A stretch of 64,000 nt of DNA, taken from NCBI GenBank assembly GCA_002011035.2, contig MTLY02000003.1:179194-243193 (forward strand), written 5' to 3'. Source of the DNA: Candidatus Hecatella orcuttiae. GTDB taxonomy: Archaea; Thermoproteota; Bathyarchaeia; Hecatellales; Hecatellaceae. Positions 1-64,000 of the stretch are shown here, piece after piece (positions within the stretch are counted from its first letter, which is position 1; each line of letters opens with the position of its first letter). The notes beneath the pieces are model-generated. The model was given only the letters and a program-made list of their open reading frames with translations, was not told the DNA's origin and ran no database searches. Position numbers and translations under genes: made by a program.

Positions 1-659
1 TTACCGGCTGCGGAAGCCTAGACCTCCTAAAGCTGGCTGAGGAAAGGAGAAAGGAGAGCAGACCCCTCACCCTCGTCTTCGTGGGTATCAACGGAACAGG
101 GAAGACGACAACCATAGCCAAGATGGCGAAGTTTTTCTTGGACCGAGGCTTCTCCACGGTTCTAGCCTGCAGCGACACTTTCAGAGCCGGCGCCATCGAG
201 CAACTGGAAGAGCATGCCAGACGTTTGGGAATCAAGATGGTTAAGCATGCTTACGGCTCAGACCCTGCCTCCGTAGCCTTTGACGCTGTAGCGCACGCCC
301 AAGCTCGGGGCATCAACGTGGTCCTTGTGGATACAGCGGGCAGGATGGAGACTGACCGGAACCTGATGGAGGAAATGCGGAAGATCGTCAGGGCAGCGGA
401 GGCGGACGCTGTTCTCTTCGTAGGCGACGCTTTAACCGGGAACGACGCGGTGGCGCAAGCTCAAGAGTTTAACAGGTACGTTCAAGTCGACGGCTCCATT
501 TTGACGAAGATGGACGCTGACGCCAAAGGGGGAGCCGTGGTTTCCATAGCCTATGTGACAGGGAAGCCCATCGTCTTCATGGGCGTTGGGCAAGCCTACG
601 GTGACCTTAAGCCCTTCCACGTCGAAGAGTTCATAAGCCAGCTGCTGGGGGACCATTAG
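1..659 (+). CDS. ftsY: Signal recognition particle receptor FtsY (5' partial)
   Basis: C-terminal GTPase part of the SRP receptor, which docks SRP-ribosome complexes at the membrane. The frame is open from base 3, so the start lies before the window. Visible GTPase motifs are GINGTGKTTT (P-loop), DTFRAGA, DTAGRM and TKMDADAKGG. The ALTGNDAVAQA stretch is typical of FtsY rather than SRP54, and the end at ...FISQLLGDH fits the family terminus. argF follows 15 bases downstream. Identity is clear; only the N-terminal region is missing because of the window edge. Confidence 0.93.
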   Translation, partial: TGCGSLDLLKLAEERRKESRPLTLVFVGINGTGKTTTIAKMAKFFLDRGFSTVLACSDTFRAGAIEQLEEHARRLGIKMVKHAYGSDPASVAFDAVAHAQARGINVVLVDTAGRMETDRNLMEEMRKIVRAAEADAVLFVGDALTGNDAVAQAQEFNRYVQVDGSILTKMDADAKGGAVVSIAYVTGKPIVFMGVGQAYGDLKPFHVEEFISQLLGDH

Positions 660-674
660 GTTGAGGTTTGGGGG

Positions 675-1592
675 ATGAAAGGCCGAGACTTCCTGACTTT
701 AGGAGATTTCTCCGCAGAGGAGCTTTGGGCGATCATGAAAGAAGCCCTGAGGCTGGAGCAACTGGGCGGCTCCGTCTCGGAAATTCTCAAGGGAAAGTTC
801 CTAGTTCTCATCTTCCAAAAGCCTTCCACGCGAACGAGGATTTCCTTCGAAGCGGCTATCAAACAGCTTGGGGGCGAATGCGTAAGCCTAGGCTGGAGCG
901 AGATGCAGCTTGGCCGTGGGGAGACCATAGCAGACACAGCTCGAACCCTAGACCGGTATGCCGACGGCATCGTGGCAAGGGTGTTTTCCCACGGCCACTT
1001 GGTGGAGATGGCTGAATATGCGGCTATTCCGGTGGTCAATGCTCTCTCCGACCTCTACCATCCATGTCAAGCTCTCTCCGATTTTCTGACCATCTACAAG
1101 AAGCTGGGCAAGCTGGAGGGTGTCAAACTCGCGTGGATCGGCGATGGGGACAACGTCTGCCATTCGCTTCTTCTCGGCTGTTCCAAGCTGGGTGTCGACA
1201 TGAGCGTAGCTTCCCCTCCCGGCTTCGAGCCTAAAGGTGAAGTCCTCCAAGCTGCTCAGCGGGAAAGCCGAAAATCCGGCTGTAAGATAGAGGTTGTCAG
1301 GGAACCGGAGGCAGCGGTCCGCGGCGCTGACATCATCTACACGGATACGTTTATCTCCATGGGTCTGGACGAGGAGAGACAGAGACGGCTTCAGGCATTC
1401 CTCCCAAAATACCAGGTGACCCTCAAGCTTCTCCAGCTGGCAAACCCCGACTGCCTCTTCATGCACTGCCTACCCGCCCACAGGGGCGAGGAAGTGGTCG
1501 ACGAAGTCCTCGATGGTCCCCATTCCATCGTGTGGTTTCAGGCTGAGAACAGAATGCATCTTCAAAGAGGCCTCCTCTCCCTCCTCATCTAG
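675..1592 (+). CDS. argF: Ornithine carbamoyltransferase
   Basis: Transfers the carbamoyl group of carbamoyl phosphate to ornithine to make citrulline in arginine synthesis; cytosolic. The 305 residues fit the family. The carbamoyl-phosphate loop STRTRISFE lies near residues 52-60, the HPCQALSD-type motif (YHPCQALSD) is in the middle, and the ornithine-side HCLPAHRGEE motif near the C terminus separates it from aspartate carbamoyltransferase. The ATG follows a G-rich run (gggg) that can serve as ribosome binding site. dtdA follows after 12 bases, so co-transcription is likely. Confidence 0.95.
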   Translation: MKGRDFLTLGDFSAEELWAIMKEALRLEQLGGSVSEILKGKFLVLIFQKPSTRTRISFEAAIKQLGGECVSLGWSEMQLGRGETIADTARTLDRYADGIVARVFSHGHLVEMAEYAAIPVVNALSDLYHPCQALSDFLTIYKKLGKLEGVKLAWIGDGDNVCHSLLLGCSKLGVDMSVASPPGFEPKGEVLQAAQRESRKSGCKIEVVREPEAAVRGADIIYTDTFISMGLDEERQRRLQAFLPKYQVTLKLLQLANPDCLFMHCLPAHRGEEVVDEVLDGPHSIVWFQAENRMHLQRGLLSLLI

Positions 1593-1604
1593 TCTTTCCG
1601 GGAG

Positions 1605-2432
1605 ATGTTCGCAATTTTCCTCATAGCCGCCTCCAAGGAGGACCCCGCGGGCCTCAACATCGCCCAAAAGCTCATAAAAGAATACGGCTTCAAAAGGCTG
1701 GAGAAGCCGGGCTCTCCGAAACTAGACCTCTACAGGAAAGACGACGTGCAGCTCGTCCTTATCGAAGGGCCGTGCACCCACGCCTCCCAGCTCAGCCGGC
1801 TTTTTCCCGTGGAGGCCGTGGTCTTCGCCTCCAAGCACAGGAGCGAAAGCTTAGAGCCCACTCTCACCGTCCACGTTCCCGGGAACCTAACCTCTGAAGC
1901 GAAACAAGGAGGTCGTCCCAGAGAGCTGGCGTGGGCTTGGCCTCAGCGCATGCGCAAAGCACTCCTCGCCCTAATGGAGGGAAAGAATAGGCTGCCTTCC
2001 GACTTTCGGGTCTCCTTGGAGGCAACCCATCACGGCCCCACCGAGTTAGACGTCCCTGTGTGGTTTGTGGAGATAGGAAGCTCAGAGGCTCAGTGGAAGA
2101 ACGATGAAGCTGGGAGGGTGGCGGCGGATGCTGTTTGGGCCTCCCTAGGCCCTCTTGCTGGGGGGAGGGCTGCGGTGGGTTTTGGTGGGGGGCATTATTC
2201 TCCGAAGCATACGGAGTTCTGCGCGGAGACGGATTACGCCATAGGCCACATTTTCCCCAAATACGCTTTCGCTTCAGGCATCGACGATGAGGTTTTGGCT
2301 CAAGCCTTTTCCAAGACTTGGGGAGAATGCCATGTGGCCGTCGTAGACTGGAAGGGGCTTCAGGGAGGCTTGCGGAGGGTTCTTTTGGAAAAGCTGGAAG
2401 TCATGGGCGTGGGGGAAATCGTGAAAATCTGA
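1605..2432 (+). CDS. dtdA: D-aminoacyl-tRNA deacylase, archaeal/plant (DTD2) type
   Basis: Hydrolyses D-amino acids wrongly attached to tRNA. The 275 residues match the archaeal/plant DTD2 (GEK1) family. Visible signatures are the N-terminal FAIFLIAASKEDPAGLNIA, the conserved ATHHGPTE and the GGGHYSPKHTEF metal/catalytic motif. The gene follows argF closely. Unlike bacterial Dtd (about 150 residues), this family is larger and unrelated in sequence, which supports the archaeal call. Confidence 0.9.
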   Translation: MFAIFLIAASKEDPAGLNIAQKLIKEYGFKRLEKPGSPKLDLYRKDDVQLVLIEGPCTHASQLSRLFPVEAVVFASKHRSESLEPTLTVHVPGNLTSEAKQGGRPRELAWAWPQRMRKALLALMEGKNRLPSDFRVSLEATHHGPTELDVPVWFVEIGSSEAQWKNDEAGRVAADAVWASLGPLAGGRAAVGFGGGHYSPKHTEFCAETDYAIGHIFPKYAFASGIDDEVLAQAFSKTWGECHVAVVDWKGLQGGLRRVLLEKLEVMGVGEIVKI

Positions 2433-2503
2433 CCGTAGATCGGCAGTTTTCAGAAGGGAAAGACTTTAAGTTTACCCTTAAATTTAACTAGAAGGAGCGA
2501 ATC

Positions 2504-2677
2504 ATGGGCTTGAGGTCATGGCTTACTTCCAGCTACAGGCTGTTGAAGACTGCTTCGAAGCCAAGTAAGACGGAGTTCTGGCTTCTGCTCCGAGTCTGCA
2601 TTCTAGGCGTGATCGTGGTAGGAGCCGTGGGCTTCCTCATCAAATTCATCTCCGCCATCATAGGGTTCAAGCCTTGA
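2504..2677 (+). CDS. secE: Preprotein translocase subunit SecE / Sec61-gamma
   Basis: A 57-residue protein: an amphipathic N-terminal part (SYRLLKTASKPSKTEFW), then one hydrophobic membrane helix (about residues 26-54). This is the archaeal SecE/Sec61-gamma layout. The ATG follows the purine run gaaggagcg. It sits directly upstream of the Spt5/NusG gene, the classic secE-nusG-rplKAJL neighbourhood, which makes the call firm despite the short length. It anchors the SecYEG protein-conducting channel in the cytoplasmic membrane. Confidence 0.85.
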   Translation: MGLRSWLTSSYRLLKTASKPSKTEFWLLLRVCILGVIVVGAVGFLIKFISAIIGFKP

Positions 2678-2714
2678 AGAGGGCCTGTTTCCGCATATCT
2701 CAGAGGTATGAAAG

Positions 2715-3245
2715 TTGAGCGAAGAGGATAAGGCAGAGGCAAAATCCGAGGCTGAGGCTGAAAGCCGAGAGAGTGGAGTTGAGGTTGAAAAAACTCAGAT
2801 ATTTGCCTTGAAAACAACCTCAGGCCAAGAGGTCAATGTGGCTAACATGATCTCCAACAGGGCTGCAGCCAACAAGGCACCCATCTACGCTGTGCTGGTG
2901 TCAGGAACCCTGAAAGGCTACATCTTCGTGGAGGCGGCGGGCCCTCACTTCATCGACGATATTGTATCTGGGGCTAAGCATGTGAGACAGAGGCTTCCAG
3001 GGCTGATCAAAATCTCCGAACTGGAAAGATACTTGATCACCAAGCCTGTGATCGAGGAGCTGGAGGTGGATGACACCGTCGAGGTGGTAGGAGGGCCTTT
3101 GAAGGGCATGAAAGCCAAGATAACCAAGGTGGACAAAATCAAGAACGAAGTCACCTTAGAGCTTTTAGAAGCCTCCATAACCATGCCCATAACCGTCGGA
3201 GGCGACTATGTAAGGCGTCTCGAAAAGGGGCGGCGGGGGAAATAG
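2715..3245 (+). CDS. spt5: Transcription elongation factor Spt5 (NusG family)
   Basis: Processivity factor that binds the RNA polymerase clamp together with Spt4. After a charged Glu/Lys/Ala tail of about 28 residues comes the NGN domain (IFALKTTSGQEVNVANMI), then a KOW domain with VEVVGGPLKGMKAKI. The 176 residues are slightly longer than usual because of the acidic tail. Start is TTG, preceded by gaggtatgaaag. rpl11 begins 3 bases after the stop, so both are in one operon with the L1 stalk and L10 genes. Confidence 0.92.
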   Translation: MSEEDKAEAKSEAEAESRESGVEVEKTQIFALKTTSGQEVNVANMISNRAAANKAPIYAVLVSGTLKGYIFVEAAGPHFIDDIVSGAKHVRQRLPGLIKISELERYLITKPVIEELEVDDTVEVVGGPLKGMKAKITKVDKIKNEVTLELLEASITMPITVGGDYVRRLEKGRRGK

Positions 3246-3247
3246 CC

Positions 3248-3733
3248 TTGGGCGAGAAAAAAATAGTGGAAGCCTTGATCAGCGGAGGAAAAGCCACGGC
3301 AGGCCCTCCATTGGGCCCAGCCTTAGGCCCGTTGGGGGTTAACGTCCCTGCCATTGTGGGAAAGATCAACGAGCTCACCTCCCAGTTCGGGGGGATAAAG
3401 GTTCCGGTTAAGGTTATCGTAGACTTAGAGACCAAAAGGTTTGAGGTAGAGGTAGGTACGCCTCCCACCGTAGCCCTCATCGTCAAGGAGCTAGGCATTG
3501 AGAAAGGTTCAGGGACGCCTAACACGCAGAAGGTTGGAGACCTCACCATGGAGCAGGTGAAGAAGATAGCCGCCATAAAGATGGCTCAGTCCTATTCCAA
3601 AAGCTTGGAGGCAGCGGTTAAAGAAGTCCTAGGAGTCTGTGTGAGCATGGGAGTGACTGTGGAGGGAAAAGAGCCTAAAACCGTCCAGAAGGAGATTGCT
3701 GAAGGCCGCTACCGGGAGCTTTTAGAAGCCTAA
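3248..3733 (+). CDS. rpl11: Ribosomal protein uL11
   Basis: Large-subunit GTPase-centre protein that binds 23S rRNA at the base of the P stalk. The N-terminal motif GGKATAGPPLGPALGPLG is diagnostic, and the C-terminal half carries the rRNA-binding helix (KVGDLTMEQVKKIAAIK). The 161 residues fit archaeal L11. Start is TTG, 3 bases after the spt5 stop. The order spt5-rpl11-rpl1-rpl10-rpl12 is conserved in archaea. Confidence 0.95.
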   Translation: MGEKKIVEALISGGKATAGPPLGPALGPLGVNVPAIVGKINELTSQFGGIKVPVKVIVDLETKRFEVEVGTPPTVALIVKELGIEKGSGTPNTQKVGDLTMEQVKKIAAIKMAQSYSKSLEAAVKEVLGVCVSMGVTVEGKEPKTVQKEIAEGRYRELLEA

Positions 3734-3798
3734 GCCTGAAAACCTTATTGGCTACTTCCCTCCTACTATTGAGGCTTAAGCTGAATCGGTGTGAAGGA

Positions 3799-4452
3799 TT
3801 GCAGGTAAAGATTGAAGCCTTAACCGAAGCCGTTAAGGAGGCTTTGGAAGCAGGGAAAAGAAATTTCACTCAAAGCATAGACCTCACGGTGAACTTGAGG
3901 GACATAGACCCGAAAAAGCCTGAAGCCCGTTTGAACGAGCTGGTGGAAGTCCCTCACGCCGTTCAGAAGGAGGTCAAAGTCTGCACCATAGCCTCCGGCC
4001 AGCTGGCTTTAGAGGCCAAGAAAGCGGGAGCAGAGCGGGTGCTTCAAAGGGAAGACCTTGAAAACTTGGCCAAAGACCGGAAAGCCGCTCGGAGAGTAGC
4101 TCAGGAATATGACTTTTTCCTGTCTGAAGCCTCCATGATGCCCTTGGTGGGAAAGATTTTCGGGCCTTTCCTAGGGCCTAAAGGTAAGATGCCTACCCCC
4201 ATTCCTCCCAACGCCCCTGTTCACTCCTACATTGAAAGACTCCGTCGCACGGTGAGACTGAGGCTGAAGGACCAGCCTATCGTGCACTGCCGGGTGGGTG
4301 TGGAAGGCATGGACCCTTTTCATATTGCAGAGAACGCCATGGCGGTGTTGAGGAGGCTGGAAGAGAAGCTGGAAAAAGGAGCTAAAAGCATTGCGAAGGT
4401 TTACGTGAAGACTACCATGGGCAAGCCTGTGGTTGTGAAAGGGGGAAGCTAG
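3799..4452 (+). CDS. rpl1: Ribosomal protein uL1
   Basis: L1-stalk protein that binds 23S rRNA and guides exit of E-site tRNA; in archaea it can also repress its own mRNA. The TTG at 3799 (preceded by ggtg, 217 residues) is chosen over an in-frame TTG at 3748 because conserved sequence begins at VKIEALTEAVKEA and this length fits archaeal L1. Diagnostic segments are MPLVGKIFGPFLGPKGKMP in the middle and the C-terminal VKTTMGKPVVVK. rpl10 begins 2 bases after the stop. Confidence 0.92.
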   Translation: MQVKIEALTEAVKEALEAGKRNFTQSIDLTVNLRDIDPKKPEARLNELVEVPHAVQKEVKVCTIASGQLALEAKKAGAERVLQREDLENLAKDRKAARRVAQEYDFFLSEASMMPLVGKIFGPFLGPKGKMPTPIPPNAPVHSYIERLRRTVRLRLKDQPIVHCRVGVEGMDPFHIAENAMAVLRRLEEKLEKGAKSIAKVYVKTTMGKPVVVKGGS

Positions 4453-4453
4453 G

Positions 4454-5338
4454 TTGAGCTTGAAGGCTGTGTTGAAGGTTAAAGAGCGGAAGAAGGCGGA
4501 GGTAGAGGCCCTGACTAAACTCCTCAAAGAGTACAAGGTGGTGTCGCTCAGCAACCTCCACAAAGTCCGAGCAGCCCAAATCCAGAAGCTGAGAAAAATG
4601 TTTCGAGGAGAGGTCATCTTCAAATGCGCTAAGAACACTTTGCTGAGGAGAAGTCTTCGAGAGGTTTCCAAGGAAAAGCCCGGGCTGAACGGTTTGGAAA
4701 AATATCTAGGAGGATCCACTCTTCTCATTCTGACAAACCTAGACCCCTTCAAACTTTCCATCATGCTGGATAAGAATAAAGTAAAGCTGCCGGCTAAGGT
4801 CGGAGACATAGCTCCCTCTGATATCGTCATCCCTGAGGGAAGCACAGGTCTTCCCCCGGGGCCCATCATCAGCGAGCTCACGGAGCTGGGATTACCCACC
4901 AAGATTGAGGGGGGAAGCATCTGGGTGACCAGGGACACGACGCTGGTGAGGAAGGGCGAAGTCATATCCGCCCAGGTGGCCAGCCTCCTGAGTAGGCTGG
5001 GAATCAAGCCCATCGAAGCCAAGCTCAGCCTGACCGCGGCCTACGAAGACGGCTTAGTTCACCCCCCGGAACTCCTCCAAATAGACCTTCAAGCCTTTAA
5101 AGAAGAGTTGCAGAAGGCCGTGGACTCCGCTCGAAATCTGGCGGTTAACGCAGGTTACCCCACCCCAGAGACGGTGCAGATTCTCTTAACCAAGGCGGCT
5201 CTGGAAGGGCGAAGCTTATCCATCGCCGCCAAGGTCTTCGACAAGGAGACGCTGCCCATCCTCTTGGCTGAAGGCAGCCGCGAGGCGAGCAGTCTGCTGG
5301 GCAAGTTGAAGGAGATCGACGCCTCGCTGGCTTCCTAG
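4454..5338 (+). CDS. rpl10: Ribosomal protein uL10 (P0)
   Basis: Stalk-base protein that anchors L12 dimers and recruits translational GTPases. The 294 residues start at TTG. The N-terminal RNA-binding part (KEYKVVSLSNLHKVRAAQIQ, KCAKNTLLRR) and archaeal insertion (GLPPGPIISELTELGLPTKI) are visible. The C-terminal spine helices end at ...LGKLKEIDASLAS. The acidic tail common at the end of archaeal P0 is not present here, which is a mild oddity. It is the last gene before a separate promoter for rpl12. Confidence 0.9.
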   Translation: MSLKAVLKVKERKKAEVEALTKLLKEYKVVSLSNLHKVRAAQIQKLRKMFRGEVIFKCAKNTLLRRSLREVSKEKPGLNGLEKYLGGSTLLILTNLDPFKLSIMLDKNKVKLPAKVGDIAPSDIVIPEGSTGLPPGPIISELTELGLPTKIEGGSIWVTRDTTLVRKGEVISAQVASLLSRLGIKPIEAKLSLTAAYEDGLVHPPELLQIDLQAFKEELQKAVDSARNLAVNAGYPTPETVQILLTKAALEGRSLSIAAKVFDKETLPILLAEGSREASSLLGKLKEIDASLAS

Positions 5339-5363
5339 CTGGCGGGGGGCTGAAAGGTTGGGA

Positions 5364-5374
5364 ATATATTTATA
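5364..5374 (+). promoter_or_regulatory. TATA box for rpl12
   Basis: The A/T run atatatttata lies 54 bases before the GTG start of rpl12, in the 79-base gap after rpl10. This suggests L12, needed in several copies per ribosome, has its own transcript. The downstream leader holds a short inverted repeat (ttgag...ctcaa) of unknown meaning. Confidence 0.55.
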
Positions 5375-5417
5375 AGGATGAGGCTTGATTGAGCATACAC
5401 TCAAGAGGTGAGTTCCT

Positions 5418-5738
5418 GTGACTGTCTCCTCTGCCTACGTTCACGCGGCTTTGCTACTCCACTACGCCAACCAAGGCATTAACGTGGACAACCTCAAGAA
5501 GGTCTTGGAGGCTGCGGGTATCCCCCCAGACGAGTCTAGAATTAAAGCCCTAGCCGCCGCCATATCTGAGGTCAACGTGGAAGAAGCCCTTAAAGCCGCA
5601 CCAGTAGGCTTCGCGCCCCAAGCGCCAACTGCGCCCGCCACGCCTGCGGAAGCCAAGAAGGAAGAGAAGAAGGAGAAAGAAAAAGAGGAAAAGAAGGAAG
5701 ACGAGGCGCTGGCAGGACTGGGCGCCCTCTTCGGCTAG
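5418..5738 (+). CDS. rpl12: Ribosomal protein P1/L12
   Basis: Flexible stalk protein that contacts translation factors. The 106 residues have the archaeal layout: N-terminal dimerisation domain ([20 protein letters not shown]), Ala/Pro-rich hinge (residues about 62-75), a Lys/Glu-rich segment and the conserved C-terminal end ([10 protein letters not shown]), which binds elongation factors. Start is GTG after gaggtga. A TATA-like element upstream implies separate transcription from rpl10. Confidence 0.94.
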
Positions 5739-5839
5739 CCTCCGCCTACCTTTCTCAGCTTCCTCCCCATGCTTCTCCTTTCCCCTAGCGAGCTTTGGTC
5801 TAAATAGTTCTTCCACCCAAGTTTCTTAGAGGCGAAACC

Positions 5840-6634
5840 TTGGGAAAGCTCACGTTCATAGGTTTAGGTCTCCACGACGAGAAAAGCTTGTCTCTGCTGG
5901 GGCTGGAGAAGGCTAAAGCAGCTGACAGAGTTTACGCTGAATTCTACACCAACCTCATGCCTAAACTTTCCATCAAAGCCTTGGAAAACCTCCTAGCCAA
6001 ACCCGTCACCGTCCTTTCCAGAGGAGACTTAGAAGAGCGGGCTGAGGAAGGAATCCTCAGGCAGGCGTCAGAGGGAGAAGTTGCCCTGCTGGTGCCGGGA
6101 GACCCCTTGGTGGCTACCACGCACATTGACCTCCGGCTTCGCGCCGAAAGGGCAGGCATTGAAACCGAGGTTTTAAACGGGGTCTCCATCTACTCAGCCG
6201 CCCCCGCCGCGGCGGGGCTTCAAGTCTATAAGTTCGGGAAGACGGTGACCGTTCCCTTTCCAACTCCCTTCTACAAGCCTGAAACCCCCTATGAAGTGGT
6301 TGTGGAGAACAGCCGCCGAGGTCTTCACACGCTAGTACTTTTGGATGTGGACAGCGAGAAAGGGCGGTGTATGACGGTTAGGGAGGGCTTGGAGTATCTT
6401 TTAGAGGTGGAGGAGAAAAGAAAAGAAGGGGCAGTGACCCCGCGTCGGCTGGCCGTGGGACTAGCAGGCCTAGGCTCCCTGAAGCCTGAAGTCAAGGGAA
6501 ACCGAGTGGAAAGACTGCTGGAAACAGTCTTTGAGGAGCTTCCCCAGTGCATCATCTTCCCGGGGAAGCTTCACTTCATGGAAGCTGAAGCCTTGAAAGT
6601 TTTTGCCGGCACTCCGGAGGAGGCTTTCCGGTGA
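5840..6634 (+). CDS. dph5: Diphthine synthase
   Basis: SAM-dependent methyltransferase of diphthamide synthesis that methylates the modified histidine of elongation factor 2. The 264 residues begin LTFIGLGLHDEKSLSLLGLE, the tetrapyrrole-methylase-type N terminus of Dph5, with VYAEFYTN and LVPGDPLVATTH motifs. Start is TTG. It overlaps the next gene by 4 bases (GTGA). dph2, the first-step gene, is at 27.5 kb in this window. Confidence 0.93.
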   Translation: MGKLTFIGLGLHDEKSLSLLGLEKAKAADRVYAEFYTNLMPKLSIKALENLLAKPVTVLSRGDLEERAEEGILRQASEGEVALLVPGDPLVATTHIDLRLRAERAGIETEVLNGVSIYSAAPAAAGLQVYKFGKTVTVPFPTPFYKPETPYEVVVENSRRGLHTLVLLDVDSEKGRCMTVREGLEYLLEVEEKRKEGAVTPRRLAVGLAGLGSLKPEVKGNRVERLLETVFEELPQCIIFPGKLHFMEAEALKVFAGTPEEAFR

Positions 6635-6912
6635 GCGCGTCGCGGAAGCTGGAGGAAATGTACCGGAGATATAGAGAGAACCTCAGCCAAGCTCTTTCAG
6701 GGTTGAAGCTTCAGGCAGCCGGGGAGGAGGCTTCAAGGGTAAGGGAAATAGTCGAGTTGGCTGAAAGCTACCGGCGGGACGCGGAGCACTTCCAGAACAC
6801 CGGGCGGCCTGTCACCGCTCTGATATCTCTAGCCTACGGGGAAGGCCTGCTGGACGCCCTTAGACTTTTAAGGCTCGTTCACTTCACATGGAAGAGGAGT
6901 GGAGCGGGCTGA
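6631..6912 (+). CDS. DUF357-family helical protein
   Basis: A 93-residue all-helical protein with the family pattern AESYRRDAEHFQNTGRPVTA followed by ISLAYGEGLLDALRLL. DUF357 proteins are small archaeal proteins of unknown function, often next to ribL or dph5. It starts with GTG overlapping the dph5 stop by 4 bases and overlaps ribL by 25 bases, so it is tightly coupled in translation to both. No catalytic motif is visible. Confidence 0.82.
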   Translation: MSASRKLEEMYRRYRENLSQALSGLKLQAAGEEASRVREIVELAESYRRDAEHFQNTGRPVTALISLAYGEGLLDALRLLRLVHFTWKRSGAG

Positions 6913-7409
6913 GGAAGCGGCTGGACAACGGGCGGAAAAGGGTGCTGGCTTCCGGGGTCTTCGACCTCCTCCATCTTGGGCATGCGCGTTTTCTTCAGAA
7001 GGCCAAGGAGGTCGGGGGAAAGGACTCGGAGCTTTTGGTCGTGGTAGCCCGGGATAGCACCGTCAAGAAGTTGAAGGGAAGCCCTCCCGTTCTCCCGGAA
7101 AAGGAAAGGAGAGCCTTGGTGGAGATGCTTAAACCCGTGGACAAGGTGGTATTGGGAAGCAGGAAACTGGTGGACATAGAGGGAATCATCCGAAAACATA
7201 AGCCCGACATCATTGCGTTGGGCTACGACCAAGACCAGATTGAGGCTGAGGTTAAACGCGTCGTCGCCGCGAAGGCCTTCCCCATTCAGGTGGTCAGAAT
7301 TCAAAGGTTCGGCTCCGAAGGCTTCAACAGCTCCTCGAAGATCAAGGAACTCGTTGCAGCCTTAAAAAAAGCTGAGAAAAAGAAGGCTAAACCGCTAAGG
7401 ACGGGTTAA
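6888..7409 (+). CDS. ribL: FAD synthetase RibL (cytidylyltransferase family)
   Basis: Archaeal FMN adenylyltransferase that makes FAD. The 173 residues contain a Rossmann-like nucleotidyltransferase core with GVFDLLHLGHARFL (HxGH motif), VVVARD and a C-terminal FGSEGFNSSSKIKE, equivalent to the ISSTxIR-type motif. The tail is Lys-rich. It overlaps the upstream DUF357 gene. Confusion with glycerol-3-phosphate cytidylyltransferase is possible from the motif alone, but length and context favour RibL. Confidence 0.85.
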   Translation: MEEEWSGLRKRLDNGRKRVLASGVFDLLHLGHARFLQKAKEVGGKDSELLVVVARDSTVKKLKGSPPVLPEKERRALVEMLKPVDKVVLGSRKLVDIEGIIRKHKPDIIALGYDQDQIEAEVKRVVAAKAFPIQVVRIQRFGSEGFNSSSKIKELVAALKKAEKKKAKPLRTG

Positions 7410-7425
7410 GCTCGCCGCGGTGGGA

Positions 7426-8382
7426 CTAGAATTTTAAGGCCGAGTCAGCCAGCTGGCGGGCGTCAAGGCTTTCTTGAGCCGGATTCAACACTAGAAAGGC
7501 CCCCTGCGGGTTGAAGTAAGGCGGCCCCTTCCTAGAGAAAAGGGTTAAAACTTTCCCCCTATGGGAGGCCATGACCCCTTCAGGGCAAGGTTGATGGCCT
7601 CGGATGAGAACCTTGGCCCCAGCCAGCGCCAGCACTCGAGCTGTCACGTCTTCGCCAAACAGTCTCCCCGCCCCGCGGGGGGAAGGATAGACTCCTGCGA
7701 TGTCGTCTTCAGGGTCGCTCCAGAGAATTTCCTCCAAATGGCTTGTGGAGGGGTGGGTCTGATGGGCGTAGGCTAAGTCTTTTAGAGTTGAAGCCTGACT
7801 GGGTGCCCCTCCGTGGAGCAGCAGATAGGCTCCCTCCACCAAGACAGCTTGATGCAATCCCTGGAAAAGCCTCACTAAGCTCAAGTAGAGGTCTCTTCCC
7901 GCGGAGCCGAATTTTCTCTGAAAGTCGGAGGGTAGGTCATGGGGCATCCCCAAAAGGTCTGGGGGGGCTTCGTGGTTTCCTCGGAGAAGAATCACCCTTT
8001 CAGGGTGGTCCCGCTTCAGCCTGAGCACCAAACTGTAGACTTCAGGAGAGTAGGGCCCTCTGTCCCCATAGTCTCCTAAAAAAATCAGCTTCACATCCTC
8101 CCCAGCCGCTGTCCGCTCTAAAAACCTGCTTTTTCGAAGGATGTGGATGAGGCTCTCTAGGTCTCCGTGAAGGTCTCCCACGACCACGATTTTCCCTTTG
8201 CGCGGGAGGACGACTAGGCCTCCGGTGATTTTCATCTCCTCCCTGTAGCCCCCTTGGCTTCGCTCCGCCTTCAGCAAGGCTTCAACTTCCCCCATCAGCT
8301 GGGCCATTTTGTCGGAGGAAATTCTGAAAGCCTCCTCGGCCCAGTGTTCAGCCAAATGCAATGCAGAGCCTCCGAACTGCAC
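7426..8382 (-). CDS. PPP-family serine/threonine protein phosphatase
   Basis: Metallophosphatase of the PP1/PP2A superfamily (318 residues). The three metal motifs are GDLHGDLES, GDYGDRGPYS and RGNHEAP, with a distal HGG and an RGHQP motif completing the active site. Archaeal PPP enzymes dephosphorylate Ser/Thr. Start is GTG, 3 bases after the end of mptD on the same strand, so it may share the pterin-gene transcript without functional link. Confidence 0.9.
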   Translation of the reverse strand: MQFGGSALHLAEHWAEEAFRISSDKMAQLMGEVEALLKAERSQGGYREEMKITGGLVVLPRKGKIVVVGDLHGDLESLIHILRKSRFLERTAAGEDVKLIFLGDYGDRGPYSPEVYSLVLRLKRDHPERVILLRGNHEAPPDLLGMPHDLPSDFQRKFGSAGRDLYLSLVRLFQGLHQAVLVEGAYLLLHGGAPSQASTLKDLAYAHQTHPSTSHLEEILWSDPEDDIAGVYPSPRGAGRLFGEDVTARVLALAGAKVLIRGHQPCPEGVMASHRGKVLTLFSRKGPPYFNPQGAFLVLNPAQESLDARQLADSALKF

Positions 8383-8385
8383 AGC

Positions 8386-8778
8386 CTACTTTTCCCTGAT
8401 TTTTTCGATGTACATGAGGGAGAAGTCCAGCTGGGGGAGGTACTCCATTTTCAGCGTGGCTTCAGCCTTGCCGTAGTGGGTTTTGACTTCAACCTTCAGA
8501 TGCCTCCCTTGGAGGGCTGTGTAACTGTACGGGTCTCCTCGTCGGCGTTTCTTCAGCAGTTTGGGGTCTAGACGCACCTTCACTGCGGCTCGGTAAGGTT
8601 GGAGGAGGAAAGCTTTCTCCGCAGCCTTTTCCACAGCTTTAATCACATCCCTATCGCGGGTTATGGGTGTTCCCACAAGCTGGTGAACCAAGGCGCCTAG
8701 CGCTATGCCTCCTTCGAAGACGGCTCTCTCCCTGTCGGTGACCGAGGGATCAAAATATTTTTGGGCTTTATCCTTCAT
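8386..8778 (-). CDS. mptD: Dihydroneopterin aldolase MptD, archaeal type
   Basis: Converts 7,8-dihydroneopterin to 6-hydroxymethyl-7,8-dihydropterin in tetrahydromethanopterin-type coenzyme synthesis. The conserved FEGGIALGALVHQLVGTP segment is typical of the archaeal MptD family, unrelated to bacterial FolB. The ATG at 8778 (130 residues) is preferred over an upstream GTG at 8796. A TATA element at 8804-8814 predicts transcription start near 8785, between the two candidates. It lies beside mptA and a DHPS-like gene, the expected pathway partners. Confidence 0.82.
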   Translation of the reverse strand: MKDKAQKYFDPSVTDRERAVFEGGIALGALVHQLVGTPITRDRDVIKAVEKAAEKAFLLQPYRAAVKVRLDPKLLKKRRRGDPYSYTALQGRHLKVEVKTHYGKAEATLKMEYLPQLDFSLMYIEKIREK

Positions 8779-8803
8779 GTTCCGCGTGGAAATCACCTTT
8801 CCA

Positions 8804-8814
8804 AATTTTTTATA
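8804..8814 (-). promoter_or_regulatory. TATA box for mptD
   Basis: On the minus strand the sequence reads tataaaaaatt, with centre about 31 bases before the ATG at 8778. It predicts a near-leaderless mRNA and decides the mptD start. Confidence 0.55.
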
Positions 8815-8845
8815 GGTGTAGGAGCCGCGGGGAGATAACAGCCGC

Positions 8846-9811
8846 TTAGCCTTTGGAGGAAGCCTTGGAGGTCTTCCCTTTTAGGCCTAATTCTTTTCGA
8901 ATGTCCCCTAGCGTTATAGCCCGGTGGGCTACAAAGTCATGCTTGTGGATGCTTTCTTCGCTCCGTAGCTTAAAAACCACCATCACACTGTCAGGAAGCT
9001 CTCTGAAGGTTTCGGCGAAATGCTTCATCATAAGTCTGATACTGTCCTCAGCGAAGAGGGGGTTTCCTATGGCCTTCATAACCAACTCCGCTTCGTCTTT
9101 CCTCTTGAGCAGCCCGTAGCTGGAGGCGCTCATGGATTTCTCCACCACGTCCACCAAACTCAAGGCGTCCATCTCGTAGCCGCTGGGAACCTCCGTGTTG
9201 ACGATGCCGAGGCTCCGCTGCATGTGGGTGGGCAGAGGGATGTCCTTCAGTATCCAGCGGAAACCCTTGGGGGAGAAGCGATTTCTCACCATCTTCCGTC
9301 TTACATTTTCCGCCAAAATCTCCTGGGCGCAGGGGCAGGCGGTTACGCCTTTCACTCCTACTCCCACCCTTCTTTCCAAGGTCACAGAGCCGTCGGGGGC
9401 TTTGAAAGCTGTTGCGGAAGCCGTGAGGGTGCAGGGCTCGTAGCTGAGCTTCCCAGTTTTAGGAGTGGTCTTCCCTATGACGGCTTCCCCTCGAGCCTTC
9501 ACCCGGGCCCTTGAGATGGATTTGTGTCTTCGAAAAAGCTCTAGGGCTATGTTCCCGCAGATATTTTCCAGCTTGTAGGTTCTCCCGGAGAACTTCTCCA
9601 AGACCTCTGATATTATCTCGTAGTGGCGGGAGGCGTGGATGCCCTTCTGGTGGGCGGGGAGGTCGACGAAGACGTCAAAGCTGGGTACCACCACCACTGG
9701 TTTTTTGTTGTAATAGGCAAAACCCACGGGCATCTTCACCCCCACCACCCCCACCTCTTTCAAGGGGATGGAGAGGGGCGGTGCTTTATCTTGGATTTCC
9801 CGTCGGCTCAA
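8846..9811 (-). CDS. mptA: GTP cyclohydrolase MptA (type IB)
   Basis: Fe(II)-dependent enzyme that converts GTP to a dihydroneopterin cyclic phosphate, first step of archaeal pterin synthesis. The 321 residues carry the COG1469/FolE2-family core VGVGVKGVTACPCAQE, whose Cys is the metal ligand, and a C-terminal conserved ESIHKHDFVAHR. Start is TTG. Neighbouring mptD supplies a later step. Its presence implies a tetrahydromethanopterin-like C1 carrier. Confidence 0.92.
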   Translation of the reverse strand: MSRREIQDKAPPLSIPLKEVGVVGVKMPVGFAYYNKKPVVVVPSFDVFVDLPAHQKGIHASRHYEIISEVLEKFSGRTYKLENICGNIALELFRRHKSISRARVKARGEAVIGKTTPKTGKLSYEPCTLTASATAFKAPDGSVTLERRVGVGVKGVTACPCAQEILAENVRRKMVRNRFSPKGFRWILKDIPLPTHMQRSLGIVNTEVPSGYEMDALSLVDVVEKSMSASSYGLLKRKDEAELVMKAIGNPLFAEDSIRLMMKHFAETFRELPDSVMVVFKLRSEESIHKHDFVAHRAITLGDIRKELGLKGKTSKASSKG

Positions 9812-9897
9812 AGTCTTGTCAACCCGAATTTCCTCGGCTCCCTTTAAATTAAAGGAAAGCTGCGGACATTATTAGCCTAACAGGGTTAGTTAAATCT

Positions 9898-11499
9898 TTA
9901 GCCGCAGCCTTCCCACTCGAAGATTTCTCCGTCTTGAAGATAGCTTCTCCCCGTCTTCAAGGCTATCTTAGCCTTCTGAAGCTCGCAGCCCAAGTAGGCT
10001 GCGTGATCAAGGAGAGAAAGCAAACCTGCCTTCACCGCAGCCCTGTAAATCTGCCAAGGCTCCCTCCCCCGGATGGACGTGTCTGGTTTAGTTGCCCCGG
10101 GTTGAAAGTGAAGGGCCACCAGCTCCCCCCTCGTCCGATCCACTCTCAGCTTGAAGCAGCCTTGGGGGTCACGAGCCACCTTCGCCTCCGAGGGAACCCT
10201 CAACATGGCAGCGCCCTGTTCCTCTTGGTGGTTGAGGGGTTCCTCTCTCCGCCTTTTCTCCTTCAGCCTGAGCAAGCTGAGCCCTAGGTCTTTTGGAGGA
10301 GAGCCTCTCCTCCGGGCTAGGGCCACCATGCGAAGAGCGGTGGAGAGCTCTTGAACAGCGCCCCATGTTTTGTCGCTGGCTTGGGTTGTGAACATGAAGC
10401 TTACACCCAGCTCCCAGCCGAGGAGGGCTAGGAGAAAGTTTAACCCTCCGGAATCCGCGTCCACCAGCTCAGTGACGTTGCCGGCTCCGAAGAAGCTGGG
10501 AACTCCCGGGTTCCTCCGCCCGAACTCTACGTAAGCCAGCAGGGAATCTAAGAAGCTGAAAGGTGGATGTAAGCCTAGGATAGGGTCGGCGACGACTTTT
10601 TTAAACCCTAAAGCCTTCGCCTTCCGCAGGTTAGCCTCCAGTCTCCGAATTCTTTCCCCGTAATGGGGAGCCACGCGGCCTCTCTCATCAGCAGGAGTCA
10701 CCACCACCGGTAAGTCTCGGGCGAAGGAGGTAGCTTCCCCCATGTTCGTCTCGTTGAGGCTTAGGACCATGGTAGCTCCCGCCTCCACCCCGGCTCTAAG
10801 CTCGTCGATGTCGTTGGAGTCGATGCTGACAGGCTTGGCAACGGCTTTCACGGCTGCCTTCACCGCCCTTCGAGCCTCCTCCACCCGGCCGCCTCCCGCC
10901 TCCATGCCTACGTCCACGATGTCAGCTCCGCTTTCCACATAATACCGAGCCCAACGCGCAACCGCCTCCTTTGGAAGGGCTGAAGCGTTCACGATTTCAG
11001 CCACCAAGAGGGGAGGACCCCCAAGGTAGGTGCCCACTTTTCCCCTCCCTACACCTACGGTGACGCTGCCTTCTCTCCGAGCCAGCCGCCGGGTTTCCAT
11101 CCGGAGGGAGGCCAACTCCTCCGCAGCCTTCTTAGCCACCGCCTCCTGGGCCAACTCGCAGGCAGGTTGGGAAGTGGATAAGGGGAGTTTTCCCAAACTG
11201 TCTAGGATGAGGGGTAAGTCCGCTGCGTGCTTAGGGCCCTTGTAGGTGGGGATGCCTGTAGCCTTCCAGACCGGGGCGGTGTCGCCTTCCATCATTCCCG
11301 GGAGCAGTATGATGTCGAAGCCTTCCCAGTTTTTTTCAGCTAGCTTTCGAGCTACATAGCGGGGAGATAAAAGAGCCGCTACCTGCATGGGGAGGGATAG
11401 AACTTCAGCCTCAACCTTGCTTCGGCGGACGTACTCCTCCACCGAAGTCTTGGCTAAGGTTCCCGTTACCACCAGAACCTTCAACTTCGGCACCTTCAA
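9898..11499 (-). CDS. Dihydropteroate synthase-like protein (archaeal, DUF4346 type)
   Basis: A 533-residue protein with an N-terminal 140-residue region, a TIM-barrel pterin-binding core and a C-terminal extension. The core shows DIVDVGMEAGGGRVEEA, ADPILGLHPPFS and a central VSIDSND strand, as in dihydropteroate synthases. In methanogens a homologue joins the pterin to the arylamine unit of methanopterin. Next to mptA and mptD it probably performs that step. The C-terminal part (RELVALHFQPG) fits the extra domain of this archaeal family. Start is TTG. Confidence 0.82.
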   Translation of the reverse strand: MKVPKLKVLVVTGTLAKTSVEEYVRRSKVEAEVLSLPMQVAALLSPRYVARKLAEKNWEGFDIILLPGMMEGDTAPVWKATGIPTYKGPKHAADLPLILDSLGKLPLSTSQPACELAQEAVAKKAAEELASLRMETRRLARREGSVTVGVGRGKVGTYLGGPPLLVAEIVNASALPKEAVARWARYYVESGADIVDVGMEAGGGRVEEARRAVKAAVKAVAKPVSIDSNDIDELRAGVEAGATMVLSLNETNMGEATSFARDLPVVVTPADERGRVAPHYGERIRRLEANLRKAKALGFKKVVADPILGLHPPFSFLDSLLAYVEFGRRNPGVPSFFGAGNVTELVDADSGGLNFLLALLGWELGVSFMFTTQASDKTWGAVQELSTALRMVALARRRGSPPKDLGLSLLRLKEKRRREEPLNHQEEQGAAMLRVPSEAKVARDPQGCFKLRVDRTRGELVALHFQPGATKPDTSIRGREPWQIYRAAVKAGLLSLLDHAAYLGCELQKAKIALKTGRSYLQDGEIFEWEGCG

Positions 11500-11581
11500 G
11501 GTCTAGACGACCTAACTAAAAAAGCATGACTGCGGAAAGGTTAACCCAGCTTCTTGCCATAAGTAATAAGAGAGACGGCTT

Positions 11582-11592
11582 CCTATAAAATA
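11582..11592 (+). promoter_or_regulatory. TATA box for the COG2522-type regulator
   Basis: tcctataaaat lies about 35 bases before the ATG at 11622 in the divergent gap with the DHPS-like gene, so the mRNA probably has a leader of about 10 bases. Confidence 0.5.
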
Positions 11593-11621
11593 AGGGGCCC
11601 CGCTTCTCCGGAAGATGAACC

Positions 11622-12050
11622 ATGTTTGTCCCCTGCGAGCTTGCCGTGAAATCAATCCTGCCGGCCTTCCGCGCCTTGGTGGCGGAGAAACTCGTCGGCG
11701 TCTACGGGCTGAAGCAAGGGGAAGCAGCCCGGCTTTTGGGCATCACCCAGTCCGCTGTCAGCCGCTATGTTAAAAACGAAAGAGGCAGCGTTCTTAAATC
11801 CAAAATCTCGCGGCTGGAAGAGGTTAATACCTTGATGGAAGAAGTGGCGGAAAAACTCATCGACGGTAAGACAGACCTCCACGAGATAAGCCGCCTATTC
11901 TGCCGGGGCTGTCAGAGGGTGAGGACTATGGGGTTGCTGTGCGAAAACTGTAAGAGGTTTAACCCTCAACTTGACGAGAACTGCGACCTCTGCACTTGGC
12001 ACAAGACTCGTGGGGGCTCAGAGACTGTGGAAGGCTGTTTCCCGCTCTGA
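11622..12050 (+). CDS. HTH transcriptional regulator with Cys-rich tail (COG2522 type)
   Basis: A 142-residue protein with an N-terminal helix-turn-helix (KQGEAARLLGITQSAVSRYV, about residues 36-55) and a C-terminal region with several Cys pairs (CRGCQ, CENCK, CDLC), likely a zinc-binding domain. This matches archaeal regulators of the COG2522 type. A paralogue with the same layout lies at 23.2-23.7 kb. It sits 145 bases upstream of hisG on the same strand; regulation of hisG is only a guess. Confidence 0.82.
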   Translation: MFVPCELAVKSILPAFRALVAEKLVGVYGLKQGEAARLLGITQSAVSRYVKNERGSVLKSKISRLEEVNTLMEEVAEKLIDGKTDLHEISRLFCRGCQRVRTMGLLCENCKRFNPQLDENCDLCTWHKTRGGSETVEGCFPL

Positions 12051-12194
12051 AACTTCCAGGCCCTAAACCTGTTACCTTCCTCGTCATGTTTCAGCCGATG
12101 CATTTTGGGCTGTAAACAGAATGGAAAATCGACGGGGGAATGCTGGAAAAAGTACTTATGAGTTCCCAGCCATAATTCTGCCGGTGTGAAAAAA

Positions 12195-13112
12195 ATGGGA
12201 ATCCTGAAGGTAGCTTTGCCCAAAGGTCATCTTTGGAGCGGAGTGAAAAGCCTCCTCGACCGAGCGGGATACGGGTTGCGGGTGGAGAGCGAACGCTCCT
12301 ACTCAGTGAACTCCAACGACCCCGAGCTTGAACTCCGAATCCACCGGGCTCAGAACATCAGTCCCCTAGTTGAGGAGGGAAAGTACGACCTAGGCATCAC
12401 AGGACTGGACTGGGTGGTGGAGCACAGGGCGGATGTAGAGGAGCTGGCCGACTTGGAGTTTGGGAGAGTAAACGTGGTCGCTGCTGTGCCCCAACACTAC
12501 GGCCTTGAAGAGTCTTCCGAGGGGGAGAAAGTGTTCGAAAGATTCGTGGCGAAGCTGCGGAGGGAGGGAAAAGAAAAGATCATCGTTGCCTCCGAATACG
12601 AGAACATCACCCGAAGCCTGTGTGAGGAGAAGATGGGCTCCGTCCCATACAAGTTCATCCGCTCCTACGGGGCTACGGAAACCTTCATCGGAGTCGCCGA
12701 TCTCATCGTTGACTGCACCGAGACAGGGACTACCCTCAGGGACAACGGCTGGCAGATCATCCACAGGCTTTTCACCTCCACCGCCCGGCTGATCGCTAAC
12801 AGGCAAAGCTTGAAGGACCGGTGGAAAAAGGATAAAATAGAAAGCTTCCTGCAGCTGGTCGCGGGAGCGCGAGATGCGAAGGGGCTGAAGCTCATCAAGC
12901 TGAATGTGGCCGCGGAAGCCCTGAAAGACGTGTTAGGCGTCCTCCCCTCCATGAAAAGCCCCACCATCTCCCAGCTGGCCGGAGATGGGAAGCCAGGATT
13001 CGCTGTGGAGGTGGCGGTGAAAGAAAACCAAGTGGTGCAACTGATTCCCCTGTTGAAGAAGAAGGGCGCGACGGATATTCTGGAAATAGACATCGATAAA
13101 GTCATCCGGTAA
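12195..13112 (+). CDS. hisG: ATP phosphoribosyltransferase, long form
   Basis: First enzyme of histidine synthesis, joining ATP and PRPP. It has the bipartite catalytic core (ILKVALPKGHLW, GITGLDWV, DLIVDCTETGTTLRDNGW PRPP loop) and the C-terminal ACT-like allosteric domain (about residues 230-305) with the conserved PSMKSPTISQL. The long form works without HisZ and is inhibited by histidine. The ATG at 12195 has ggtg 9 bases upstream; an in-frame GTG lies at 12186. No other his genes are present here. Confidence 0.93.
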   Translation: MGILKVALPKGHLWSGVKSLLDRAGYGLRVESERSYSVNSNDPELELRIHRAQNISPLVEEGKYDLGITGLDWVVEHRADVEELADLEFGRVNVVAAVPQHYGLEESSEGEKVFERFVAKLRREGKEKIIVASEYENITRSLCEEKMGSVPYKFIRSYGATETFIGVADLIVDCTETGTTLRDNGWQIIHRLFTSTARLIANRQSLKDRWKKDKIESFLQLVAGARDAKGLKLIKLNVAAEALKDVLGVLPSMKSPTISQLAGDGKPGFAVEVAVKENQVVQLIPLLKKKGATDILEIDIDKVIR

Positions 13113-13166
13113 GTTGGACTTGCGTCCGTCGAAGATGCGGGGAGCATTCTGGAGGAGAGAAGTATT

Positions 13167-13550
13167 TTGATCGTAGGAATAGGGGTAGACCTGATAAAAA
13201 TTCAAAGGATCAAGGAGGCTCTGGACAGGTCGGGTATGCGTTTCTTGGAAAAAGTTTTCACCCCCAAAGAGATAGAGCTGGCTTCCAAGGGCGAGGATAG
13301 AGCAGCCTATTTTGCGACCAGGTTCGCCGCTAAGGAAAGCGTACTCAAAGCCTTCTGCACAGGGTGGGCCGGCGTTAAAGGCACAGACATTCACATAGAA
13401 CCGGGGGCTCGAGGGGAGCCTTTGGTAAAACTTTCAGGCGGACTGGCTGAAATGGCCTCTCAGAGAGGAGTCACCCGAGTTCTCGTAAGCCTCTCTTATG
13501 ACTCCGAATATGCCATTGCCATGTGCATTCTACTCGGCAGCCGGCCTTAA
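13167..13550 (+). CDS. acpS: Holo-[acyl-carrier-protein] synthase (phosphopantetheinyl transferase)
   Basis: Attaches 4'-phosphopantetheine from CoA to the serine of acyl carrier protein. The 127 residues fit the AcpS family. The N-terminal VGIGVDLIKIQRI holds the Mg-binding Asp, and FAAKESVLKAF is the signature second motif. Start is TTG. It converges on the ACP-thiolase-DUF35-pta-ackA operon, whose ACP at 17.5-17.8 kb is the obvious substrate. AcpS is uncommon in archaea, which mostly lack ACP-dependent fatty-acid synthesis. Confidence 0.9.
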   Translation: MIVGIGVDLIKIQRIKEALDRSGMRFLEKVFTPKEIELASKGEDRAAYFATRFAAKESVLKAFCTGWAGVKGTDIHIEPGARGEPLVKLSGGLAEMASQRGVTRVLVSLSYDSEYAIAMCILLGSRP

Positions 13551-13566
13551 CTGGGAAACTTTGCGG

Positions 13567-14775
13567 TCAGATTTTCTTTACCTTCTCCGCAATCTCCATG
13601 GTGTCGAGGGCTATCATTTTTTCCTCGTCGGTGGGAACTACGAGAACTTTCACCTTCGAATCAGGGCTGCTGATGACCCCCTCAGCCTTAACTGTTTTCA
13701 CGTTCGCCTCCCCGTCCAGCTTAACTCCTAGGAACTCAAGGTTCTCACAGATCATTCCTCTCATCAAAGGGGAGTTCTCCCCAATGCCAGCTGTGAAAAC
13801 AAGCACGTCAAGGCCTCCCATAGCCGCCGCGTAGGCGCCTATGTACTTTTTCACCCGGTAGGCGTACATTTCCAAGGCCAGCTTACACCGAGAGTTCCCA
13901 GCCTCCGCTCCTTTGATCACTTCCCTCATGTCATTGCTAACACCGGACACCCCCAGAAGGCCGCTTTTCTTGTTCAGAATCTTGTCCAGCTCCTCTACGC
14001 TCAGGTTTGCCCTCCTGTGGAGGTAGAAGATGACTCCGGGGTCTATGTCCCCGCACCTAGTTCCCATGATAAGCCCCTCCAAGGGGGTTAAGCCCATGCT
14101 GGTGTCTACAGACTTTCCCCCCTGCACAGCGTTTAACGTAACCCCGTTGCCCAGATGGCAGATGATCATCTTCAACCGGTCTGAGGAGCTTCCCAGCATC
14201 TCCTCCGCCTTCTTCGACACGTACCGGCAAGAGGTTCCGTGAAACCCGTATTTTCTGACCCCGTACTGGATGTAAAACTCTCGGGGAACCGCGTACATGT
14301 AAGCCTTCTCCGGCATGGTCTGATGGAAAGCCGTGTCGAACACAGCTACATGGGGAACTTCAGGAAGCTGCTTTTTAGCCTCCGTGATCCCTGCGAGGTT
14401 TGCGGGATTGTGAAGAGGCGCCAGAGGAATGCATTCCCTAATCTTTTCCTGAACCTCCGGAGTGATGAGGGCTGGCTCGGTGAAGGCGGCGCCTCCGTGC
14501 ACAACCCTATGCCCCACGGCTGCTATTTCTCGAAGGTCTTTGATGACTCCGTGCTCCTCATCCAGCATGGCTTTCATAACCAAAGAGAGGCCTTCGCTGT
14601 GATTGGGGATAACTGCTTCTCTTCTAGTCTTTTTCCCTCCTGTTTCATGCTCGATGTAGGAGCCCGGCTCACCTATCTTAGCAACAGTTCCCTTGGCTAT
14701 TACTTCATCTTTTTCCATGTCCCGAAGCTGATATTTGATGGAGGAGCTTCCGCAGTTAAGGACGAGAACTTTCAC
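13567..14775 (-). CDS. ackA: Acetate kinase
   Basis: Interconverts acetyl phosphate + ADP and acetate + ATP. The N terminus [17 protein letters not shown] and the family motifs ([57 protein letters not shown]) are all present in about 402 residues. The GTG at 14775 overlaps the pta stop as GTGA and yields the canonical N terminus; an upstream GTG at 14784 is less likely. It is last in an operon with pta, where it can make ATP from acetyl-CoA. Confidence 0.96.
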
Positions 14776-15806
14776 CCAATCCACCTCTGCGCTTGCACAA
14801 CCAGCATGGCTATAGTGCCGGCGATATCCTCAGCCGACGCTCCCCGGGAAAGGTCGCTCACCGGCTTGGCGAACCCTTGGAGAATGGGGCCGTAGGCTTC
14901 TGCCTTCGCCAGCCGCTCAGTGAGCTTATAGGCTATGTTTCCTGCGTCCAAGTTGGGGAAGATGAGAACGTTGGCCCTCCCTCCTAACGGGTTGTCCCCC
15001 TTGATCTTCTTTCTCGCCACCTCCGGCACCAAGGCAGCGTCAGCTTGAAGCTCTCCGTCGACCAGCAACCTGGGAGCCTTTGTTTTCACGAGGTTAACGG
15101 CCTCCACCACTTTATCCACCAGAGGGTGGGTGGCGCTTCCTTTGGTTGAAAACGAAAGCATCGCCACCCGCGGTTCCCAGCCTAACATAGTCCTTGCACT
15201 GTTGGCACTGGCAAGGGCGATGTCGGCTAACTCCTCGGGGTTGGGGTCGATGTTCACCGAAGCGTCGGCATAGAGCAGAGCTCCCTTCTCACCGCCCTCG
15301 TAGCCAGGGACAACCATCAGAAAGAAGCTTGACGGAGCGCATATCCCCTCCTGCAAGCCGATGATCAGCTTCGCAGCGGCGATAACCTCCCCGGAAGAGT
15401 AGGTCGCCCCTGCCACCATGCCCTCCGCGTCTCCCGCTTTCACCATCATGCAGGCGAAGTTGAGGGGCTTTCTGAGGAGCGCCCGGGCCAGCCTATCGGA
15501 GGAGCCGCTTGCCTTGCTGTAGAGGGCTATGTACTCCTCCAGTTTAGGCCAAGATTCAGGTTTGGCGAATTCGACTTTCTTTAAGCTGACACCCAGCCTT
15601 TGTGCTTTTTCTTCAATTTCTTCTCTGTCTCCCACAAGAAACGGCTTAGCCACGTTTTCCTTCACAGCTATCTCAGCCGCTCGGAGAATTCGTTCATCCT
15701 CAGGTTCGGGGAGAACTATTCTTTTGGGGTTGAGAGCAGCCTTTCTTTTAAACTCCTCGATAACCTTGGGCATGCAGGTTTTCGCCTCTTTTAAAACAAG
15801 CTTCAC
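14772..15806 (-). CDS. pta: Phosphate acetyltransferase
   Basis: Converts acetyl-CoA + Pi to acetyl phosphate + CoA. The 344 residues are the short single-domain form. They show [32 protein letters not shown] and the C-terminal PTA signature around [20 protein letters not shown]. The GTG start overlaps the upstream DUF35 gene by GTGA and the end overlaps ackA by 4 bases, so the genes are translationally coupled. The pta-ackA pair is rare in archaea. Confidence 0.96.
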
Positions 15807-16201
15807 TTGACTTTGAAGGTGAGGATGTCCAGTCCGGCGAATTTCTTTATCTCCGCTTTCACATCCATAGGAAGCCTATCCAAGGCTTCCCTGATCTTAG
15901 TGGGATTGGATACGTCTATTCCGGTGATCATAGTCATGAAGGTGGGGCCTTCCTTGAATTTCACAAGGCCGTAGGCGTAGGGGGCGTAGTCTTGAAATTC
16001 CATGGGAGTCGGTATGGCGCTGCTGGCGAAGATTATAAGCTTCCCCTCTCCACTAAACTCCGTCCAATCCAGTTCACGGCTTGAGCATTTTTGACAGATG
16101 GGATAAGGTGGAAAGATGTACACGCCGCATTTTTTGCATTTGAAGCCCATGATTTTCCCTTCGGCCAGAAAGTCGAAAAACTTCTTCATCACCGTCATCA
16201 A
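15803..16201 (-). CDS. DUF35 OB-fold/zinc-ribbon protein (thiolase partner)
   Basis: A 132-residue protein with an N-terminal rubredoxin-like zinc ribbon ([18 protein letters not shown], about residues 22-39) and an OB-fold ([25 protein letters not shown]). DUF35 proteins form complexes with thiolases and in methanogens bridge acetoacetyl-CoA thiolase to HMG-CoA synthase to channel substrate. Here it lies between a thiolase gene (3-base gap) and pta, and HMG-CoA synthase is absent. Confidence 0.88.
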
Positions 16202-16204
16202 AAT

Positions 16205-17473
16205 TCACCTCCTCCTCAACACTGTAACCGTCGCTTCAACTCCTATTCCACAGGCATGCCAGAGGGCGGTTTCAGGCTCAGGCTTGATCTGCCTCTCTCC
16301 AGCTTGACCTCTCATCTGTTTTACGATCTCGTACAAATCCGCGCCGCATGTTGCAGCGTAGGCGTTACCGAAGCCCAAGTGGCCTCCGTTGGTATTCATA
16401 GGTCTCTCACCGTTAAAGGATATCCTCTGGTCGCGGAAGGCCTTCCACGCTTGCCCTCTCTCAAAATAGCCAACTCCCTCAGGGAAGACGAAATACTCGC
16501 TCACCGAGCAGTCTCCGACCTGCAGGTAATCGATGTCCTTCGGCTCCACCCCTGCCATCTGGTAGGCGTTTCGGGCAGCTATCATCTCCACAGGCCACTC
16601 GTAGGGGTCTTTCTCGTAGAACGGATAGGGGTCGGTGCACCAGCCGAAGCCCAGAATATCCACCGGTGTGTCGGTGTATTTCTTCGCCTTCTCAGGTGTT
16701 GTGACGATGTAAGCCGAGGCGCCGTCGGCGATGGGGGGAATGCAGCAAGCTCTCAGAGGATATGCCAGATAAGGGTTAAACTTGGATTTGTACCATTCTT
16801 TCACATCCTTGAAGCCCCGCCTAGCCGCTTGGTCCTTCAGCTCAGTTTGATGGTATGCCTTAGGGTTTCTGGAACTCGCCCTGCGAGCGTTAACGGCAAT
16901 GCCGAAGAGGGCGTCTTCCACATCATCCATGGACAGCCCGTATTTCTTGGCGTAGGCGATAATCGGAATAGCCTCGAACATGGCGCTTACATCATAGGCG
17001 TGGGTCCAGTAATATTCTTGGTCCCCTCCCCACTCAGTCCACTCTAACACTTTACCTAGGTCTGCGGGCTTTCGGACAGTGGGGTTGAACGTGGGTGTGC
17101 TGCTCAAAATCTCGCAGGCAACAATCAAGACGGTATCATAGACTCCTGAAGCAATGGCCATGGCCGCCAATCCTGCTCCCGTGTTGGTGGTTGCGCAGCC
17201 TGTTGCGAAATGCAAAGCCGGCTTATACTTCATGCCGATCCAGTTGGCAACGCGGAAGGGTGAATGCGCATGAGTAGTGTTGGGGAGGTAGTGGCCGAAG
17301 AAGAAGGCGTCTATTTCCTTAGGGTCGATTCCAGCATCATCGTAGGCTTCGAAGGCAGCTTCGGAGACTAGGTCTTGGAAGCTTTTGTCTTTGAGCTCCG
17401 AGGTCTCCAGCACGCTTCCAAAACGCGTCACGCCAACCCCGATGATGGAGGCCTTACTTTTTAAAACACCCAT
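16205..17473 (-). CDS. Thiolase-family protein (acetyl-CoA C-acyltransferase type)
   Basis: A 422-residue thiolase of the archaeal/SCP-x-like branch. The reactive Cys is C93 in FATGCATTNTGA. The active-site His lies in TNGGHLGFGNAYAATCG and the distal Cys in HACGIGVEATVTVL. It would condense or cleave beta-ketoacyl thioesters. Members of this branch work with DUF35 proteins. The gene lies between ACP (upstream, 42 bases) and DUF35, so its acyl group might be carried on ACP rather than on CoA. The exact substrate cannot be told from sequence. Confidence 0.87.
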   Translation of the reverse strand: MGVLKSKASIIGVGVTRFGSVLETSELKDKSFQDLVSEAAFEAYDDAGIDPKEIDAFFFGHYLPNTTHAHSPFRVANWIGMKYKPALHFATGCATTNTGAGLAAMAIASGVYDTVLIVACEILSSTPTFNPTVRKPADLGKVLEWTEWGGDQEYYWTHAYDVSAMFEAIPIIAYAKKYGLSMDDVEDALFGIAVNARRASSRNPKAYHQTELKDQAARRGFKDVKEWYKSKFNPYLAYPLRACCIPPIADGASAYIVTTPEKAKKYTDTPVDILGFGWCTDPYPFYEKDPYEWPVEMIAARNAYQMAGVEPKDIDYLQVGDCSVSEYFVFPEGVGYFERGQAWKAFRDQRISFNGERPMNTNGGHLGFGNAYAATCGADLYEIVKQMRGQAGERQIKPEPETALWHACGIGVEATVTVLRRR

Positions 17474-17515
17474 CTTTCTTCACCTTTCCAGTATTCGTAT
17501 CTTTTTCCTTTCATA

Positions 17516-17758
17516 TTATTGTTTCTCCGCCAGTTTCTTCTCAATGTAGCTTACAGCCTCTCCTATTGTCTTGTTTTTCCGCGCCTCGACAAACGGTATG
17601 GTGATGTTAAACTCGTATTCCAGAAGAGCTATCAACTCGATGATGTTCACAGACTTCGCGTGAAGGTCTTCGACGAAGCGAAGGTTGTCAGCTAGTTCCT
17701 CAGGGTTTTTTCCGAAAACATCGGCGATTATTTCTTTAACTTTCTTTTCCACAGACAT
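17516..17758 (-). CDS. Acyl carrier protein
   Basis: An 80-residue four-helix carrier protein. The fold is recognisable from VKEIIADVFGKNPEELADNL, FVEDLHAKSVNIIELIALLE and ITIPFVEAR. Ser36 in AKSVN aligns with the Ser of the bacterial DSL motif that receives phosphopantetheine, although the Asp and Leu are replaced (KSV). It is the first gene of a minus-strand operon with thiolase, DUF35, pta and ackA. acpS, at 13.2 kb, would activate it. Confidence 0.88.
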   Translation of the reverse strand: MSVEKKVKEIIADVFGKNPEELADNLRFVEDLHAKSVNIIELIALLEYEFNITIPFVEARKNKTIGEAVSYIEKKLAEKQ

Positions 17759-17888
17759 CCTTCATCCCTCTACACTACCCTGCTTTGCGGTTTTAAATGT
17801 TTCCCAAAAACCCATCCTCATCTTCAGCTAAAGCTTCAAATGGAAAATGTTCAGCCCACAAACTACGCAGTTTTCATTCGCAGGTTAA

Positions 17889-17899
17889 ACTTTATTATT
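17889..17899 (+). promoter_or_regulatory. TATA box for rubrerythrin
   Basis: actttattatt is about 52 bases before the rubrerythrin ATG, within the 187-base divergent gap shared with the ACP operon. Confidence 0.5.
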
Positions 17900-17945
17900 C
17901 CCTCGGAATCTTTCTTTAAGAAATGTTGAGAAGGAGAGTGGTGCT

Positions 17946-18494
17946 ATGATGCAGACAACGGAGGAAAACCTGAAAAACGCCTTCGCAGGAGAATGTCAGG
18001 CTCGAGTGAGGTATCTTATCTTTGCCGATGTGGCCAGACGAGAGGGTTTCCCCAACGTGGCTAGGCTGTTCACCGCCATCTCAGAAGCGGAGCAGATACA
18101 TGCCAATCACCACTACCGGCTGCTGGGCGGCCTCAACGGAGGCTTCACCACAGTGGCCAAGGGAACCTTCGGCCCGGGAGAGACGAGCAAAAATCTGAGC
18201 CTCTGCATAATGGGCGAAACCTACGAGATTGAGGAAATGTACCCTGCCTTCAGAGCTGTGGCTGAATTGCAGGGAGAGAGAGCAGCCTTCACCAGCTTCG
18301 ACTGGGCGTATCAAACGGAAAAAGTTCACGCTGAACTTTACAAAAAGGCGAAAAAAGCCGTGGACGCTGGGAAAGATGTGGAGTTAGGGACCATTCAAAT
18401 ATGCCAAGTCTGCGGATACACACTGGAGGGGGAAGCCCCTGACAAGTGTCCCGTGTGCAGGGCCGGCCGAGAGGCGTTTAAAGCCTTTCAATAA
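17946..18494 (+). CDS. Rubrerythrin
   Basis: Non-heme di-iron peroxidase that removes hydrogen peroxide in anaerobes. The 182 residues have a ferritin-like domain with diiron Glu/His ligands (NAFAGECQARVRY, SEAEQIHANHHY, GETYEIEEMYP, EKVHAELY). A C-terminal rubredoxin domain follows, with CQVCGY and CPVC. Two tandem ATGs are possible starts (17946, 17949). It has its own TATA element. It marks an anaerobic lifestyle with occasional oxygen stress. Confidence 0.95.
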   Translation: MMQTTEENLKNAFAGECQARVRYLIFADVARREGFPNVARLFTAISEAEQIHANHHYRLLGGLNGGFTTVAKGTFGPGETSKNLSLCIMGETYEIEEMYPAFRAVAELQGERAAFTSFDWAYQTEKVHAELYKKAKKAVDAGKDVELGTIQICQVCGYTLEGEAPDKCPVCRAGREAFKAFQ

Positions 18495-18525
18495 CTCTCC
18501 CGCAAGTTTTCTCCGCCGAAACATC

Positions 18526-19149
18526 TCAGCCTTTGATTTTCTTTGCTATTTCCGCAACCCTTCGACCTAGAGTTTTAGCTATTTCTAGATCGTTCTCGGT
18601 GGGAGGCCTGTCCGCCATGGGGCCTGAAACCGAAGAGGCCCCGTAGGGGCTTCCTCCTCCTGTCTCGAGGGAGAAGAGCCGCTGTTCGGAGTAGGGAACA
18701 CCAACGATAATCATACCTAGATGGAAGAGAGGCATCATGGAGGTGATTATGGTTGTCTCTTGGCCTCCGTGAAGGGTACTGGTGCTGGTGAACACTCCGG
18801 CTACCTTGTTTTCCAAGGCTCCCTTCTCCCAGAGGCTGCCGGTGCGGTCGATGAACTGCTTCATCTGGGCGCTCATGTTACCATATCTGGTGGGGGTTCC
18901 GAAGACTATGCCGTCGGCTTCCGCTAAATCTTCCGGCTGGGCTGTGGGAATGCTGGAGAGTTCCTCTTTCACTTTTTTAAGCCTTTCATTGGCTTCGATC
19001 ACTTCTTTGGGGATGAGTTCAGGTACCTGTTTCAGCGAAACTTCAACGCCCTCGACGCTTCCAGCCCCCTGGGCTACCGCCTTAGCAAGCTTAGCCACGT
19101 TTCCGTACATGCTGTAGAAAACAACCAAAACCTTAACAGAATTAGCCAT
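18526..19149 (-). CDS. wrbA: WrbA-type flavoprotein (NAD(P)H:quinone oxidoreductase family)
   Basis: Flavodoxin-fold protein of about 207 residues. The FMN phosphate loop is VVFYSMYGNVAKLA, with FGTPTRYGNMSAQMKQFID and the WrbA-like STSTLHGGQETTI further on. Such proteins reduce quinones by two electrons. The ATG at 19149 follows ggtgaaag and gives the normal N terminus; an upstream in-frame ATG at 19218 would add a nonconserved Lys-rich extension running through the A/T-rich promoter region. The neighbouring rubrerythrin fits a redox-defence context. Confidence 0.88.
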   Translation of the reverse strand: MANSVKVLVVFYSMYGNVAKLAKAVAQGAGSVEGVEVSLKQVPELIPKEVIEANERLKKVKEELSSIPTAQPEDLAEADGIVFGTPTRYGNMSAQMKQFIDRTGSLWEKGALENKVAGVFTSTSTLHGGQETTIITSMMPLFHLGMIIVGVPYSEQRLFSLETGGGSPYGASSVSGPMADRPPTENDLEIAKTLGRRVAEIAKKIKG

Positions 19150-19210
19150 TTCTTTCACCACATTTATAATTATATATCTTTGTTTATTTAGTTTGCTGGT
19201 TACTAGTTTT

Positions 19211-19735
19211 TTAACCATTTTTCTCAGATCGCTCCTTTTTCGAGAGGACTAGAAGTTTCTGTTTCAGTCTATCCAAGTCTCCCAGCAAGTCCGGGGGAAT
19301 GGGCGTCCTCCCAACCCCGTACTCGTCAAGGTAGAGAATTCGGTCCCCCACTTTCCCGAAATTGGTAGGTTTCAAATCCAGAAAGTAGCCTTTACTCTGA
19401 GCTTCAACAATGATGGTGAGGGCGCCTTCCACCTCCTTCAGCGAACGAAAAGAAACAGGCTGAGCATATTCATGAAAACTGGCCACAGCGAGCTGAGGTT
19501 TTCCATTCCATTCCACTGCCCCTAAAATGGTGCCGAAGTACTCCGGGAAAAAGGAGAACTTCTCCCTTATCCTTTTAAGATAGTGGTGACGGGCTTTAGC
19601 AGCTTTGACACTCTGCTCTCCCCATTTTTTAACCTTGAACACTGAGTCGTCTACCCTGTAGACGTCGGTGTGCAAGCCTTTGAGAAGGCTTTTTCTGCTC
19701 ACGGCTTCAGGTTTGCCCTTTACGCAGTTTAACAA
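19211..19735 (-). CDS. Minimal protein-kinase-like protein, unknown family
   Basis: A 174-residue protein resembling a much reduced kinase fold. VYRVDDSVFKVKKW looks like the strand carrying the ATP-binding Lys. LDLKPTNFGKV resembles the catalytic HxDxxxxN loop with the first His replaced. ILYLDEYGVG sits where the metal-binding DFG would be. A normal kinase is at least 100 residues longer. It could be a small-molecule kinase or a pseudokinase; the substrate is unknown. Start is TTG. It lies upstream of wrbA on the same strand. Confidence 0.55.
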   Translation of the reverse strand: MLNCVKGKPEAVSRKSLLKGLHTDVYRVDDSVFKVKKWGEQSVKAAKARHHYLKRIREKFSFFPEYFGTILGAVEWNGKPQLAVASFHEYAQPVSFRSLKEVEGALTIIVEAQSKGYFLDLKPTNFGKVGDRILYLDEYGVGRTPIPPDLLGDLDRLKQKLLVLSKKERSEKNG

Positions 19736-19866
19736 GGGATCAACCGTCTTTGGTGAGTGAACTCTCCGTCTTCCCTAGGTAGATATTCCCGCGGAATATA
19801 AAGAGTTAAATCTGAGCAACCCTATCTAGGAAAATGTTTCCTCAAATAGTTTAAAGAAGCCAAGAA

Positions 19867-20982
19867 GTGAAGCTTGAAGTTCAGGGGACAGAAAAGTTGA
19901 AGCCCAAAGTCAAAGCCTTAACCCAAGAGGAAATTGAAACCTACTCTCGGCAGATAGTGCTCAAGGACATAGGCTATGAGGGACAGTTAAAGCTGAGGAA
20001 CGCCAAAGTCTGCATCATCGGCCAAGGCGGCTTAGGCAATCTGGCCTCCATGCAGATGGCCAGCATGGGAGTCGGATACCTCCGCATTGTAGACAGGGAT
20101 GTGGTGGAGCGGTCGAATTTGCATCGGCAGCCTCTCTACACGGTGGAGGACTTGAACTATCCTAAAGTCGAAGCGGCTGCCAAGAGGCTGAGCCGGCTGA
20201 ACCCTGACACGGAAATAGAAGCTTTACCTCTCTCTGTAAACGATGATACAGCGGAGAAGCTGGTTGAGGGAGTAGATGTGGTGGTGGACGGCTTGGATTC
20301 TATCGAAGCTAGGTACGCTGTGAACAGAGCCTGTGTGAAGCTGGGGGTTCCCTATGTTTTCGGGGCGGTGTCAGAAGTTTTCGGAAACCTTTCCACCATC
20401 ATCCCCAGAGAAACGCCTTGTCTCCAGTGTTTCTACCCGGACTTCAAAGACTACATGCTTCCCGCCTGCGCCGTGGTGGGGGTTCACCCTTCCATCATAG
20501 CCGTGATCACAAGTCTTCAAGTTTCTGAGGCAGTTCGAATCATAAAGGGGGACTCCCCCCTTCTAGCGGGGGCTCTTTTATACTGTGACCTCCGTAACCT
20601 CTCCTTCGATAAGGTGAAACTGGCCCCCCAGCCCAACTGTCCCACCTGCGGGGTGAAAGCTTCCCAAATCCGCCCCCGTGAGCAACGGGAGCCTGTGGAG
20701 GAACTCTGCGGAAGAAGTGGTAAGAGGACCTTCGTGGTCACTCCCCGAAAGGAGCTAGACCTAGACTGGAAGGCTGTGGATAGAGCTCTCAGAAAATTGA
20801 AGGCTAAGGTTAAGGTTAAAGCCAAACTTGGGGTAACCTACACTCTCAGCAAGGTTTCAGTGAACCTTCTTAAGAGCGGAATCATGATCCTCAATGGAAT
20901 TAACACAAAAGAGGAAGCTCTCTCCATCTACCAGAAGCTTCTGGTGGACCAGTTGAACATCAACCACAGAGAGCTCTGGTAA
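19867..20982 (+). CDS. E1-like ubiquitin/MoaD/ThiS-activating enzyme (ThiF/MoeB family)
   Basis: Adenylates the C terminus of small beta-grasp proteins for sulfur transfer or protein conjugation. The N-terminal 255 residues form the ThiF/MoeB domain with IIGQGGLGNLAS (ATP loop), the RSNLHRQPLY motif, DGLDSIEARY and zinc-binding CLQC and CPTC pairs. ACAVVGVHPS contains the candidate catalytic Cys. About 95 further residues (Lys-rich then VSVNLLKSGIMILNGINTKEEAL) form a C-terminal domain I do not recognise. Start is GTG. No partner beta-grasp gene is adjacent. Confidence 0.86.
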   Translation: MKLEVQGTEKLKPKVKALTQEEIETYSRQIVLKDIGYEGQLKLRNAKVCIIGQGGLGNLASMQMASMGVGYLRIVDRDVVERSNLHRQPLYTVEDLNYPKVEAAAKRLSRLNPDTEIEALPLSVNDDTAEKLVEGVDVVVDGLDSIEARYAVNRACVKLGVPYVFGAVSEVFGNLSTIIPRETPCLQCFYPDFKDYMLPACAVVGVHPSIIAVITSLQVSEAVRIIKGDSPLLAGALLYCDLRNLSFDKVKLAPQPNCPTCGVKASQIRPREQREPVEELCGRSGKRTFVVTPRKELDLDWKAVDRALRKLKAKVKVKAKLGVTYTLSKVSVNLLKSGIMILNGINTKEEALSIYQKLLVDQLNINHRELW

Positions 20983-21000
20983 TCCTATTTCAATTTTCTT

Positions 21001-21378
21001 TCAGGCTTTTAAACCGTAAACAGCCTTGCCTATTTCTACGAAAAGCTCAGGTTTTGAGGCTCCGAAGAAATTCTGCTTCAGCCACGCTACCCTAACCCCT
21101 TGCTCTGAGAGGTAGATGTTTAAGCCTTTTTTCTCCATCTTCAAACTCAGCCTCCCAGCCAAGGCTTTCACAGCCTTCACAGTGCCGGCGTCAAACTTCA
21201 CCATGTCCCTTCGGTCGCTGTACATTCCGAGGATGAGGGGGTTGAAAGCGAAGAGCCTGTTCACTTTGAAGGTTCCCTCCCCAAATTCCGGGAAACCAAG
21301 CTGGATGCCAGCCTCAGTGATACCTTCTCTTTTCTTTTTTTCCACGTATTCCACAGCTTTCCTAAATGCTTCAGCCAC
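21001..21378 (-). CDS. Conserved-looking hypothetical protein
   Basis: A 125-residue mixed alpha/beta protein with no motif I recognise. Features are a Lys-rich N-terminal helix (FRKAVEYVEKKKREG), a Phe/Pro-rich centre (LGFPEFGEGTFKVNRLFAFNP) and a basic amphipathic segment. No signal peptide or membrane helix is visible. It converges on the E1-like gene with an 18-base gap and is divergent from ilvB. The A/T-rich stretch at about 21401-21412 probably holds its promoter. Confidence 0.6.
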   Translation of the reverse strand: MAEAFRKAVEYVEKKKREGITEAGIQLGFPEFGEGTFKVNRLFAFNPLILGMYSDRRDMVKFDAGTVKAVKALAGRLSLKMEKKGLNIYLSEQGVRVAWLKQNFFGASKPELFVEIGKAVYGLKA

Positions 21379-21528
21379 TTCGTGTCACCTTTCAAAATCA
21401 AAATTTTTATATCACAATCGCCTATTAAACCCGCGCTTTATCGGTGAGATAAAAGGCAGGAAATACCTAAAAACTCGGAGAAGCGGCAGCCGCTGCACTT
21501 GGCACGTCTCTTCCGGGGGCGGGCGTTC

Positions 21529-23199
21529 ATGGTTGTAATGTCTGGCGCTAAGGCTCTTGTGGAGTCGTTGAGAAGGGAAAAAGTAGAGGTGATCTTCGGC
21601 CTCCCAGGCGGAGCCATCATCCCGGTTTACGATGAGCTTATCGACTCAGGGATCCGGCATGTGCTGGTCCGCCATGAACAGTGCGCTGCCCATATGGCCG
21701 ACGGCTACGCCCGGGCCAGCGGCAGGGTAGGCGTATGCATGGCCACCTCAGGGCCGGGAGCCACTAACTTGGTCACAGGCTTGGCCACGGCTCAGATGGA
21801 CTCTTCACCTCTCGTGGCCATCACCGGCCAGGTTCCAACTCAAATGATAGGCCGGGACGCCTTTCAGGAAGCGGACATTGTGGGGGTGACGGCTTCTATC
21901 ACCAAGCATAATCTCCAACTGAGGGATGCGGAGGAGATTCCCTACGCGGTGAAGGCTGCCTTCGAGATAGCCAATTCAGGTAGGAAGGGCGTTGTTCTCC
22001 TCGACCTCCCGAAAGACGTTCAGATGACGGAAAAAGACATGGTCTTTCCGGAGAAGGTGGAGTTTGCCAGAGAGCCTCTCCTTGAACTTCCCCCCTTAGA
22101 GAATTTGAAGAAGGCTGCCCGGCTTCTGGAGAAGGCGGAGAGGCCGCTGATACTGGCTGGAGGTGGGGTGGTGGGCTCAGGGGCGCTGGAGGAGTTTCGA
22201 ACCTTGGTGGAGCGGTTGAAGGCGCCGGTGGCCACGGCTCTCATGGCCAAGGGCTGCATTCCAGAAAATCACCCCCTTTCTCTAGGTTTGATGGGGATGC
22301 ATGGGATGCCTTATACCAACAGGCTTCTCTTCGAAGCGGATGTCATTCTGGCAGTGGGCTTCCGATTCTCAGACCGCACCATCGCCCCGGGAAAGACTCT
22401 GCCCAAGGAAACCAAGGTAATCCATATTGACATAGACATTTCGGAGATAGGGAAAAATGTGGAGGTAGACATTCCCCTTCAAGGAGATGCTAAAAAGTGT
22501 TTGAAAGCTATACTAAACCTGATGGAGGGTCCCCTTCAAGAAAGTCGAACCTCCGCCTGGCTGAGACATGTGGAGGAGCTTAAGCGAAGCTTCAAACCTC
22601 GGGAAAGCCCTGAAACCCCCGGCTACCTCAAACCTCCCCGGTTGATGAAGGAGCTGAGGGACATCCTTCCCCCCAATGCTATCGCCACCACCGAAGTAGG
22701 CCAGAACCAAATGTGGGCGGCTATCTATTTTAAAACCTACCATCCCAGAACCTTCATCAGCTCCGGAGGCCTAGGAGCCATGGGCTTCGGCTTCCCCGCT
22801 GCCTTGGGCGCCAAAGTAGCCAAGCCTGAGGTGCCTGTGGTGGACATTGCGGGGGATGGAAGTTTCTTGATGAACGAGCAGGAGCTAGCCACTTCGGTGA
22901 AGGAGGGGATCCCCGTCACGGTGATCATCATCGACAACAGGATGCTGGGGATGGTAGCCCAGTGGCAGCGGGCTCTCTACCAGCGACGCTACTCTCAAGT
23001 GGAGCTGGGGAACACCCCCGACTTCGTCAAGTTGGCGGAAGCCTACGGAGCCTTCGGCTTGCGGGTCGGCTCCTATGAGGAGTTTCGGAGAGCTGTCAGG
23101 GAAGCTCTCAAGAGCGACGTGACCACCGTTATCGACGTTCCTGTTTCCCCGGAGGAAAACGTCTCCCCCATCTCCATACCCGGGGCTCCGGAAGGCTGA
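21529..23199 (+). CDS. ilvB: Acetolactate synthase, large (catalytic) subunit
   Basis: ThDP-dependent enzyme of branched-chain amino-acid synthesis. The catalytic Glu lies in VLVRHEQCAAHMADGYARA, followed by the middle FAD-type domain. The C-terminal ThDP motif GDGSFLMNEQEL ends in an Asp-Asn pair about 30 residues on. The ATG at 21529 is preferred; an in-frame TTG at 21499 would add 10 poorly conserved residues and an ATG at 21538 is also possible. No ilvN small subunit is adjacent, so feedback regulation may be encoded elsewhere or be absent. Confidence 0.93.
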   Translation: MVVMSGAKALVESLRREKVEVIFGLPGGAIIPVYDELIDSGIRHVLVRHEQCAAHMADGYARASGRVGVCMATSGPGATNLVTGLATAQMDSSPLVAITGQVPTQMIGRDAFQEADIVGVTASITKHNLQLRDAEEIPYAVKAAFEIANSGRKGVVLLDLPKDVQMTEKDMVFPEKVEFAREPLLELPPLENLKKAARLLEKAERPLILAGGGVVGSGALEEFRTLVERLKAPVATALMAKGCIPENHPLSLGLMGMHGMPYTNRLLFEADVILAVGFRFSDRTIAPGKTLPKETKVIHIDIDISEIGKNVEVDIPLQGDAKKCLKAILNLMEGPLQESRTSAWLRHVEELKRSFKPRESPETPGYLKPPRLMKELRDILPPNAIATTEVGQNQMWAAIYFKTYHPRTFISSGGLGAMGFGFPAALGAKVAKPEVPVVDIAGDGSFLMNEQELATSVKEGIPVTVIIIDNRMLGMVAQWQRALYQRRYSQVELGNTPDFVKLAEAYGAFGLRVGSYEEFRRAVREALKSDVTTVIDVPVSPEENVSPISIPGAPEG

Positions 23200-23250
23200 G
23201 GGCCGGAAAACTCGCCCCGTGGGGCTGTACTTTTCAGTCCTAAGCTGCCC

Positions 23251-23676
23251 TTATGGCTTAGCGGGGTGGGAGCAGACGTTGTCTTGGGAAACGCAAATAT
23301 CGCATTTGAAGTCCAGCGAGCCTATGTCCGTCATGTGCAGCTGGCAGAATTCGCGGCTCGACCGGATGAGGACGCAGGCTTCACAGAGGTTGAGGATGGC
23401 CTCCACGGAGGGCACTTTCCCTCCAGCGACGAAGTTGGCTATTTCCTTGACCTTCTTCCCCACTTCCTGGATTTTTTCAACCCTCACCCGGTAGCCTTTC
23501 TTGTCCTCATGCCCCCGCTTTTGGGATAGATACCAGCTGATGGCAGCCTGGGTTATACCCAGCTTCTCCGCGGCTTGGGTTTGAGTGAAGTTGTGGGTTT
23601 CGATGAGCTCCTTGGCTATCATAGCCCTCATGACGGGCAGCACGTGTTTGACCACCAGTTCGCAGGGGGGATGCAT
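23251..23676 (-). CDS. HTH transcriptional regulator with Cys-rich tail (COG2522 type), second copy
   Basis: A 141-residue paralogue of the regulator at 11.6 kb. The HTH is TQAAEKLGITQAAISWYLSQ. The C-terminal half carries CEACV, CQLH and CDICVSQDNVC, likely zinc ligands. Both copies open with a similar PCEL(A/V)VK segment. It converges on ilvB and is followed on the same strand by the por operon's end region. The A/T-rich ctttatatattt about 60 bases before the start serves as TATA box. Confidence 0.82.
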   Translation of the reverse strand: MHPPCELVVKHVLPVMRAMIAKELIETHNFTQTQAAEKLGITQAAISWYLSQKRGHEDKKGYRVRVEKIQEVGKKVKEIANFVAGGKVPSVEAILNLCEACVLIRSSREFCQLHMTDIGSLDFKCDICVSQDNVCSHPAKP

Positions 23677-23768
23677 GAGAAACCGCCATATCTAGCCTTG
23701 AATGACTCAATGAATTTAATCGCCAAAGAAATATATAAAGAGGGGGCTTCCTTCAACGCTATCCAGCG

Positions 23769-24692
23769 TTAGGAGGCGTTTTCTCCGCAGAGGCGGAGGA
23801 TCCTCTGCCAGTTTTCGTCGACGATTCGCTGGATCTCCTCCAACAGTGGCTTGTTTTCAGGTTTGAAAAGATGCCTAAACCGGCCTTGCGCCTTTAGGTA
23901 TTCACTGACCGGTATGGGCTTGGGCACTGGGAGGTTGAGCTTGTATTTTCCTTTCTCCACTTCGTAGATGGGGAAATACCTGCTCTGAACAGCCAGCCGA
24001 GCCACCGTCACGCTCTGCGCCATGTCGCTGCGCCATCCCCGTGGGCAGGGAGCGAAGACGTGGATGACCGCAGGGCCCTCTACTTCTAGGGCTTTCCTCA
24101 CCTTGGTCATGTAGTCGTTCCAATAGGCCACGGAGGCTGTGGCTGCGTACTCGATTCCATGAGCCACGCAGATGCCTATGAGGTCCTTCTTCAGCTGAAG
24201 CTTCCCCGGGATGACGGAGCCCACCGGCGTGGTGGTCGTCCAAGCGGCTTTGGGTGTGGCTCCCGACCGCTGGATCCCCGTGTTCATGTAGGCTTCGTTG
24301 TCGTAGCAGATGTAGACAAAGTCGTGGCCTCTCTCCAAGGCTCCGGAGAGCGCCTGCAGTCCGATGTCGAAGGTTCCCCCGTCGCCTGAGAAGGCGATGA
24401 TGTCGGCTTTTTTGGCTTTTCCTTTTTTCTCCAACACCTTCAAGGCTGCTTCGATGCCGCTGGCCACTGCCGCTGTGTTCTCGAAAGCGGTATGAAGCCA
24501 TGGAATCCTCCAAGAAGTGTAGGGGTAGATGGTGGTAGCCACCTCCAAGCAGCCTGTGGACTCGGTGACGATGGTGGGGCCTCGGGCGGCTTTAAGGGCC
24601 ATCCTAGCGGCCATGGAGGCTCCGCAGCCAGCGCATAGGCGGTGGCCTGGAGCCAGCGGCTCTTCTTCAGGCAGCTCCTTCAGCTTGACCAT
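23769..24692 (-). CDS. porB: Pyruvate:ferredoxin oxidoreductase, beta subunit
   Basis: ThDP-binding subunit (307 residues) of the four-subunit archaeal enzyme that oxidises pyruvate to acetyl-CoA and CO2 with ferredoxin, or runs in reverse to fix CO2. CAGCGAS holds Fe-S-ligand Cys, GDGGTFDIGLQALSG is the ThDP-Mg motif and YDNEAYMNTGIQRS follows it. A third Cys region, FAPCPRGWR, is also typical. The start overlaps the porA stop by one base (TAATG), so it is translationally coupled. Confidence 0.95.
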   Translation of the reverse strand: MVKLKELPEEEPLAPGHRLCAGCGASMAARMALKAARGPTIVTESTGCLEVATTIYPYTSWRIPWLHTAFENTAAVASGIEAALKVLEKKGKAKKADIIAFSGDGGTFDIGLQALSGALERGHDFVYICYDNEAYMNTGIQRSGATPKAAWTTTTPVGSVIPGKLQLKKDLIGICVAHGIEYAATASVAYWNDYMTKVRKALEVEGPAVIHVFAPCPRGWRSDMAQSVTVARLAVQSRYFPIYEVEKGKYKLNLPVPKPIPVSEYLKAQGRFRHLFKPENKPLLEEIQRIVDENWQRILRLCGENAS

Positions 24693-25870
24693 TATTCCCT
24701 CACCCCCACGAAGGCGGTGGGCAGTTCTGTGATTTCCGTTTCAGCCGTCTGCAGTGCCTTCTTTAAAACTTGCTCCAGGTCTGAAGGTGTGATATCCCGG
24801 CCTCCTAGGCCGTAAACGATGCCCCAGACCCTAGGCCTCTGCTTCGCGGCGTAGAAAACAGCCTTAACGTCGCTGCATAGGGGAGCTGAGGGGGCTCCGA
24901 AGCTCAGCGCCCTGTCCAGTACGGCGATGACCTTCAGGTGGCTGGCTTTTTTCAGCAGGTCCTCCGCGGGGAAGGGCCGGTAGAGGCGGAGCTTTATGGC
25001 TCCTACTTTTTTCCCTTCCGCCCGCATCTTATCCACGACCACCCGGGCTGTTCCCGCGGTGCTCCCTGAGCACAGAACCGCGACTTCCGCATCTTCCAAA
25101 GCATGGGTGTGGAGGGCAGCATAGGCTCTCCCAGCAAGTTCGCCGAATTCTTTCCCCACCTTCTCCACTTTGGTGGGGACGCGTTTCATGGCTTCCTCCT
25201 GCTGGACTTTAAACTCGAAATAGTAGTCGGGAAGGCAAAGGGGACCCACGGTGGAGGGTTTTTCAGGGTCCAGTTTGAAGGCGACTTCCCTTTCCGGCAG
25301 AAAACTTCTCACCTCCTCATCCCCCAAGGTTTCCACTCCTTCCATGCAGTGGGAGACGATGAAGCCGTCTAGGTTGACGGTGATGGGCAGGAGGATTTCA
25401 GGGTCTTCGGCTATCTTGAAAGCTTGAATCACCGAGTCATAGGCCTCTTGAGCGTTTTCGGTGTAGACTTGTATCCACCCGCAATCCCGGGAGCCCATCA
25501 TGTCCGAGTGGTCACCGTGGATGTTGATGGGCGCGGAAAGCGCCCTGTTGGCTACCCCCATGACAATGGGGCATCTGAGGCCTGAGGCTGCGTACATCAT
25601 CTCATGCATCAGGGCTAACCCTTGGCTGGCTGTGGCGGTGAAGACCCTAGCCCCCGTAAGGCTGGCTCCTATGCAGGCGGACATGGCTGAGTGCTCAGAT
25701 TCCACGCAGATGTACTCCGTGTCCACCTCTCCGTCGGCCACATATTCGCTGAATCTTTCCACGATGACGGTTTGAGGGGTTATGGGGTAAGCGGCCAACA
25801 CATCCACGTCGCACTGCTTGGCAGCGTAGGCCACGGCCTCGTCGCCGGTTAAACCTAGGATTTTCCTCAC
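24692..25870 (-). CDS. porA: Pyruvate:ferredoxin oxidoreductase, alpha subunit
   Basis: The subunit with the pyrimidine-binding and C-terminal CoA-side domains (about 392 residues). YPITPQTVIVERFSEY and VESEHSAMSACIGASLTGAR are diagnostic; the Glu in the latter activates ThDP. The GTG at 25870 forms a GTGA overlap with the porD stop. A further-upstream in-frame start at 25909 would add 13 nonconserved residues. It is third in porC-porD-porA-porB. Confidence 0.95.
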   Translation of the reverse strand: MRKILGLTGDEAVAYAAKQCDVDVLAAYPITPQTVIVERFSEYVADGEVDTEYICVESEHSAMSACIGASLTGARVFTATASQGLALMHEMMYAASGLRCPIVMGVANRALSAPINIHGDHSDMMGSRDCGWIQVYTENAQEAYDSVIQAFKIAEDPEILLPITVNLDGFIVSHCMEGVETLGDEEVRSFLPEREVAFKLDPEKPSTVGPLCLPDYYFEFKVQQEEAMKRVPTKVEKVGKEFGELAGRAYAALHTHALEDAEVAVLCSGSTAGTARVVVDKMRAEGKKVGAIKLRLYRPFPAEDLLKKASHLKVIAVLDRALSFGAPSAPLCSDVKAVFYAAKQRPRVWGIVYGLGGRDITPSDLEQVLKKALQTAETEITELPTAFVGVRE

Positions 25871-26172
25871 CGGGCTTCCTCCTCCATTCTGATGGCCTTT
25901 ACAGGACATTCGGTGGCGCAGATTCCGCAGCCCTTACAGTAATCGTAGTCGATTTCCACAAACTTGTCCCTCCGGATGATGGCGGGTTCCGGGCAGTAAA
26001 TCCAGCAGATCAGACAGTTGGTGCACTTTTCAGTGTCCACCACCGGTTTGAAAGTCCGCCATTCTCCCGTCTTATATTCTACGGAGGAGCCGGGTTCAGG
26101 TATGATGGCGGCTGCGTGCAAGGTTTTCCACCCCGGTTTTTCTGTTTTGCCGGGTTTCCGTTTTTCACCCAT
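25867..26172 (-). CDS. porD: Pyruvate:ferredoxin oxidoreductase, delta subunit (ferredoxin-like)
   Basis: A 101-residue subunit with two [4Fe-4S] motifs, CTNCLICWIYCP and CKGCGICATECP, that pass electrons to ferredoxin. The N-terminal 50 residues are a basic and Trp-containing lead typical of PorD. It overlaps porC by 8 bases upstream and porA by 4 bases downstream. Confidence 0.95.
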   Translation of the reverse strand: MGEKRKPGKTEKPGWKTLHAAAIIPEPGSSVEYKTGEWRTFKPVVDTEKCTNCLICWIYCPEPAIIRRDKFVEIDYDYCKGCGICATECPVKAIRMEEEAR

Positions 26173-26719
26173 CCGCCCTCACTTCCTCGTAGGCTCTTCG
26201 AATGGCGGCGATGTTGCTTTCCGCGATTTTTCCGGAAAACCGCTCCCGAACAACCTGGACCACCGAATCTAAGGACACTAAGTCCGCTGCTTTAACCAAA
26301 GCTCCCAGCATGGCTGTATTGAAGATAGGCCTGCCGAGGGTGTCCAAGGCTATTCTAGTGGCGTTGACCGTGAACATCTTGACGTCCCCCCGGCCGATCT
26401 GCTTCCTGAGCTCTTGAGGGGTCACGTCCGTGTTGACAACTAAACAGCCGCCTCCCTTCAACCCTTCGGCTACGTCGATTCCTCCCATGAGGGTGGGGTC
26501 GAGGACCACGGCTACATCGGGTTCGTAGACTTGACTGTGAACGTGAATGGGTTTCTCACTGATGCGGGTGAAACCCAGAACGGGGGCGCCGGTGCGTTCA
26601 GGGCCGAACTCTGGGAAGGCTTGAACGTATTTGCCCTCCCGGAGGGCGGCGTAGGCAAGGAGCTGGCTCACTGTCACCACGCCTTGCCCGCCTCTTCCAT
26701 GCCACCGAATTTCCTTCAT
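26165..26719 (-). CDS. porC: Pyruvate:ferredoxin oxidoreductase, gamma subunit
   Basis: First gene of the por operon (184 residues). The N-terminal IRWHGRGGQGVVT and QAFPEFGPERTGAPV motifs mark the gamma subunit of 2-oxoacid:ferredoxin oxidoreductases. A TATA box lies about 45 bases upstream. Together with pta-ackA, the complex would allow pyruvate to be turned into acetate with ATP formation. Confidence 0.94.
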   Translation of the reverse strand: MKEIRWHGRGGQGVVTVSQLLAYAALREGKYVQAFPEFGPERTGAPVLGFTRISEKPIHVHSQVYEPDVAVVLDPTLMGGIDVAEGLKGGGCLVVNTDVTPQELRKQIGRGDVKMFTVNATRIALDTLGRPIFNTAMLGALVKAADLVSLDSVVQVVRERFSGKIAESNIAAIRRAYEEVRADG

Positions 26720-26763
26720 CTCAGGTTTCCCACCGAAACCTTTCAGCTATTTAACTCGCCACC

Positions 26764-26774
26764 CTATATATAGG
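26764..26774 (-). promoter_or_regulatory. TATA box for the por operon
   Basis: Minus-strand cctatatatag, centred about 50 bases before the porC ATG. The predicted leader is roughly 20-25 bases. Confidence 0.6.
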
Positions 26775-26913
26775 TTAAAACTTGAACGCCTGCGAGAAAA
26801 CTGTTTTCTACGCTTAAGATGTCAAATGGAGGTGAAGGCAGAAGCTTTAATAAAGTTAGCAGTTAACAAAAGAAACAACTGGAAACCTGCCCCCAAAGTA
26901 GGCCGGAAGCCTT

Positions 26914-26926
26914 TAAGCTTATATAA
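26914..26926 (+). promoter_or_regulatory. TATA box for rpl10e
   Basis: taagcttatataa lies about 40 bases before the ATG at 26961 and inside a longer open frame that begins at 26826. The element decides the start: the upstream ATG would lie before the promoter. Confidence 0.55.
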
Positions 26927-26960
26927 CCAGAAGCCTTGCAAACATAGGCTGGGTTCAACC

Positions 26961-27476
26961 ATGAGGGGAGGCAACTACCGCATAGGCAGAAGCATGCCCT
27001 ACGTGAAGAAGGAGTACATAGGCGGAGCTCCGCCTCCGAAAATCACCAAGTTCACCATGGGAGACACTAAGGGCAGCTTCACCCACCGGCTTCAGCTTCT
27101 CTCCCAGAGGAGGGTTCAGATAAGACACAACGCCATCGAGGCGGCAAGGGTGGCTGCCAACAAGGTTCTCTTAGACAGGCTGGGGGAAACCGGCTACCGC
27201 CTCCGAGTCCGAGTCTACCCCCACGTGGTCTTGAGGGAGAATAAGATGATGGCCTTCGCAGGAGCGGATAGGCTTCAGGAGGGAATGCGGAGGTCCTTCG
27301 GGAAACCCGCTGGGCTGGCGGCTAGAGTGGAAATAGGGCAGCCTCTGCTGGAAGTGGAAGTAAACGAAGAAGGCGTTGAAGCCGCCAAAGAGGCCCTTCG
27401 CGTAGGGGCCAGTAAGTTTCCCACTCCCTGCACTGTGGAGATAACCTCAGCTTCCCCTCAGCAGCCTTCTCGTTGA
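26961..27476 (+). CDS. rpl10e: Ribosomal protein uL16 (L10e)
   Basis: Large-subunit protein near the peptidyl-transferase centre and tRNA entry path. The 171 residues from 26961 match the normal archaeal length. Conserved segments are YVKKEYIGGAPPPKI, QIRHNAIEAARVAANK, VVLRENKMMAFAGADR and the C-terminal VEI end. The open frame extends to an ATG at 26826, but that lead contains a TATA element and lacks the usual L10e N-terminal sequence. The loop region after DRLQEGMRRSFGKP fits the family. Confidence 0.88.
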   Translation: MRGGNYRIGRSMPYVKKEYIGGAPPPKITKFTMGDTKGSFTHRLQLLSQRRVQIRHNAIEAARVAANKVLLDRLGETGYRLRVRVYPHVVLRENKMMAFAGADRLQEGMRRSFGKPAGLAARVEIGQPLLEVEVNEEGVEAAKEALRVGASKFPTPCTVEITSASPQQPSR

Positions 27477-27543
27477 GGAGCGCGCTCAAGGGGAGTCCGT
27501 CTTTCGGCTGAAGTGAAGCGGGAGTAATCGGTTAGAGTTTTGA

Positions 27544-28530
27544 ATGCTGGTTGCCATGAGCTTTAGGATTACGGCTGAGGAAGCTGTGAAAATTATCCTG
27601 CAAAAGGGAGCTCAAAGGGTGCTCCTTCAGCTACCCGACGGCCTTAAGCCCCACGGGTTTAAACTGGCTGAGGAAATCACCCGGAGGACAGGGGCGTTGG
27701 TTTATGTTTCCGCCGACCCCTGCTATGGAGCCTGCGACACCGCTTGGGAGGAGGCGGAGAGGTTGAAGATAGACCTCCTGATCCACTACGGCCACAGCCC
27801 CATGCCCACGGAGGGGGGAGTGGAAACGGTGTATCTGGCGGTGGAGGGGGAAGCCGACTTGGAGGCGTTGGTGGAGAAGGCTCTCCCCTTGGTGGAGGGC
27901 TACAGGAAGCTGGGTTTAACGGCTGCCGTTCAGCATGTTCAAGCCTTGGGAAGACTGAAAGAAATTCTCGCCGCCCGAGGAATAGGCGCCGAAATAGGCC
28001 CTGCAGCCGGCCGAGTAGCCTACGGTGGACAGATTTTGGGCTGCGACTACACCACGGCTCAGAAGATCCGGTCTGCGGTGGATGCTTTTCTCTACTTGGG
28101 AGGAGGCCTCTTCCATCCCTTGGGGATTTTCATCTCCACCGGGAAGCCTGTGGTGGTGTTAGACCCCTACCTAGACCGGGTGATGGAGGTTTCGAAGATG
28201 GGGGCGAAGCTCATGAAGCAAAGGCAGGCAGCTGTCGCCAAGCTTCTGGAGGCGGAGAAACTGGGGATACTGGTAGGGCTCAAGCCCGGGCAGCGAAACG
28301 TCCCGCAAGCCGAAGCCTTGAAGGAGAAACTGGAAAAGCTGGGGAAAAAGGCGGTTCTCCTCTGCGTGAGGGAAGTCACCCCCGAAGTTTTAGACAACTT
28401 CCCAGATGTGGAGGCCTTTGTGAACACCGCTTGCCCTCGAATAGGGTTCGACGACGGCTTCCGCTTCAGAAAACCTCTGGTCACACCGGAGGAAGTCTCC
28501 AAACTGCTGAGAAACCATGGAGAAGCCTAG
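27544..28530 (+). CDS. dph2: Diphthamide synthase, 3-amino-3-carboxypropyl transferase
   Basis: Noncanonical radical-SAM [4Fe-4S] enzyme that starts diphthamide formation on EF-2. Archaeal Dph2 is a homodimer. Three cluster cysteines are visible, one per domain: DPCYGACD, ILGCDYTTAQ and NTACPRIGFDD. QLPDGLKPHG near the N terminus is also typical. The 328 residues fit the family. An in-frame ATG five codons in (27556) could be the real start. The next gene overlaps its end by 14 bases. Confidence 0.93.
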   Translation: MLVAMSFRITAEEAVKIILQKGAQRVLLQLPDGLKPHGFKLAEEITRRTGALVYVSADPCYGACDTAWEEAERLKIDLLIHYGHSPMPTEGGVETVYLAVEGEADLEALVEKALPLVEGYRKLGLTAAVQHVQALGRLKEILAARGIGAEIGPAAGRVAYGGQILGCDYTTAQKIRSAVDAFLYLGGGLFHPLGIFISTGKPVVVLDPYLDRVMEVSKMGAKLMKQRQAAVAKLLEAEKLGILVGLKPGQRNVPQAEALKEKLEKLGKKAVLLCVREVTPEVLDNFPDVEAFVNTACPRIGFDDGFRFRKPLVTPEEVSKLLRNHGEA

Positions 28531-29164
28531 GTTCTTGGTGAAAAGGAAGCAGCTGGAACGTTTCCTTTCCCAAGTTAAGCCCCACCCAGCCCCCAAACTT
28601 TCCCTGGAGCAATATACCACACCGGCTCCCTTGGCGGCTGCTCTGCTCTACACGGCAGCATACACCTTCGACGACATCGTCGGCAAAACCGTCTGCGACC
28701 TAGGCTGCGGAAGCGGAATTCTCTCCCTCGGGGCAGCCTACCTGGGGGCGGAAACCGTGGTAGCCGTGGATGTGGACAAGGCGGCGGTGGAGGCGGCGAA
28801 GGAAAACGCGGAAAGATTCGGCTTGGAGGTTGAATGGGTGGTGGGCTCCATAGAGCTCTTGAGGGGGGCTTTTCACACAGCCTTGCAGAATCCCCCCTTC
28901 GGGGTGTGGCGGAGGGGGGCTGATGTAGGTTTTCTGAGGAAAGCTTTATCCCTAGCCTCCACGGTCTATAGCATACATAAAAGCAGTGAAAAGGCTAGGA
29001 GCTACTTGGATAGGGTGGCGAGAAGCCTAGGCGGCCGGGTTACCGCGGTTTTTGAGTCGAAGCTGACCATACCGCGTCAATTCGGCTTCCACAGAAAACC
29101 TGAATACGAGGTTAAGGTTAACGTTTACAGAATCGTGAGGGATGAAGGACGGCAGCCTACCTGA
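28517..29164 (+). CDS. METTL5-like RNA N6-adenine methyltransferase
   Basis: SAM-dependent methyltransferase of 215 residues. CDLGCGSGILSLGAAYLGA is the SAM motif, VVAVDVDKAAVEAAKENA follows, and NPPFGVWRRGADVGFL holds the catalytic NPPF of amino-methyltransferases. The N-terminal LEQYTTPAPLAA is conserved in METTL5 proteins, which methylate small-subunit rRNA in eukaryotes; the archaeal target is presumed similar. It overlaps dph2 (14 bases) and shares a CTGA overlap with csl4. Confidence 0.87.
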   Translation: MEKPRFLVKRKQLERFLSQVKPHPAPKLSLEQYTTPAPLAAALLYTAAYTFDDIVGKTVCDLGCGSGILSLGAAYLGAETVVAVDVDKAAVEAAKENAERFGLEVEWVVGSIELLRGAFHTALQNPPFGVWRRGADVGFLRKALSLASTVYSIHKSSEKARSYLDRVARSLGGRVTAVFESKLTIPRQFGFHRKPEYEVKVNVYRIVRDEGRQPT

Positions 29165-29718
29165 AAAGGTCTGGAAAATTTGTAACTCCCGGCGACAAGA
29201 TCGGGTCCATCGAAGAATTCAAGCCTGGGAGAGGCACCTACGAGCATCGAGGAGCCATCTACTCTCAGATCACAGGGCACATCATGGTGGATAGGGATAA
29301 AAGGGAGGTCAATGTCTTCCAGAGAACTCGAACTCCGCCGGTGCCCAGAAAAGGCAACATCGTGGTGGGAGAGGTTCAACAAGTCCAAGACAAGATGGCG
29401 ACCCTCCGCCTGTTTAAGGTGGGTAGAAGCGAGCTTAAGAAGCCCTTCACCGCCATCGTCCACGTGTCCCTAGCAACCCAAGGCTTTCTGAGGTCGATCT
29501 ACGACGCCTTCAAGCCGGGGGACTTAGTGCGCGCTCAGGTGGTGGGGGATGAAAACCAGCCTTTCCAGTTGACCACGGTGGGAAGAGAGTTGGGGGTCAT
29601 TCAGGCTTCCTGCAGCCGATGTGGAAAGCCTTTGCTCCTCAACCGAAAACAGCTGATCTGCCCGCAGTGTAGGGCTGTGGAGAAGAGAAAAATAAGTGAA
29701 AAATACGGGGAGCTTTAG
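29161..29718 (+). CDS. csl4: Exosome RNA-binding subunit Csl4, probable CTG start
   Basis: Cap subunit of the archaeal RNA exosome. The frame encodes, in order, the N-terminal domain (TPGDKIGSIEEFKPGRGTY), an S1 domain (GNIVVGEVQQVQ, AIVHVSLA, PGDLVRAQVV) and a C-terminal zinc ribbon (CSRCGKP, CPQCRA). No ATG, GTG or TTG exists between the upstream in-frame stop (29143) and an ATG at 29284, which would delete the N-terminal domain. CTG at 29161 overlaps the previous stop as CTGA, matching the GTGA couplings elsewhere. From there the length is 185 residues, normal for Csl4. Confidence 0.85.
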   Translation: MKRSGKFVTPGDKIGSIEEFKPGRGTYEHRGAIYSQITGHIMVDRDKREVNVFQRTRTPPVPRKGNIVVGEVQQVQDKMATLRLFKVGRSELKKPFTAIVHVSLATQGFLRSIYDAFKPGDLVRAQVVGDENQPFQLTTVGRELGVIQASCSRCGKPLLLNRKQLICPQCRAVEKRKISEKYGEL

Positions 29719-29734
29719 CTCAGGCGAAACAGCC

Positions 29735-30034
29735 ATGAACGTGCTTATCTCTAAAAAAGGAAAGAACGAGTTGGAGTTTGAGCTTCAAGGAGAAACCCAC
29801 ACTCTGCTCAACCTGCTTCAGAAAACCCTCCTCAAAAATAAACGCGTCGAGTTCGCAGGGTATAGGATCCCCCACCGACTTGTGGACGCAGCTGTTTTCT
29901 ACCTCAAAACCACCGGAAACCTAGAGCCGGTGGAAGCCTTGTCGGAGGCTGCTGAGGAAATCAAAAACGAAGCTGAAGAGTTTAGGAGAAAAATGGCGAA
30001 GGCCTTGGACGCCTTTGAACGGGGAAAAAGCTGA
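29735..30034 (+). CDS. rpoL: RNA polymerase subunit L (Rpb11-like)
   Basis: A 99-residue assembly subunit that pairs with subunit D. ELEFELQGETHTLLNLLQK and VEFAGYRIPHRLVD are the family signatures. The ATG at 29735 gives the normal N terminus; an upstream in-frame start at 29696 lies inside csl4. It follows csl4 by 16 bases, a common archaeal pair. Confidence 0.92.
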   Translation: MNVLISKKGKNELEFELQGETHTLLNLLQKTLLKNKRVEFAGYRIPHRLVDAAVFYLKTTGNLEPVEALSEAAEEIKNEAEEFRRKMAKALDAFERGKS

Positions 30035-30038
30035 GGTT

Positions 30039-30584
30039 TCACCCCATTTCTTCGAGGACTTCCCGCGTGGACATCACCGAGGCTTTATAGAATTTTTTCA
30101 GATACTCCAACCCCGATCTATGGTCTTCTTCACTGAAGGCCTCCACCCCATCTTCTGGTATTATTATCTTGTAGCCTCGGAACATGGCGTCGGCGGCTGT
30201 GTGTTTCACGCAGCAGTTGGTATGCAACCCCGTCAGGATGACTCTGTCCACCTTCAGCTCCCTCAGCAAAATGTCCAAGTCGGTTTCGAAGAAGCCGCTG
30301 TACCTTCTCTTTTCGATGACGAAATCTCCCTTTTGCGGTTTGAGCTCGTCGATGACCTCCGCTCCCTTGGTTCCCTTGACAGCGTGAGCGCCCCACACGT
30401 CGAACTCCGCGTCCACAGCAGGGAGGTGGGCGTCGTTGGCGTAGATGACTTTGACGCCTTTTTTCCTCGCAGCCCTTATCAGTTTCCTGATCTGCGGGAT
30501 GATCCTCTGAGCCCGTGGGCATTTCAGAGCGCCCTTGACGAAGTCGTTCAACATGTCGATGACTATTAATGCTGCTTTGGCCAA
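30039..30584 (-). CDS. Isochorismatase-family cysteine hydrolase (nicotinamidase-like)
   Basis: A 181-residue alpha/beta hydrolase of the isochorismatase superfamily. The catalytic triad is visible: Asp in LIVIDMLNDFV, Lys in FVIEKRRYSGFF and Cys in TGLHTNCCVKHTA. NDAHLP carries likely metal-binding residues as in nicotinamidases. Nicotinamide deamidation is the most likely reaction, but substrate cannot be fixed. It converges on rpoL with a 4-base gap. Confidence 0.85.
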   Translation of the reverse strand: MAKAALIVIDMLNDFVKGALKCPRAQRIIPQIRKLIRAARKKGVKVIYANDAHLPAVDAEFDVWGAHAVKGTKGAEVIDELKPQKGDFVIEKRRYSGFFETDLDILLRELKVDRVILTGLHTNCCVKHTAADAMFRGYKIIIPEDGVEAFSEEDHRSGLEYLKKFYKASVMSTREVLEEMG

Positions 30585-30741
30585 CCTGTTTCATCCTCCT
30601 ATGTTGGAGTACAGTATCGACAACATGCCTGATTTATTTTTCCCTTCAGCCGAAGCCTTTCCAGCCATGTGGGCTTGGGCTGTGTTTATGTAGGTGGAGA
30701 AACAATCAGGATTTAATCCCTAGGAGAAGCTGGGTTGAAAG

Positions 30742-31434
30742 ATGGTGGAAAGACTTTCAGCGAGTAAAGCGGTCATCACCATCAGCGGCCTTCACGGAAC
30801 GGGAAAGAGCACCTACGCCGAAGCTTTATCCAAAGACCTTGGGCTGAGGCACGTCTCAGCCGGAAGACTGTTTCGGCGGCTGGCTGAAGAGAAGGGGCTG
30901 AGCCTTCGAGACTTGACCTTCCAAGCTGTGAAGAGCAGGAAGATCGACAGCCTTGTGGATGCGGAGATCAAGAAGGAGGCTGAAAAAGGGGGGGTCGTCG
31001 TCGACGGTCTTCTTTCAGCTTGGATGGCTGGGGAAAACGCTTGGGTTAAGGTCTACCTCTACGCTTCCGACGAAGCGAGGTTCAAACGTATCGCTCGAAG
31101 GGATGGAGAAACCGTGGAGCAAGCTAGAAAATCAACCTTAGAGAGAGAGCGTGTTGAAAGGGCGCGCTACAAGAAGTTTTACGGCATAGACCTTGAAGAC
31201 CTAACCGTCTACGACATTGTTTTGAACACGGAGCTTTTCCCCCTCAAGTCCAGCCTTAAATTATTAAGCAGCATAATAAAGGAGTACTTGAAATTCAAGT
31301 TGAAGGAGGCGGATGGCATTGTCTCTGCTGGAAGTAGGAAGAGTATGCATCAAAAAAACCGGAAGAGAAGCGGGAAAACAATGCGTGGTAGTGGACATCA
31401 TCGACAAAAACTTCGTCCTCGTAACAGGACCTAA
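30742..31434 (+). CDS. cmk: Cytidylate kinase (archaeal), reading into rpl14e
   Basis: Phosphorylates CMP and dCMP. The P-loop ISGLHGTGKSTYAEAL, HVSAGRLFRRLA and the RxxR-type lid (ERERVERARYKKFYGID) fit archaeal Cmk. A normal protein would end near the run SIIKEYLKFKLKEA (about residue 192). The frame instead continues about 40 residues and overlaps rpl14e by 122 bases in another frame. The extension is basic and looks like a by-product of a lost stop. cmk, rpl14e and cbf5 are consecutive, as in many archaea. Confidence 0.9.
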   Translation: MVERLSASKAVITISGLHGTGKSTYAEALSKDLGLRHVSAGRLFRRLAEEKGLSLRDLTFQAVKSRKIDSLVDAEIKKEAEKGGVVVDGLLSAWMAGENAWVKVYLYASDEARFKRIARRDGETVEQARKSTLERERVERARYKKFYGIDLEDLTVYDIVLNTELFPLKSSLKLLSSIIKEYLKFKLKEADGIVSAGSRKSMHQKNRKRSGKTMRGSGHHRQKLRPRNRT

Positions 31435-31660
31435 AGACCTAACAGGCGTTCGCAGAAGAAGAGCCAACATCGACCACTTAGAGCCAACGGAGCAGAAGAT
31501 CCCCCTGAAAAGAGGGGCTGACGACGAAACCGTCATGAAGCTTTTGAAGAAAACCGTGGAAGAAGCAGCTCCCAAAAAGAGAAAGAAGCCCTCCAGAAAA
31601 AAGGCGAAGGCTGAAGCCCCGCCGGCCGTGGAGGCGCCTGAAGAGGCGAAGGCGGGATGA
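31313..31660 (+). CDS. rpl14e: Ribosomal protein eL14
   Basis: Archaeal/eukaryotic large-subunit protein with a KOW-like domain: LEVGRVCIKKTGREAGKQC, VVDIIDKNFVLVTGP and RRRRANIDHLEP. The last 30 residues are Lys/Ala/Glu-rich. The ATG lies inside the overlong cmk frame. The stop overlaps the cbf5 ATG by 4 bases (ATGA), so cbf5 translation is coupled to it. Confidence 0.92.
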   Translation: MALSLLEVGRVCIKKTGREAGKQCVVVDIIDKNFVLVTGPKDLTGVRRRRANIDHLEPTEQKIPLKRGADDETVMKLLKKTVEEAAPKKRKKPSRKKAKAEAPPAVEAPEEAKAG

Positions 31661-32666
31661 AGCGAACCCCCCTACCTTGGGAGCCTTCTAGGGAGCTCAA
31701 AGTCAAGGATGAAGCGACAACCGACAAAAAATACGGAAAACCCCCGGAAAAGAGGGAGCTGACGGAGCATCTGCGCTTCGGCTACGTCAACCTTGACAAG
31801 CCGCCTGGGCCCTCAAGCCATGAGGTAACAGCATGGGTGAAGAGGGTTTTGGGCGTAAAGCACGCCGGCCACGGCGGGACCCTTGAGGCGGATGCCGCCG
31901 GGGAAATCCCGGTGTCACAGGCGTGCTTCCCATCGCCTTGGAGGAGGCTACCAAAACTCTCCAAGCCGTCTTGGCTGGGGGAAAGGAATACGTCGGCGTC
32001 ATGAAGCTTCACGGCGAAGTGGTCTATGAGGACGTCATCAGAGCTTTTAAGGAGTTTCTAGGGGAAATCTTCCAGAAGCCCCCCCTCAAGGCCTCGGTTA
32101 AGCGAAGAGTCCGGGTTCGAACCGTCTACTACGCCCAAGTCCTTGAAGCGGAGGGAAGAACTTTCCTTTTCCAGCTGGGATGCCAAGCTGGAACCTACGT
32201 CAGAAAGATCGTCCACGACCTCGGGGAGGTCCTAGGCTGCGGCGCCCACATGGTGGAACTGCGGAGAATCCGGGCAGGCCCCTACACAGAGGGAGCAACC
32301 CTCACCAAGCTTCAAGACCTAGCCGACGCCTACGCGGCTTGGAAGGAAGAAGGGGACGAGAGACTCCTCAGGGAGGTCATCCAGCCTGTGGAAAGCTCAG
32401 TGGCCCTACTTCCCAAGGTCTACGTGAAAGACTCGGCGGTGGAGGCCCTCTGCCACGGAGCCCACCTGGCGGTGCCCGGGGTCTCCAAGCTGGACTCGGG
32501 CATTACCCCCCAAAGCCTCACCGCCATCCTCACCCTCAAAGGGGAGCTGGTGGCCTTGGGCAGAGCCCAGCTTTCCACCGACCAAATAATGGAAAGCAGC
32601 CGGGGGATAGCCTTCAAGACGGAGAGGGTCATCATGCCGCCGGGAACCTACCCCAAGGCATGGTAG
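31657..32666 (+). CDS. cbf5: tRNA/rRNA pseudouridine synthase Cbf5, interrupted by a 20-base BHB intron
   Basis: Catalytic subunit of H/ACA RNPs (also tRNA U55). The DNA encodes two frames: 31657 to about 31910, then from about 31911 to 32666. Removing 31886-31905 joins bases 31657-31885 to 31906-32666 and gives 329 residues with GHGGTLDPGVTGVLPIAL, in which the catalytic Asp (GTLDP) is restored. Further segments include YVGVMKLHG, LFQLGCQAGTYVRKI and a C-terminal PUA domain (KVYVKDSAVEALCHGAHL...VALGRA). The 20 bases lie at a perfect bulge-helix-bulge, so an intron is more likely than a frameshift. Confidence 0.9.
31886..31905 (+). other. Predicted BHB pre-mRNA intron in cbf5 (20 nt)
   Basis: The surrounding RNA folds as an outer 5-bp helix (31875-31879 with 31907-31911), a central 4-bp helix (31880-31883 with 31900-31903, one G-U), two 3-base bulges (31884-31886 and 31904-31906) and an inner 5-bp hairpin (31887-31891 with 31895-31899, loop atg). 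This is the canonical substrate of the archaeal tRNA-splicing endonuclease. Cutting after the second base of each bulge removes exactly these 20 bases and restores frame and the active-site codon GAT. Confidence 0.85.
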
Positions 32667-32724
32667 GCTAAGAGCTGGGAAAGCTTAAAACCCTCGGAAA
32701 CATCATTTCCCTTCGACTTCCCCC

Positions 32725-32836
32725 GCCGGAGTCGCCTAGCGGTATGGCGCAGGCCTGGAGCCCCCTCTGAGGCTTCTGAAGCCTGAAAGCCTGTGGGCCT
32801 TCTGGGCCCCCGGGGGTTCGAATCCCCCCTCCGGCG
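32725..32836 (+). tRNA. tRNA-Ser(GGA) with one intron
   Basis: Acceptor stem gccggag/ctccggc (7 pairs), D stem gcc/ggc, anticodon stem caggc/gcctg, T arm ggggg-ttcgaat-ccccc and a long variable arm (gggcc/ggccc) typical of serine. Discriminator G at 32836. Anticodon GGA at 32757-32759. A 27-base insertion after position 37 must be removed. CCA is not encoded. The upstream gap to cbf5 is 58 bases. Confidence 0.92.
32761..32787 (+). other. Intron of tRNA-Ser(GGA), position 37/38
   Basis: 27 bases separate G37 from A38. Bulges a-g|c and a-a|a flank a central helix in which 3 of 4 pairs form (32755-32758 with 32782-32785, one T-T mismatch); the outer helix is the 5-bp anticodon stem. The intron contains a strong aggctt/aagcct hairpin. 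Confidence 0.75.
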
Positions 32837-32967
32837 TCAGAATTGAGGCTGGAACTTGTTGCGGGTAAGCCGCTTAATCGCCCAGTTGAATGACCCCCTT
32901 GCGAGGGGCAGAAAAAGAGTGGGAAATGATGCTACCTTTACCCACACAGGCTTTCAGTTTGAGGCCA

Positions 32968-32980
32968 TAAAAGTTTATTA
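32968..32980 (+). promoter_or_regulatory. TATA-like element for the rpoH-rpoB-rpoA operon
   Basis: taaaagtttatta lies about 100 bases before the rpoH ATG in the 238-base gap after tRNA-Ser. The rest of the gap shows no gene I can support. Confidence 0.4.
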
Positions 32981-33074
32981 ATGCCGCGGCTGGCTTCTAA
33001 CTGTGCTTGTTGACCTATCTCATAGGGCAGAGGTTACTTTTTAGAGAGCAGGCTGGGGAGAGGATTTAATATTT

Positions 33075-33332
33075 ATGTCTAAAAAAGATGAAGGAGAATT
33101 CAACATCTTCAACCACGAACTCGTCCCTAAGCATATTCTCCTCTCCAAGGAGGAAGCCCGCGAGGTCCTGGACCGCTATAAGATCATGCCCTACCAACTT
33201 CCCAAGATTAAGGAGTCAGACCCTGTGGCTAGGGCTTTAAATGCAAAGCATGGGGACATTCTCAAAATCTTGAGGGAAGGCGGGCCGGCAGGCGCGGCGG
33301 TATACTACAGATACGTCATCAAGGAGAGGTGA
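33075..33332 (+). CDS. rpoH: RNA polymerase subunit H (Rpb5-like)
   Basis: An 85-residue archaeal Rpb5 homologue, equal to the C-terminal assembly domain of eukaryotic Rpb5. HELVPKHILLSKEEAREVL, LPKIKESDPVAR and YYRYVI are diagnostic. ATG follows ggggagagg. It opens the rpoH-rpoB-rpoA-rpl30e-nusA operon; rpoB starts 6 bases after the stop. Confidence 0.95.
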   Translation: MSKKDEGEFNIFNHELVPKHILLSKEEAREVLDRYKIMPYQLPKIKESDPVARALNAKHGDILKILREGGPAGAAVYYRYVIKER

Positions 33333-33338
33333 AGGATT

Positions 33339-36300
33339 TTGGCTGTCTCCCAGAATGAAAGATACTTGCTGGTGGAAGGCTTCCTCAAACAGGAGGGACT
33401 GGTGAAGCAACATCTAAACTCCTACAACTCCTTCATAAACCGAGGTATTCAGGAGATCATCGACGAGGTTGGCGGCATCGACATTGAAGCTGAACACCGG
33501 TACAGGATCAGGTTTGGGAAAATTGAGATTCGAAGGCCTAGAATTGTTGAGGTCGACGGCTCCGACCATGAGATCTACCCCTTAGAGGCGAGGATTCGAA
33601 ATCTCTCCTATACAGCGCCCGCATACTTGGAGGTTTGGATAGAAAAGGATGGGAAGAAAAGCGTATCCTTAGACCCCGTCTACATCGGCGACCTCCCTAT
33701 CATGGTGAAGTCGGAAAAATGCCACCTCTCCGAGATGAGCGAAGATGAGCTTATCTCCATCGGCGAAGACCCTAAGGACCCTGGGGGCTACTTCATCATC
33801 AACGGCTCTGAGAGGGTTATTGTCGCCCTCGAAGACCTAGCCCCCAACAGGATAATCGTCGACTACGAGGAAACTGGGACTACCGCAACCTACAGGGCTA
33901 AGATCTTCTCCACCACCGTCGGCTTCAAGGCGAGAATTGAAGTGAAGATGAGGGCGGATAAGTCCATGCACGTCTCCATCCCCGGAGTCGTCGTGGACAT
34001 ACCCTTCGTCGTCCTGATGAAGGCCCTAGGACTTGAGGCGGACAAGGACATCGTCGAAGCCGTCTCCCTGAAAAGGGAAGTCCAAGAGCTACTGGAGCCT
34101 TCCTTCGAAAAATCGGAGGGTATCATCAAAACCAGAGACGCCATCCTCTACATTGGAAACAGGATAGCCTTCGGCTACGCGGAGGATTACCGGATTCGAA
34201 GGGCTGAGCAGGTTATCGACAGAAACTTTCTCCCCCATCTCGGAAGAAACCCGGAAAACCGCATCGAGAAAGCCTACTTTTTGGCTGAAGTAGCCAACCG
34301 AATGATTGAGCTGAGGTTGGGGCTGAGGAAACCGGATGATAAAGACCACTACGCCAACAAGCGGCTTAGGTTGGCTGGGGAGCTGCTCGCCGACCTGTTC
34401 AGGGTTACTTTCCGAAATCTCTGCAGGGATATGAAGTACCAGCTGGAGAGGACCAGCCTGAACCGTGTGGGCGCCGTGGGCGCCATCAACGCCGCCGTCA
34501 GACCCGGCATCATAACCGAGAGAATTCAGCATGCCTTGGCCACTGGAAACTGGGGGAGGGGAAAGGTTGGCATAACTCAGCTTCTCGACCGCACCAATTA
34601 CATTTCAACCCTGAGCCATCTTCGACGCCTTCAATCACCTCTAAGCCGAAGTCAGCCTAACTTTGAGGCTCGAGACCTTCACTCAACCCACTGGGGTAGG
34701 CTGTGCCCCAACGAGACCCCTGAAGGGTCTAACTGCGGGCTTGTGAAAAACATAGCCCTCTCAGTTTCCATTTCCGTAGGGGAGCCGCTGGAGAGAGTTA
34801 AGGAAATTCTCGAATCCTTGGGGATGGTAGACTCAACCAAGGCTGATGAAGAGCTGAAGTCTAGGGGCGCCAAAGTTTTCGTGGACGGCCGTCTGGGATA
34901 TGTCGAAGACCCCGTCGGCTTTGTTCAAAAGCTCAGAGAAATGCGGAGGAAAGGGGAGATCAGCCGGGAGATCAACGTAGCCCTCTACGAGTATACCTCC
35001 GAAGCCGGAGTCCTCCGGGAGGTTTATGTTTGCTGTGATGCAGGGAGGGTGAGAAGGCCGCTCATCATCGTGGAGGACGGAAAAGCCAAGGTTACACCCG
35101 AAGACTTGGAGAAGCTGAGGAAGGGTGAGACAGGCTGGGACTATTTCCTGGAGAAAGGCCTCATCGAGTACTTGGACGCTGAGGAGGAGGAAAACGCCTA
35201 CATAGCCATGGAGCCTGAGGACTTAACCCCTGAGCATACGCATCTGGAGATAGCTCCCAACACCATACTGGGCATATGCGCCTCCATCATCCCCTACCCA
35301 GAGCACAACCAGTCGCCTCGAAACACCTACGAGGCCGCCATGGTTAAACAAGCTTTGGGAATATACGCTTCTAACTATTTCCTGCGGACGGAGTCTCGTT
35401 CTCACCTCCTCCACTATCCTCAAGTCCCCTTGGTTAAAACTGACCTCATGCGGATGATAGAATACGACAAAAGGCCTTCTGGCCAAAACTGCGTGGTAGC
35501 CGTTCTTTCCTATGAAGGCTACAACATGGAGGACGCTTTGGTCTTCAACAAGTCCTCGGTGGAAAGAGGGCTGGGCCGCTCCACGTTCTACCGCATCTAC
35601 GACGCTGAGTCCAAGCAGTATCTGGGAGGTGAAAGAGACCGGTTTGAAACACCTGAGCCTGGAACCATAGGCTTCCGGGGGGAACATTATTACAGGTTCC
35701 TAGAACCCGACGGCATGATAAGCGTTGAAACCGAGGTCTCCGGCTCCGACGTGCTGGTCGGCAGAACAAGTCCTCCCAGGTTTTTGGAGGAATACAAGGA
35801 GTTCGAGGTCAGAGGCCCCACTCGAAGGGACACGTCCATCAGCATGAGGCCTTCTGAGAAAGGCGTGGTGGACGCTGTCCTGCTCACAGAGACATCCCAA
35901 GGGAACAAGATAGCCAAGGTGAGGGTCAGGGACATCAGGGAGGCTGAGCTTGGCGACAAGTTTGCCTCCCGCCACGGGCAGAAGGGGGTCATCGGAATGC
36001 TGGTTCCCCAAGAGGATATGCCCTTCACCGAAGACGGCATCGTTCCCGACATCATCATCAACCCCCACGCGTTTCCCTCCCGGATGACCATAGGCCAGTT
36101 TGCGGAGGCCATGGCGGGTAAGGTAGCAGCCATCCTAGGAAGACCTGTAAACGGGACGCCTTTCTCCAACGAGAAGATTTCGGACCTGAGACAATATTTG
36201 AAGAAGTTGGGCTTCCAGCATGGAGGCAGGGAAACCTTCTACAACGGAGTGACCGGTGAGAAGTTCAGGGCTGACATCTACGTGGGCATCGTCTACTACC

Positions 36301-36689
36301 AGAAACTCCATCACATGGTCGCGGATAAAATGCACGCGAGGGCGCGGGGGCAGGTTCAGATGCTGACCCGGCAGCCGACGGAGGGTCGAGCCCGAGGGGG
36401 AGGGTTGAGGTTTGGAGAGATGGAACGAGACTGCCTCATAGGCCACGGGGCTGCCATCCTGCTGAAGAACAGACTGCTGGATGAGTCTGACAAGTATACC
36501 ATATATGTCTGCGAGAAATGCGGGTACATCGCCTACTATGACGCTCGGCAGCGAAAATACGTCTGTAACATTTGCGGGGAAGACGCTGTTGTTTCCGCTG
36601 TGACCATATCCTACGCGTTTAAGCTGCTGCTTCAAGAACTGATGAGCCTTTGCATCGCGCCTAAACTGATCTTGGAGGAGAGGACGTGA
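33339..36689 (+). CDS. rpoB: RNA polymerase subunit B (unsplit)
   Basis: Second-largest polymerase subunit, 1116 residues, as a single chain (B' and B'' not split as in methanogens and halophiles). Visible are GYNMEDALVFNKSSVERG, GDKFASRHGQKGVIG (hybrid and catalytic-site contacts) and RARGQVQMLTRQPTEGRA. A C-terminal zinc ribbon has CEKCG and CNICG. Start is TTG. rpoA follows one base after the stop. Confidence 0.97.
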   Translation: MAVSQNERYLLVEGFLKQEGLVKQHLNSYNSFINRGIQEIIDEVGGIDIEAEHRYRIRFGKIEIRRPRIVEVDGSDHEIYPLEARIRNLSYTAPAYLEVWIEKDGKKSVSLDPVYIGDLPIMVKSEKCHLSEMSEDELISIGEDPKDPGGYFIINGSERVIVALEDLAPNRIIVDYEETGTTATYRAKIFSTTVGFKARIEVKMRADKSMHVSIPGVVVDIPFVVLMKALGLEADKDIVEAVSLKREVQELLEPSFEKSEGIIKTRDAILYIGNRIAFGYAEDYRIRRAEQVIDRNFLPHLGRNPENRIEKAYFLAEVANRMIELRLGLRKPDDKDHYANKRLRLAGELLADLFRVTFRNLCRDMKYQLERTSLNRVGAVGAINAAVRPGIITERIQHALATGNWGRGKVGITQLLDRTNYISTLSHLRRLQSPLSRSQPNFEARDLHSTHWGRLCPNETPEGSNCGLVKNIALSVSISVGEPLERVKEILESLGMVDSTKADEELKSRGAKVFVDGRLGYVEDPVGFVQKLREMRRKGEISREINVALYEYTSEAGVLREVYVCCDAGRVRRPLIIVEDGKAKVTPEDLEKLRKGETGWDYFLEKGLIEYLDAEEEENAYIAMEPEDLTPEHTHLEIAPNTILGICASIIPYPEHNQSPRNTYEAAMVKQALGIYASNYFLRTESRSHLLHYPQVPLVKTDLMRMIEYDKRPSGQNCVVAVLSYEGYNMEDALVFNKSSVERGLGRSTFYRIYDAESKQYLGGERDRFETPEPGTIGFRGEHYYRFLEPDGMISVETEVSGSDVLVGRTSPPRFLEEYKEFEVRGPTRRDTSISMRPSEKGVVDAVLLTETSQGNKIAKVRVRDIREAELGDKFASRHGQKGVIGMLVPQEDMPFTEDGIVPDIIINPHAFPSRMTIGQFAEAMAGKVAAILGRPVNGTPFSNEKISDLRQYLKKLGFQHGGRETFYNGVTGEKFRADIYVGIVYYQKLHHMVADKMHARARGQVQMLTRQPTEGRARGGGLRFGEMERDCLIGHGAAILLKNRLLDESDKYTIYVCEKCGYIAYYDARQRKYVCNICGEDAVVSAVTISYAFKLLLQELMSLCIAPKLILEERT

Positions 36690-36690
36690 A

Positions 36691-39600
36691 ATGTCGGCGG
36701 CGGGAGTTTTCGAGGAAGCCACCAAGGCCATCAAGAAGATAAAATTCAGCATTCTATCCCCCCAAGAGATCAGAAAATACTCCGTGGTGGAGATCAGGGA
36801 AGCTGACACCTACGACGAAGACGGCGCGCCCATCGCCTCAGGCCTAATGGACGAAAGGCTGGGAACCCTTGAACCTAGAACCCGGTGTAAAACGTGCGGA
36901 AACACCGCGGCCCGATGCCCCGGCCACTACGGCCACATCGAGCTGGCTACGCCGGTCATCCACGTGGGCTTCATAAAGTACATTCACGAGCTTCTCAACG
37001 TTTTCTGCAGGGAATGCGGAAGAATTCTTCTCCCTCCGGATAAAATTGAAGCCTACGTAGCTAAGATCGAGAATGCTAAGAGGGAGACCGGAACCGATCC
37101 GGTTCACGTCTACGAGGCTGTGAAGCATGAGGCTAGGAAGAGTAACCGCTGCCCCCACTGCATGAAGAAGCCCATGTTCGTCGAATTTTCGAAACCCACC
37201 AACTTTTTTGAGCATACCGAAGAGGGTCCTAAGCCCTTAGACCCTTCCAGCATCCGGGCTCGCCTTGAACTGATCCATGAAGAGGACCTGAAGCTACTGG
37301 GCTACGACCCGTCCTCCTTCAGGCCTGAATGGATGATTCTGCAGGTTCTCCCCGTCCCTCCGGTGAGCGCCAGGCCTTCCATCATGCTGGAGTCAGGGAT
37401 CAGGTCGGAGGACGACCTAACCCACAAGCTGGTGGACATCATCCGCATCAACAGGAGGCTGGACGAATATGCCTCCGAAGGCGGTGCCCCGCCTCTCATC
37501 TTCCATGAACTTTCAGACTTACTTCAATACCATGTGACCACCTATCTGGACAACGAAACCTCCGGTATCCCCCCAGCGCGGCATCGGTCCGGCCGGGCGT
37601 TGAGGACACTGTCTCAGCGGCTTAAGGGGAAGGAGGGGAGGTTCCGAAGCAACCTCTCGGGGAAGAGGGTGGACTTTTCCGCTAGGACGGTTATTTCGCC
37701 GGATCCCAACCTCGCCATCAACGAGGTGGGAGTGCCCTTAGATATTGCCATGAGGCTTACCTACCCTGAAGTGGTCACAGAATGGAACTTAGAGGAAATG
37801 CGGAAGCTGGTCACCAACGGCCCGTCGACCTATCCTGGGGCGCTGTACGTCATCAGGCCTGATGGTAAAAGAATTAGGCTGGAGTTTGTAGCCGACCGGT
37901 CTAAGATAGCCGAAACCCTGCTGCCTCTCTTCATCGTGGAGAGGCATCTCAAGGACGGCGACGTGGTGATCTTCAACCGACAGCCCTCCCTCCACCGGAT
38001 GTCCATGATGGCCCATAGGGTCAAGGTGCTTCCATACAAGACTTTCAGGCTTCACCTCTGCGTCTGCCCGCCTTACAACGCGGACTTTGACGGGGATGAG
38101 ATGAACCTGCATGTTCCTCAGACAGAGGAGGCGGTGACAGAGGCTCTTGTCCTCATGCAGGTTCAGGATCAGATTCTCTCCCCCCGCTACGGCGGCCCCC
38201 TGATAGGAGCGATAAGGGACTTTATCACAGGCGCCTATCTTCTGACAAGAAAATCCACTTACCTCAAAAAGAGTGAGGTCTGCAGCTTGCTGGCTTCCAT
38301 AGGCTACAGTGGGCCGCTTCCAGAGCCTGCGGTGACGAAGCCTGAGCCTCTCTGGTCTGGTAAGGATATCTTCAGTCTCCTTCTCCCCAAGGAACTGGAC
38401 TACGTCATGAAGTCTAACATCTGCCAGAACTGCCCTGAATGCGATGAGGAGGATTGCAAGAACGACGCCTATGTGGTGGTGAAGAACGGAAGGCTGCTCA
38501 TGGGCGTCATTGACAGGAATGCTGTGGGGGCTGAAAAGTCGGAGAGCATTCTTCACAGGGTTGTGAAGGAATACGGCTCAGAGGCTGCCAAGGACTTTCT
38601 CAACGCCCTTTGCAGGATGGTGAACACCTATATTGCCATCGAAGGCTTCTCCTACTCTCTCGACGAGTTGGACATCTCCGAGGAGGTCAGAGAAAAGATA
38701 GCGGCTAGGGCTAGGGAAGCCAAAAAGCGCATAGACGAGCTGACGGAGCAGTTTAGAAAGGGCACCCTCACCCGGCTGCCGGGTCAAAGCCTCGAGGATT
38801 CCTTCGAAATTTACGCCATGAACGAGCTGGCCAAAGCTAGGGATGACGCTGCGAAGCTGGCTGACAAATACTTCGGCATGGACAACCGGGGCAGCATGAT
38901 GACTCGGTCAGGGGCCAGAGGTTCCAGCTTGAACATCGGCCAGATGACCGCCTGCGTAGGTCAGCAGTCGGTTAGAGGGAAGAGGATCATCCGAGGGTAC
39001 AAGGATCGGGCGCTAACCCACTTCAAACCCGGAGACCCAAGCCCCGAGGCCCGGGGATTCGTCTACTCCTCTTACCGGGATGGGCTTTCACCCTCCGAGT
39101 TCTTCTTCCACGCCATGGGAGGAAGAGAAGGCTTGGTGGACACGGCTGTCCGAACCCAGCAGAGCGGGTACATGCAGCGGAGGCTCATCAACGCCCTTCA
39201 GGACATAAGGGTAGAGTATGACGGAACAGTTCGAATGGCCACCGGCGAGGTGACCCAGTTCAGCTACGGTGAAGACAGCGTCGACCCTGCGAAGAGCGAC
39301 CATGGGAAAGCGGTGAACATCGAAAGGCTTATTGAAAGGATTAAACTGACCCATGGGAAGGGAAAGCCTGCTGGCGAAAAATACGTGGAGTCCAAAGTTG
39401 AGTCTGTTAAGTCGGAGTTGACCCCTCTGCTGGTGGAGGAGCTGCGGAAAAACCTTCTTAAGGCTAAGTTGAACAAGGCGGGAGTAGATTACGCTGTGGA
39501 GACCACCGTTAACAGCTACAAGAAAGCGAAGATCGAACCCGGGGAATCCAGCGGGATCATCGCCGCCCAGTCCATAGGGGAGCCCGGAACCCAGATGACT

Positions 39601-40527
39601 TTGAGGACCTTCCACTTCGCAGGGGTTAAAGAGAGAAATGTCACCCTCGGGCTTCCTAGAATAATCGAGCTGGTGGACGCGAGGAGGGTTCCTTCCACCC
39701 CTATCATGAACATCTACCTGAAGAAGGAGTTGCGGAAAAACAGAGAGAAGGCTGTGGAGATCGCCCGGGACATCGTTTACACCACAGTCAACAACGTGGC
39801 TTCCAGTGTCTACATCGACCATGTGAAGGCTGCTGTTGTGGTTAAGCTGTCTAGGACAAGCCTTGAGGAGCGGGGGCTCACTGCCAAAGATGTGAAGGAA
39901 GCCTTGAAGCTTCTCGGATGCGCTGTCAAGTCTGAAGGGGACATGACCATCTTGGTGAAGCCGGCTACGGTGGAGGAGTTGCCGAAGCTTCTGGACAAAG
40001 TTTCCTTCTATCACATCAAAGGAATTCACGGCATAAGGCGGGCGCTGGTGACCTTTGACAAGGGCGAGTGGACTATTCAAACCGACGGGTCGAACTTGGC
40101 GAAAATATTAAAAGTTCCAGGCGTGGACACCACCCGAACCACCACCAACAACATCCACGAGATAGCGGCGACGCTGGGCATAGAAGCCGCCAGAAACGCC
40201 CTGATAAACGAGATCAAAAGCGTCCTCGACGAGCAGGGTTTGGATGTCGACGTGAGGCATGTTATGCTTGTGGCTGACACCATGACCTTGGAGGGGGAGA
40301 TCATGCAGATAGGCAGGCATGGAATAAGCGGGGAGAAAGCCAGCGTCCTCGCCAAGGCTGCCTTCGAAATCACCGTCCCAACCCTCATTCAAGCTTCAGT
40401 TCGAGGCTACGAAGACACTTTAAGCGGCGTGACGGAGAACGTTATCTGCGGCCAGATGATCCCTGTGGGCACGGGGACCATAGACCTTTATATGATGCCG
40501 GCGAACAAAGGATCCAATCAGGCATGA
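36691..40527 (+). CDS. rpoA: RNA polymerase largest subunit, A' and A'' fused
   Basis: Catalytic subunit of 1278 residues. Most archaea split it into A' (about 880) and A'' (about 390); here both lie in one frame, as in eukaryotes and some TACK/Asgard lineages. Zinc-binding CKTCGNTAARCPGHYGH is near residue 70, the Mg-binding YNADFDGDEMN is near residue 460, and A''-type sequence (ESSGIIAAQSIGEPGTQMTL, trigger loop) begins about residue 950. It ends ...MMPANKGSNQA. Confidence 0.97.
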   Translation: MSAAGVFEEATKAIKKIKFSILSPQEIRKYSVVEIREADTYDEDGAPIASGLMDERLGTLEPRTRCKTCGNTAARCPGHYGHIELATPVIHVGFIKYIHELLNVFCRECGRILLPPDKIEAYVAKIENAKRETGTDPVHVYEAVKHEARKSNRCPHCMKKPMFVEFSKPTNFFEHTEEGPKPLDPSSIRARLELIHEEDLKLLGYDPSSFRPEWMILQVLPVPPVSARPSIMLESGIRSEDDLTHKLVDIIRINRRLDEYASEGGAPPLIFHELSDLLQYHVTTYLDNETSGIPPARHRSGRALRTLSQRLKGKEGRFRSNLSGKRVDFSARTVISPDPNLAINEVGVPLDIAMRLTYPEVVTEWNLEEMRKLVTNGPSTYPGALYVIRPDGKRIRLEFVADRSKIAETLLPLFIVERHLKDGDVVIFNRQPSLHRMSMMAHRVKVLPYKTFRLHLCVCPPYNADFDGDEMNLHVPQTEEAVTEALVLMQVQDQILSPRYGGPLIGAIRDFITGAYLLTRKSTYLKKSEVCSLLASIGYSGPLPEPAVTKPEPLWSGKDIFSLLLPKELDYVMKSNICQNCPECDEEDCKNDAYVVVKNGRLLMGVIDRNAVGAEKSESILHRVVKEYGSEAAKDFLNALCRMVNTYIAIEGFSYSLDELDISEEVREKIAARAREAKKRIDELTEQFRKGTLTRLPGQSLEDSFEIYAMNELAKARDDAAKLADKYFGMDNRGSMMTRSGARGSSLNIGQMTACVGQQSVRGKRIIRGYKDRALTHFKPGDPSPEARGFVYSSYRDGLSPSEFFFHAMGGREGLVDTAVRTQQSGYMQRRLINALQDIRVEYDGTVRMATGEVTQFSYGEDSVDPAKSDHGKAVNIERLIERIKLTHGKGKPAGEKYVESKVESVKSELTPLLVEELRKNLLKAKLNKAGVDYAVETTVNSYKKAKIEPGESSGIIAAQSIGEPGTQMTLRTFHFAGVKERNVTLGLPRIIELVDARRVPSTPIMNIYLKKELRKNREKAVEIARDIVYTTVNNVASSVYIDHVKAAVVVKLSRTSLEERGLTAKDVKEALKLLGCAVKSEGDMTILVKPATVEELPKLLDKVSFYHIKGIHGIRRALVTFDKGEWTIQTDGSNLAKILKVPGVDTTRTTTNNIHEIAATLGIEAARNALINEIKSVLDEQGLDVDVRHVMLVADTMTLEGEIMQIGRHGISGEKASVLAKAAFEITVPTLIQASVRGYEDTLSGVTENVICGQMIPVGTGTIDLYMMPANKGSNQA

Positions 40528-40537
40528 AAGCTGACTT

Positions 40538-40855
40538 ATGGTGATGACTTCCGTGGTTGACTTGACGAAGGCTCTGGCGATGCTCGTCAAGACGGGGAAA
40601 GTAACCTACGGATTCAAGGAAACTCTGGAAATGTTAAAAAGCGGAAAGGCGAAGATGATCATCTTCGCCGGAAACTGCCCGGCTGAGAAAAGAGAGCAGC
40701 TGGAAAGACTTGCGAAGCTCTCTCAGACACCCATACTTCAATATCAAGGTTCAAGCGTGGATTTGGGTTTGACTTGCGGTAAACCCTTCACGGTTTCAGT
40801 CCTAGCAGTCAGGGAAGTGGGCGATTCAAAGATTCTCAAGCTGGTGGAAAGATAA
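40538..40855 (+). CDS. rpl30e: Ribosomal protein eL30
   Basis: A 105-residue member of the L7Ae/L30e RNA-binding family: LAMLVKTGKVTYGFKETLE and IIFAGNCPAEKREQLE. It binds kink-turns in 23S rRNA. The ATG at 40538 or the one at 40544 may be used. Position between rpoA and nusA is conserved in archaea and separates it from L7Ae. Confidence 0.92.
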   Translation: MVMTSVVDLTKALAMLVKTGKVTYGFKETLEMLKSGKAKMIIFAGNCPAEKREQLERLAKLSQTPILQYQGSSVDLGLTCGKPFTVSVLAVREVGDSKILKLVER

Positions 40856-40858
40856 AAA

Positions 40859-41296
40859 TTGTCTGGGAAGATCAAGCTCACCGCTGAGGAAATGCGCTAC
40901 ATAGCCCTCTTTGAAAGCATAACAGGTGCCACCGCCAAAGACTGCCTCATCGACAACCACCAGAACAAGCTTATCTTTGTCACCAAGGAGCATGAGGCAG
41001 GCTTAGCCGTGGGTAAAAACGGCGGCAAAGTGAAGACTTTGAAGAGGGTGACAGGCAGGGACATTGAAATCGTCGAGTACGCCGTCAACCTTCAAGATTT
41101 CATAAAAAACGCCTTCATGCCTGCGAGGATCAAGGAGATAAGAGTCACGGAGAGGCTTGACGGAAAAAAGATAGTGGTTGTGAAGGTTCATGAAGCCGAC
41201 AAAGGAATGGCCATAGGCAGAGGTGGAGAAAAAGCCGCCCGAACCAGGCAGCTGGCTAAGAGATACTTCGGCGTAGACAACATCGTCATCGTCTGA
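40859..41296 (+). CDS. nusA: NusA-like KH-domain protein
   Basis: Archaeal NusA has only the two KH domains: AGLAVGKNGGKVKTLKRVTG and MAIGRGGEKAARTRQLAKRY hold the GxxG loops. 145 residues, start TTG, 3 bases after rpl30e. It probably assists transcription termination or antitermination, or RNA binding linked to the polymerase operon. Confidence 0.92.
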   Translation: MSGKIKLTAEEMRYIALFESITGATAKDCLIDNHQNKLIFVTKEHEAGLAVGKNGGKVKTLKRVTGRDIEIVEYAVNLQDFIKNAFMPARIKEIRVTERLDGKKIVVVKVHEADKGMAIGRGGEKAARTRQLAKRYFGVDNIVIV

Positions 41297-41358
41297 GCAA
41301 CCCTGTCGTGAAAGGCTAATCTTAAATTTTTCCGAAGCGTTATCAATGTTGTAGTAGG

Positions 41359-42687
41359 ATGGTATCTTTAGAGAAAAGTTGGCTGAGTGCCTACCTACCT
41401 TATTCTGAAGAGGAAAGACGGAGGATAGGGGAATTTCTCAAGGTCCGTGTTCCCAGCTACGGGTCCCTATGCTTGCACTGCAAAGGAGGCAGAATGCTCT
41501 GCGGGAAAAGCTGCTGCCCCCTCATCGTCAAAGCTGAGAAACTGCTCGGCCAACTTAGAAGCATCGACTCGGAGAAGATTCAAGGGTCCACTCCTCCCAG
41601 CGTCTTCGTGGGGAGAATAGGCTACCCCAAGGTTTACGTAGGCCCTCTCATCCCTCCCTTCCATGGAGATACGGCTTTCTTGGACACTCCTGAAACTTGG
41701 ATTGGAAGGGGACTGGAGGACATCGTAAACTTCAGAAGCACCCTAGTCAGGGGGAAGTTCCCCGTCAGCGCAGACCAGCCTCTCAGGGGAGGCAGCCTCT
41801 TCGAGAAACTTCAGGAAATGGCCTTGGCAGCAAGGCCTGTGGACGCGGAGGCCCTTTTCGCCCAGAAGCCTCAGGGAGCCATCGTCCTGAGCGATGAAGT
41901 TCAACCCTTCGGGCCCTCTGCGCCTCTCAGGGCTTTCTGGCTTTCAAACGTCCACGCGGACAGGGTCGTGGAGAAATGCTACTACGATGACGATTTAAAG
42001 GCGGGGGAGGCTGTGCTTCAACTTTATCGGGACGGGGTTCCTGTTTCAAAGATCCAGCGCTGCTTCAGTTTGGGCATGTTCGGGGACAAGGGTAGACGGC
42101 GGGTGGTGCCAACCCGGTGGAGCATCACGGCAGTGGACGAAGCGATTTCCCTCAGCTTGCTCCGAGAGGTGCGGCGGTATCCGCCCGTCGGCGAGTACAG
42201 GGTTTACGCCTTCAAAAACTTGGACAACATCTTCACCGCTATCTTTCTCCCCGAAGCTTGGAGCTTCGAATGGATCGAAGCTTGGTTCCCTGGGACGGTT
42301 TGGAACCCTCAAGGCCGGGAGCCGGAGCTGATGGGGGACTATGAAGGATTCAGGGGGAGAACAACCTACGCTGATGTGGGCGGCTGCTACTACGCGGCTA
42401 GGCTGGCGGCGGCTGAAGCCCTCAGCCGAGAGCGAAGACAGGCGAAAGTTCTGATCCTGCGGGAGATCCGCAACGGTTACCTTCTCCCCGTGGGGGTTTG
42501 GAATGTGAGGGAAAGCGTCCGGCAGGCCTTGAAGACCCAGCCTCATAAATTTGCCAGCTTCCTGGAGGCTCTCGATTTTGCCATGAGAAACCTGTCTGTC
42601 CCCCTCAAGGCTTGGCTTCCTAGGAGCGTCATTCTCCGGCAGGCGCTGTTTCAGAGGAAGCTGGCTGATTTTTCACCCCAAGGCTGA
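41359..42687 (+). CDS. nreA: DNA repair protein of the Nre family
   Basis: A 442-residue archaeal repair protein. The N-terminal CLHCKGGRMLCGKSCCPL is the family's Cys motif, and GLEDIVNFRSTLVRG and VPTRWSITAVDEAIS are conserved blocks. The C terminus (QRKLADFSPQG) resembles a PCNA-binding PIP motif QxxLxxFx, with the second aromatic replaced by Ser. In Haloferax NreA acts in mitomycin repair with PCNA. The ATG is near a ttgtagtagg promoter-proximal stretch. A radical SAM gene follows after 7 bases. Confidence 0.88.
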   Translation: MVSLEKSWLSAYLPYSEEERRRIGEFLKVRVPSYGSLCLHCKGGRMLCGKSCCPLIVKAEKLLGQLRSIDSEKIQGSTPPSVFVGRIGYPKVYVGPLIPPFHGDTAFLDTPETWIGRGLEDIVNFRSTLVRGKFPVSADQPLRGGSLFEKLQEMALAARPVDAEALFAQKPQGAIVLSDEVQPFGPSAPLRAFWLSNVHADRVVEKCYYDDDLKAGEAVLQLYRDGVPVSKIQRCFSLGMFGDKGRRRVVPTRWSITAVDEAISLSLLREVRRYPPVGEYRVYAFKNLDNIFTAIFLPEAWSFEWIEAWFPGTVWNPQGREPELMGDYEGFRGRTTYADVGGCYYAARLAAAEALSRERRQAKVLILREIRNGYLLPVGVWNVRESVRQALKTQPHKFASFLEALDFAMRNLSVPLKAWLPRSVILRQALFQRKLADFSPQG

Positions 42688-42694
42688 GCAGCCC

Positions 42695-43543
42695 ATGAGC
42701 TTCGCTGAATACGTCTGGACCCTATGCCAAAGGGCCCTCTCCCCGAGTGGTCTGCCGGGTTTAAGCTATGCTCTCAACCCTTACCAAGGCTGTGAGCATG
42801 GCTGCCTTTACTGTTATTCTCCCAGCCTTTTGGGGGACAAGGCCTTAGCCCAACGTTGGGGAAGCCTCATCAGAGTTAAGGAAAACGTGGCGGAGAAACT
42901 TCAAGAAGACCTAAGGAAAAAACGCAGAGGCCAAGTAGGGGTGGGCACCGTCACCGACCCTTACCAGCCCTTAGAAGCCCGCCTAGGGCTCACCCGTCGA
43001 TGTCTGGAGCTTCTCTCCGCCTACAGGTTCCCCGTTTCCATTCAAACCAAGTCCCCCCTAGTTTTGAGGGACTTAGACCTGCTGAGGCAAGGAAGGTTCG
43101 ACGTGGGCTTCACCCTGACGGCTGTGAACGAGTCAGCCCGAAGCCTTGAGCCCAAGGCACCGAGCCCTGAGGCTAGGCTTCAAGCCCTCGAAAGCCTAGC
43201 ATCCGAGGGAGTGGAGACCTGGATTTTCCTAGGCCCCATCATTCCCTTTGTCAACGACGACGAAGCCAACCTCAGCTGCATTGTGAAAGCGGCAGCGTCC
43301 ACCAAGAGCTCCCTCATCTATGACAGGCTGAGGCTGCACCCCGGAGTTTTGGAATCCCTCAGAGTTTTCCTCGAGGAAGTGAAGCCGAGTTTAGCCGAGC
43401 AGGTGCCCCGCCTGCTTTCCACCCGCAGCGCCTATTGGCGGGAGGTGGAGGGGAAAATTCAGAAACTCTGCCGATGGGAAGGCGTCCGCTGCGAGCCGGC
43501 CTTTCCTCCGCGTCCCCGAGAGTCTAAGCTTTTAAACTATTGA
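42695..43543 (+). CDS. Radical SAM protein, SplB-like (COG1533 type)
   Basis: A 282-residue radical SAM enzyme with the cluster motif CEHGCLYCYSP near residue 33. The NPYQGCEHGC lead and the TDPYQPLEARLGLTR segment are typical of the SplB-related group (spore photoproduct lyase relatives) that is common in archaea with unknown substrates. Its pairing with nreA suggests a DNA-related role, but that is inference. It shares a TTGA overlap or a near-contact with the next gene. Confidence 0.85.
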   Translation: MSFAEYVWTLCQRALSPSGLPGLSYALNPYQGCEHGCLYCYSPSLLGDKALAQRWGSLIRVKENVAEKLQEDLRKKRRGQVGVGTVTDPYQPLEARLGLTRRCLELLSAYRFPVSIQTKSPLVLRDLDLLRQGRFDVGFTLTAVNESARSLEPKAPSPEARLQALESLASEGVETWIFLGPIIPFVNDDEANLSCIVKAAASTKSSLIYDRLRLHPGVLESLRVFLEEVKPSLAEQVPRLLSTRSAYWREVEGKIQKLCRWEGVRCEPAFPPRPRESKLLNY

Positions 43544-43572
43544 AGGACAAGCTTCACCGTGGGGAAGACCCA

Positions 43573-44691
43573 ATGTCGCTGCGGGTGGGGAAAATCATCG
43601 GGGTGGAGATAAAGCTTCACTACACTTGGTTCGTAATCTTCACCCTCGTCACCTGGACGCTGGCCCAAGGTTATATGCCCCGACAGTACCCCGGGCTGTC
43701 CCCAGCCCTCTACTGGGTTATAGGGGCAACGGCCGCCGTCATCCTCTTCGCCTCAGTTCTGTTCCATGAGCTGTGCCATTCCTACGTGGCCAAGAGGCAG
43801 GGCCTTTCCGTCCCAGCGATAACCCTCTTCCTTTTCGGAGGGGTCTCCCAGATCGCGGAGGAGCCGCCCAATCCCGACTTCGAGTTCAAGATGGCTCTCG
43901 TAGGCCCGCTGTCCAGCTTCGGCTTGGCTGCTCTGCTGGGGGTGGCGTGGTATGGGGCCCTTGGACTGAATCTGAAGCCTGAACTTGTGGCTCCTCTGCA
44001 GTACGGTGCTCTGATAAACGTTTTGCTGGGGGTCTTCAACCTCATCCCAGCCTTTCCCTTGGACGGGGGGCGTCTTCTCCGCGCTAAGGTTTGGAAGTGG
44101 AAGGACGACCTTGTGGCTGCGACGAGGCTTTCAGTGAAGGTGTCAGAGGGCTTCGCCTACGCCTTGATGTTCACCGGCTTTTTGGTCATTCTTTTCGGAG
44201 CGTGGATAGGCGGCTTGTGGCTGATATTCATAGGATGGTTTCTGCGAAACGGAGCTGAAGCCAGTTTAAGGCAGACCATCATAGGTCAGGCTCTCTCCGA
44301 CGTGGTTGTGGGAAACGTCATGACCCCTCAGGTTGTGGCAGTGGAACCTCACCTAACAGTGGAAAAGGTGGTGGAAGAGTATTTTTACAGGTATAAGCAC
44401 GGGGGTTTCCCTGTGGTTCAAGGAGGCAGATTCGAGGGAATGGTCACGGTGCACGATGTTCGGAAATTTCCTAAGGAAAGCTGGAGGGGGCTCTCGGTCA
44501 GGGACATTATGACTCCCGCAGAGAGGATTATATCTGTTAAGCCTGACGAGCCGGCTGTAGAGGCTATGATCAAGCTTTCCCGCCATGATGTAGGCCGGCT
44601 GCCTGTCTTGAAAGAAGGCCGAATAGTAGGCATCATCACCCGCAGTGACCTTATGAAGGTGATAAAAACAAGAACCGCGCTGAGGCTTTGA
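43573..44691 (+). CDS. Site-2-type membrane metalloprotease with CBS domains (M50)
   Basis: An integral-membrane protease. The zinc motif is LFHELCHSYV (HExxH) in an early helix, and the third ligand region is NLIPAFPLDGGRLLRA (LDG). About six hydrophobic segments fill the first 230 residues, followed by two CBS repeats (VMTPQVVAVEP and IMTPAERIISVKP). CBS domains may sense adenine nucleotides. The ATG at 43573 gives the standard N terminus; a TTG at 43540 overlapping the upstream stop would add 11 residues. Confidence 0.9.
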   Translation: MSLRVGKIIGVEIKLHYTWFVIFTLVTWTLAQGYMPRQYPGLSPALYWVIGATAAVILFASVLFHELCHSYVAKRQGLSVPAITLFLFGGVSQIAEEPPNPDFEFKMALVGPLSSFGLAALLGVAWYGALGLNLKPELVAPLQYGALINVLLGVFNLIPAFPLDGGRLLRAKVWKWKDDLVAATRLSVKVSEGFAYALMFTGFLVILFGAWIGGLWLIFIGWFLRNGAEASLRQTIIGQALSDVVVGNVMTPQVVAVEPHLTVEKVVEEYFYRYKHGGFPVVQGGRFEGMVTVHDVRKFPKESWRGLSVRDIMTPAERIISVKPDEPAVEAMIKLSRHDVGRLPVLKEGRIVGIITRSDLMKVIKTRTALRL

Positions 44692-44707
44692 GGCAGCGTC
44701 TTCAAAC

Positions 44708-44719
44708 AAGCTTATATAG
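44708..44719 (+). promoter_or_regulatory. TATA box for rps12
   Basis: aagcttatatag lies about 55 bases before the rps12 ATG in the gap after the protease gene. Confidence 0.5.
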
Positions 44720-44769
44720 AATTTGTTCTTGATCATACCGGTTCAGCCAAAAGCCTTCAAGGTGCTACA

Positions 44770-45195
44770 ATGCCAGGAGAGTTCGCTGCTAGAAAGCTGA
44801 GGCTTAAACGGAAGAAAACCCGGTGGAGCGACCGAGCTTACCGACGGAGGATGCTGGGCCTCGACATAAAGTCCGACCCTTTAGAAGGAGCCCCAATGGG
44901 CCGGGGTATCGTCCTGGAAAAGGTGGGCATTGAAAGCCGCCAGCCCAACAGCGCTGTGAGGAAATGCGTTCGAGTTCAACTCATCAAAAACGGCCATGTG
45001 GTTTCAGCCTTCCTCCCCAGAGACGGAGCCCTCAACTTCATCGATGAACACGACGAGGTTATAATTACAGGAATAGGCGGCCCTAGGGGTAAAGCCTACG
45101 GAGACCTGCCGGGAGTCCGCTATCAGGTTTTGACGGTGAACGGAGTAGCCCTCAAGGAGCTTATTTCCGGCAAAAAGCAGAAACCCTCTCGTTAA
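44770..45195 (+). CDS. rps12: Ribosomal protein uS12
   Basis: Decoding-centre protein of 141 residues. [22 protein letters not shown] and the loop around [11 protein letters not shown] fit the archaeal family. Normally rps12 and rps7 run in the same direction; here rps7 is convergent, 9 bases away on the other strand. It has its own TATA element. Confidence 0.96.
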
Positions 45196-45204
45196 GAGAG
45201 ACTT

Positions 45205-45789
45205 TCACCGGGAAGCTAGGGCTATTCTCTCCTGCTCGTTTCTTTTGGCCACTGCGTAGCTGCGGCTGTCTTTTTGAGCTGCAAGGATTAGCTCTTCCGC
45301 CAAGCATTCATCTACTGTTCGAATGTTTCCCATGGCCGCTTTTCTAGCTCCCTCAGCTAAGAACCTTAGGGCTAGGTCTACCCTCCGCTGAGGGGACACG
45401 TCCACGGCCACATGGTAGACGATGCCTCCGTAGCTTATCCGGGTGGTGTCCTCGCAGGGGGCTGCGTTTTCGACGGCTCGAACCAGAATCTCTATGGGAT
45501 TTCTCCCAGTCTTGAGGGCTATGATTTCGAAGGCGTTCTTAACTACTTGGATTATCCTAGCTTTTTTCCCAGCGTTTTTACCGGGGCGCATTAGGTGGTT
45601 TACAAGCCTTTCTACGATGGAGATTTCTGATTTCTTGAAGCGTTGAGCCTCGTGTTTTCCGCTGGAGTGGGGGATGGTTACCGGCTTTAAATTAATGTAT
45701 TTGCTGAGGCCCATGTCCTCTACTTTGATGCCTTCGAAGCTCCATTTACCGAAGAGTTTTGCCTCCTGTACCGCTGTTTTCTCGCTCAA
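45205..45789 (-). CDS. rps7: Ribosomal protein uS7
   Basis: Small-subunit head protein that nucleates assembly and lies near the E site. The 194 residues carry the archaeal N-terminal extension, LMRPGKNAGKKARIIQVVKNAF, NPIEILVRAVENAAP and the C-terminal AVAKRNEQERIALASR. Orientation opposite to rps12 breaks the usual rps12-rps7-EF order. Confidence 0.95.
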   Translation of the reverse strand: MSEKTAVQEAKLFGKWSFEGIKVEDMGLSKYINLKPVTIPHSSGKHEAQRFKKSEISIVERLVNHLMRPGKNAGKKARIIQVVKNAFEIIALKTGRNPIEILVRAVENAAPCEDTTRISYGGIVYHVAVDVSPQRRVDLALRFLAEGARKAAMGNIRTVDECLAEELILAAQKDSRSYAVAKRNEQERIALASR

Positions 45790-45905
45790 CTGCCACCCAC
45801 GCTTAGAGTTTTTCTCTTTTTGAAGGGATAGCTCCCAGATTTAAACGTTTTCCGGGCTGGAAGACAGAGTTCTCCCACGGGAGAGGGCGACCTCTGGAAG
45901 AAAAG

Positions 45906-45916
45906 CTTTATAAATG
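45906..45916 (+). promoter_or_regulatory. TATA box for the EF-1alpha gene
   Basis: ctttataaatg lies about 85 bases before the ATG at 45995, which leaves a leader of about 55 bases with a ggagg ribosome binding site. Confidence 0.55.
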
Positions 45917-45994
45917 TATGGAAAAACTAGATGATTGCAATACGCATGGAGGAGTCTAGAGCACTCACGAAAAAGGAGAAATGGAGGAGTAATC

Positions 45995-47293
45995 ATGCCT
46001 GAGAAACCACATCTCAACATGGTCATAGTTGGACATGTAGACCATGGGAAATCCACCTGCATGGGTCACATCCTGTACCTGAAAGGAGTAATCAGCGAAA
46101 GGGAAATAAAAGAATACGCTGAAGAATCGCAGAAAACAGGAGCAGGCGACACCTTCAAATTCGCCTGGGTCATGGACCGCCTCAAAGAAGAACGGGAACG
46201 AGGGGTCACCATCGACCTATACTACACCAAGTTCGAAACCGACAAATACTCCTTCACCATCATCGACGCCCCAGGCCACAGGGACTTCATCAAGAACATG
46301 ATCACCGGAGCCAGCCAAGCGGACTGCGCCCTCCTAGTTTCCTCCGCCCGGAAGGGAGAGTTTGAAGTAGGAGTGGAAGCAGGAGGCCAGACTAGGGAGC
46401 ACGCCTTCCTTCTCAGAACCCTAGGCATTACCCAGCTTACCGTGGCGGTGAACAAAATGGATGACGCTTCGGTTAACTGGAGTCAAACGAGGTTCGAAGA
46501 GTGCAAAAAGCAGCTGGAGTATCTGCTGAAGACCGTGGGCTTCGATGTTTCCAAAGTCCCCATCGTTCCGGTTTCAGGTTGGACTGGGGATAACCTCGAC
46601 AAACTCAGCGATAAGATGCCTTGGTACAAGGGGCCCACGCTGGTGGAGACCTTCGACTACTTCGAGGTTCCGCCCAAACCTGTGGATAAGCCGTTGAGGA
46701 TTCCGGTGCAGGATGTGTACACCATTACAGGCGTAGGCACCGTTCCCGTGGGCAGGGTGGAAACCGGTGTCCTTAAGGAAGGCGACACCATCGTGTTCAT
46801 GCCGGCGAACGTGAAGGGAGAGGTCAGAACCATAGAAACCCACCATGTTAAGATTCCCCAAGCGCTTCCCGGCGACAACATCGGCTTTAACGTTCGAGGA
46901 ATATCTAAAGGCGACATCAGGAGAGGGGAAGTAGGCGGACATCCGTCGAATCCTCCGAAGGTAGCCAAAGAATTCATAGGACAAATCATCGTAGTTTACC
47001 ATCCCACGTCCATAGCCCAAGGCTACACACCTGTCCTTCACGCCCACACAGCCCAGATAGCCTGTAAGTTCACAGAACTCATCAGGAAGATCAACCCCAG
47101 AACCGGGGAAACCGTCGAGGAGAAGCCGGCCTTCCTGAAAACCGGGGACGGAGCTCTGGTCAGGCTCACACCGGTTAAACCCGTCGCCTTGGAAGTCTAC
47201 TCCGACATACCGCAACTAGGCAGGTTTGCCATCAGAGACATGGGCACCACCATCGCAGCCGGCATCGTCAAAGAAATAACCCAAGCAGGCTAA
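45995..47293 (+). CDS. tuf: Elongation factor 1-alpha (aEF-1A)
   Basis: GTPase that delivers aminoacyl-tRNA. GHVDHGKSTCMGHIL (P-loop), DAPGHRDFIKNMITGASQAD and NKMDD are the G motifs; domains 2 and 3 follow. The ATG at 45995 after ggagg gives 432 residues, the standard archaeal length. An upstream open lead of 20 codons is not conserved. rps10 follows 28 bases after, the usual archaeal pair. Confidence 0.97.
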   Translation: MPEKPHLNMVIVGHVDHGKSTCMGHILYLKGVISEREIKEYAEESQKTGAGDTFKFAWVMDRLKEERERGVTIDLYYTKFETDKYSFTIIDAPGHRDFIKNMITGASQADCALLVSSARKGEFEVGVEAGGQTREHAFLLRTLGITQLTVAVNKMDDASVNWSQTRFEECKKQLEYLLKTVGFDVSKVPIVPVSGWTGDNLDKLSDKMPWYKGPTLVETFDYFEVPPKPVDKPLRIPVQDVYTITGVGTVPVGRVETGVLKEGDTIVFMPANVKGEVRTIETHHVKIPQALPGDNIGFNVRGISKGDIRRGEVGGHPSNPPKVAKEFIGQIIVVYHPTSIAQGYTPVLHAHTAQIACKFTELIRKINPRTGETVEEKPAFLKTGDGALVRLTPVKPVALEVYSDIPQLGRFAIRDMGTTIAAGIVKEITQAG

Positions 47294-47321
47294 AATCAAC
47301 TACAAGACCGGCGTTACTCCG

Positions 47322-47633
47322 ATGGTCCAGAAAGCTAGGATCAGGCTTACAAGCGTCGACTGCCATAAACTTGATGGGGTATGCCGCGAGATCAAAGATA
47401 TTTCCGGGAAGATCGGCATAAAGATCTCAGGCCCCATTCCTCTCCCCACCAAGAGGATCTTATGCCCAACTAGAAAGACCCCCTGCGGAGAAGGCACGGC
47501 CACCTGGGACAGGTGGGAGCTTCGAGTTCACAAACGCCTCATTGAAGTTGAAGCCAATGAAAGATTGATGAAGCGGATCATGCGGATTAAAGTTCCAGAC
47601 GAGGTCTTTATCGAAATCAGCCTTGTATCTTGA
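47322..47633 (+). CDS. rps10: Ribosomal protein uS10
   Basis: A 103-residue small-subunit protein: ARIRLTSVDCHKLDGVC, GPIPLPTKR and DRWELRVHKRLIEVEA. It is co-transcribed with EF-1alpha. The last core housekeeping gene before the accessory region. Confidence 0.95.
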   Translation: MVQKARIRLTSVDCHKLDGVCREIKDISGKIGIKISGPIPLPTKRILCPTRKTPCGEGTATWDRWELRVHKRLIEVEANERLMKRIMRIKVPDEVFIEISLVS

Positions 47634-47726
47634 GGCTCTGCTTATTGCGGGAATAGATAAGCGATCTGAATAATGTTTAAATCTTCTTCTTTTTCACAAC
47701 CTTTATTAACTGAATGACTACGGAAT

Positions 47727-47897
47727 GTGAAGAATTTGCCGAGGCTCATAGCCTTCGTAGTTCTCGTTTCTGAAGAAAACCTACCCCAAGAAGAAAGCAG
47801 AGAACCTGAAATGGATTTGAAAAAAGCCCTTGAAAAAATAGACTCTCCCCTAAACTGGAAGCTGAGCTCCTGCCGTGTAGTGGAAAATAAAAACTGA
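47727..47897 (+). CDS. Possible small protein (56 aa)
   Basis: A GTG-initiated frame in the 306-base gap between rps10 and the PadR gene. The product has a hydrophobic N-terminal stretch (PRLIAFVVLV) and a charged second half. A weak A/T-rich element (ctttattaac, 47701-47710) precedes it. I recognise no family. It may be noise; codon choice is not distinctive. Confidence 0.3.
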   Translation: MKNLPRLIAFVVLVSEENLPQEESREPEMDLKKALEKIDSPLNWKLSSCRVVENKN

Positions 47898-47939
47898 ACA
47901 GCCTAACTGAATCGCTGTTAGAAGCGTCTCCTCACAGTT

Positions 47940-48290
47940 TCATATTTTGTCCAGGATTCTTTGGAGGTAGTTCTGAAGGAAGTCGGCGTGCTCACGGCGG
48001 GAGGCTTCGAGGACCTCGGCGAACCAGTTTGCTCCCCGCTCGGTTAGATAGAAGGTTTCCCTTCGGCCTTCCCTCCGCCGGCTGACGAGGCCCCGCGCCT
48101 CCATGGAGTGCAAAACAGGGTAGACGGTGCCGGGGCTGAGGAGGACGTGCAGTTTGCCGTGGATCTGGGCGATGATGTCGTAGCCCCAGGAAGGCCTCTC
48201 CGCCAGCACAGAAGCCACAATGACATCCAAAAAACTCTTAACACAACGCTCCCTAACCAGCAACTCAGTCTGACCCTTCACCCCCTTCAC
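47940..48290 (-). CDS. PadR-family transcriptional regulator
   Basis: A 116-residue winged-helix protein. SWGYDIIAQIHGKLHVLLSPGTVYPVLHSMEARGLV followed by a beta wing (RREGRRETFYLTERG) is the PadR fold. Start is GTG after a purine run. PadR repressors often control drug-response or membrane genes; no clear target is adjacent. It marks the beginning of the accessory segment. Confidence 0.88.
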   Translation of the reverse strand: MKGVKGQTELLVRERCVKSFLDVIVASVLAERPSWGYDIIAQIHGKLHVLLSPGTVYPVLHSMEARGLVSRRREGRRETFYLTERGANWFAEVLEASRREHADFLQNYLQRILDKI

Positions 48291-48339
48291 AAAAGATCAC
48301 CCCCTTCAAAGGAAGCCCAGATGGCTGAGGTTTCGAATG

Positions 48340-48990
48340 TCATACCGCAGACCTAACCTCTCGGGAAGTTTTCTCGGAGCTGAGGGGGAGTGTTTTCTCG
48401 GGGAGGAAAGGTACTCCTGAGCTGGGATTTCCCTCTTTCCCCAGCCTCTGTGAGGATGCTGTTTTGGAGGTTTCCACCTCCCTGACGAATCGGAAGCTCT
48501 TGTAGAGTTCGCCGCCTTCTCCCCTTACCCAGCGGCTTTCAAACCTTCCTCCGTACTCTTCTTCGATTTTCTCCCTCGCCCTTACCAAACGCCGGTAGAG
48601 GGCGTTGTATTTTTTAGCTTGGCTTCCCCGAGAATCAAACCTCTGACCGAAAAAACGCTCTTGAATCTCGAAGATATTGTGCTCAAAATTAGGCTTGGAG
48701 GTTATGTAGAGGATCAGGTTTTTCTGCTGGGGGATCTTCTCCTTCAAATCGATTTCTTCCGAAGGCTCGGCTTCAGGTGGTGACGGGGGGCCTCCGCTTG
48801 GAAGACTCTCCACCAGATACTTTCCCCCCACCAGCCTCTTTATAACCTCGTTTATCTCGGGCGGTGTTCCGACGCATTCGAAGAAGACTCCCTTGACTTT
48901 AAATCGTAATTTGACCGTAAGCCGACACCCGCCTATTTGTTCGCATACATCGTATATAAATCTTTTGTACGATGTACATTCATACTTCAT
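48340..48990 (-). CDS. Hypothetical protein, accessory region
   Basis: A 216-residue protein I do not recognise. The first 70 residues are beta-rich (RLTVKLRFKVKGVFFECVG) and Cys-containing. A Pro/Glu-rich linker follows, then a helical, charged domain (FEHNIFEIQERFFGQRF, YNALYRRLVRAREKIEEEY). An inverted repeat and a TATA-like run lie within the first codons (48947-48975), so the true start could be further in, although no later ATG is available. Confidence 0.5.
   Translation of the reverse strand: MKYECTSYKRFIYDVCEQIGGCRLTVKLRFKVKGVFFECVGTPPEINEVIKRLVGGKYLVESLPSGGPPSPPEAEPSEEIDLKEKIPQQKNLILYITSKPNFEHNIFEIQERFFGQRFDSRGSQAKKYNALYRRLVRAREKIEEEYGGRFESRWVRGEGGELYKSFRFVREVETSKTASSQRLGKEGNPSSGVPFLPEKTLPLSSEKTSREVRSAV
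48947..48975. repeat. Inverted repeat acatcgta/tacgatgt around a TATA-like run
   Basis: Perfect 8-bp arms at 48947-48954 and 48968-48975 with a 13-base spacer containing tataaa. A related atcgta site occurs near 49066. It may be an operator, or chance sequence inside the first codons of the 216-residue gene. Confidence 0.35.
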
Positions 48991-49167
48991 AAAAAAGACA
49001 AATCCCCTAGAAAAAGTCCATTTTAAGCCTTTTTCACAGCATGTTTAGCCCTCTTTTTCTAAATGTTCATCGTATGAATTTCCAACATAGAAAACTGACG
49101 CTGGCCCTTCCGCGCTTGGAACTCCTTTTCTCGGAAAGACGTAAAAATGGTGGTCCCGCGGGTCGGA

Positions 49168-49187
49168 TTTTCATGGGTGGCTCCCAA
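49168..49187 (-). other. tRNA-Tyr intron 4 (20 nt, position 59/60)
   Basis: Central helix ttca/tgaa (perfect), bulges aat and aat, inner tggg/ccca, and outer helix gtcgg/ccgac (the T stem itself). The outer helix is only adjacent once intron 3 is out, which suggests ordered splicing. Confidence 0.85.
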
Positions 49188-49193
49188 TTTGAA

Positions 49194-49225
49194 CTCGCCG
49201 AGGTGAAGGGTCGTCCTTCGCCTCC
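49194..49225 (-). other. tRNA-Tyr intron 3 (32 nt, position 53/54)
   Basis: Central helix cgtc/ggcg (one G-U; 49228-49231 with 49196-49199), bulges ggg and agt, and an inner 10-position helix with one C-A mismatch. Removal joins the T-stem 5' strand gtcgg to the T loop. No outer helix is evident (relaxed BHB). Confidence 0.82.
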
Positions 49226-49241
49226 CCGACGACACTCCGGT

Positions 49242-49286
49242 TTCTGTGCGCCTGAAAGGCTGGCAGGCCTATCCAGAGGATAAACC
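49242..49286 (-). other. tRNA-Tyr intron 2 (45 nt, canonical 37/38)
   Basis: Central helix ctgt/acag (perfect, 49289-49292 with 49244-49247), bulges agg and aaa, and the outer helix is the anticodon stem. This is the standard position. The intron interior holds a gcctg/caggc hairpin. Confidence 0.88.
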
Positions 49287-49293
49287 CTACAGC

Positions 49294-49324
49294 ATCTCCT
49301 CTTCAAGGCTTTCGCCGTGAAGAT
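49294..49324 (-). other. tRNA-Tyr intron 1 (31 nt, position 30/31)
   Basis: Central helix cttc/ggag (49327-49330 with 49296-49299, one G-U), 3-base bulges cga and atg, and an inner hairpin tcttcacggc...gcc-t-tgaaga closed by a GAAA loop. The outer helix is only 2 bp. Removal completes the anticodon stem tccgg. Confidence 0.82.
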
Positions 49325-49398
49325 CGGAAGCTCTTCCAGGCTGAGCTACCGCGGGACAAGATCAGCAAACAGCCGGTAAACTTATAAGCTTTTAGCCT

Positions 49399-49578
49399 TC
49401 AGGCAGGCGAAGGGGAGCCCACCAGTTTTTCCATCAGAACGACGCAAACCCCTGCACTCGCCATCCGCTTCCTGAGCGCCGAGTCTTGAGGCAGAACCCT
49501 AAGGAGCGAATCAACCTCCCAGAGGTCCAAGGCCACAAAATATTCGGGTTTATGCCCTCTCAATCTTAGGATTTTCAT
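49399..49578 (-). CDS. Small hypothetical protein (59 aa) with operator-like promoter
   Basis: A 59-residue protein between the two multi-intron tRNAs. Visible: MKILRLRGHKPEYFVALDLW, then an amphipathic helix and a short hydrophobic end. An in-frame ATG at 49629 lies upstream of the TATA element (49601-49611), so the ATG at 49578 is chosen: it sits about 28 bases from the TATA centre, giving a leaderless mRNA. No family is recognised. Confidence 0.5.
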   Translation of the reverse strand: MKILRLRGHKPEYFVALDLWEVDSLLRVLPQDSALRKRMASAGVCVVLMEKLVGSPSPA

Positions 49579-49582
49579 ATTT

Positions 49583-49603
49583 ATGGTTGGATTATCCAAC
49601 CAT
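49583..49603. promoter_or_regulatory. Perfect 21-bp palindrome over the start region of the small gene
   Basis: Arms atggttggat and atccaaccat around one central base. It overlaps the edge of the minus-strand TATA element (tttatatgg) and ends 5 bases before the ATG, where a bound dimer would block transcription. The gene may regulate itself or be controlled by an element-borne repressor. Confidence 0.55.
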
Positions 49604-49701
49604 ATAAACCTTTCCATAACAAAACCCAAGGCAAGGCTTTTTCCCAGTAAAAATTATATGTTGCCGCTTTAACTTCTAAGGATGACGCCCTGGTAGTATA
49701 G

Positions 49702-49746
49702 GCAGCCGTGATGCGGCTAGGGATACGCCGTATCCGGCTGGTAGAG
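49702..49746 (+). other. tRNA-Asp intron 1 (45 nt, D loop, after position 15)
   Basis: Inner 6-bp helix cagccg/cggctg (49703-49708 with 49735-49740), bulges agg and agt, and a central helix with 3 of 4 pairs (gtat with gtag). The cut positions predicted by the bulges are those that give a D loop like other archaeal tRNA-Asp. Confidence 0.7.
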
Positions 49747-49768
49747 TCCGGTCTAGTATGTGCGGCTG

Positions 49769-49791
49769 TTCCGTGGCTTTCCGGAGCCGAA
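49769..49791 (+). other. tRNA-Asp intron 2 (23 nt, position 34/35)
   Basis: Outer helix gtg/cgc (one T-G), perfect central helix cggc/gccg (49763-49766 with 49786-49789), bulges tgt and aat, and inner helix tccg/cgga. The intron splits the anticodon between G34 and U35. Confidence 0.85.
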
Positions 49792-49878
49792 TCGCCCGTA
49801 CGACCCGGGTTCAAATCCCGGCCAGGGCGCCAAACATTTAGTTTAAATCCCAAACATGTCCGATCTTCTATTAGGGCC

Positions 49879-51111
49879 TTGAAGCCGAGCAGACTCGATG
49901 TCTACGACTACGACCGGCGGCTGGAGAGGTACTACGCCAACATCCACCGCCGCCCAGACCTGCTCCCCGCCCACAAGAGGGCCATCCTCGAGTTCGACCG
50001 CTGGCTGCAGGGCGGAGGCCTCAGCAAGCCCAGGCGGCTGAAGTACCTCCAGACCCTGCCCCAGGTCGCCAAGATGCTGGGCAAACCCTTCGAGGAGGCC
50101 GCCAGAGAGGACCTGAGGAGGGTCGTAGCCCAGCTCGACCGCAACGGCTACACCGGCGAAACCAAGGAGTCCTACAAGGCCGTCATCAAGAGGTTCTACC
50201 GTTGGCTGAGGCACGGCGACGACGAGGAGGCAGGCTACCCGCCGGAGGTCCGCTGGATAAAAATCAGGTCCGGCTACGGCGGCAACCGGCTTCCCGAAGA
50301 CCTGCCCACCGACGAAGAGGTCCGCGCCCTGGCCGAGGCGGCGGGAGGAGACCTCCGAGACCGAGCCTTCGTCGAGCTGCTGGACGACTTCGGAGGCCGC
50401 CCCGCGGAGCTGCTGACGCTGCGCCTCCGCCACGTGGTCTTCGACGAGTACGGGGCGGTGGTCTTGGTGGACGGGAAAACCGGCCAACGGCGGGTGCGGG
50501 TCATCCAGAGCGCCCCAGCCCTGGCCAACTGGGTCAGCCACCACCCCATGAAGGGCAGGCCTGAGGCGCCCCTGTGGCTGAAGAGGCGGCAGAACGGCGG
50601 GTACGGCGGGCCCCTGGACTACGTCGGCGCCAACGCCCTCCTCAAGCGGCTGTGCGAAAAAGCCCGCCTCAGGCGGAGGCTGCGCATGTACGACTTCCGC
50701 CACCGCCGGGCCACCAAGTACGCCAACATCCTCACCGAGGAGCAGATGGACGAATACTTCGGCTGGGTGAAGGGCAGCCGCCAGCCCCGCCGCTACGTCC
50801 ACCTCTCAGGCCGAGACATCGACCCAGCCCTGCTCAGGGCCCACGGCTTCCAGGTTCCCGAAGGCGAAGCCGGCCGCCAGCAGCCGCCCCAGGAGTGCAG
50901 CCGCTGCCACGCCAGAAACTCGCCGCTGGCCCGGTTCTGCCACCGCTGCGGCCTGGCCCTGGACCTCCAAGCCGCCCTCGACCATGACAGGAAGACGCCG
51001 GGGGACCTCCAAACCCTGAAAGCCGAAGTATCCGCCCTCAAAGAAGAACTGGCCCGGCAGAAGGCCTTCGAGGAATACGTCCTCCAATGTCTGAAAGAAA
51101 AAGCCCAGTAA
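49879..51111 (+). CDS. Tyrosine-recombinase integrase with C-terminal zinc ribbon
   Basis: Site-specific recombinase of about 410 residues. N-terminal SAM-like core-binding domain (residues about 1-130), then the catalytic domain. Arg lies in FGGRPAELLTLRLR, Lys in DGKTGQRRVRV, HxxR in DFRHRRATKYA and the Tyr in QPRRYVHLSG. An unusual tail follows: CSRCHARN...FCHRCG zinc ribbon, then a helical coiled coil. TTG at 49879 is chosen because the frame continues upstream into tRNA-Asp. Very G/C-rich, unlike neighbours: a sign of transfer. Confidence 0.9.
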   Translation: MKPSRLDVYDYDRRLERYYANIHRRPDLLPAHKRAILEFDRWLQGGGLSKPRRLKYLQTLPQVAKMLGKPFEEAAREDLRRVVAQLDRNGYTGETKESYKAVIKRFYRWLRHGDDEEAGYPPEVRWIKIRSGYGGNRLPEDLPTDEEVRALAEAAGGDLRDRAFVELLDDFGGRPAELLTLRLRHVVFDEYGAVVLVDGKTGQRRVRVIQSAPALANWVSHHPMKGRPEAPLWLKRRQNGGYGGPLDYVGANALLKRLCEKARLRRRLRMYDFRHRRATKYANILTEEQMDEYFGWVKGSRQPRRYVHLSGRDIDPALLRAHGFQVPEGEAGRQQPPQECSRCHARNSPLARFCHRCGLALDLQAALDHDRKTPGDLQTLKAEVSALKEELARQKAFEEYVLQCLKEKAQ

Positions 51112-51172
51112 GGTGGCGGCGAAGAGGGCTATAAAGGCCAGAACCGGAGGCCCTGCGGTACTGGGTGGGGTT

Positions 51173-51496
51173 TTAGGGATTTGGGAGCTGGTTGGTGGTG
51201 CATTCTTCCGGGGGTTTGTCGAACCTAACCTTGACTAGTCGGGGTTCTCTAAGGCCGTCTTTGACTCGGCTGTGGTAGGCGACCTCCACCACTATCTTGG
51301 GCTGGATGTAGACGTATTCGCGGTCTTCGCCGGTCTTCAGCAGAGGAATCAACTTTGTGATGATCTCTCTCACCTTCCTCTCCAAGCCGCTGGAAACCTT
51401 GGAGAGGGGCCTCAAATTCTTATCCTCGTACAAACCCACTAGGTAGCTGTTGAACGGCCCCCCACGCTTGGAGCCGGGCGTCTTAGCCGCGGCCAT
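51173..51496 (-). pseudogene. C-terminal fragment of ATP-dependent DNA ligase
   Basis: 107 residues resembling the OB-fold end of archaeal LigI: GGPFNSYLVGLYED, a central KVSSGLERKV and YVYIQPKIVVEVAYHSR, VKVRFDKPPEECTT. The catalytic adenylation domain with KxDG is missing, so no ligase activity is possible. It could be a relic of an ancient gene or a stand-alone domain kept for another role. The fragment starts with an ATG in frame, and 5' ligase sequence is not found upstream. Confidence 0.7.
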
Positions 51497-51542
51497 GATG
51501 GCGGCCTTTGGTTAGGTCGACTACGTAAGCGGTTTGAGGGAC

Positions 51543-51704
51543 GTGTCACTGGAGGCAGTCTTTCAGGCCGTAAAAGAGGGCTTGGTCTCGAAGCAACTGA
51601 CCAAAGAGAAGGTCCTAGAAATCATCAACCGGACTGAGGAAGACCCTCTATGTCCCTGCCCGATTTCTCACCAGCGAATAAAAGAAAGAGGCTCAGACAG
51701 CTGA
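51543..51704 (+). CDS. Possible small protein (53 aa)
   Basis: A GTG-initiated frame in the gap between the ligase and polymerase fragments. The first 34 residues (SLEAVFQAVKEGLVSKQLTK...) look like a real helical domain; the last 20 run over the end of the polymerase fragment on the other strand. A TTG at 51534 is an alternative start. Unrecognised and low support. Confidence 0.28.
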   Translation: MSLEAVFQAVKEGLVSKQLTKEKVLEIINRTEEDPLCPCPISHQRIKERGSDS

Positions 51705-52377
51705 GGCGGCGGATGTGTTCCACTAACCCAAGTAGTTTTTCAGCCTCGGTTCCCCGGTCTATGACAAAGGTTTCTTCGCCTGATTTGAGGGCTATCCTTC
51801 CAATGGGATCCCTGAGGGAGGGCAGTTTTCCCCTGCCTTCCACTTCTACCTCAAGCTTCAAGGCTGTGAAGGGTGGGAGGTCGTAGTCTTCATCCCCAAC
51901 AGAATTCTTGAGCTCCCATTTCACCCTCTCTCCGGTCTGCTGAGCTTCAATTCTGGCGAGGGGGAACAGCTCTTTTTCATAGAGGTACAGTTGGGCGGAA
52001 GGGATGTCAACATTGAAAAGCTGATACTTGGCATATCCCCCAATGCGCAGAATCTTCCGGGCGAAGCGGGAAAGCCTTCGACGGTCCGGGACCTCAACCT
52101 CTAACACCGTCGACTTCTCCGGGTCCTGCAGTCTTACGTATTTCTGTTCGAACCTGTAGCCTGCAACCGATTTGCTGGCGGCTAGAACCGGAATGAGCTT
52201 TTTGAGGTCACATTCCCGGCCTGCAACGTAGACCTTTAGATTCCACCTGTCGACAAGCCTGACGCATCCCCCCTCCTTACGTTTTATCCAGAGAGTCATC
52301 TCACCGGGTTGGCTGGGATACAGGTCGATAAGCCAGCCTTCAACCCTTTTGGTCGATTCCACACTTGAGGAGTTCAT
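51625..52377 (-). CDS. Inactive N-terminal fragment homologue of family-B DNA polymerase
   Basis: 250 residues matching only the N-terminal and start of the exonuclease region of archaeal PolB (normally about 800). RVEGWLIDLYPSQPGEMTLW, KYQLFNVDIPSAQLYLYEK and ALKLEVEVEG. In active PolB the last is FDIE; here Asp is replaced by Glu and no polymerase palm follows. It overlaps the 76-residue gene by 38 bases and follows the RecA-like gene, forming a three-gene operon. A structural or regulatory role in DNA repair is possible; a decaying pseudogene is the alternative. Confidence 0.75.
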   Translation of the reverse strand: MNSSSVESTKRVEGWLIDLYPSQPGEMTLWIKRKEGGCVRLVDRWNLKVYVAGRECDLKKLIPVLAASKSVAGYRFEQKYVRLQDPEKSTVLEVEVPDRRRLSRFARKILRIGGYAKYQLFNVDIPSAQLYLYEKELFPLARIEAQQTGERVKWELKNSVGDEDYDLPPFTALKLEVEVEGRGKLPSLRDPIGRIALKSGEETFVIDRGTEAEKLLGLVEHIRRLSCLSLFLLFAGEKSGRDIEGLPQSG

Positions 52378-52570
52378 CCAGCTTAACCCGAAGATCTTTT
52401 AGCATTATGTGGTGGGAGAGAAGGATGGACATGAGGAGGGCCTCCGTTATTACCGGCCTAGTGGCCGCGCCAGCAGCTGAGGCGTAAAAGCGGCAGGCGT
52501 TGACCATGTCTTGAAAAAGCTCCCGGTCTTCCTTTCTTAGTGCCCTACCGAATCTCTCCCATTTTTTCAA
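52340..52570 (-). CDS. Small helical protein of the PolB-RecA-like operon (76 aa)
   Basis: Starts TTG (KKWERFGRALRKEDRELF). The sequence CRFYASAAGAATRPVITEALLMSILL has the look of a conserved helical archaeal family, but I cannot name it. Encoded between the RecA-like gene (81 bases upstream) and the PolB fragment (overlap 38 bases), so it probably acts with them. Confidence 0.6.
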   Translation of the reverse strand: MKKWERFGRALRKEDRELFQDMVNACRFYASAAGAATRPVITEALLMSILLSHHIMLKDLRVKLDELLKCGIDQKG

Positions 52571-52651
52571 CTCTTCCTCTAAGGCTGTCCGGTGGGAGGG
52601 TACGGTTCTACCCGTTTTCCATCACCTCAACCGAACGCGGCGCTGAAGATG

Positions 52652-53635
52652 TTAAGTCTTTCTCCACTTAACCGACCTCCCTCTTTCAGGCTTCTCCAAG
52701 GTGGCCGTGTAGCCTGAGCCTTTCTCCGTGATGCGGACCGCGTAGTTGCTTCTCGATAGAAGGTAGGGAGTTAGGGGTATTCTCCGCTCTTGGGAAGGGT
52801 GAGGCAGGAGGGTGGCCACTACGACCGCTCTCTTCTCCCTAGCCAGCTGGAAGAGAAACCGGACTGTCTGGTTGAAGAGACTGTGAAGCTCCTCCTTACC
52901 CATATAAGGGTCGTAGAAGAGGTTGGCTGCGTCGGAGACGACGATGAGCTTCGCGGAGTGGCTGTCCAGTAGTAGGGGGAGCTTCTCCGTGACGAGAGAT
53001 ACCAGTTGATGGCAGGTGAAGGCCCGAGAAACCCAAACTCCCCTTAGTGCCTCCTGCGGATTTAAGTGAAGCTGGCGGGCAAACTCCGCGACCGCGTAGG
53101 GATTGAAAATGTTGCCTCCGTCAAGGAAGACGGCTGGCGATTCCAAGCCGCCTTCATCCTCTGGTAGCTGGGCCCTCACACACAGTAGCTCCGAAAGGGT
53201 ATGGCATAAGGTAGACCCGTGCAGGGCCGTCAGGCAGCCGGCAGGCAGTCTGCCGATCAGCCTATCTAAGGCCTCAACCCCGAAGCTCAGGGACATCCGC
53301 TCTCCCATTAGCAGAGGCCCAGAACTTTCTGAGATATTTTTTGGAAGATCTTCTGAGGTGTAGGAATAGATAGGAGGCGGTATTTTTCTGCACCGGTCAA
53401 ACCGGATCCTCAGCCCCCCTCCTTCCAGCGGTAGAATTATCCTTGCCTTCTTCAGGTAAATGAGAGCCTTTTTCAAAATCTTCTCTAATGCTCGAATCCA
53501 TTCCGTCGAGCCTCTGGCGTATCCAACTCCACATACGGTCTTTTTCATCTCTTCTAATCCATGGAAGTGACAATATCCAACGATAAGCCTAGTCAGTTTC
53601 TTTCTGATGTAGAAACGGGAAATGGGATCGTCCAA
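52652..53635 (-). CDS. RecA/RadA-superfamily protein lacking a P-loop
   Basis: A 327-residue protein. The first 100 residues are a separate helical domain. The rest follows the RadA/RadB core: MSLSFGVEALDRLIG, then TALHGSTLCHTLSELL where Walker A (GxxGxGKT) should be. FLDGGNIFNPYAVAEFARQL and VWVSRAFTCHQLVSL match the RadA segments, and LIVVSDAANLF matches Walker B. The absent GK(T/S) predicts loss of ATP hydrolysis. It is first in the operon with the 76-residue protein and the inactive PolB fragment. Confidence 0.75.
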   Translation of the reverse strand: MDDPISRFYIRKKLTRLIVGYCHFHGLEEMKKTVCGVGYARGSTEWIRALEKILKKALIYLKKARIILPLEGGGLRIRFDRCRKIPPPIYSYTSEDLPKNISESSGPLLMGERMSLSFGVEALDRLIGRLPAGCLTALHGSTLCHTLSELLCVRAQLPEDEGGLESPAVFLDGGNIFNPYAVAEFARQLHLNPQEALRGVWVSRAFTCHQLVSLVTEKLPLLLDSHSAKLIVVSDAANLFYDPYMGKEELHSLFNQTVRFLFQLAREKRAVVVATLLPHPSQERRIPLTPYLLSRSNYAVRITEKGSGYTATLEKPERGRSVKWRKT

Positions 53636-53930
53636 TCTGGTAAATAAACAGATGGGTGTCGCTACCTCTTAACCATGAGAGGTTAGCGAAAGTAAGGCGA
53701 AACATGTAGCTGGGCGTTCAAAGGCTGTCTAGTTTCACATGTCGAAGGGCTCTGAGAATTTGGTCGATGTCGGCGTAGTTTCTACGGGGGAGGTGTTCGA
53801 GCAAAGAGAAGGGTAAATTCTACGCCTATATCTACCAGCATAGAAGCTAACATTGGATGCTTTCACATTTTAAGTCATCTTTAAACATTTTTAGGTAGAT
53901 AGACGAGTTATATCATGGGAGGTTACTTTT
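53636..53930. other. Gap with a possible broken small minus-strand gene
   Basis: The 295 bases before cas10 hold no intact gene. On the minus strand, 53841 down to 53718 reads as a short protein split over two frames (MLVDIGVEFTLLFAR, then PRRNYADIDQILRALRHV to a stop at 53718), which looks like a frameshifted remnant. The right end is A/T-rich (about 53875-53905) and probably carries the cas10 promoter. Confidence 0.3.
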
Positions 53931-55874
53931 TTGGAAGAACTTTGGTTTTTAAAATTATGCGCTTTGTTGCATGATGTTGGTAAATTAAGGTGTTGGGCTA
54001 GAGGCAAAGACTGGTCTGAACATGTCCAGTTTACTTATGAGATGTTAAAAGACGTCCTTGATAAAGAGTTGGCTATTTCAGCCATGAGGCATCACGCTTC
54101 AAGGACGTATCATCAAGATTTTCATCCTAAAACCTCTATGGAACATATTGTCCATCTGGCTGATATGGCTGCCTCCGGGGCTGACAGGGTTGAGGAAGCT
54201 TATCGGCGGTCTCCGAGACCTAAACCCCCCATAGAACTTTCCTACATTCTATCCAAAGGTTTACGTCGGTTTAGTTTTAATGCAGAGGAGCTGGAAGAGG
54301 TTTCGGCTGAGGTTTTAAAAACTTTGGAGACAAACAAGGAATTACTACATTCAGACATCCAGGCCGGTTATAGAAGGCTGTTTGAGGAGCTTTGTAACGG
54401 TCGTCTTTCTCAAATACCGGCTTATACTCAACCTCCCATAAATGATACTGACCTTTTCAGCCACATGAAGCTTACGGCAGCCATAGCCACATGCATATTT
54501 CTTTCAGGCTTCCAGCCCGGAAAGGAATTAGAGAACTACGAATTTGTCTTAGTTAGGGGTGATGCGGACAGGGTTCAAAACTACCTCAATTCCTCCAAAC
54601 GTCTGCCAGATTTGACGGCTGGAAGCAGAATTATAAAGGAGGCAACAGAGGCATCGGCCAACGTTTTCGAGGAGAGGCTTGGTCCCGACTGTGTTCTTTA
54701 TCGAGGCGGGGGGAATTTTTTGGCTTTATCACCACCTTTGATAGCGGAGGGGCTTCGACGGAGTTCCGAGAAAGCTTTTGAGGATTTGTCCCATGGGCAG
54801 CTTTCTATCACAATTATTTTAAAATCTTGTGTGGGCGCGGAGCTACAGAATTTCGGTAAAATTTGGGAGGACTCCTATTGGAGCTTACGAGAGAGAAAAA
54901 CTGGTAGACCACTTTTAGGGTTTAAACCCATCACCCCTCAGTCTGAGCCCTGCGCGGTCTGCGGAGTTGAGCTTGGAACTTTTTCAGGGAGATATAAAGC
55001 GGCTGTGGATTCCTATCCTAGATTGGAGTTTCTTTGTGAAAAGTGTCTTAAAAGAAGACAGCTTGGAGAGGAGCAGAGAGGTATAGACATTGACGGCTTG
55101 GTTAGGGCGGATGAGGAGAGTGGAGGGAAAGGATTTATCGGTATCCTGAAGATGGACGGAGACCATGTGGGTAAAGTGTTCTCTGGTAAAAAACTCAAAG
55201 AAGACTATAGTAAAAATGCAACTCCTGCTAGGCTGGCTTCGTTTAGCAGGTTTCTTCACGGAACTTTTGAGTCTGAGTTGAGAGAGTTGGTTGAGAAGAG
55301 TGGGGGAAGAACTGTTTACGCTGGTGGAGACGATCTCTTAGCTATTCTACTCGGAGGTAAGGTTTTCGATGTAGCCTTGGAGGCTGAGAGGGTATTTAGA
55401 AGAAAGACTGGTTTAACCTTATCTGCGGGTGTAGTTCTCGCTAAAAAGGGTTATCCGATCTACTTAGCTTTAGAAGCCGTTTCTAAGCTTTTAGACAATG
55501 CTAAGACTGCAGGTAGGAGTCGGTTGGACTACGAAATAGTTTGGAGCATCAGCTACACGGAGCAGGACTTATCTTTAGAGGGTAGCAGTAAGAGGCGACT
55601 AAGGCTTTCAGGCAGACCTTACAGCTGGGAAGCTCTAACGGAAATGTTAGACTTGGTGAGAAGGTTAAGAGAGAAGACGCCTTCAACCCAGCTCAGGGAG
55701 TTAAGCCGTCTAATCCAAGCAGAGAAGACCTTTGCTAAGGACGCTGCAGAGTTCTATTTGAGAAGACAGTTTGCTCGGGAGGTAATTAGTTGGGAGGAAA
55801 TGGGTTGGCTGAAAAGCTTGGTAGAGAGGAGTATGCTTTTGGATGTGCTTGAACTTTTAAAAGTTATAACATAG
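53931..55874 (+). CDS. cas10: Cas10 (type III CRISPR large subunit) with HD and GGDD
   Basis: A 647-residue signature protein of type III systems. The N-terminal HD nuclease has LLHDVGKL (H14-D15) and SEHVQFTY. Zinc-binding CAVC...CEKC lies mid-protein, and the second palm domain has VYAGGDDLLAI (GGDD near 465-468), which makes cyclic oligoadenylate on target binding. Both active sites look intact. Start is TTG after gggagg. It leads an operon with a small subunit, a Csm3-like and a Csx10-like gene. Confidence 0.93.
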   Translation: MEELWFLKLCALLHDVGKLRCWARGKDWSEHVQFTYEMLKDVLDKELAISAMRHHASRTYHQDFHPKTSMEHIVHLADMAASGADRVEEAYRRSPRPKPPIELSYILSKGLRRFSFNAEELEEVSAEVLKTLETNKELLHSDIQAGYRRLFEELCNGRLSQIPAYTQPPINDTDLFSHMKLTAAIATCIFLSGFQPGKELENYEFVLVRGDADRVQNYLNSSKRLPDLTAGSRIIKEATEASANVFEERLGPDCVLYRGGGNFLALSPPLIAEGLRRSSEKAFEDLSHGQLSITIILKSCVGAELQNFGKIWEDSYWSLRERKTGRPLLGFKPITPQSEPCAVCGVELGTFSGRYKAAVDSYPRLEFLCEKCLKRRQLGEEQRGIDIDGLVRADEESGGKGFIGILKMDGDHVGKVFSGKKLKEDYSKNATPARLASFSRFLHGTFESELRELVEKSGGRTVYAGGDDLLAILLGGKVFDVALEAERVFRRKTGLTLSAGVVLAKKGYPIYLALEAVSKLLDNAKTAGRSRLDYEIVWSISYTEQDLSLEGSSKRRLRLSGRPYSWEALTEMLDLVRRLREKTPSTQLRELSRLIQAEKTFAKDAAEFYLRRQFAREVISWEEMGWLKSLVERSMLLDVLELLKVIT

Positions 55875-55910
55875 CTTAACATAGAGAATGGGGTGTGAGA
55901 AATTTCTGAG

Positions 55911-56438
55911 TTGAACATTTACCATGAAGCAAACAGGTTGGCTGAGGAAGCCGCGAAGTCTGATGTTAGGAAAGGGCAGCTGGAGCAGCTTGCACGTTAT
56001 GCAGAGACCCATGATAAGGAAGGCATTCTTTTCTGGATTAGGAAGCAGGTGACAAGGGAAAGTGGAGGGCGACCCTTACTCAGCTTGGACTTCGCTTCCA
56101 AGTTGGAAGACCTCTTAGGTAGGGCTGTCCCTCGTATTTTTTCTAAAATTGTCGGAGTAGCGGCGGATTATTTAGATTGGAAGCTTCGTGAGAAGGATAT
56201 AGAAATTGTTGGGCGGCGTCGGGGAGAAATCGATAAAGTAGTGAGGGAGCAACTCAGCTTGAGGAGGCTTCGGTTTGGCGGGTCTAAGCTTTTCATGGAC
56301 CGTGATGGGTTTAGGCTTAGTGTCAACGTTGAGGGTAGAGTTCCCGACAGGGGTAGGCTGGCTTCGGAAATAGTTGGCGAGGTAAAGCGGAGAGTTCCTG
56401 AATTGAGGTACGTAAACCTGAAAGTTTGGTTTGAATAA
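55911..56438 (+). CDS. Type III small subunit (Csm2-like) with extra C-terminal domain
   Basis: 175 residues starting TTG. The first about 75 residues are helical (AEEAAKSDVRKGQLEQLARYAE...) and fit a Csm2/Cmr5-type small subunit by position and character. The last 100 residues include basic RRRGEIDKVVREQLSLRRLR and a beta-like end (LRYVNLKVWF). Known Csm2 proteins are about 120-150 residues. The assignment rests mainly on gene order: cas10 upstream (36 bases) and csm3-like downstream. Confidence 0.6.
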   Translation: MNIYHEANRLAEEAAKSDVRKGQLEQLARYAETHDKEGILFWIRKQVTRESGGRPLLSLDFASKLEDLLGRAVPRIFSKIVGVAADYLDWKLREKDIEIVGRRRGEIDKVVREQLSLRRLRFGGSKLFMDRDGFRLSVNVEGRVPDRGRLASEIVGEVKRRVPELRYVNLKVWFE

Positions 56439-56463
56439 AAGAGAAAGGAGGTGAAAGGTTAGA

Positions 56464-57153
56464 TTGGTGTTTGAAAAACTGGATAAAAGACTGATCCTAG
56501 AGGGGGAAATCGAAGCCTTAACAGCGTTGCATGTAGGCTCGGGGAAGGCTGAGTTTGAGGAAACCGTGGACCTTCCGGTGTTGAAAGACCCTAAGGGAAA
56601 CCCCTACGTGCCGGGGTCTTCCTTGAAGGGTAGAGTTCGCTCTGAAGCTGAAAGGTTGGCTAGGTCTATGGGTTATGCAGTATGCGAAGCTCCAACTGTG
56701 GAGTCGATGTGCGGGTCGAAAGCTAAGGGAGAGGAAAGTCTTTGTATAATTTGCAAAATCTTCGGTACGGCTGGTATGAAGGGTGGAGTTTCTAGGGCGA
56801 GTAAAGTGAAGTTTAGGGATGCCCATCTGGTTGGCGGCTTGGAGAATCTGCTTAGGAGGACAGGTATAGCCTTGGACAGAGAGACAGGCACCGTGAAGCC
56901 TGGGGCTCTGTATAGCTTGGAGGCTGTTCCGGCTGGTAGTCGTTTCAGCTTGGAAATTGTGGCTGAGAACTTGACCGATGAGGAGCTTGGGTTGTTGAAG
57001 GCTGCTTTGAGGTCGGTGGAGGATAGTGCTTTAGGCGGGCAGTCTTCTCGGGGGCTTGGTAAGGTTCGTATCCGGGTGGACAGGGCTAGGGTTAGGACTG
57101 CGGAGTTCTATGTAGGGAAGGCTTCGGAGGAAGTTGTTGAACCGTGGAAATAA
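56464..57153 (+). CDS. csm3: Csm3-like Cas7 backbone RAMP
   Basis: A 229-residue RAMP protein that forms the crRNA-binding filament and cuts target RNA. VDLPVLKDPKGNPYVPGSSL then KGRVR is the Csm3 pattern; D36 aligns with the catalytic Asp of Csm3. The Gly-rich loop GGQSSRGLGKVRI is near the end. It is preceded by aggaggtg and starts TTG. It overlaps the next gene by 10 bases. It is the only clear Cas7 gene in the operon. Confidence 0.88.
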   Translation: MVFEKLDKRLILEGEIEALTALHVGSGKAEFEETVDLPVLKDPKGNPYVPGSSLKGRVRSEAERLARSMGYAVCEAPTVESMCGSKAKGEESLCIICKIFGTAGMKGGVSRASKVKFRDAHLVGGLENLLRRTGIALDRETGTVKPGALYSLEAVPAGSRFSLEIVAENLTDEELGLLKAALRSVEDSALGGQSSRGLGKVRIRVDRARVRTAEFYVGKASEEVVEPWK

Positions 57154-58340
57154 GAGAACAGGCCTTGGGGTGCTTTGTGATTAGGGGTACGGTGAAAGCT
57201 CAGAGTCCTCTCCATTTGGGGGCTGAGCCGAGGCTTGGAGTGGTTAAGGGAACCAAGGTTTACATTCCGGGCTCAATGCTCAGGGGAGCAGTGGGTTTAG
57301 CTTTGGCTAGGGCTGTTTGCGTTAAACCTGAGTATGCTAAGAGGCATGAGGAATGTCCGAGTCGAGAGGATTGTGACTACTTCCAGCTTTTCCAGGATGA
57401 GGGGAATAGGGCTTCAGAGGTTTTCTTCAGGAACGCCTATCCTAGGCATGAGGGTTGCGTTGGAGGTGGAATATACTACCCTACTCCGCGAACTTTCTTT
57501 GTCTGCGAGGATTGTGGGGAGACAAGGTTTAACGGCTTTAATCCTCCTAAAGAATGCCCAAAATGCAGGGGTGTCCTTAAGCCTTATGAGGGCTATATTT
57601 GCTCTGTTTGCGGACATATTGCAAGGGCTCCGGTAAACTTGGCACGGATCACGAGGACAGCTATAGACCGGCGTCGCTATGCCGCAGCTATGATTAGGTT
57701 GCCTGGTGAGGCTGAACCTTTTGGCACTCTTCACAGCCGAGATGTGGTTGCTCAAGGTACTTGTTTTGGTTTGGAGGTTGTGGTAGGCTCTAAGGCTGAA
57801 CCCTGTTTAAAGGCTTTGACTTCAACTCTAGAGAAGGCTCTGCCCGACGAGGGTTTGGGGGGAGGTAGAAGCCGGGGGTTTGGCAGGGTTTCTGTTAAGA
57901 TCAGCGAGGTTAGTCGTCTAGATGCGGGAAGGTTTGAGGATAGAGCTTCGAAGCTTAACTCAGCGGATTTCGCCATAAGGCTTGTTTCAGATGCTCTGCT
58001 GGAGGGGTTAGACTTGTCAGGTCAGACTTTGGTGGCTGCGGCTAGGAGGGCTTATACTTGGATTTTCAAGGAGGGCGCTCCTAGACTTCCCAGTGTTAAG
58101 CTGATAGACCGAAGGGTAGGTGAAGGTAGATTTAGCGGTTGGAGGCTAAAGGAGGACAGGAGAAGAGAGGTTTTGCCCACTGTAGCGGCTGGAAGCGTCT
58201 TCAGGTATAGATCTGATGGGGTTGAAGTGTTCAGTAAGGCTTTGGCGGCTTTAGAGGTCTTGGCTGTGGGAGGCTTTAAGCCCATGGGCCTAGGCCAGCT
58301 CAGGGTTAAAAATATGTCAGGAGACTCCTTAGAGGAGTAG
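57144..58340 (+). CDS. csx10: Csx10-like RAMP with zinc-binding insert
   Basis: 398 residues. The N-terminal RAMP fold carries TVKAQSPLHLG and YIPGSMLRGAVGLAL. A Cys-rich insert (about residues 120-155) has CEDC, CPKC and CSVC, probably zinc-binding. The Gly-rich loop GGGRSRGFGRVSV is near residue 250, and a second RAMP-like half ends FKPMGLGQLRVK. This suits Csx10, the Cas5-type subunit of type III-D, which would hold the crRNA 5' handle. Overlap with csm3 shows co-translation. Confidence 0.75.
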   Translation: MEIREQALGCFVIRGTVKAQSPLHLGAEPRLGVVKGTKVYIPGSMLRGAVGLALARAVCVKPEYAKRHEECPSREDCDYFQLFQDEGNRASEVFFRNAYPRHEGCVGGGIYYPTPRTFFVCEDCGETRFNGFNPPKECPKCRGVLKPYEGYICSVCGHIARAPVNLARITRTAIDRRRYAAAMIRLPGEAEPFGTLHSRDVVAQGTCFGLEVVVGSKAEPCLKALTSTLEKALPDEGLGGGRSRGFGRVSVKISEVSRLDAGRFEDRASKLNSADFAIRLVSDALLEGLDLSGQTLVAAARRAYTWIFKEGAPRLPSVKLIDRRVGEGRFSGWRLKEDRRREVLPTVAAGSVFRYRSDGVEVFSKALAALEVLAVGGFKPMGLGQLRVKNMSGDSLEE

Positions 58341-58625
58341 AGAGGAACTGAGTTCTAGGTGGAGGTGGTGAAGGGCGTAAAGGGCTGGGCTGCCAACCCG
58401 GCATCGCCATACTCAGTTAATAATTGGTGAAGATGCTTGGAAGGATGAAGGGTCAATATTTCTGAAGTCATGGAAAATGTAGGTCGATGATTCTTCTGTG
58501 GGAGAGGCGGGTGAAACTGTGAACAGCGTTAAATACCCTCTGCCGGTTTTCCGTCGTTCGCGAAGGCTTGATGTAAAGAGACTGTTCACCGAAGAGTAGA
58601 AAGAAAACGCTGAAAAATACTCCCA
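58341..58625. other. Left flank of the CRISPR array, no gene
   Basis: 285 bases between csx10 and the first repeat. No open frame I can support. Base composition is mixed, not strongly A/T-rich, and fits a trailer-side flank better than a leader, consistent with the array being read from the other side. Confidence 0.4.
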
Positions 58626-60206
58626 GTTTCAATGACTCAAAAGAAGAGGAGACTACAGAAACTTGGAAGATTTTTTCGCCTTGCTGTCTTTGCTGGTAGT
58701 TTCAATGACTCAAAAGAAGAGGAGACTACAGAAACTAGGAATGAAATTTTCCATTTTAAAATTTGTAAATGTTTCAATGACTCAAAAGAAGAGGAGACTA
58801 CAGAAACATCGGCGACCTGATACAGGACAGCGAAGGAAACTTCTGTTTCAATGACTCAAAAGAAGAGGAGACTACAGAAACAAGCCAATACGTGAAGGTA
58901 GCAACGATTAACGCTAAAGTTTCAATGACTCAAAAGAAGAGGAGACTACAGAAACCGTGGAAAAACGCTACGCCCTACCTGCGGGCAGAGGCAGTTTCAA
59001 TGACTCAAAAGAAGAGGAGACTACAGAAACGCAAAAGCCAAAATAGTTCCATCTACTGGAAATTTAGTTTCAATGACTCAAAAGAAGAGGAGACTACAGA
59101 AACGAGCAGTCATAAGAATTTCCTCGACTGCATTATTAAGGGTTTCAATGACTCAAAAGAAGAGGAGACTACAGAAACTCAAGTTTTTTTAAGATTAAAT
59201 GTTCTTTCAAATCCAGTTTCAATGACTCAAAAGAAGAGGAGACTACAGAAACAGTGAATCACAAGCGTGAACCCATACTTTACAAACATGTTTCAATGAC
59301 TCAAAAGAAGAGGAGACTACAGAAACACCATAACCAAGAAGAATTAAAAAAATTATATGTGTGTTTCAATGACTCAAAAGAAGAGGAGACTACAGAAACC
59401 TATACCATAATTAGCCGCTTCGAGCATAAAATCATGTTTCAATGACTCAAAAGAAGAGGAGACTACAGAAACATCACTTCCCCGAATTTTTCGGCCTGGC
59501 GGGTGGAAGGTTTCAATGACTCAAAAGAAGAGGAGACTACAGAAACTTTTGTCATCTTTCCTTCCCATTTTTATTTTATAGTTGTTTCAATGACTCAAAA
59601 GAAGAGGAGACTACAGAAACTAAAGGATACGGCTACAGAATTAACCAGTCTAGTCGTTTCAATGACTCAAAAGAAGAGGAGACTACAGAAACCATGGGAG
59701 AGAGGGGGGGAATTTCATTCTTTCCACCTGTTTCAATGACTCAAAAGAAGAGGAGACTACAGAAACCCGTGATCCTTACTCGGATGTCGAAGGGTTTGTT
59801 TGGTTTCAATGACTCAAAAGAAGAGGAGACTACAGAAACTTATCTCTCTTTGCTGAACCCGTTTATAGTAATCATGTTTCAATGACTCAAAAGAAGAGGA
59901 GACTACAGAAACCCCAAAAAGGCATCTTCCGTATCCCATTCGGCGCCACGTTTCAATGACTCAAAAGAAGAGGAGACTACAGAAACTTTTTTCGCTTCGG
60001 TTAAGTTTTCTGCCGAACCGAGTTTCAATGACTCAAAAGAAGAGGAGACTACAGAAACTTACAGTAGGGCGTTTGTATAACCCAGCATAGGCCGGTTTCA
60101 ATGACTCAAAAGAAGAGGAGACTACAGAAACTCTTAGTGGGCTTTAAGAATGTCTTTTGTCTCAGCTAAGTTTCAATGGCTCAAGAAGGAAAAAAATGGA
60201 AAACGT
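58626..60206 (-). CRISPR. CRISPR array, 21 identical repeats plus one degenerate
   Basis: 21 exact 37-base repeats start at 58626, 58699, 58771 and so on to 60095, with spacers of 35-38 bases. The + strand repeat begins GTTTCAAT and ends CAGAAAC. Read on the minus strand it ends ATTGAAAC, the usual crRNA 5'-handle, so transcription is probably from right to left. A 22nd copy at 60170 keeps GTTTCAATGGCTCAAGAAGG then diverges. Spacers are all different by eye. Confidence 0.97.
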
Positions 60207-60336
60207 GCTGCTCGAAGAAAAAAGGACGATAGTATTCGCTGATAGGTCTCACCTGTCTTATTGTCAGTTTCGTTAATTCCAAGAAACTTTTTTAGCATAT
60301 TATGAGGCGTTATCTTCACAAGAAGGTCGTAAACCT
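60207..60336 (-). promoter_or_regulatory. Probable CRISPR leader, shared with the CARF gene promoter
   Basis: An A/T-rich stretch between the last repeat and the CARF gene. On the minus strand it contains cataatatgctaaaaaag, a possible TATA region for the array; on the plus strand it must also hold the promoter of the CARF gene. Orientation depends on the repeat handle argument. Confidence 0.45.
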
Positions 60337-61527
60337 ATGAAAAAAGCACTTATAATTCCGATTGGCACCGGCGCCAAGCCAACCTCAGAAGCTGTGGAAA
60401 GTCTAGCTCACGGAATAACCTACAGCATCCAAGCAAGTCACCCAGATATGGTCTACTTCATAGTAACCCGGGAAAGCAAGAAGCTTACCCTACCCCATAT
60501 CCTCCAGAAAATAGGCGCTCAAAATTATGAAACCATAGAAATCGAAGACCCGGATAACATTCAAAACATCTACGAAACCTTAAACCAAAAATTCAGAGAA
60601 ATCAGACAAACCTACCCAATCCTCTCCGTGGATTATACTTCAGGAACAAAGGCTATGACAGGGGCACTAATCATACTTGGAACCTTCCATGAGGCTGACA
60701 GCTTAAACTACGTGACAGGCAAACGAGTAGGAGGAATAGTCCAAAAAGGAACCGAAAGAATAAACCACATCAGACCCTACTTTGCTATCTTAGAAAAGAA
60801 ACTATCCACAGCAAAAAAATTCTTCAACCAATGTCAATATGACGCCGTGCTAACCATAATCCAAGAAATAGAAAAGGCTACCGCGGACCCCCGAATCCAC
60901 CAATCCATAACCGACCTAAAAGCCCTAGCCAACTCCTACTCGGCATGGGATAAGTTCGACCACTCCACAGCCTTCAACCACCTAAAAACCGTGAAAGACC
61001 CCCTCTGCAACCAGAACAAAAGCTTCCTCGGAAGATTACTCCACACTCAAGAAAACGAACCCTACCTCATTGCAGATCTCATAAACAACGCAAGAAGGAG
61101 AGGGGATATAGAAAAGAAATACGACGACGCCGTCGCCAGACTATACCGAACCCTAGAATTTCTAACCCAATACGAACTAAAAAGAAGATACTCCCTCAAC
61201 GCTGGTAATCTACCCATAGAAGAGGTGCCTCAAGACCTGAGAAAGGAATGGGGGGTGCAAGGTCGGGAACAAAAAATCAAGATAGGACTCAACAAAACCT
61301 GCCAACTCCTAGCCGAGAAACGAAATCATTTTGGAAAACAACTCACCGAAGATAAGGAGCTACTTAACCTCCTTTCCAAGAGAAACAACTCCATCCTGGC
61401 CCATGGAACTGAACCCGTTGACCAGAAAACCTACCTAAAACTTCTTCAAAAAACCATACACTATGCTTCTCAAGTCATACCAAACCTAGAAAACCTAATC
61501 CAAGACTCCACCTTCAACCGGCTTTAA
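60337..61527 (+). CDS. CARF-HEPN effector ribonuclease (Csm6/TIGR02710-like)
   Basis: 396 residues. The N-terminal CARF domain opens ALIIPIGTGAKPTSEAVESL and has the ligand motif DYTSGTKAMTG (residues about 99-109) of the Csm6/TIGR02710 group, which bind cyclic oligoadenylate. The C-terminal half is helical and contains RNNSILAH (R349-H356), the Rx4-6H pattern of HEPN RNases. It would be switched on by Cas10 to cut RNA. Codon use is A/T-rich (AAC, CTA, ATA), unlike the adjoining genes, a sign of separate origin. Confidence 0.87.
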   Translation: MKKALIIPIGTGAKPTSEAVESLAHGITYSIQASHPDMVYFIVTRESKKLTLPHILQKIGAQNYETIEIEDPDNIQNIYETLNQKFREIRQTYPILSVDYTSGTKAMTGALIILGTFHEADSLNYVTGKRVGGIVQKGTERINHIRPYFAILEKKLSTAKKFFNQCQYDAVLTIIQEIEKATADPRIHQSITDLKALANSYSAWDKFDHSTAFNHLKTVKDPLCNQNKSFLGRLLHTQENEPYLIADLINNARRRGDIEKKYDDAVARLYRTLEFLTQYELKRRYSLNAGNLPIEEVPQDLRKEWGVQGREQKIKIGLNKTCQLLAEKRNHFGKQLTEDKELLNLLSKRNNSILAHGTEPVDQKTYLKLLQKTIHYASQVIPNLENLIQDSTFNRL

Positions 61528-61784
61528 GGGAATAATCAGCCTAACCGCCCATCTAGCAAGGAAGAAGCTCCGCGAGGTCTACCACCACGTAGTCTACGAT
61601 GCAACCCCTAACCCGACTACGCGAAGAGTTTTTCCCCTCAATCGTTTACTAATTTTTTAATATCAAGGGAATAGTAGAAATCTCACCCTCCCCTGACAAC
61701 TCCTGTTTCGTGCAACAGACCGGCGATGGTTTCGTTACGACTCTGAAAACGTCTCAGTTGAAAAGCTACCCGATATAAGACTAG
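61528..61784. other. Gap with possible gene remnant
   Basis: On the plus strand, about 61529-61662 reads GIISLTAHLARKKLREVYHH without a start codon, which looks like a broken coding segment. The remainder shows nothing I can support. Confidence 0.25.
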
Positions 61785-62048
61785 ATCGACCTAGGGGAGG
61801 CCGCGGAGGACCGGAGGCGGAAGCTGGTCAGGCCGCTGACCTCCGGCAGCGAGGGCAGCCTCTTCGCCGACATGAAGGGGAAAATCTACCGCGACTATCA
61901 GCCCAGCCGACTGGAGGCCTGGCTGGAGAAGGCCGCTGAAAGGGCGAAGCAGGAAGGCGGCAGCCTGAAAATCAGGGTGGGCCCCGAGGAGCTTCCCCCC
62001 GAAGACTTCTCCTACCGGTACTTCACAGAATGGGTTAGGGAGGGCTGA
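61785..62048 (+). pseudogene. Partial gene remnant, unknown
   Basis: Frame open from 61785 with no upstream start. An internal ATG at 61872 would give 58 residues (KGKIYRDYQPSRLEAWLEKA then IRVGPEELPPEDF). The sequence has protein-like amphipathic character and high G/C like the integrase. Probably the 3' end of a truncated gene, or a 58-residue protein from the ATG. Confidence 0.4.
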
Positions 62049-62115
62049 GCAATAAAAAGAGAAAGAAAGAACCAAAGAAAGAGAAAAACAACCAACCCAG
62101 CAATAGTTCCCAGCC

Positions 62116-62185
62116 TTCACCACACTAGAATATTCAAAACGGGGTTGTGTATTTTTCACCACACTAGTAGTACTAGTGTGGTGAA
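62116..62185. repeat. Operator-like element: perfect 14-bp inverted repeat plus third half-site
   Basis: Arms ttcaccacactagt (62155-62168) and actagtgtggtgaa (62172-62185) around agt, and a third copy ttcaccacactaga at 62116-62129 in the same direction as the first arm. It lies 48 bases before the next gene's ATG. A stem-loop terminator is possible, but the extra half-site at 39-base spacing and lack of a T-run suggest protein binding. Confidence 0.6.
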
Positions 62186-62232
62186 CATTAGATACTTGTT
62201 ATTGAATTATCTCGTACTTCTAGGTGGTTTTA

Positions 62233-62781
62233 ATGCCGTACTTCTTCAATAAACCTCTTACCCGTGCTTTGATGTTGCTCGGCGCCAAACTGGGCGGGTT
62301 GACATTGTGGGAACTGGTCCCCCTGGTCCTCAAGCAACGGCTGGTGCAGGAGGGGTTTCTCCTACCAGAAGAGGACTGTCTTCACGAAAACGTGTATGAA
62401 ACCCAGCATAGTAGGGTGAAAAAAATCGTCTGCCTGGACTGCGCTCAGGAATTCGCCTCCGAGGCTGTTTGGCGTCAGGCTAAGGAGGAGGCTCGGGAGC
62501 GTCTGCTGCCGCCCTTACCGGAGGACTTTCCCTTAACCAAAGGCCACAGGTGGGACATGAAAGCCAAACGGTGCACCGTCTGCGGCTTGGAGTGGGAAAA
62601 CTACGACACTGCCGCTCCCAAGGAGGACCCTTACCGCTATGTATGCCCGCCCTGGCGCCGGGTCTTGGAGCGCATGGACGCCCGGAAGAGGGCTGAGAAG
62701 GGGCGGTCGGAGCCGCAGGAGCCGAAGGTCAAAGTCTACGGTAAACCGCCTCCGGTGGACGAATTCTTGGAGGGCGAGTGA
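62233..62781 (+). CDS. Hypothetical zinc-binding protein, likely element-encoded
   Basis: About 182 residues. The first 60 residues are helical; Cys pairs CLDC and CTVC with nearby His (HENVYETQHSR, KGHRW) suggest a zinc fold. The C terminus is basic and Pro-rich. An ATG at 62233 with ggtgg upstream is chosen over GTG at 62224. It lies just downstream of the three-half-site operator. No family recognised. Confidence 0.55.
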   Translation: MPYFFNKPLTRALMLLGAKLGGLTLWELVPLVLKQRLVQEGFLLPEEDCLHENVYETQHSRVKKIVCLDCAQEFASEAVWRQAKEEARERLLPPLPEDFPLTKGHRWDMKAKRCTVCGLEWENYDTAAPKEDPYRYVCPPWRRVLERMDARKRAEKGRSEPQEPKVKVYGKPPPVDEFLEGE

Positions 62782-62787
62782 CCCCCT

Positions 62788-62958
62788 ATGGCCCCGCTGA
62801 CCGTGGCAGACCTGACCGTTCTCCCCTGGACCCGGGAAGCCAGAGACTACGTGGCCGGGAGAGGCTACACCCTCCAAGACTTCGCCTCCCCAAAGCTCGC
62901 CCCCATCCTTCAGCGCGCAGCCCAGAAGGTCAGAGAAGCCTCCGACTTCAACAAGTAA
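62788..62958 (+). CDS. Small protein (56 aa), possible fragment
   Basis: ATG-initiated, 6 bases after the previous stop: LTVADLTVLPWTREARDYVA then YTLQDFASPKLAPILQRAA. The pattern vaguely recalls the N-terminal part of archaeal primase subunits but is too short to assign. It is probably co-transcribed with the upstream gene. Confidence 0.45.
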   Translation: MAPLTVADLTVLPWTREARDYVAGRGYTLQDFASPKLAPILQRAAQKVREASDFNK

Positions 62959-62997
62959 CTCATTCGCTACTTGAAAAATCGGGTCCTTCTAGCCTGG

Positions 62998-63135
62998 TTA
63001 GGATTCAGTACTCTTTGTTAAGATTAGCCTGCTATCTTCTGCTAGGAAGACGAGTATATCTCCCTCTTTCAGAGCGAATCTTTCCCTGACCCTCTTTGGG
63101 AGGGTAAGTTGGAATTTGTAAGTGAGCTTGCTCAT
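62998..63135 (-). CDS. AbrB/SpoVT-type DNA-binding protein (45 aa)
   Basis: A 45-residue swapped-hairpin protein: YKFQLTLPKRVRERFALKEG then DILVFLAEDSRLIL. This is the classic AbrB pattern (Q/R-TLPKxVRExLGLKxGD). Such proteins are antitoxins or transcription regulators. ATG at 63135 is preceded by ttgggg. No PIN-type toxin follows; the divergent neighbour is a PD-(D/E)XK-like gene. Confidence 0.78.
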   Translation of the reverse strand: MSKLTYKFQLTLPKRVRERFALKEGDILVFLAEDSRLILTKSTES

Positions 63136-63261
63136 CCCCAAAATTTCTTTCCTTACATTCTTGGACAATAAGTGATCCCCTTGAGAAAAAGGAAACGAGG
63201 ATGAGAGTCATAAGATGAGCCAAGGAAAATACATAAATTCTTGGAAAGTAAGGAATGTAAT

Positions 63262-63672
63262 ATGAAAAACAAAGAAAGCAAGCCTCAATATTCAAAAATC
63301 TCGCTCAAAGTTATTAAGCGTCTGAGAAAGTTTGGCCACCCTAAAGCTGAACAGGTTCTAAAAGCTCTCGGATTTAAAATAACCTATGAAAAAGACATTA
63401 GCTCAAAACCTTACGACTTCATAGCGGAGAAAAATGGTGCAACCTACTATATCGACGCCAAAGTTCCATTGAAACGTTGTAGCATCAGCATCTCAGAACT
63501 AAAGGGGATGGACCAGATTAGCCGGCGGGGAATACCCCTCTATCTGTTCATACTGCCTGACAGCAGTTATTTACTTTTTAAACTTGAAGCCTCGACGAGT
63601 ATGGCCAAGGCGTCACGAAGTAAACAAAAAATAAATAAGTTTAACTCTTCAGCCTCGGCCGCCTCCGCTTGA
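63262..63672 (+). CDS. PD-(D/E)XK-like nuclease-fold protein
   Basis: About 136 residues. Basic N-terminal half (SLKVIKRLRKFGHPKAEQVL), then KPYDFIAEKNGATYYIDAKVP, where D...DAK fits the PD-(D/E)XK nuclease core, followed by IPLYLFILPDSSYLLFKLE. ATG at 63262 suits a TATA-like acataaatt at 63229-63237 (leaderless); a TTG at 63241 is less likely. It could be a Holliday-junction resolvase-like or restriction-type nuclease. Ser/Ala-rich tail. Confidence 0.6.
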   Translation: MKNKESKPQYSKISLKVIKRLRKFGHPKAEQVLKALGFKITYEKDISSKPYDFIAEKNGATYYIDAKVPLKRCSISISELKGMDQISRRGIPLYLFILPDSSYLLFKLEASTSMAKASRSKQKINKFNSSASAASA

Positions 63673-63946
63673 CCTGCAAGACGCCCTGCACGTAGCCTGC
63701 TCCATGCACGTACTTGACCTTCCGACCCTCCCTTGCCCACGTCCGCCTGTCTATGCTGTCAATCTTCAGCCACCGCTCCGTGCACCGGCCGCACAGCCCC
63801 CGCTCCAGCAGCCCTCCGCACCGCCGGGCCAGCCTAGCCCACCAGTCGCCCCAGTGCCGCTCCTGCTTGTAGGCTACGCCGCAGACCTCGCAGACCAGCT
63901 GCACGACGACCGCTCCTCCGAATCCTGCCGTTGCCATGCCTGCCAT
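63641..63946 (-). CDS. Hypothetical zinc-ribbon protein
   Basis: About 101 residues: hydrophobic start (FGGAVVVQLV), Cys pairs CEVCG and CGRC with CGG between, Trp-rich centre and a basic tail (VKRRRPRLK). The frame extends to 63991, but a TATA-like gtttaaatatg near 63970-63980 argues for the ATG at 63946 or 63937. The end overlaps the nuclease-like gene by 32 bases (convergent). Unknown family, G/C-rich like the integrase. Confidence 0.45.
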   Translation of the reverse strand: MAGMATAGFGGAVVVQLVCEVCGVAYKQERHWGDWWARLARRCGGLLERGLCGRCTERWLKIDSIDRRTWAREGRKVKYVHGAGYVQGVLQVKRRRPRLKS

Positions 63947-64000
63947 CTCCGAATAAGGCTTTGCTGAGAACATATTTAAACTTCCTACCACCTTAAGCCT

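Follow-up and report, generated by a model that had tools for sequence, protein, structure and literature searches.

Archaeal tRNA genes have been described with up to three introns each. This is the maximum found by tRNAscan-SE 2.0 across 217 archaeal genomes (PMC8450103), and three introns are also named in PMC4390854 and PMC3218864; PMC8450103 and PMC4390854 agree with the figure given in the sequence-only reading of the locus that we consider here, the tRNA-Tyr gene of Candidatus Hecatella orcuttiae. The multi-intron tRNAs of Thermoproteales, such as Pyrobaculum calidifontis tRNA-Glu(UUC) and P. islandicum tRNA-Pro(UGG), have three introns each; like the Hecatella gene, they carry BHB introns at canonical and non-canonical sites, and some of their BHBs likewise form only once a neighbouring intron is gone (PMC8450103). 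The permuted tRNA-Tyr(GUA) of Thermofilum pendens (PMC3218864) shares with our gene the isotype, a BHB junction at 59/60 and the canonical intron; unlike it, the gene described here is collinear and its 59/60 site holds an ordinary intron. In the Asgard study (PMC11291895), more than half of the tRNA genes of Atabeyarchaeia and Freyarchaeia are multi-intron, often with non-canonical sites. The tRNA-Ile(UAU) of Cyanidioschyzon merolae (PMC9602550) also resembles our gene in having introns in the D-, anticodon- and T-arms, of which the one in the anticodon arm leaves last, and differs in being eukaryotic and in having three of them.

Unlike the Thermoproteales genes, the tRNA-Tyr gene described here carries four introns, belongs to Bathyarchaeia, and has the same set of sites across families. 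We found no four-intron gene in the literature on archaeal tRNA, a comparison that leaves the per-gene maximum of the Asgard study (PMC11291895) to one side, and four introns in one tRNA gene is likely a record, one above the reported maximum. The gene lies in the window, by which we mean the whole 64,000-nucleotide stretch that was analysed, and reads along the minus strand, 49355 down to 49154, as a tRNA-Tyr(GUA) with five exons of 31, 7, 16, 6 and 14 bases and introns of 31, 45, 32 and 20 nt at 30/31, 37/38, 53/54 and 59/60. Its features are as follows.

49154..49355, minus strand: tRNA-Tyr(GUA) gene with four BHB introns and 74 exon bases
49382..49387, minus strand: TTATAA, resembling a TATA box, some 30 nt before the mature 5' end, recognized by eye
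49325..49355, minus strand: exon 1, positions 1-30
49334..49341, minus strand: D-loop GCCTGGAA, partner of 49250-49257
49294..49324, minus strand: intron 1, 31 nt, site 30/31, core CTTC/GGAG with one G-U, included in the shuffle test
49287..49293, minus strand: exon 2, positions 31-37, with the anticodon GTA at 49290-49288
49242..49286, minus strand: intron 2, 45 nt, canonical site 37/38, core CTGT/ACAG, bearing the conserved element
49258..49262, minus strand: CAGCC in intron 2, able to pair with exon GGCTG (30-34), immediately 5' of U35
49250..49257, minus strand: TTTCAGGC in intron 2, 8/8 complementary (one G-U) to the D-loop, with covariation
49245..49247, minus strand: ACA in intron 2, 15 nt downstream of where CAGCC starts, overlapping the BHB strand in this gene
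49226..49241, minus strand: exon 3, positions 38-53
49194..49225, minus strand: intron 3, 32 nt, site 53/54, core CGTC/GGCG with one G-U
49188..49193, minus strand: exon 4, six bases TTCAAA, positions 54-59
49168..49187, minus strand: intron 4, 20 nt, site 59/60, core TTCA/TGAA
49154..49167, minus strand: exon 5, positions 60-73
49151..49153, minus strand: encoded 3' CCA, followed by a T-run

The gene, its intron sites and their lengths are exactly as the sequence-only reading had described them. Each of the four introns has a 4-bp central helix with 4/4 pairs and 3-nt bulges, cut after the second base of both bulges, and the division into two perfect cores and two with one G-U pair was also as claimed. 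The joined exons give the mature form of 74 nt that had been predicted, with all stems intact and the identity marks of tRNA-Tyr present (GUA anticodon, C1-G72, A73), and ARAGORN calls them, as a 74-mer plus CCA (77-mer), tRNA-Tyr(gta). The unspliced gene receives no ARAGORN and no Rfam call, and scans of the whole window miss it. Exons 1-5 are collinear, with no 3' part encoded ahead of the 5' part, and the gene is therefore not a permuted one. When each intron was shuffled 20,000 times by mononucleotide with the exons fixed, the probability of a 4-bp core was 0.014-0.033 per intron, values that are slightly optimistic because the core partly helped to place the junctions; the inner stem played no part in that placement, and the probability of the core together with an inner stem at least as long was 1e-4, 0.014, <5e-5 and 6.5e-4 for introns 1-4. 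Introns 1 and 3 have short or broken outer helices, which makes these two relaxed BHB motifs. Introns 1, 3 and 4 have the look of ordinary short BHB introns.

That the gene has three introns and no more, a single one taking up the 52 bases from 53/54 onward and the T-loop reading TGAAAAT, as chosen by an alignment with a stiff intron penalty, is barely credible: T55 and C56, constant in the T-loop, would be lost, the 52-nt intron would have just two of the four core pairs while BHB-core scoring yields 32 + 20 nt with 4/4 pairs each, and relatives carry both 53/54 and 59/60 or either singly. The T-loop and the BHB core were the grounds on which the 52-nt intron was rejected. A division of introns 3 and 4 into 18 + 34 nt, obtained from a parser without BHB scoring, was superseded by the BHB-scored 32 + 20.

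The four-intron arrangement recurs widely in the class. We surveyed 257 Bathyarchaeia genomes, located tRNA-Tyr starts by pattern in up to 162 of them, and parsed 154 genes with an aligner that allowed introns anywhere past position 7 and scored the BHB core. One intron was found in 17 genes, two in 83, three in 14 and four in 40, the last distributed over seven families (19 in f19, 11 in f10, four in f6, three in f18, and one each in f1, f3 and f25). The four sites of the window gene recur in 34 of the 40; the other six, all in f19, have 44/45 in place of 30/31 or 53/54. No five-intron tRNA-Tyr was found among the 154, though five sites, including 44/45, are used in the class. The inner (h') stems at 30/31, 53/54 and 59/60 average 7.5, 7.4 and 6.1 pairs class-wide, compared with 2.2-2.3 after shuffling. 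Within the window gene's own family, one relative has three introns (30/31, 37/38, 59/60) and three have the 37/38 intron only. NCBI taxonomy places Hecatellales within the class Bathyarchaeia, and the host is thus not a member of Thermoproteales. The gene had been set against the three introns known from that order, which its four do exceed; it is not a unique case, four introns occurring in 40 of the 154 parsed genes of the class. The layout, present in 39 related genomes, is a lasting feature of the group and not an oddity or an assembly error. At L073, L076, L082 and other Nitrososphaerales loci, a second tRNA-Tyr intron lies at 58/59, not 59/60, beside the canonical one.

We next consider whether the locus might be a pseudogene or an assembly artefact, with a normal tRNA-Tyr elsewhere. 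The host genome (1.75 Mb in 3 contigs) is 97% complete with 4% contamination, so that a second tRNA-Tyr is conceivable, and standard finders miss the gene. Against this, a search of the genome with the spliced tRNA sequence gave no second tRNA-Tyr locus, and none was seen among the RF00005 matches listed for the host genome; the stems of the mature form are all intact, and the gene has a TATA-like box and an encoded CCA. It also lies well within a contig of at least 676 kb, away from the ends, which together with the four-intron versions in 39 other genomes excludes misassembly for practical purposes. An intact tRNA-Tyr(GUA) elsewhere and an error of assembly were the two ways in which the sequence-only reading allowed that it might be mistaken, and neither came to light. 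We consider a pseudogene or artefact highly improbable. The four-intron tRNA-Tyr gene is confirmed as real, and is very probably functional. From its sequence we infer with high confidence that it is expressed as the sole functional tRNA-Tyr(GUA) gene, its transcript being cut at eight BHB splice sites and its five exons joined.

Other features of the window deserve mention in their own right. Divergent from the tRNA-Tyr gene, at 49687-49832 on the plus strand, lies a second multi-intron tRNA, by eye a tRNA-Asp(GUC), with one or two D-loop introns and one anticodon-loop intron near 35/36; from ARAGORN it receives no more than a partial call, tRNA-???, at 49746-49832. The 5' end of a tyrosine recombinase/integrase-like ORF (49708-51111, plus strand) overlaps it, an arrangement to be compared with tRNA-targeting integrative elements. 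Another intron-interrupted tRNA lies at 32725-32836 on the plus strand (Rfam tRNA match, 112 bases), and an ORF at 53931-55874, plus strand, carries HD and GGDD motifs and appears, by eye only, Cas10/Crm2-like (type III CRISPR).

Splicing endonucleases of the (alpha-beta)2 type cut relaxed BHB motifs. The host genome encodes two PF01974 splicing endonuclease genes, L218 (catalytic) and L219 (His-less). L218 (184 aa) has the Aeropyrum pernix catalytic subunit 3p1z_B as its closest match (1e-46) and keeps the Tyr, His and Lys, the His in HAPF being the residue altered in 3ajv_B; its K-P-K motif aligns to K44-P45-R46 of the crenarchaeal loop, which has been tied to the broad substrate range of the enzyme (PMC12397907). 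L219 has lost the catalytic His, as expected of a structural subunit. The pair fits an (alpha-beta)2-type endonuclease able to cut relaxed BHBs, which would cut the tRNA-Tyr precursor at its eight splice sites before the five exons are joined. The order of these events might be constrained. It had been proposed that the T-stem, which is the outer helix of intron 4, needs intron 3 gone and that splicing may thus be ordered, and our ViennaRNA calculations over all splicing intermediates at 37 C bear this out, with a probability of 0.00 in the presence of intron 3 and 0.92-1.00 after its removal. Since the helix forms only without intron 3, the likely order would be intron 3 first, then intron 4. 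The BHB of intron 2 has a probability near zero in every splicing intermediate because this intron prefers an alternative fold, which speaks against the splicing scheme in that the endonuclease would need to remodel the RNA or be helped by further factors.

This alternative fold involves a conserved element inside intron 2 that the earlier reading of the gene had missed. In order, it consists of CAGCC, TTTCAGGC, GC and ACA. With all introns still present, the MFE fold leaves U35 and A36 as the two unpaired bases between the CAGCC helix and the intron hairpin, and the pairing probabilities at 37 C are 1.00 for the D-loop and 0.97 for 31-34. The detail of the 31-34 pairing is soft, because its probability drops to 0.14-0.20, with a shifted register favoured, when intron 2 is the sole remaining intron. 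Covariation accompanies the D-loop pairing: GCCTGGAA occurs with TTCCAGGC, GCCTGGTA with TACCAGGC, GCTTGGTA with TACCAAGC, and GCTTGGCA with TGCCAAGC. When the element was located independently of the D-loop, Watson-Crick pairs between the two numbered 843, whereas none of 2000 within-family shuffles gave more than 821. In 117 class genes ACA comes next after a gap of 0-4 bases, and in 104 of these its distance from the CAGCC start is 14-16 bases. By script it is separate from the BHB strand in 68 genes (67 without L295, where ACA straddles the 3' splice site), and the BHB therefore does not explain it. The element occurs in 65 of 91 tRNA-Tyr introns of named records in and out of the class, including Nitrososphaeria and Brockarchaeota, while in family f6 some 33 genomes carry another hairpin in the 37/38 intron. 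The complete element is absent from the other host-genome tRNAs among 30 Rfam loci; in two of these, L022 and L023, a 7/8 match to the D-loop occurs with an ACA close by. Shuffling the gene's own intron 2 recreates the element in 2 of 200,000 trials; a phylum-wide motif search also returns chance matches (nine tRNA-Tyr introns vs 11 others, in 20 places with odd ones deliberately included). The element is old and conserved, and its reading is more novel yet less certain than that of the four-intron gene.

Two readings of the element need to be weighed. It might be a mere folding or timing device, in which D-loop pairing holds the precursor so that the other introns leave first, and we would give this an even chance of being right. 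The strong covariation with the D-loop speaks for it, as does the competition of the element with the BHB of intron 2, which also suggests that this intron is probably removed late. What such a device leaves unexplained is the retention of ACA 14-16 nt from CAGCC even where it lies apart from the BHB strand, and the fact that CAGCC pairing ends exactly at position 34. Both details recall archaeal H/ACA guides, in which the target lies 14-16 bases from ACA and a kink-turn or K-loop sits above the pocket at a distance of 5-6 bases (PMC7991803). For Psi35 of tRNA-Tyr two routes are described, aPus7 and, in Sulfolobus and A. pernix, an H/ACA guide (PMC6313347). In our gene ACA lies 15 nt from the proposed target uridine, and the 8-bp D-loop pairing, with its compensatory changes, forms a basal stem beside ACA. 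CAGCC is present as the 3' antisense strand, and the intron hairpin replaces the 5' strand. The predicted upper stem consists of 10 regular base pairs capped by a UCU loop, without a kink-turn or K-loop, which favours the folding device. As far as PMC7991803 and PMC6313347 relay it, the Psi35 guide of archaeal pre-tRNA-Tyr (Muller 2009) shares with the element the antisense 5' of U35, the basal stem and the 14-16 nt to ACA, the last being a rule for archaeal H/ACA guides in general, and differs from it in that the element lies in cis with no predicted kink-turn and no separate 5' antisense strand. The box C/D guide in the tRNA-Trp intron is likewise a modification guide within a tRNA intron, differing in modification (methylation), tRNA and motif.

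The distribution of TruD/aPus7 (PF01142) bears on both readings. No match was found in the host genome or in any parsed f1 or f19 genome, while the enzyme is present in most of the class. Strict complementarity between the element and TruD/aPus7 was predicted and failed, since 88 of the 121 element-bearing genomes have TruD, again as a folding device would allow; TruD is absent from 33 of these 121, compared with 1 of the 33 genomes without the element (Fisher p = 0.0017, relatedness ignored). Our hypothesis, from its modelled fold, is that the element is akin to a box H/ACA guide directed in cis at U35. It can be regarded only as a putative H/ACA member because most other element-bearing genomes have TruD and our own gene has no kink-turn. 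In its full form, which we put forward tentatively and with some doubt, the 37/38 intron of tRNA-Tyr in Bathyarchaeia and Nitrososphaeria would be a cis guide whose H/ACA-like pocket, formed by the D-loop:intron basal stem, CAGCC on 30-34 and ACA about 15 nt away, presents U35 to Cbf5, substituting for aPus7 in those genomes that lack its gene and having to act before intron 2 is spliced. Late splicing of intron 2 would then perhaps follow once modification of U35 has been served.

Relative to the published maxima (PMC8450103, PMC4390854), the number of introns in a single tRNA gene rises from three to four, and the multi-intron extreme, formerly that of the hyperthermophilic Thermoproteales, now lies in a widespread class of archaea. 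With one- to four-intron versions of one essential gene at hand, intron gain and loss, splicing order and endonuclease range become testable. Thermofilum uses the 59/60 site too, in its permuted tRNA-Tyr, which suggests a way, open to testing, in which permuted genes could arise; a relation by descent between the intron here and the T. pendens junction is no more than a possibility. The intron 2 element, lastly, offers a reason for the retention of the canonical intron, which may aid tRNA modification before its own removal.
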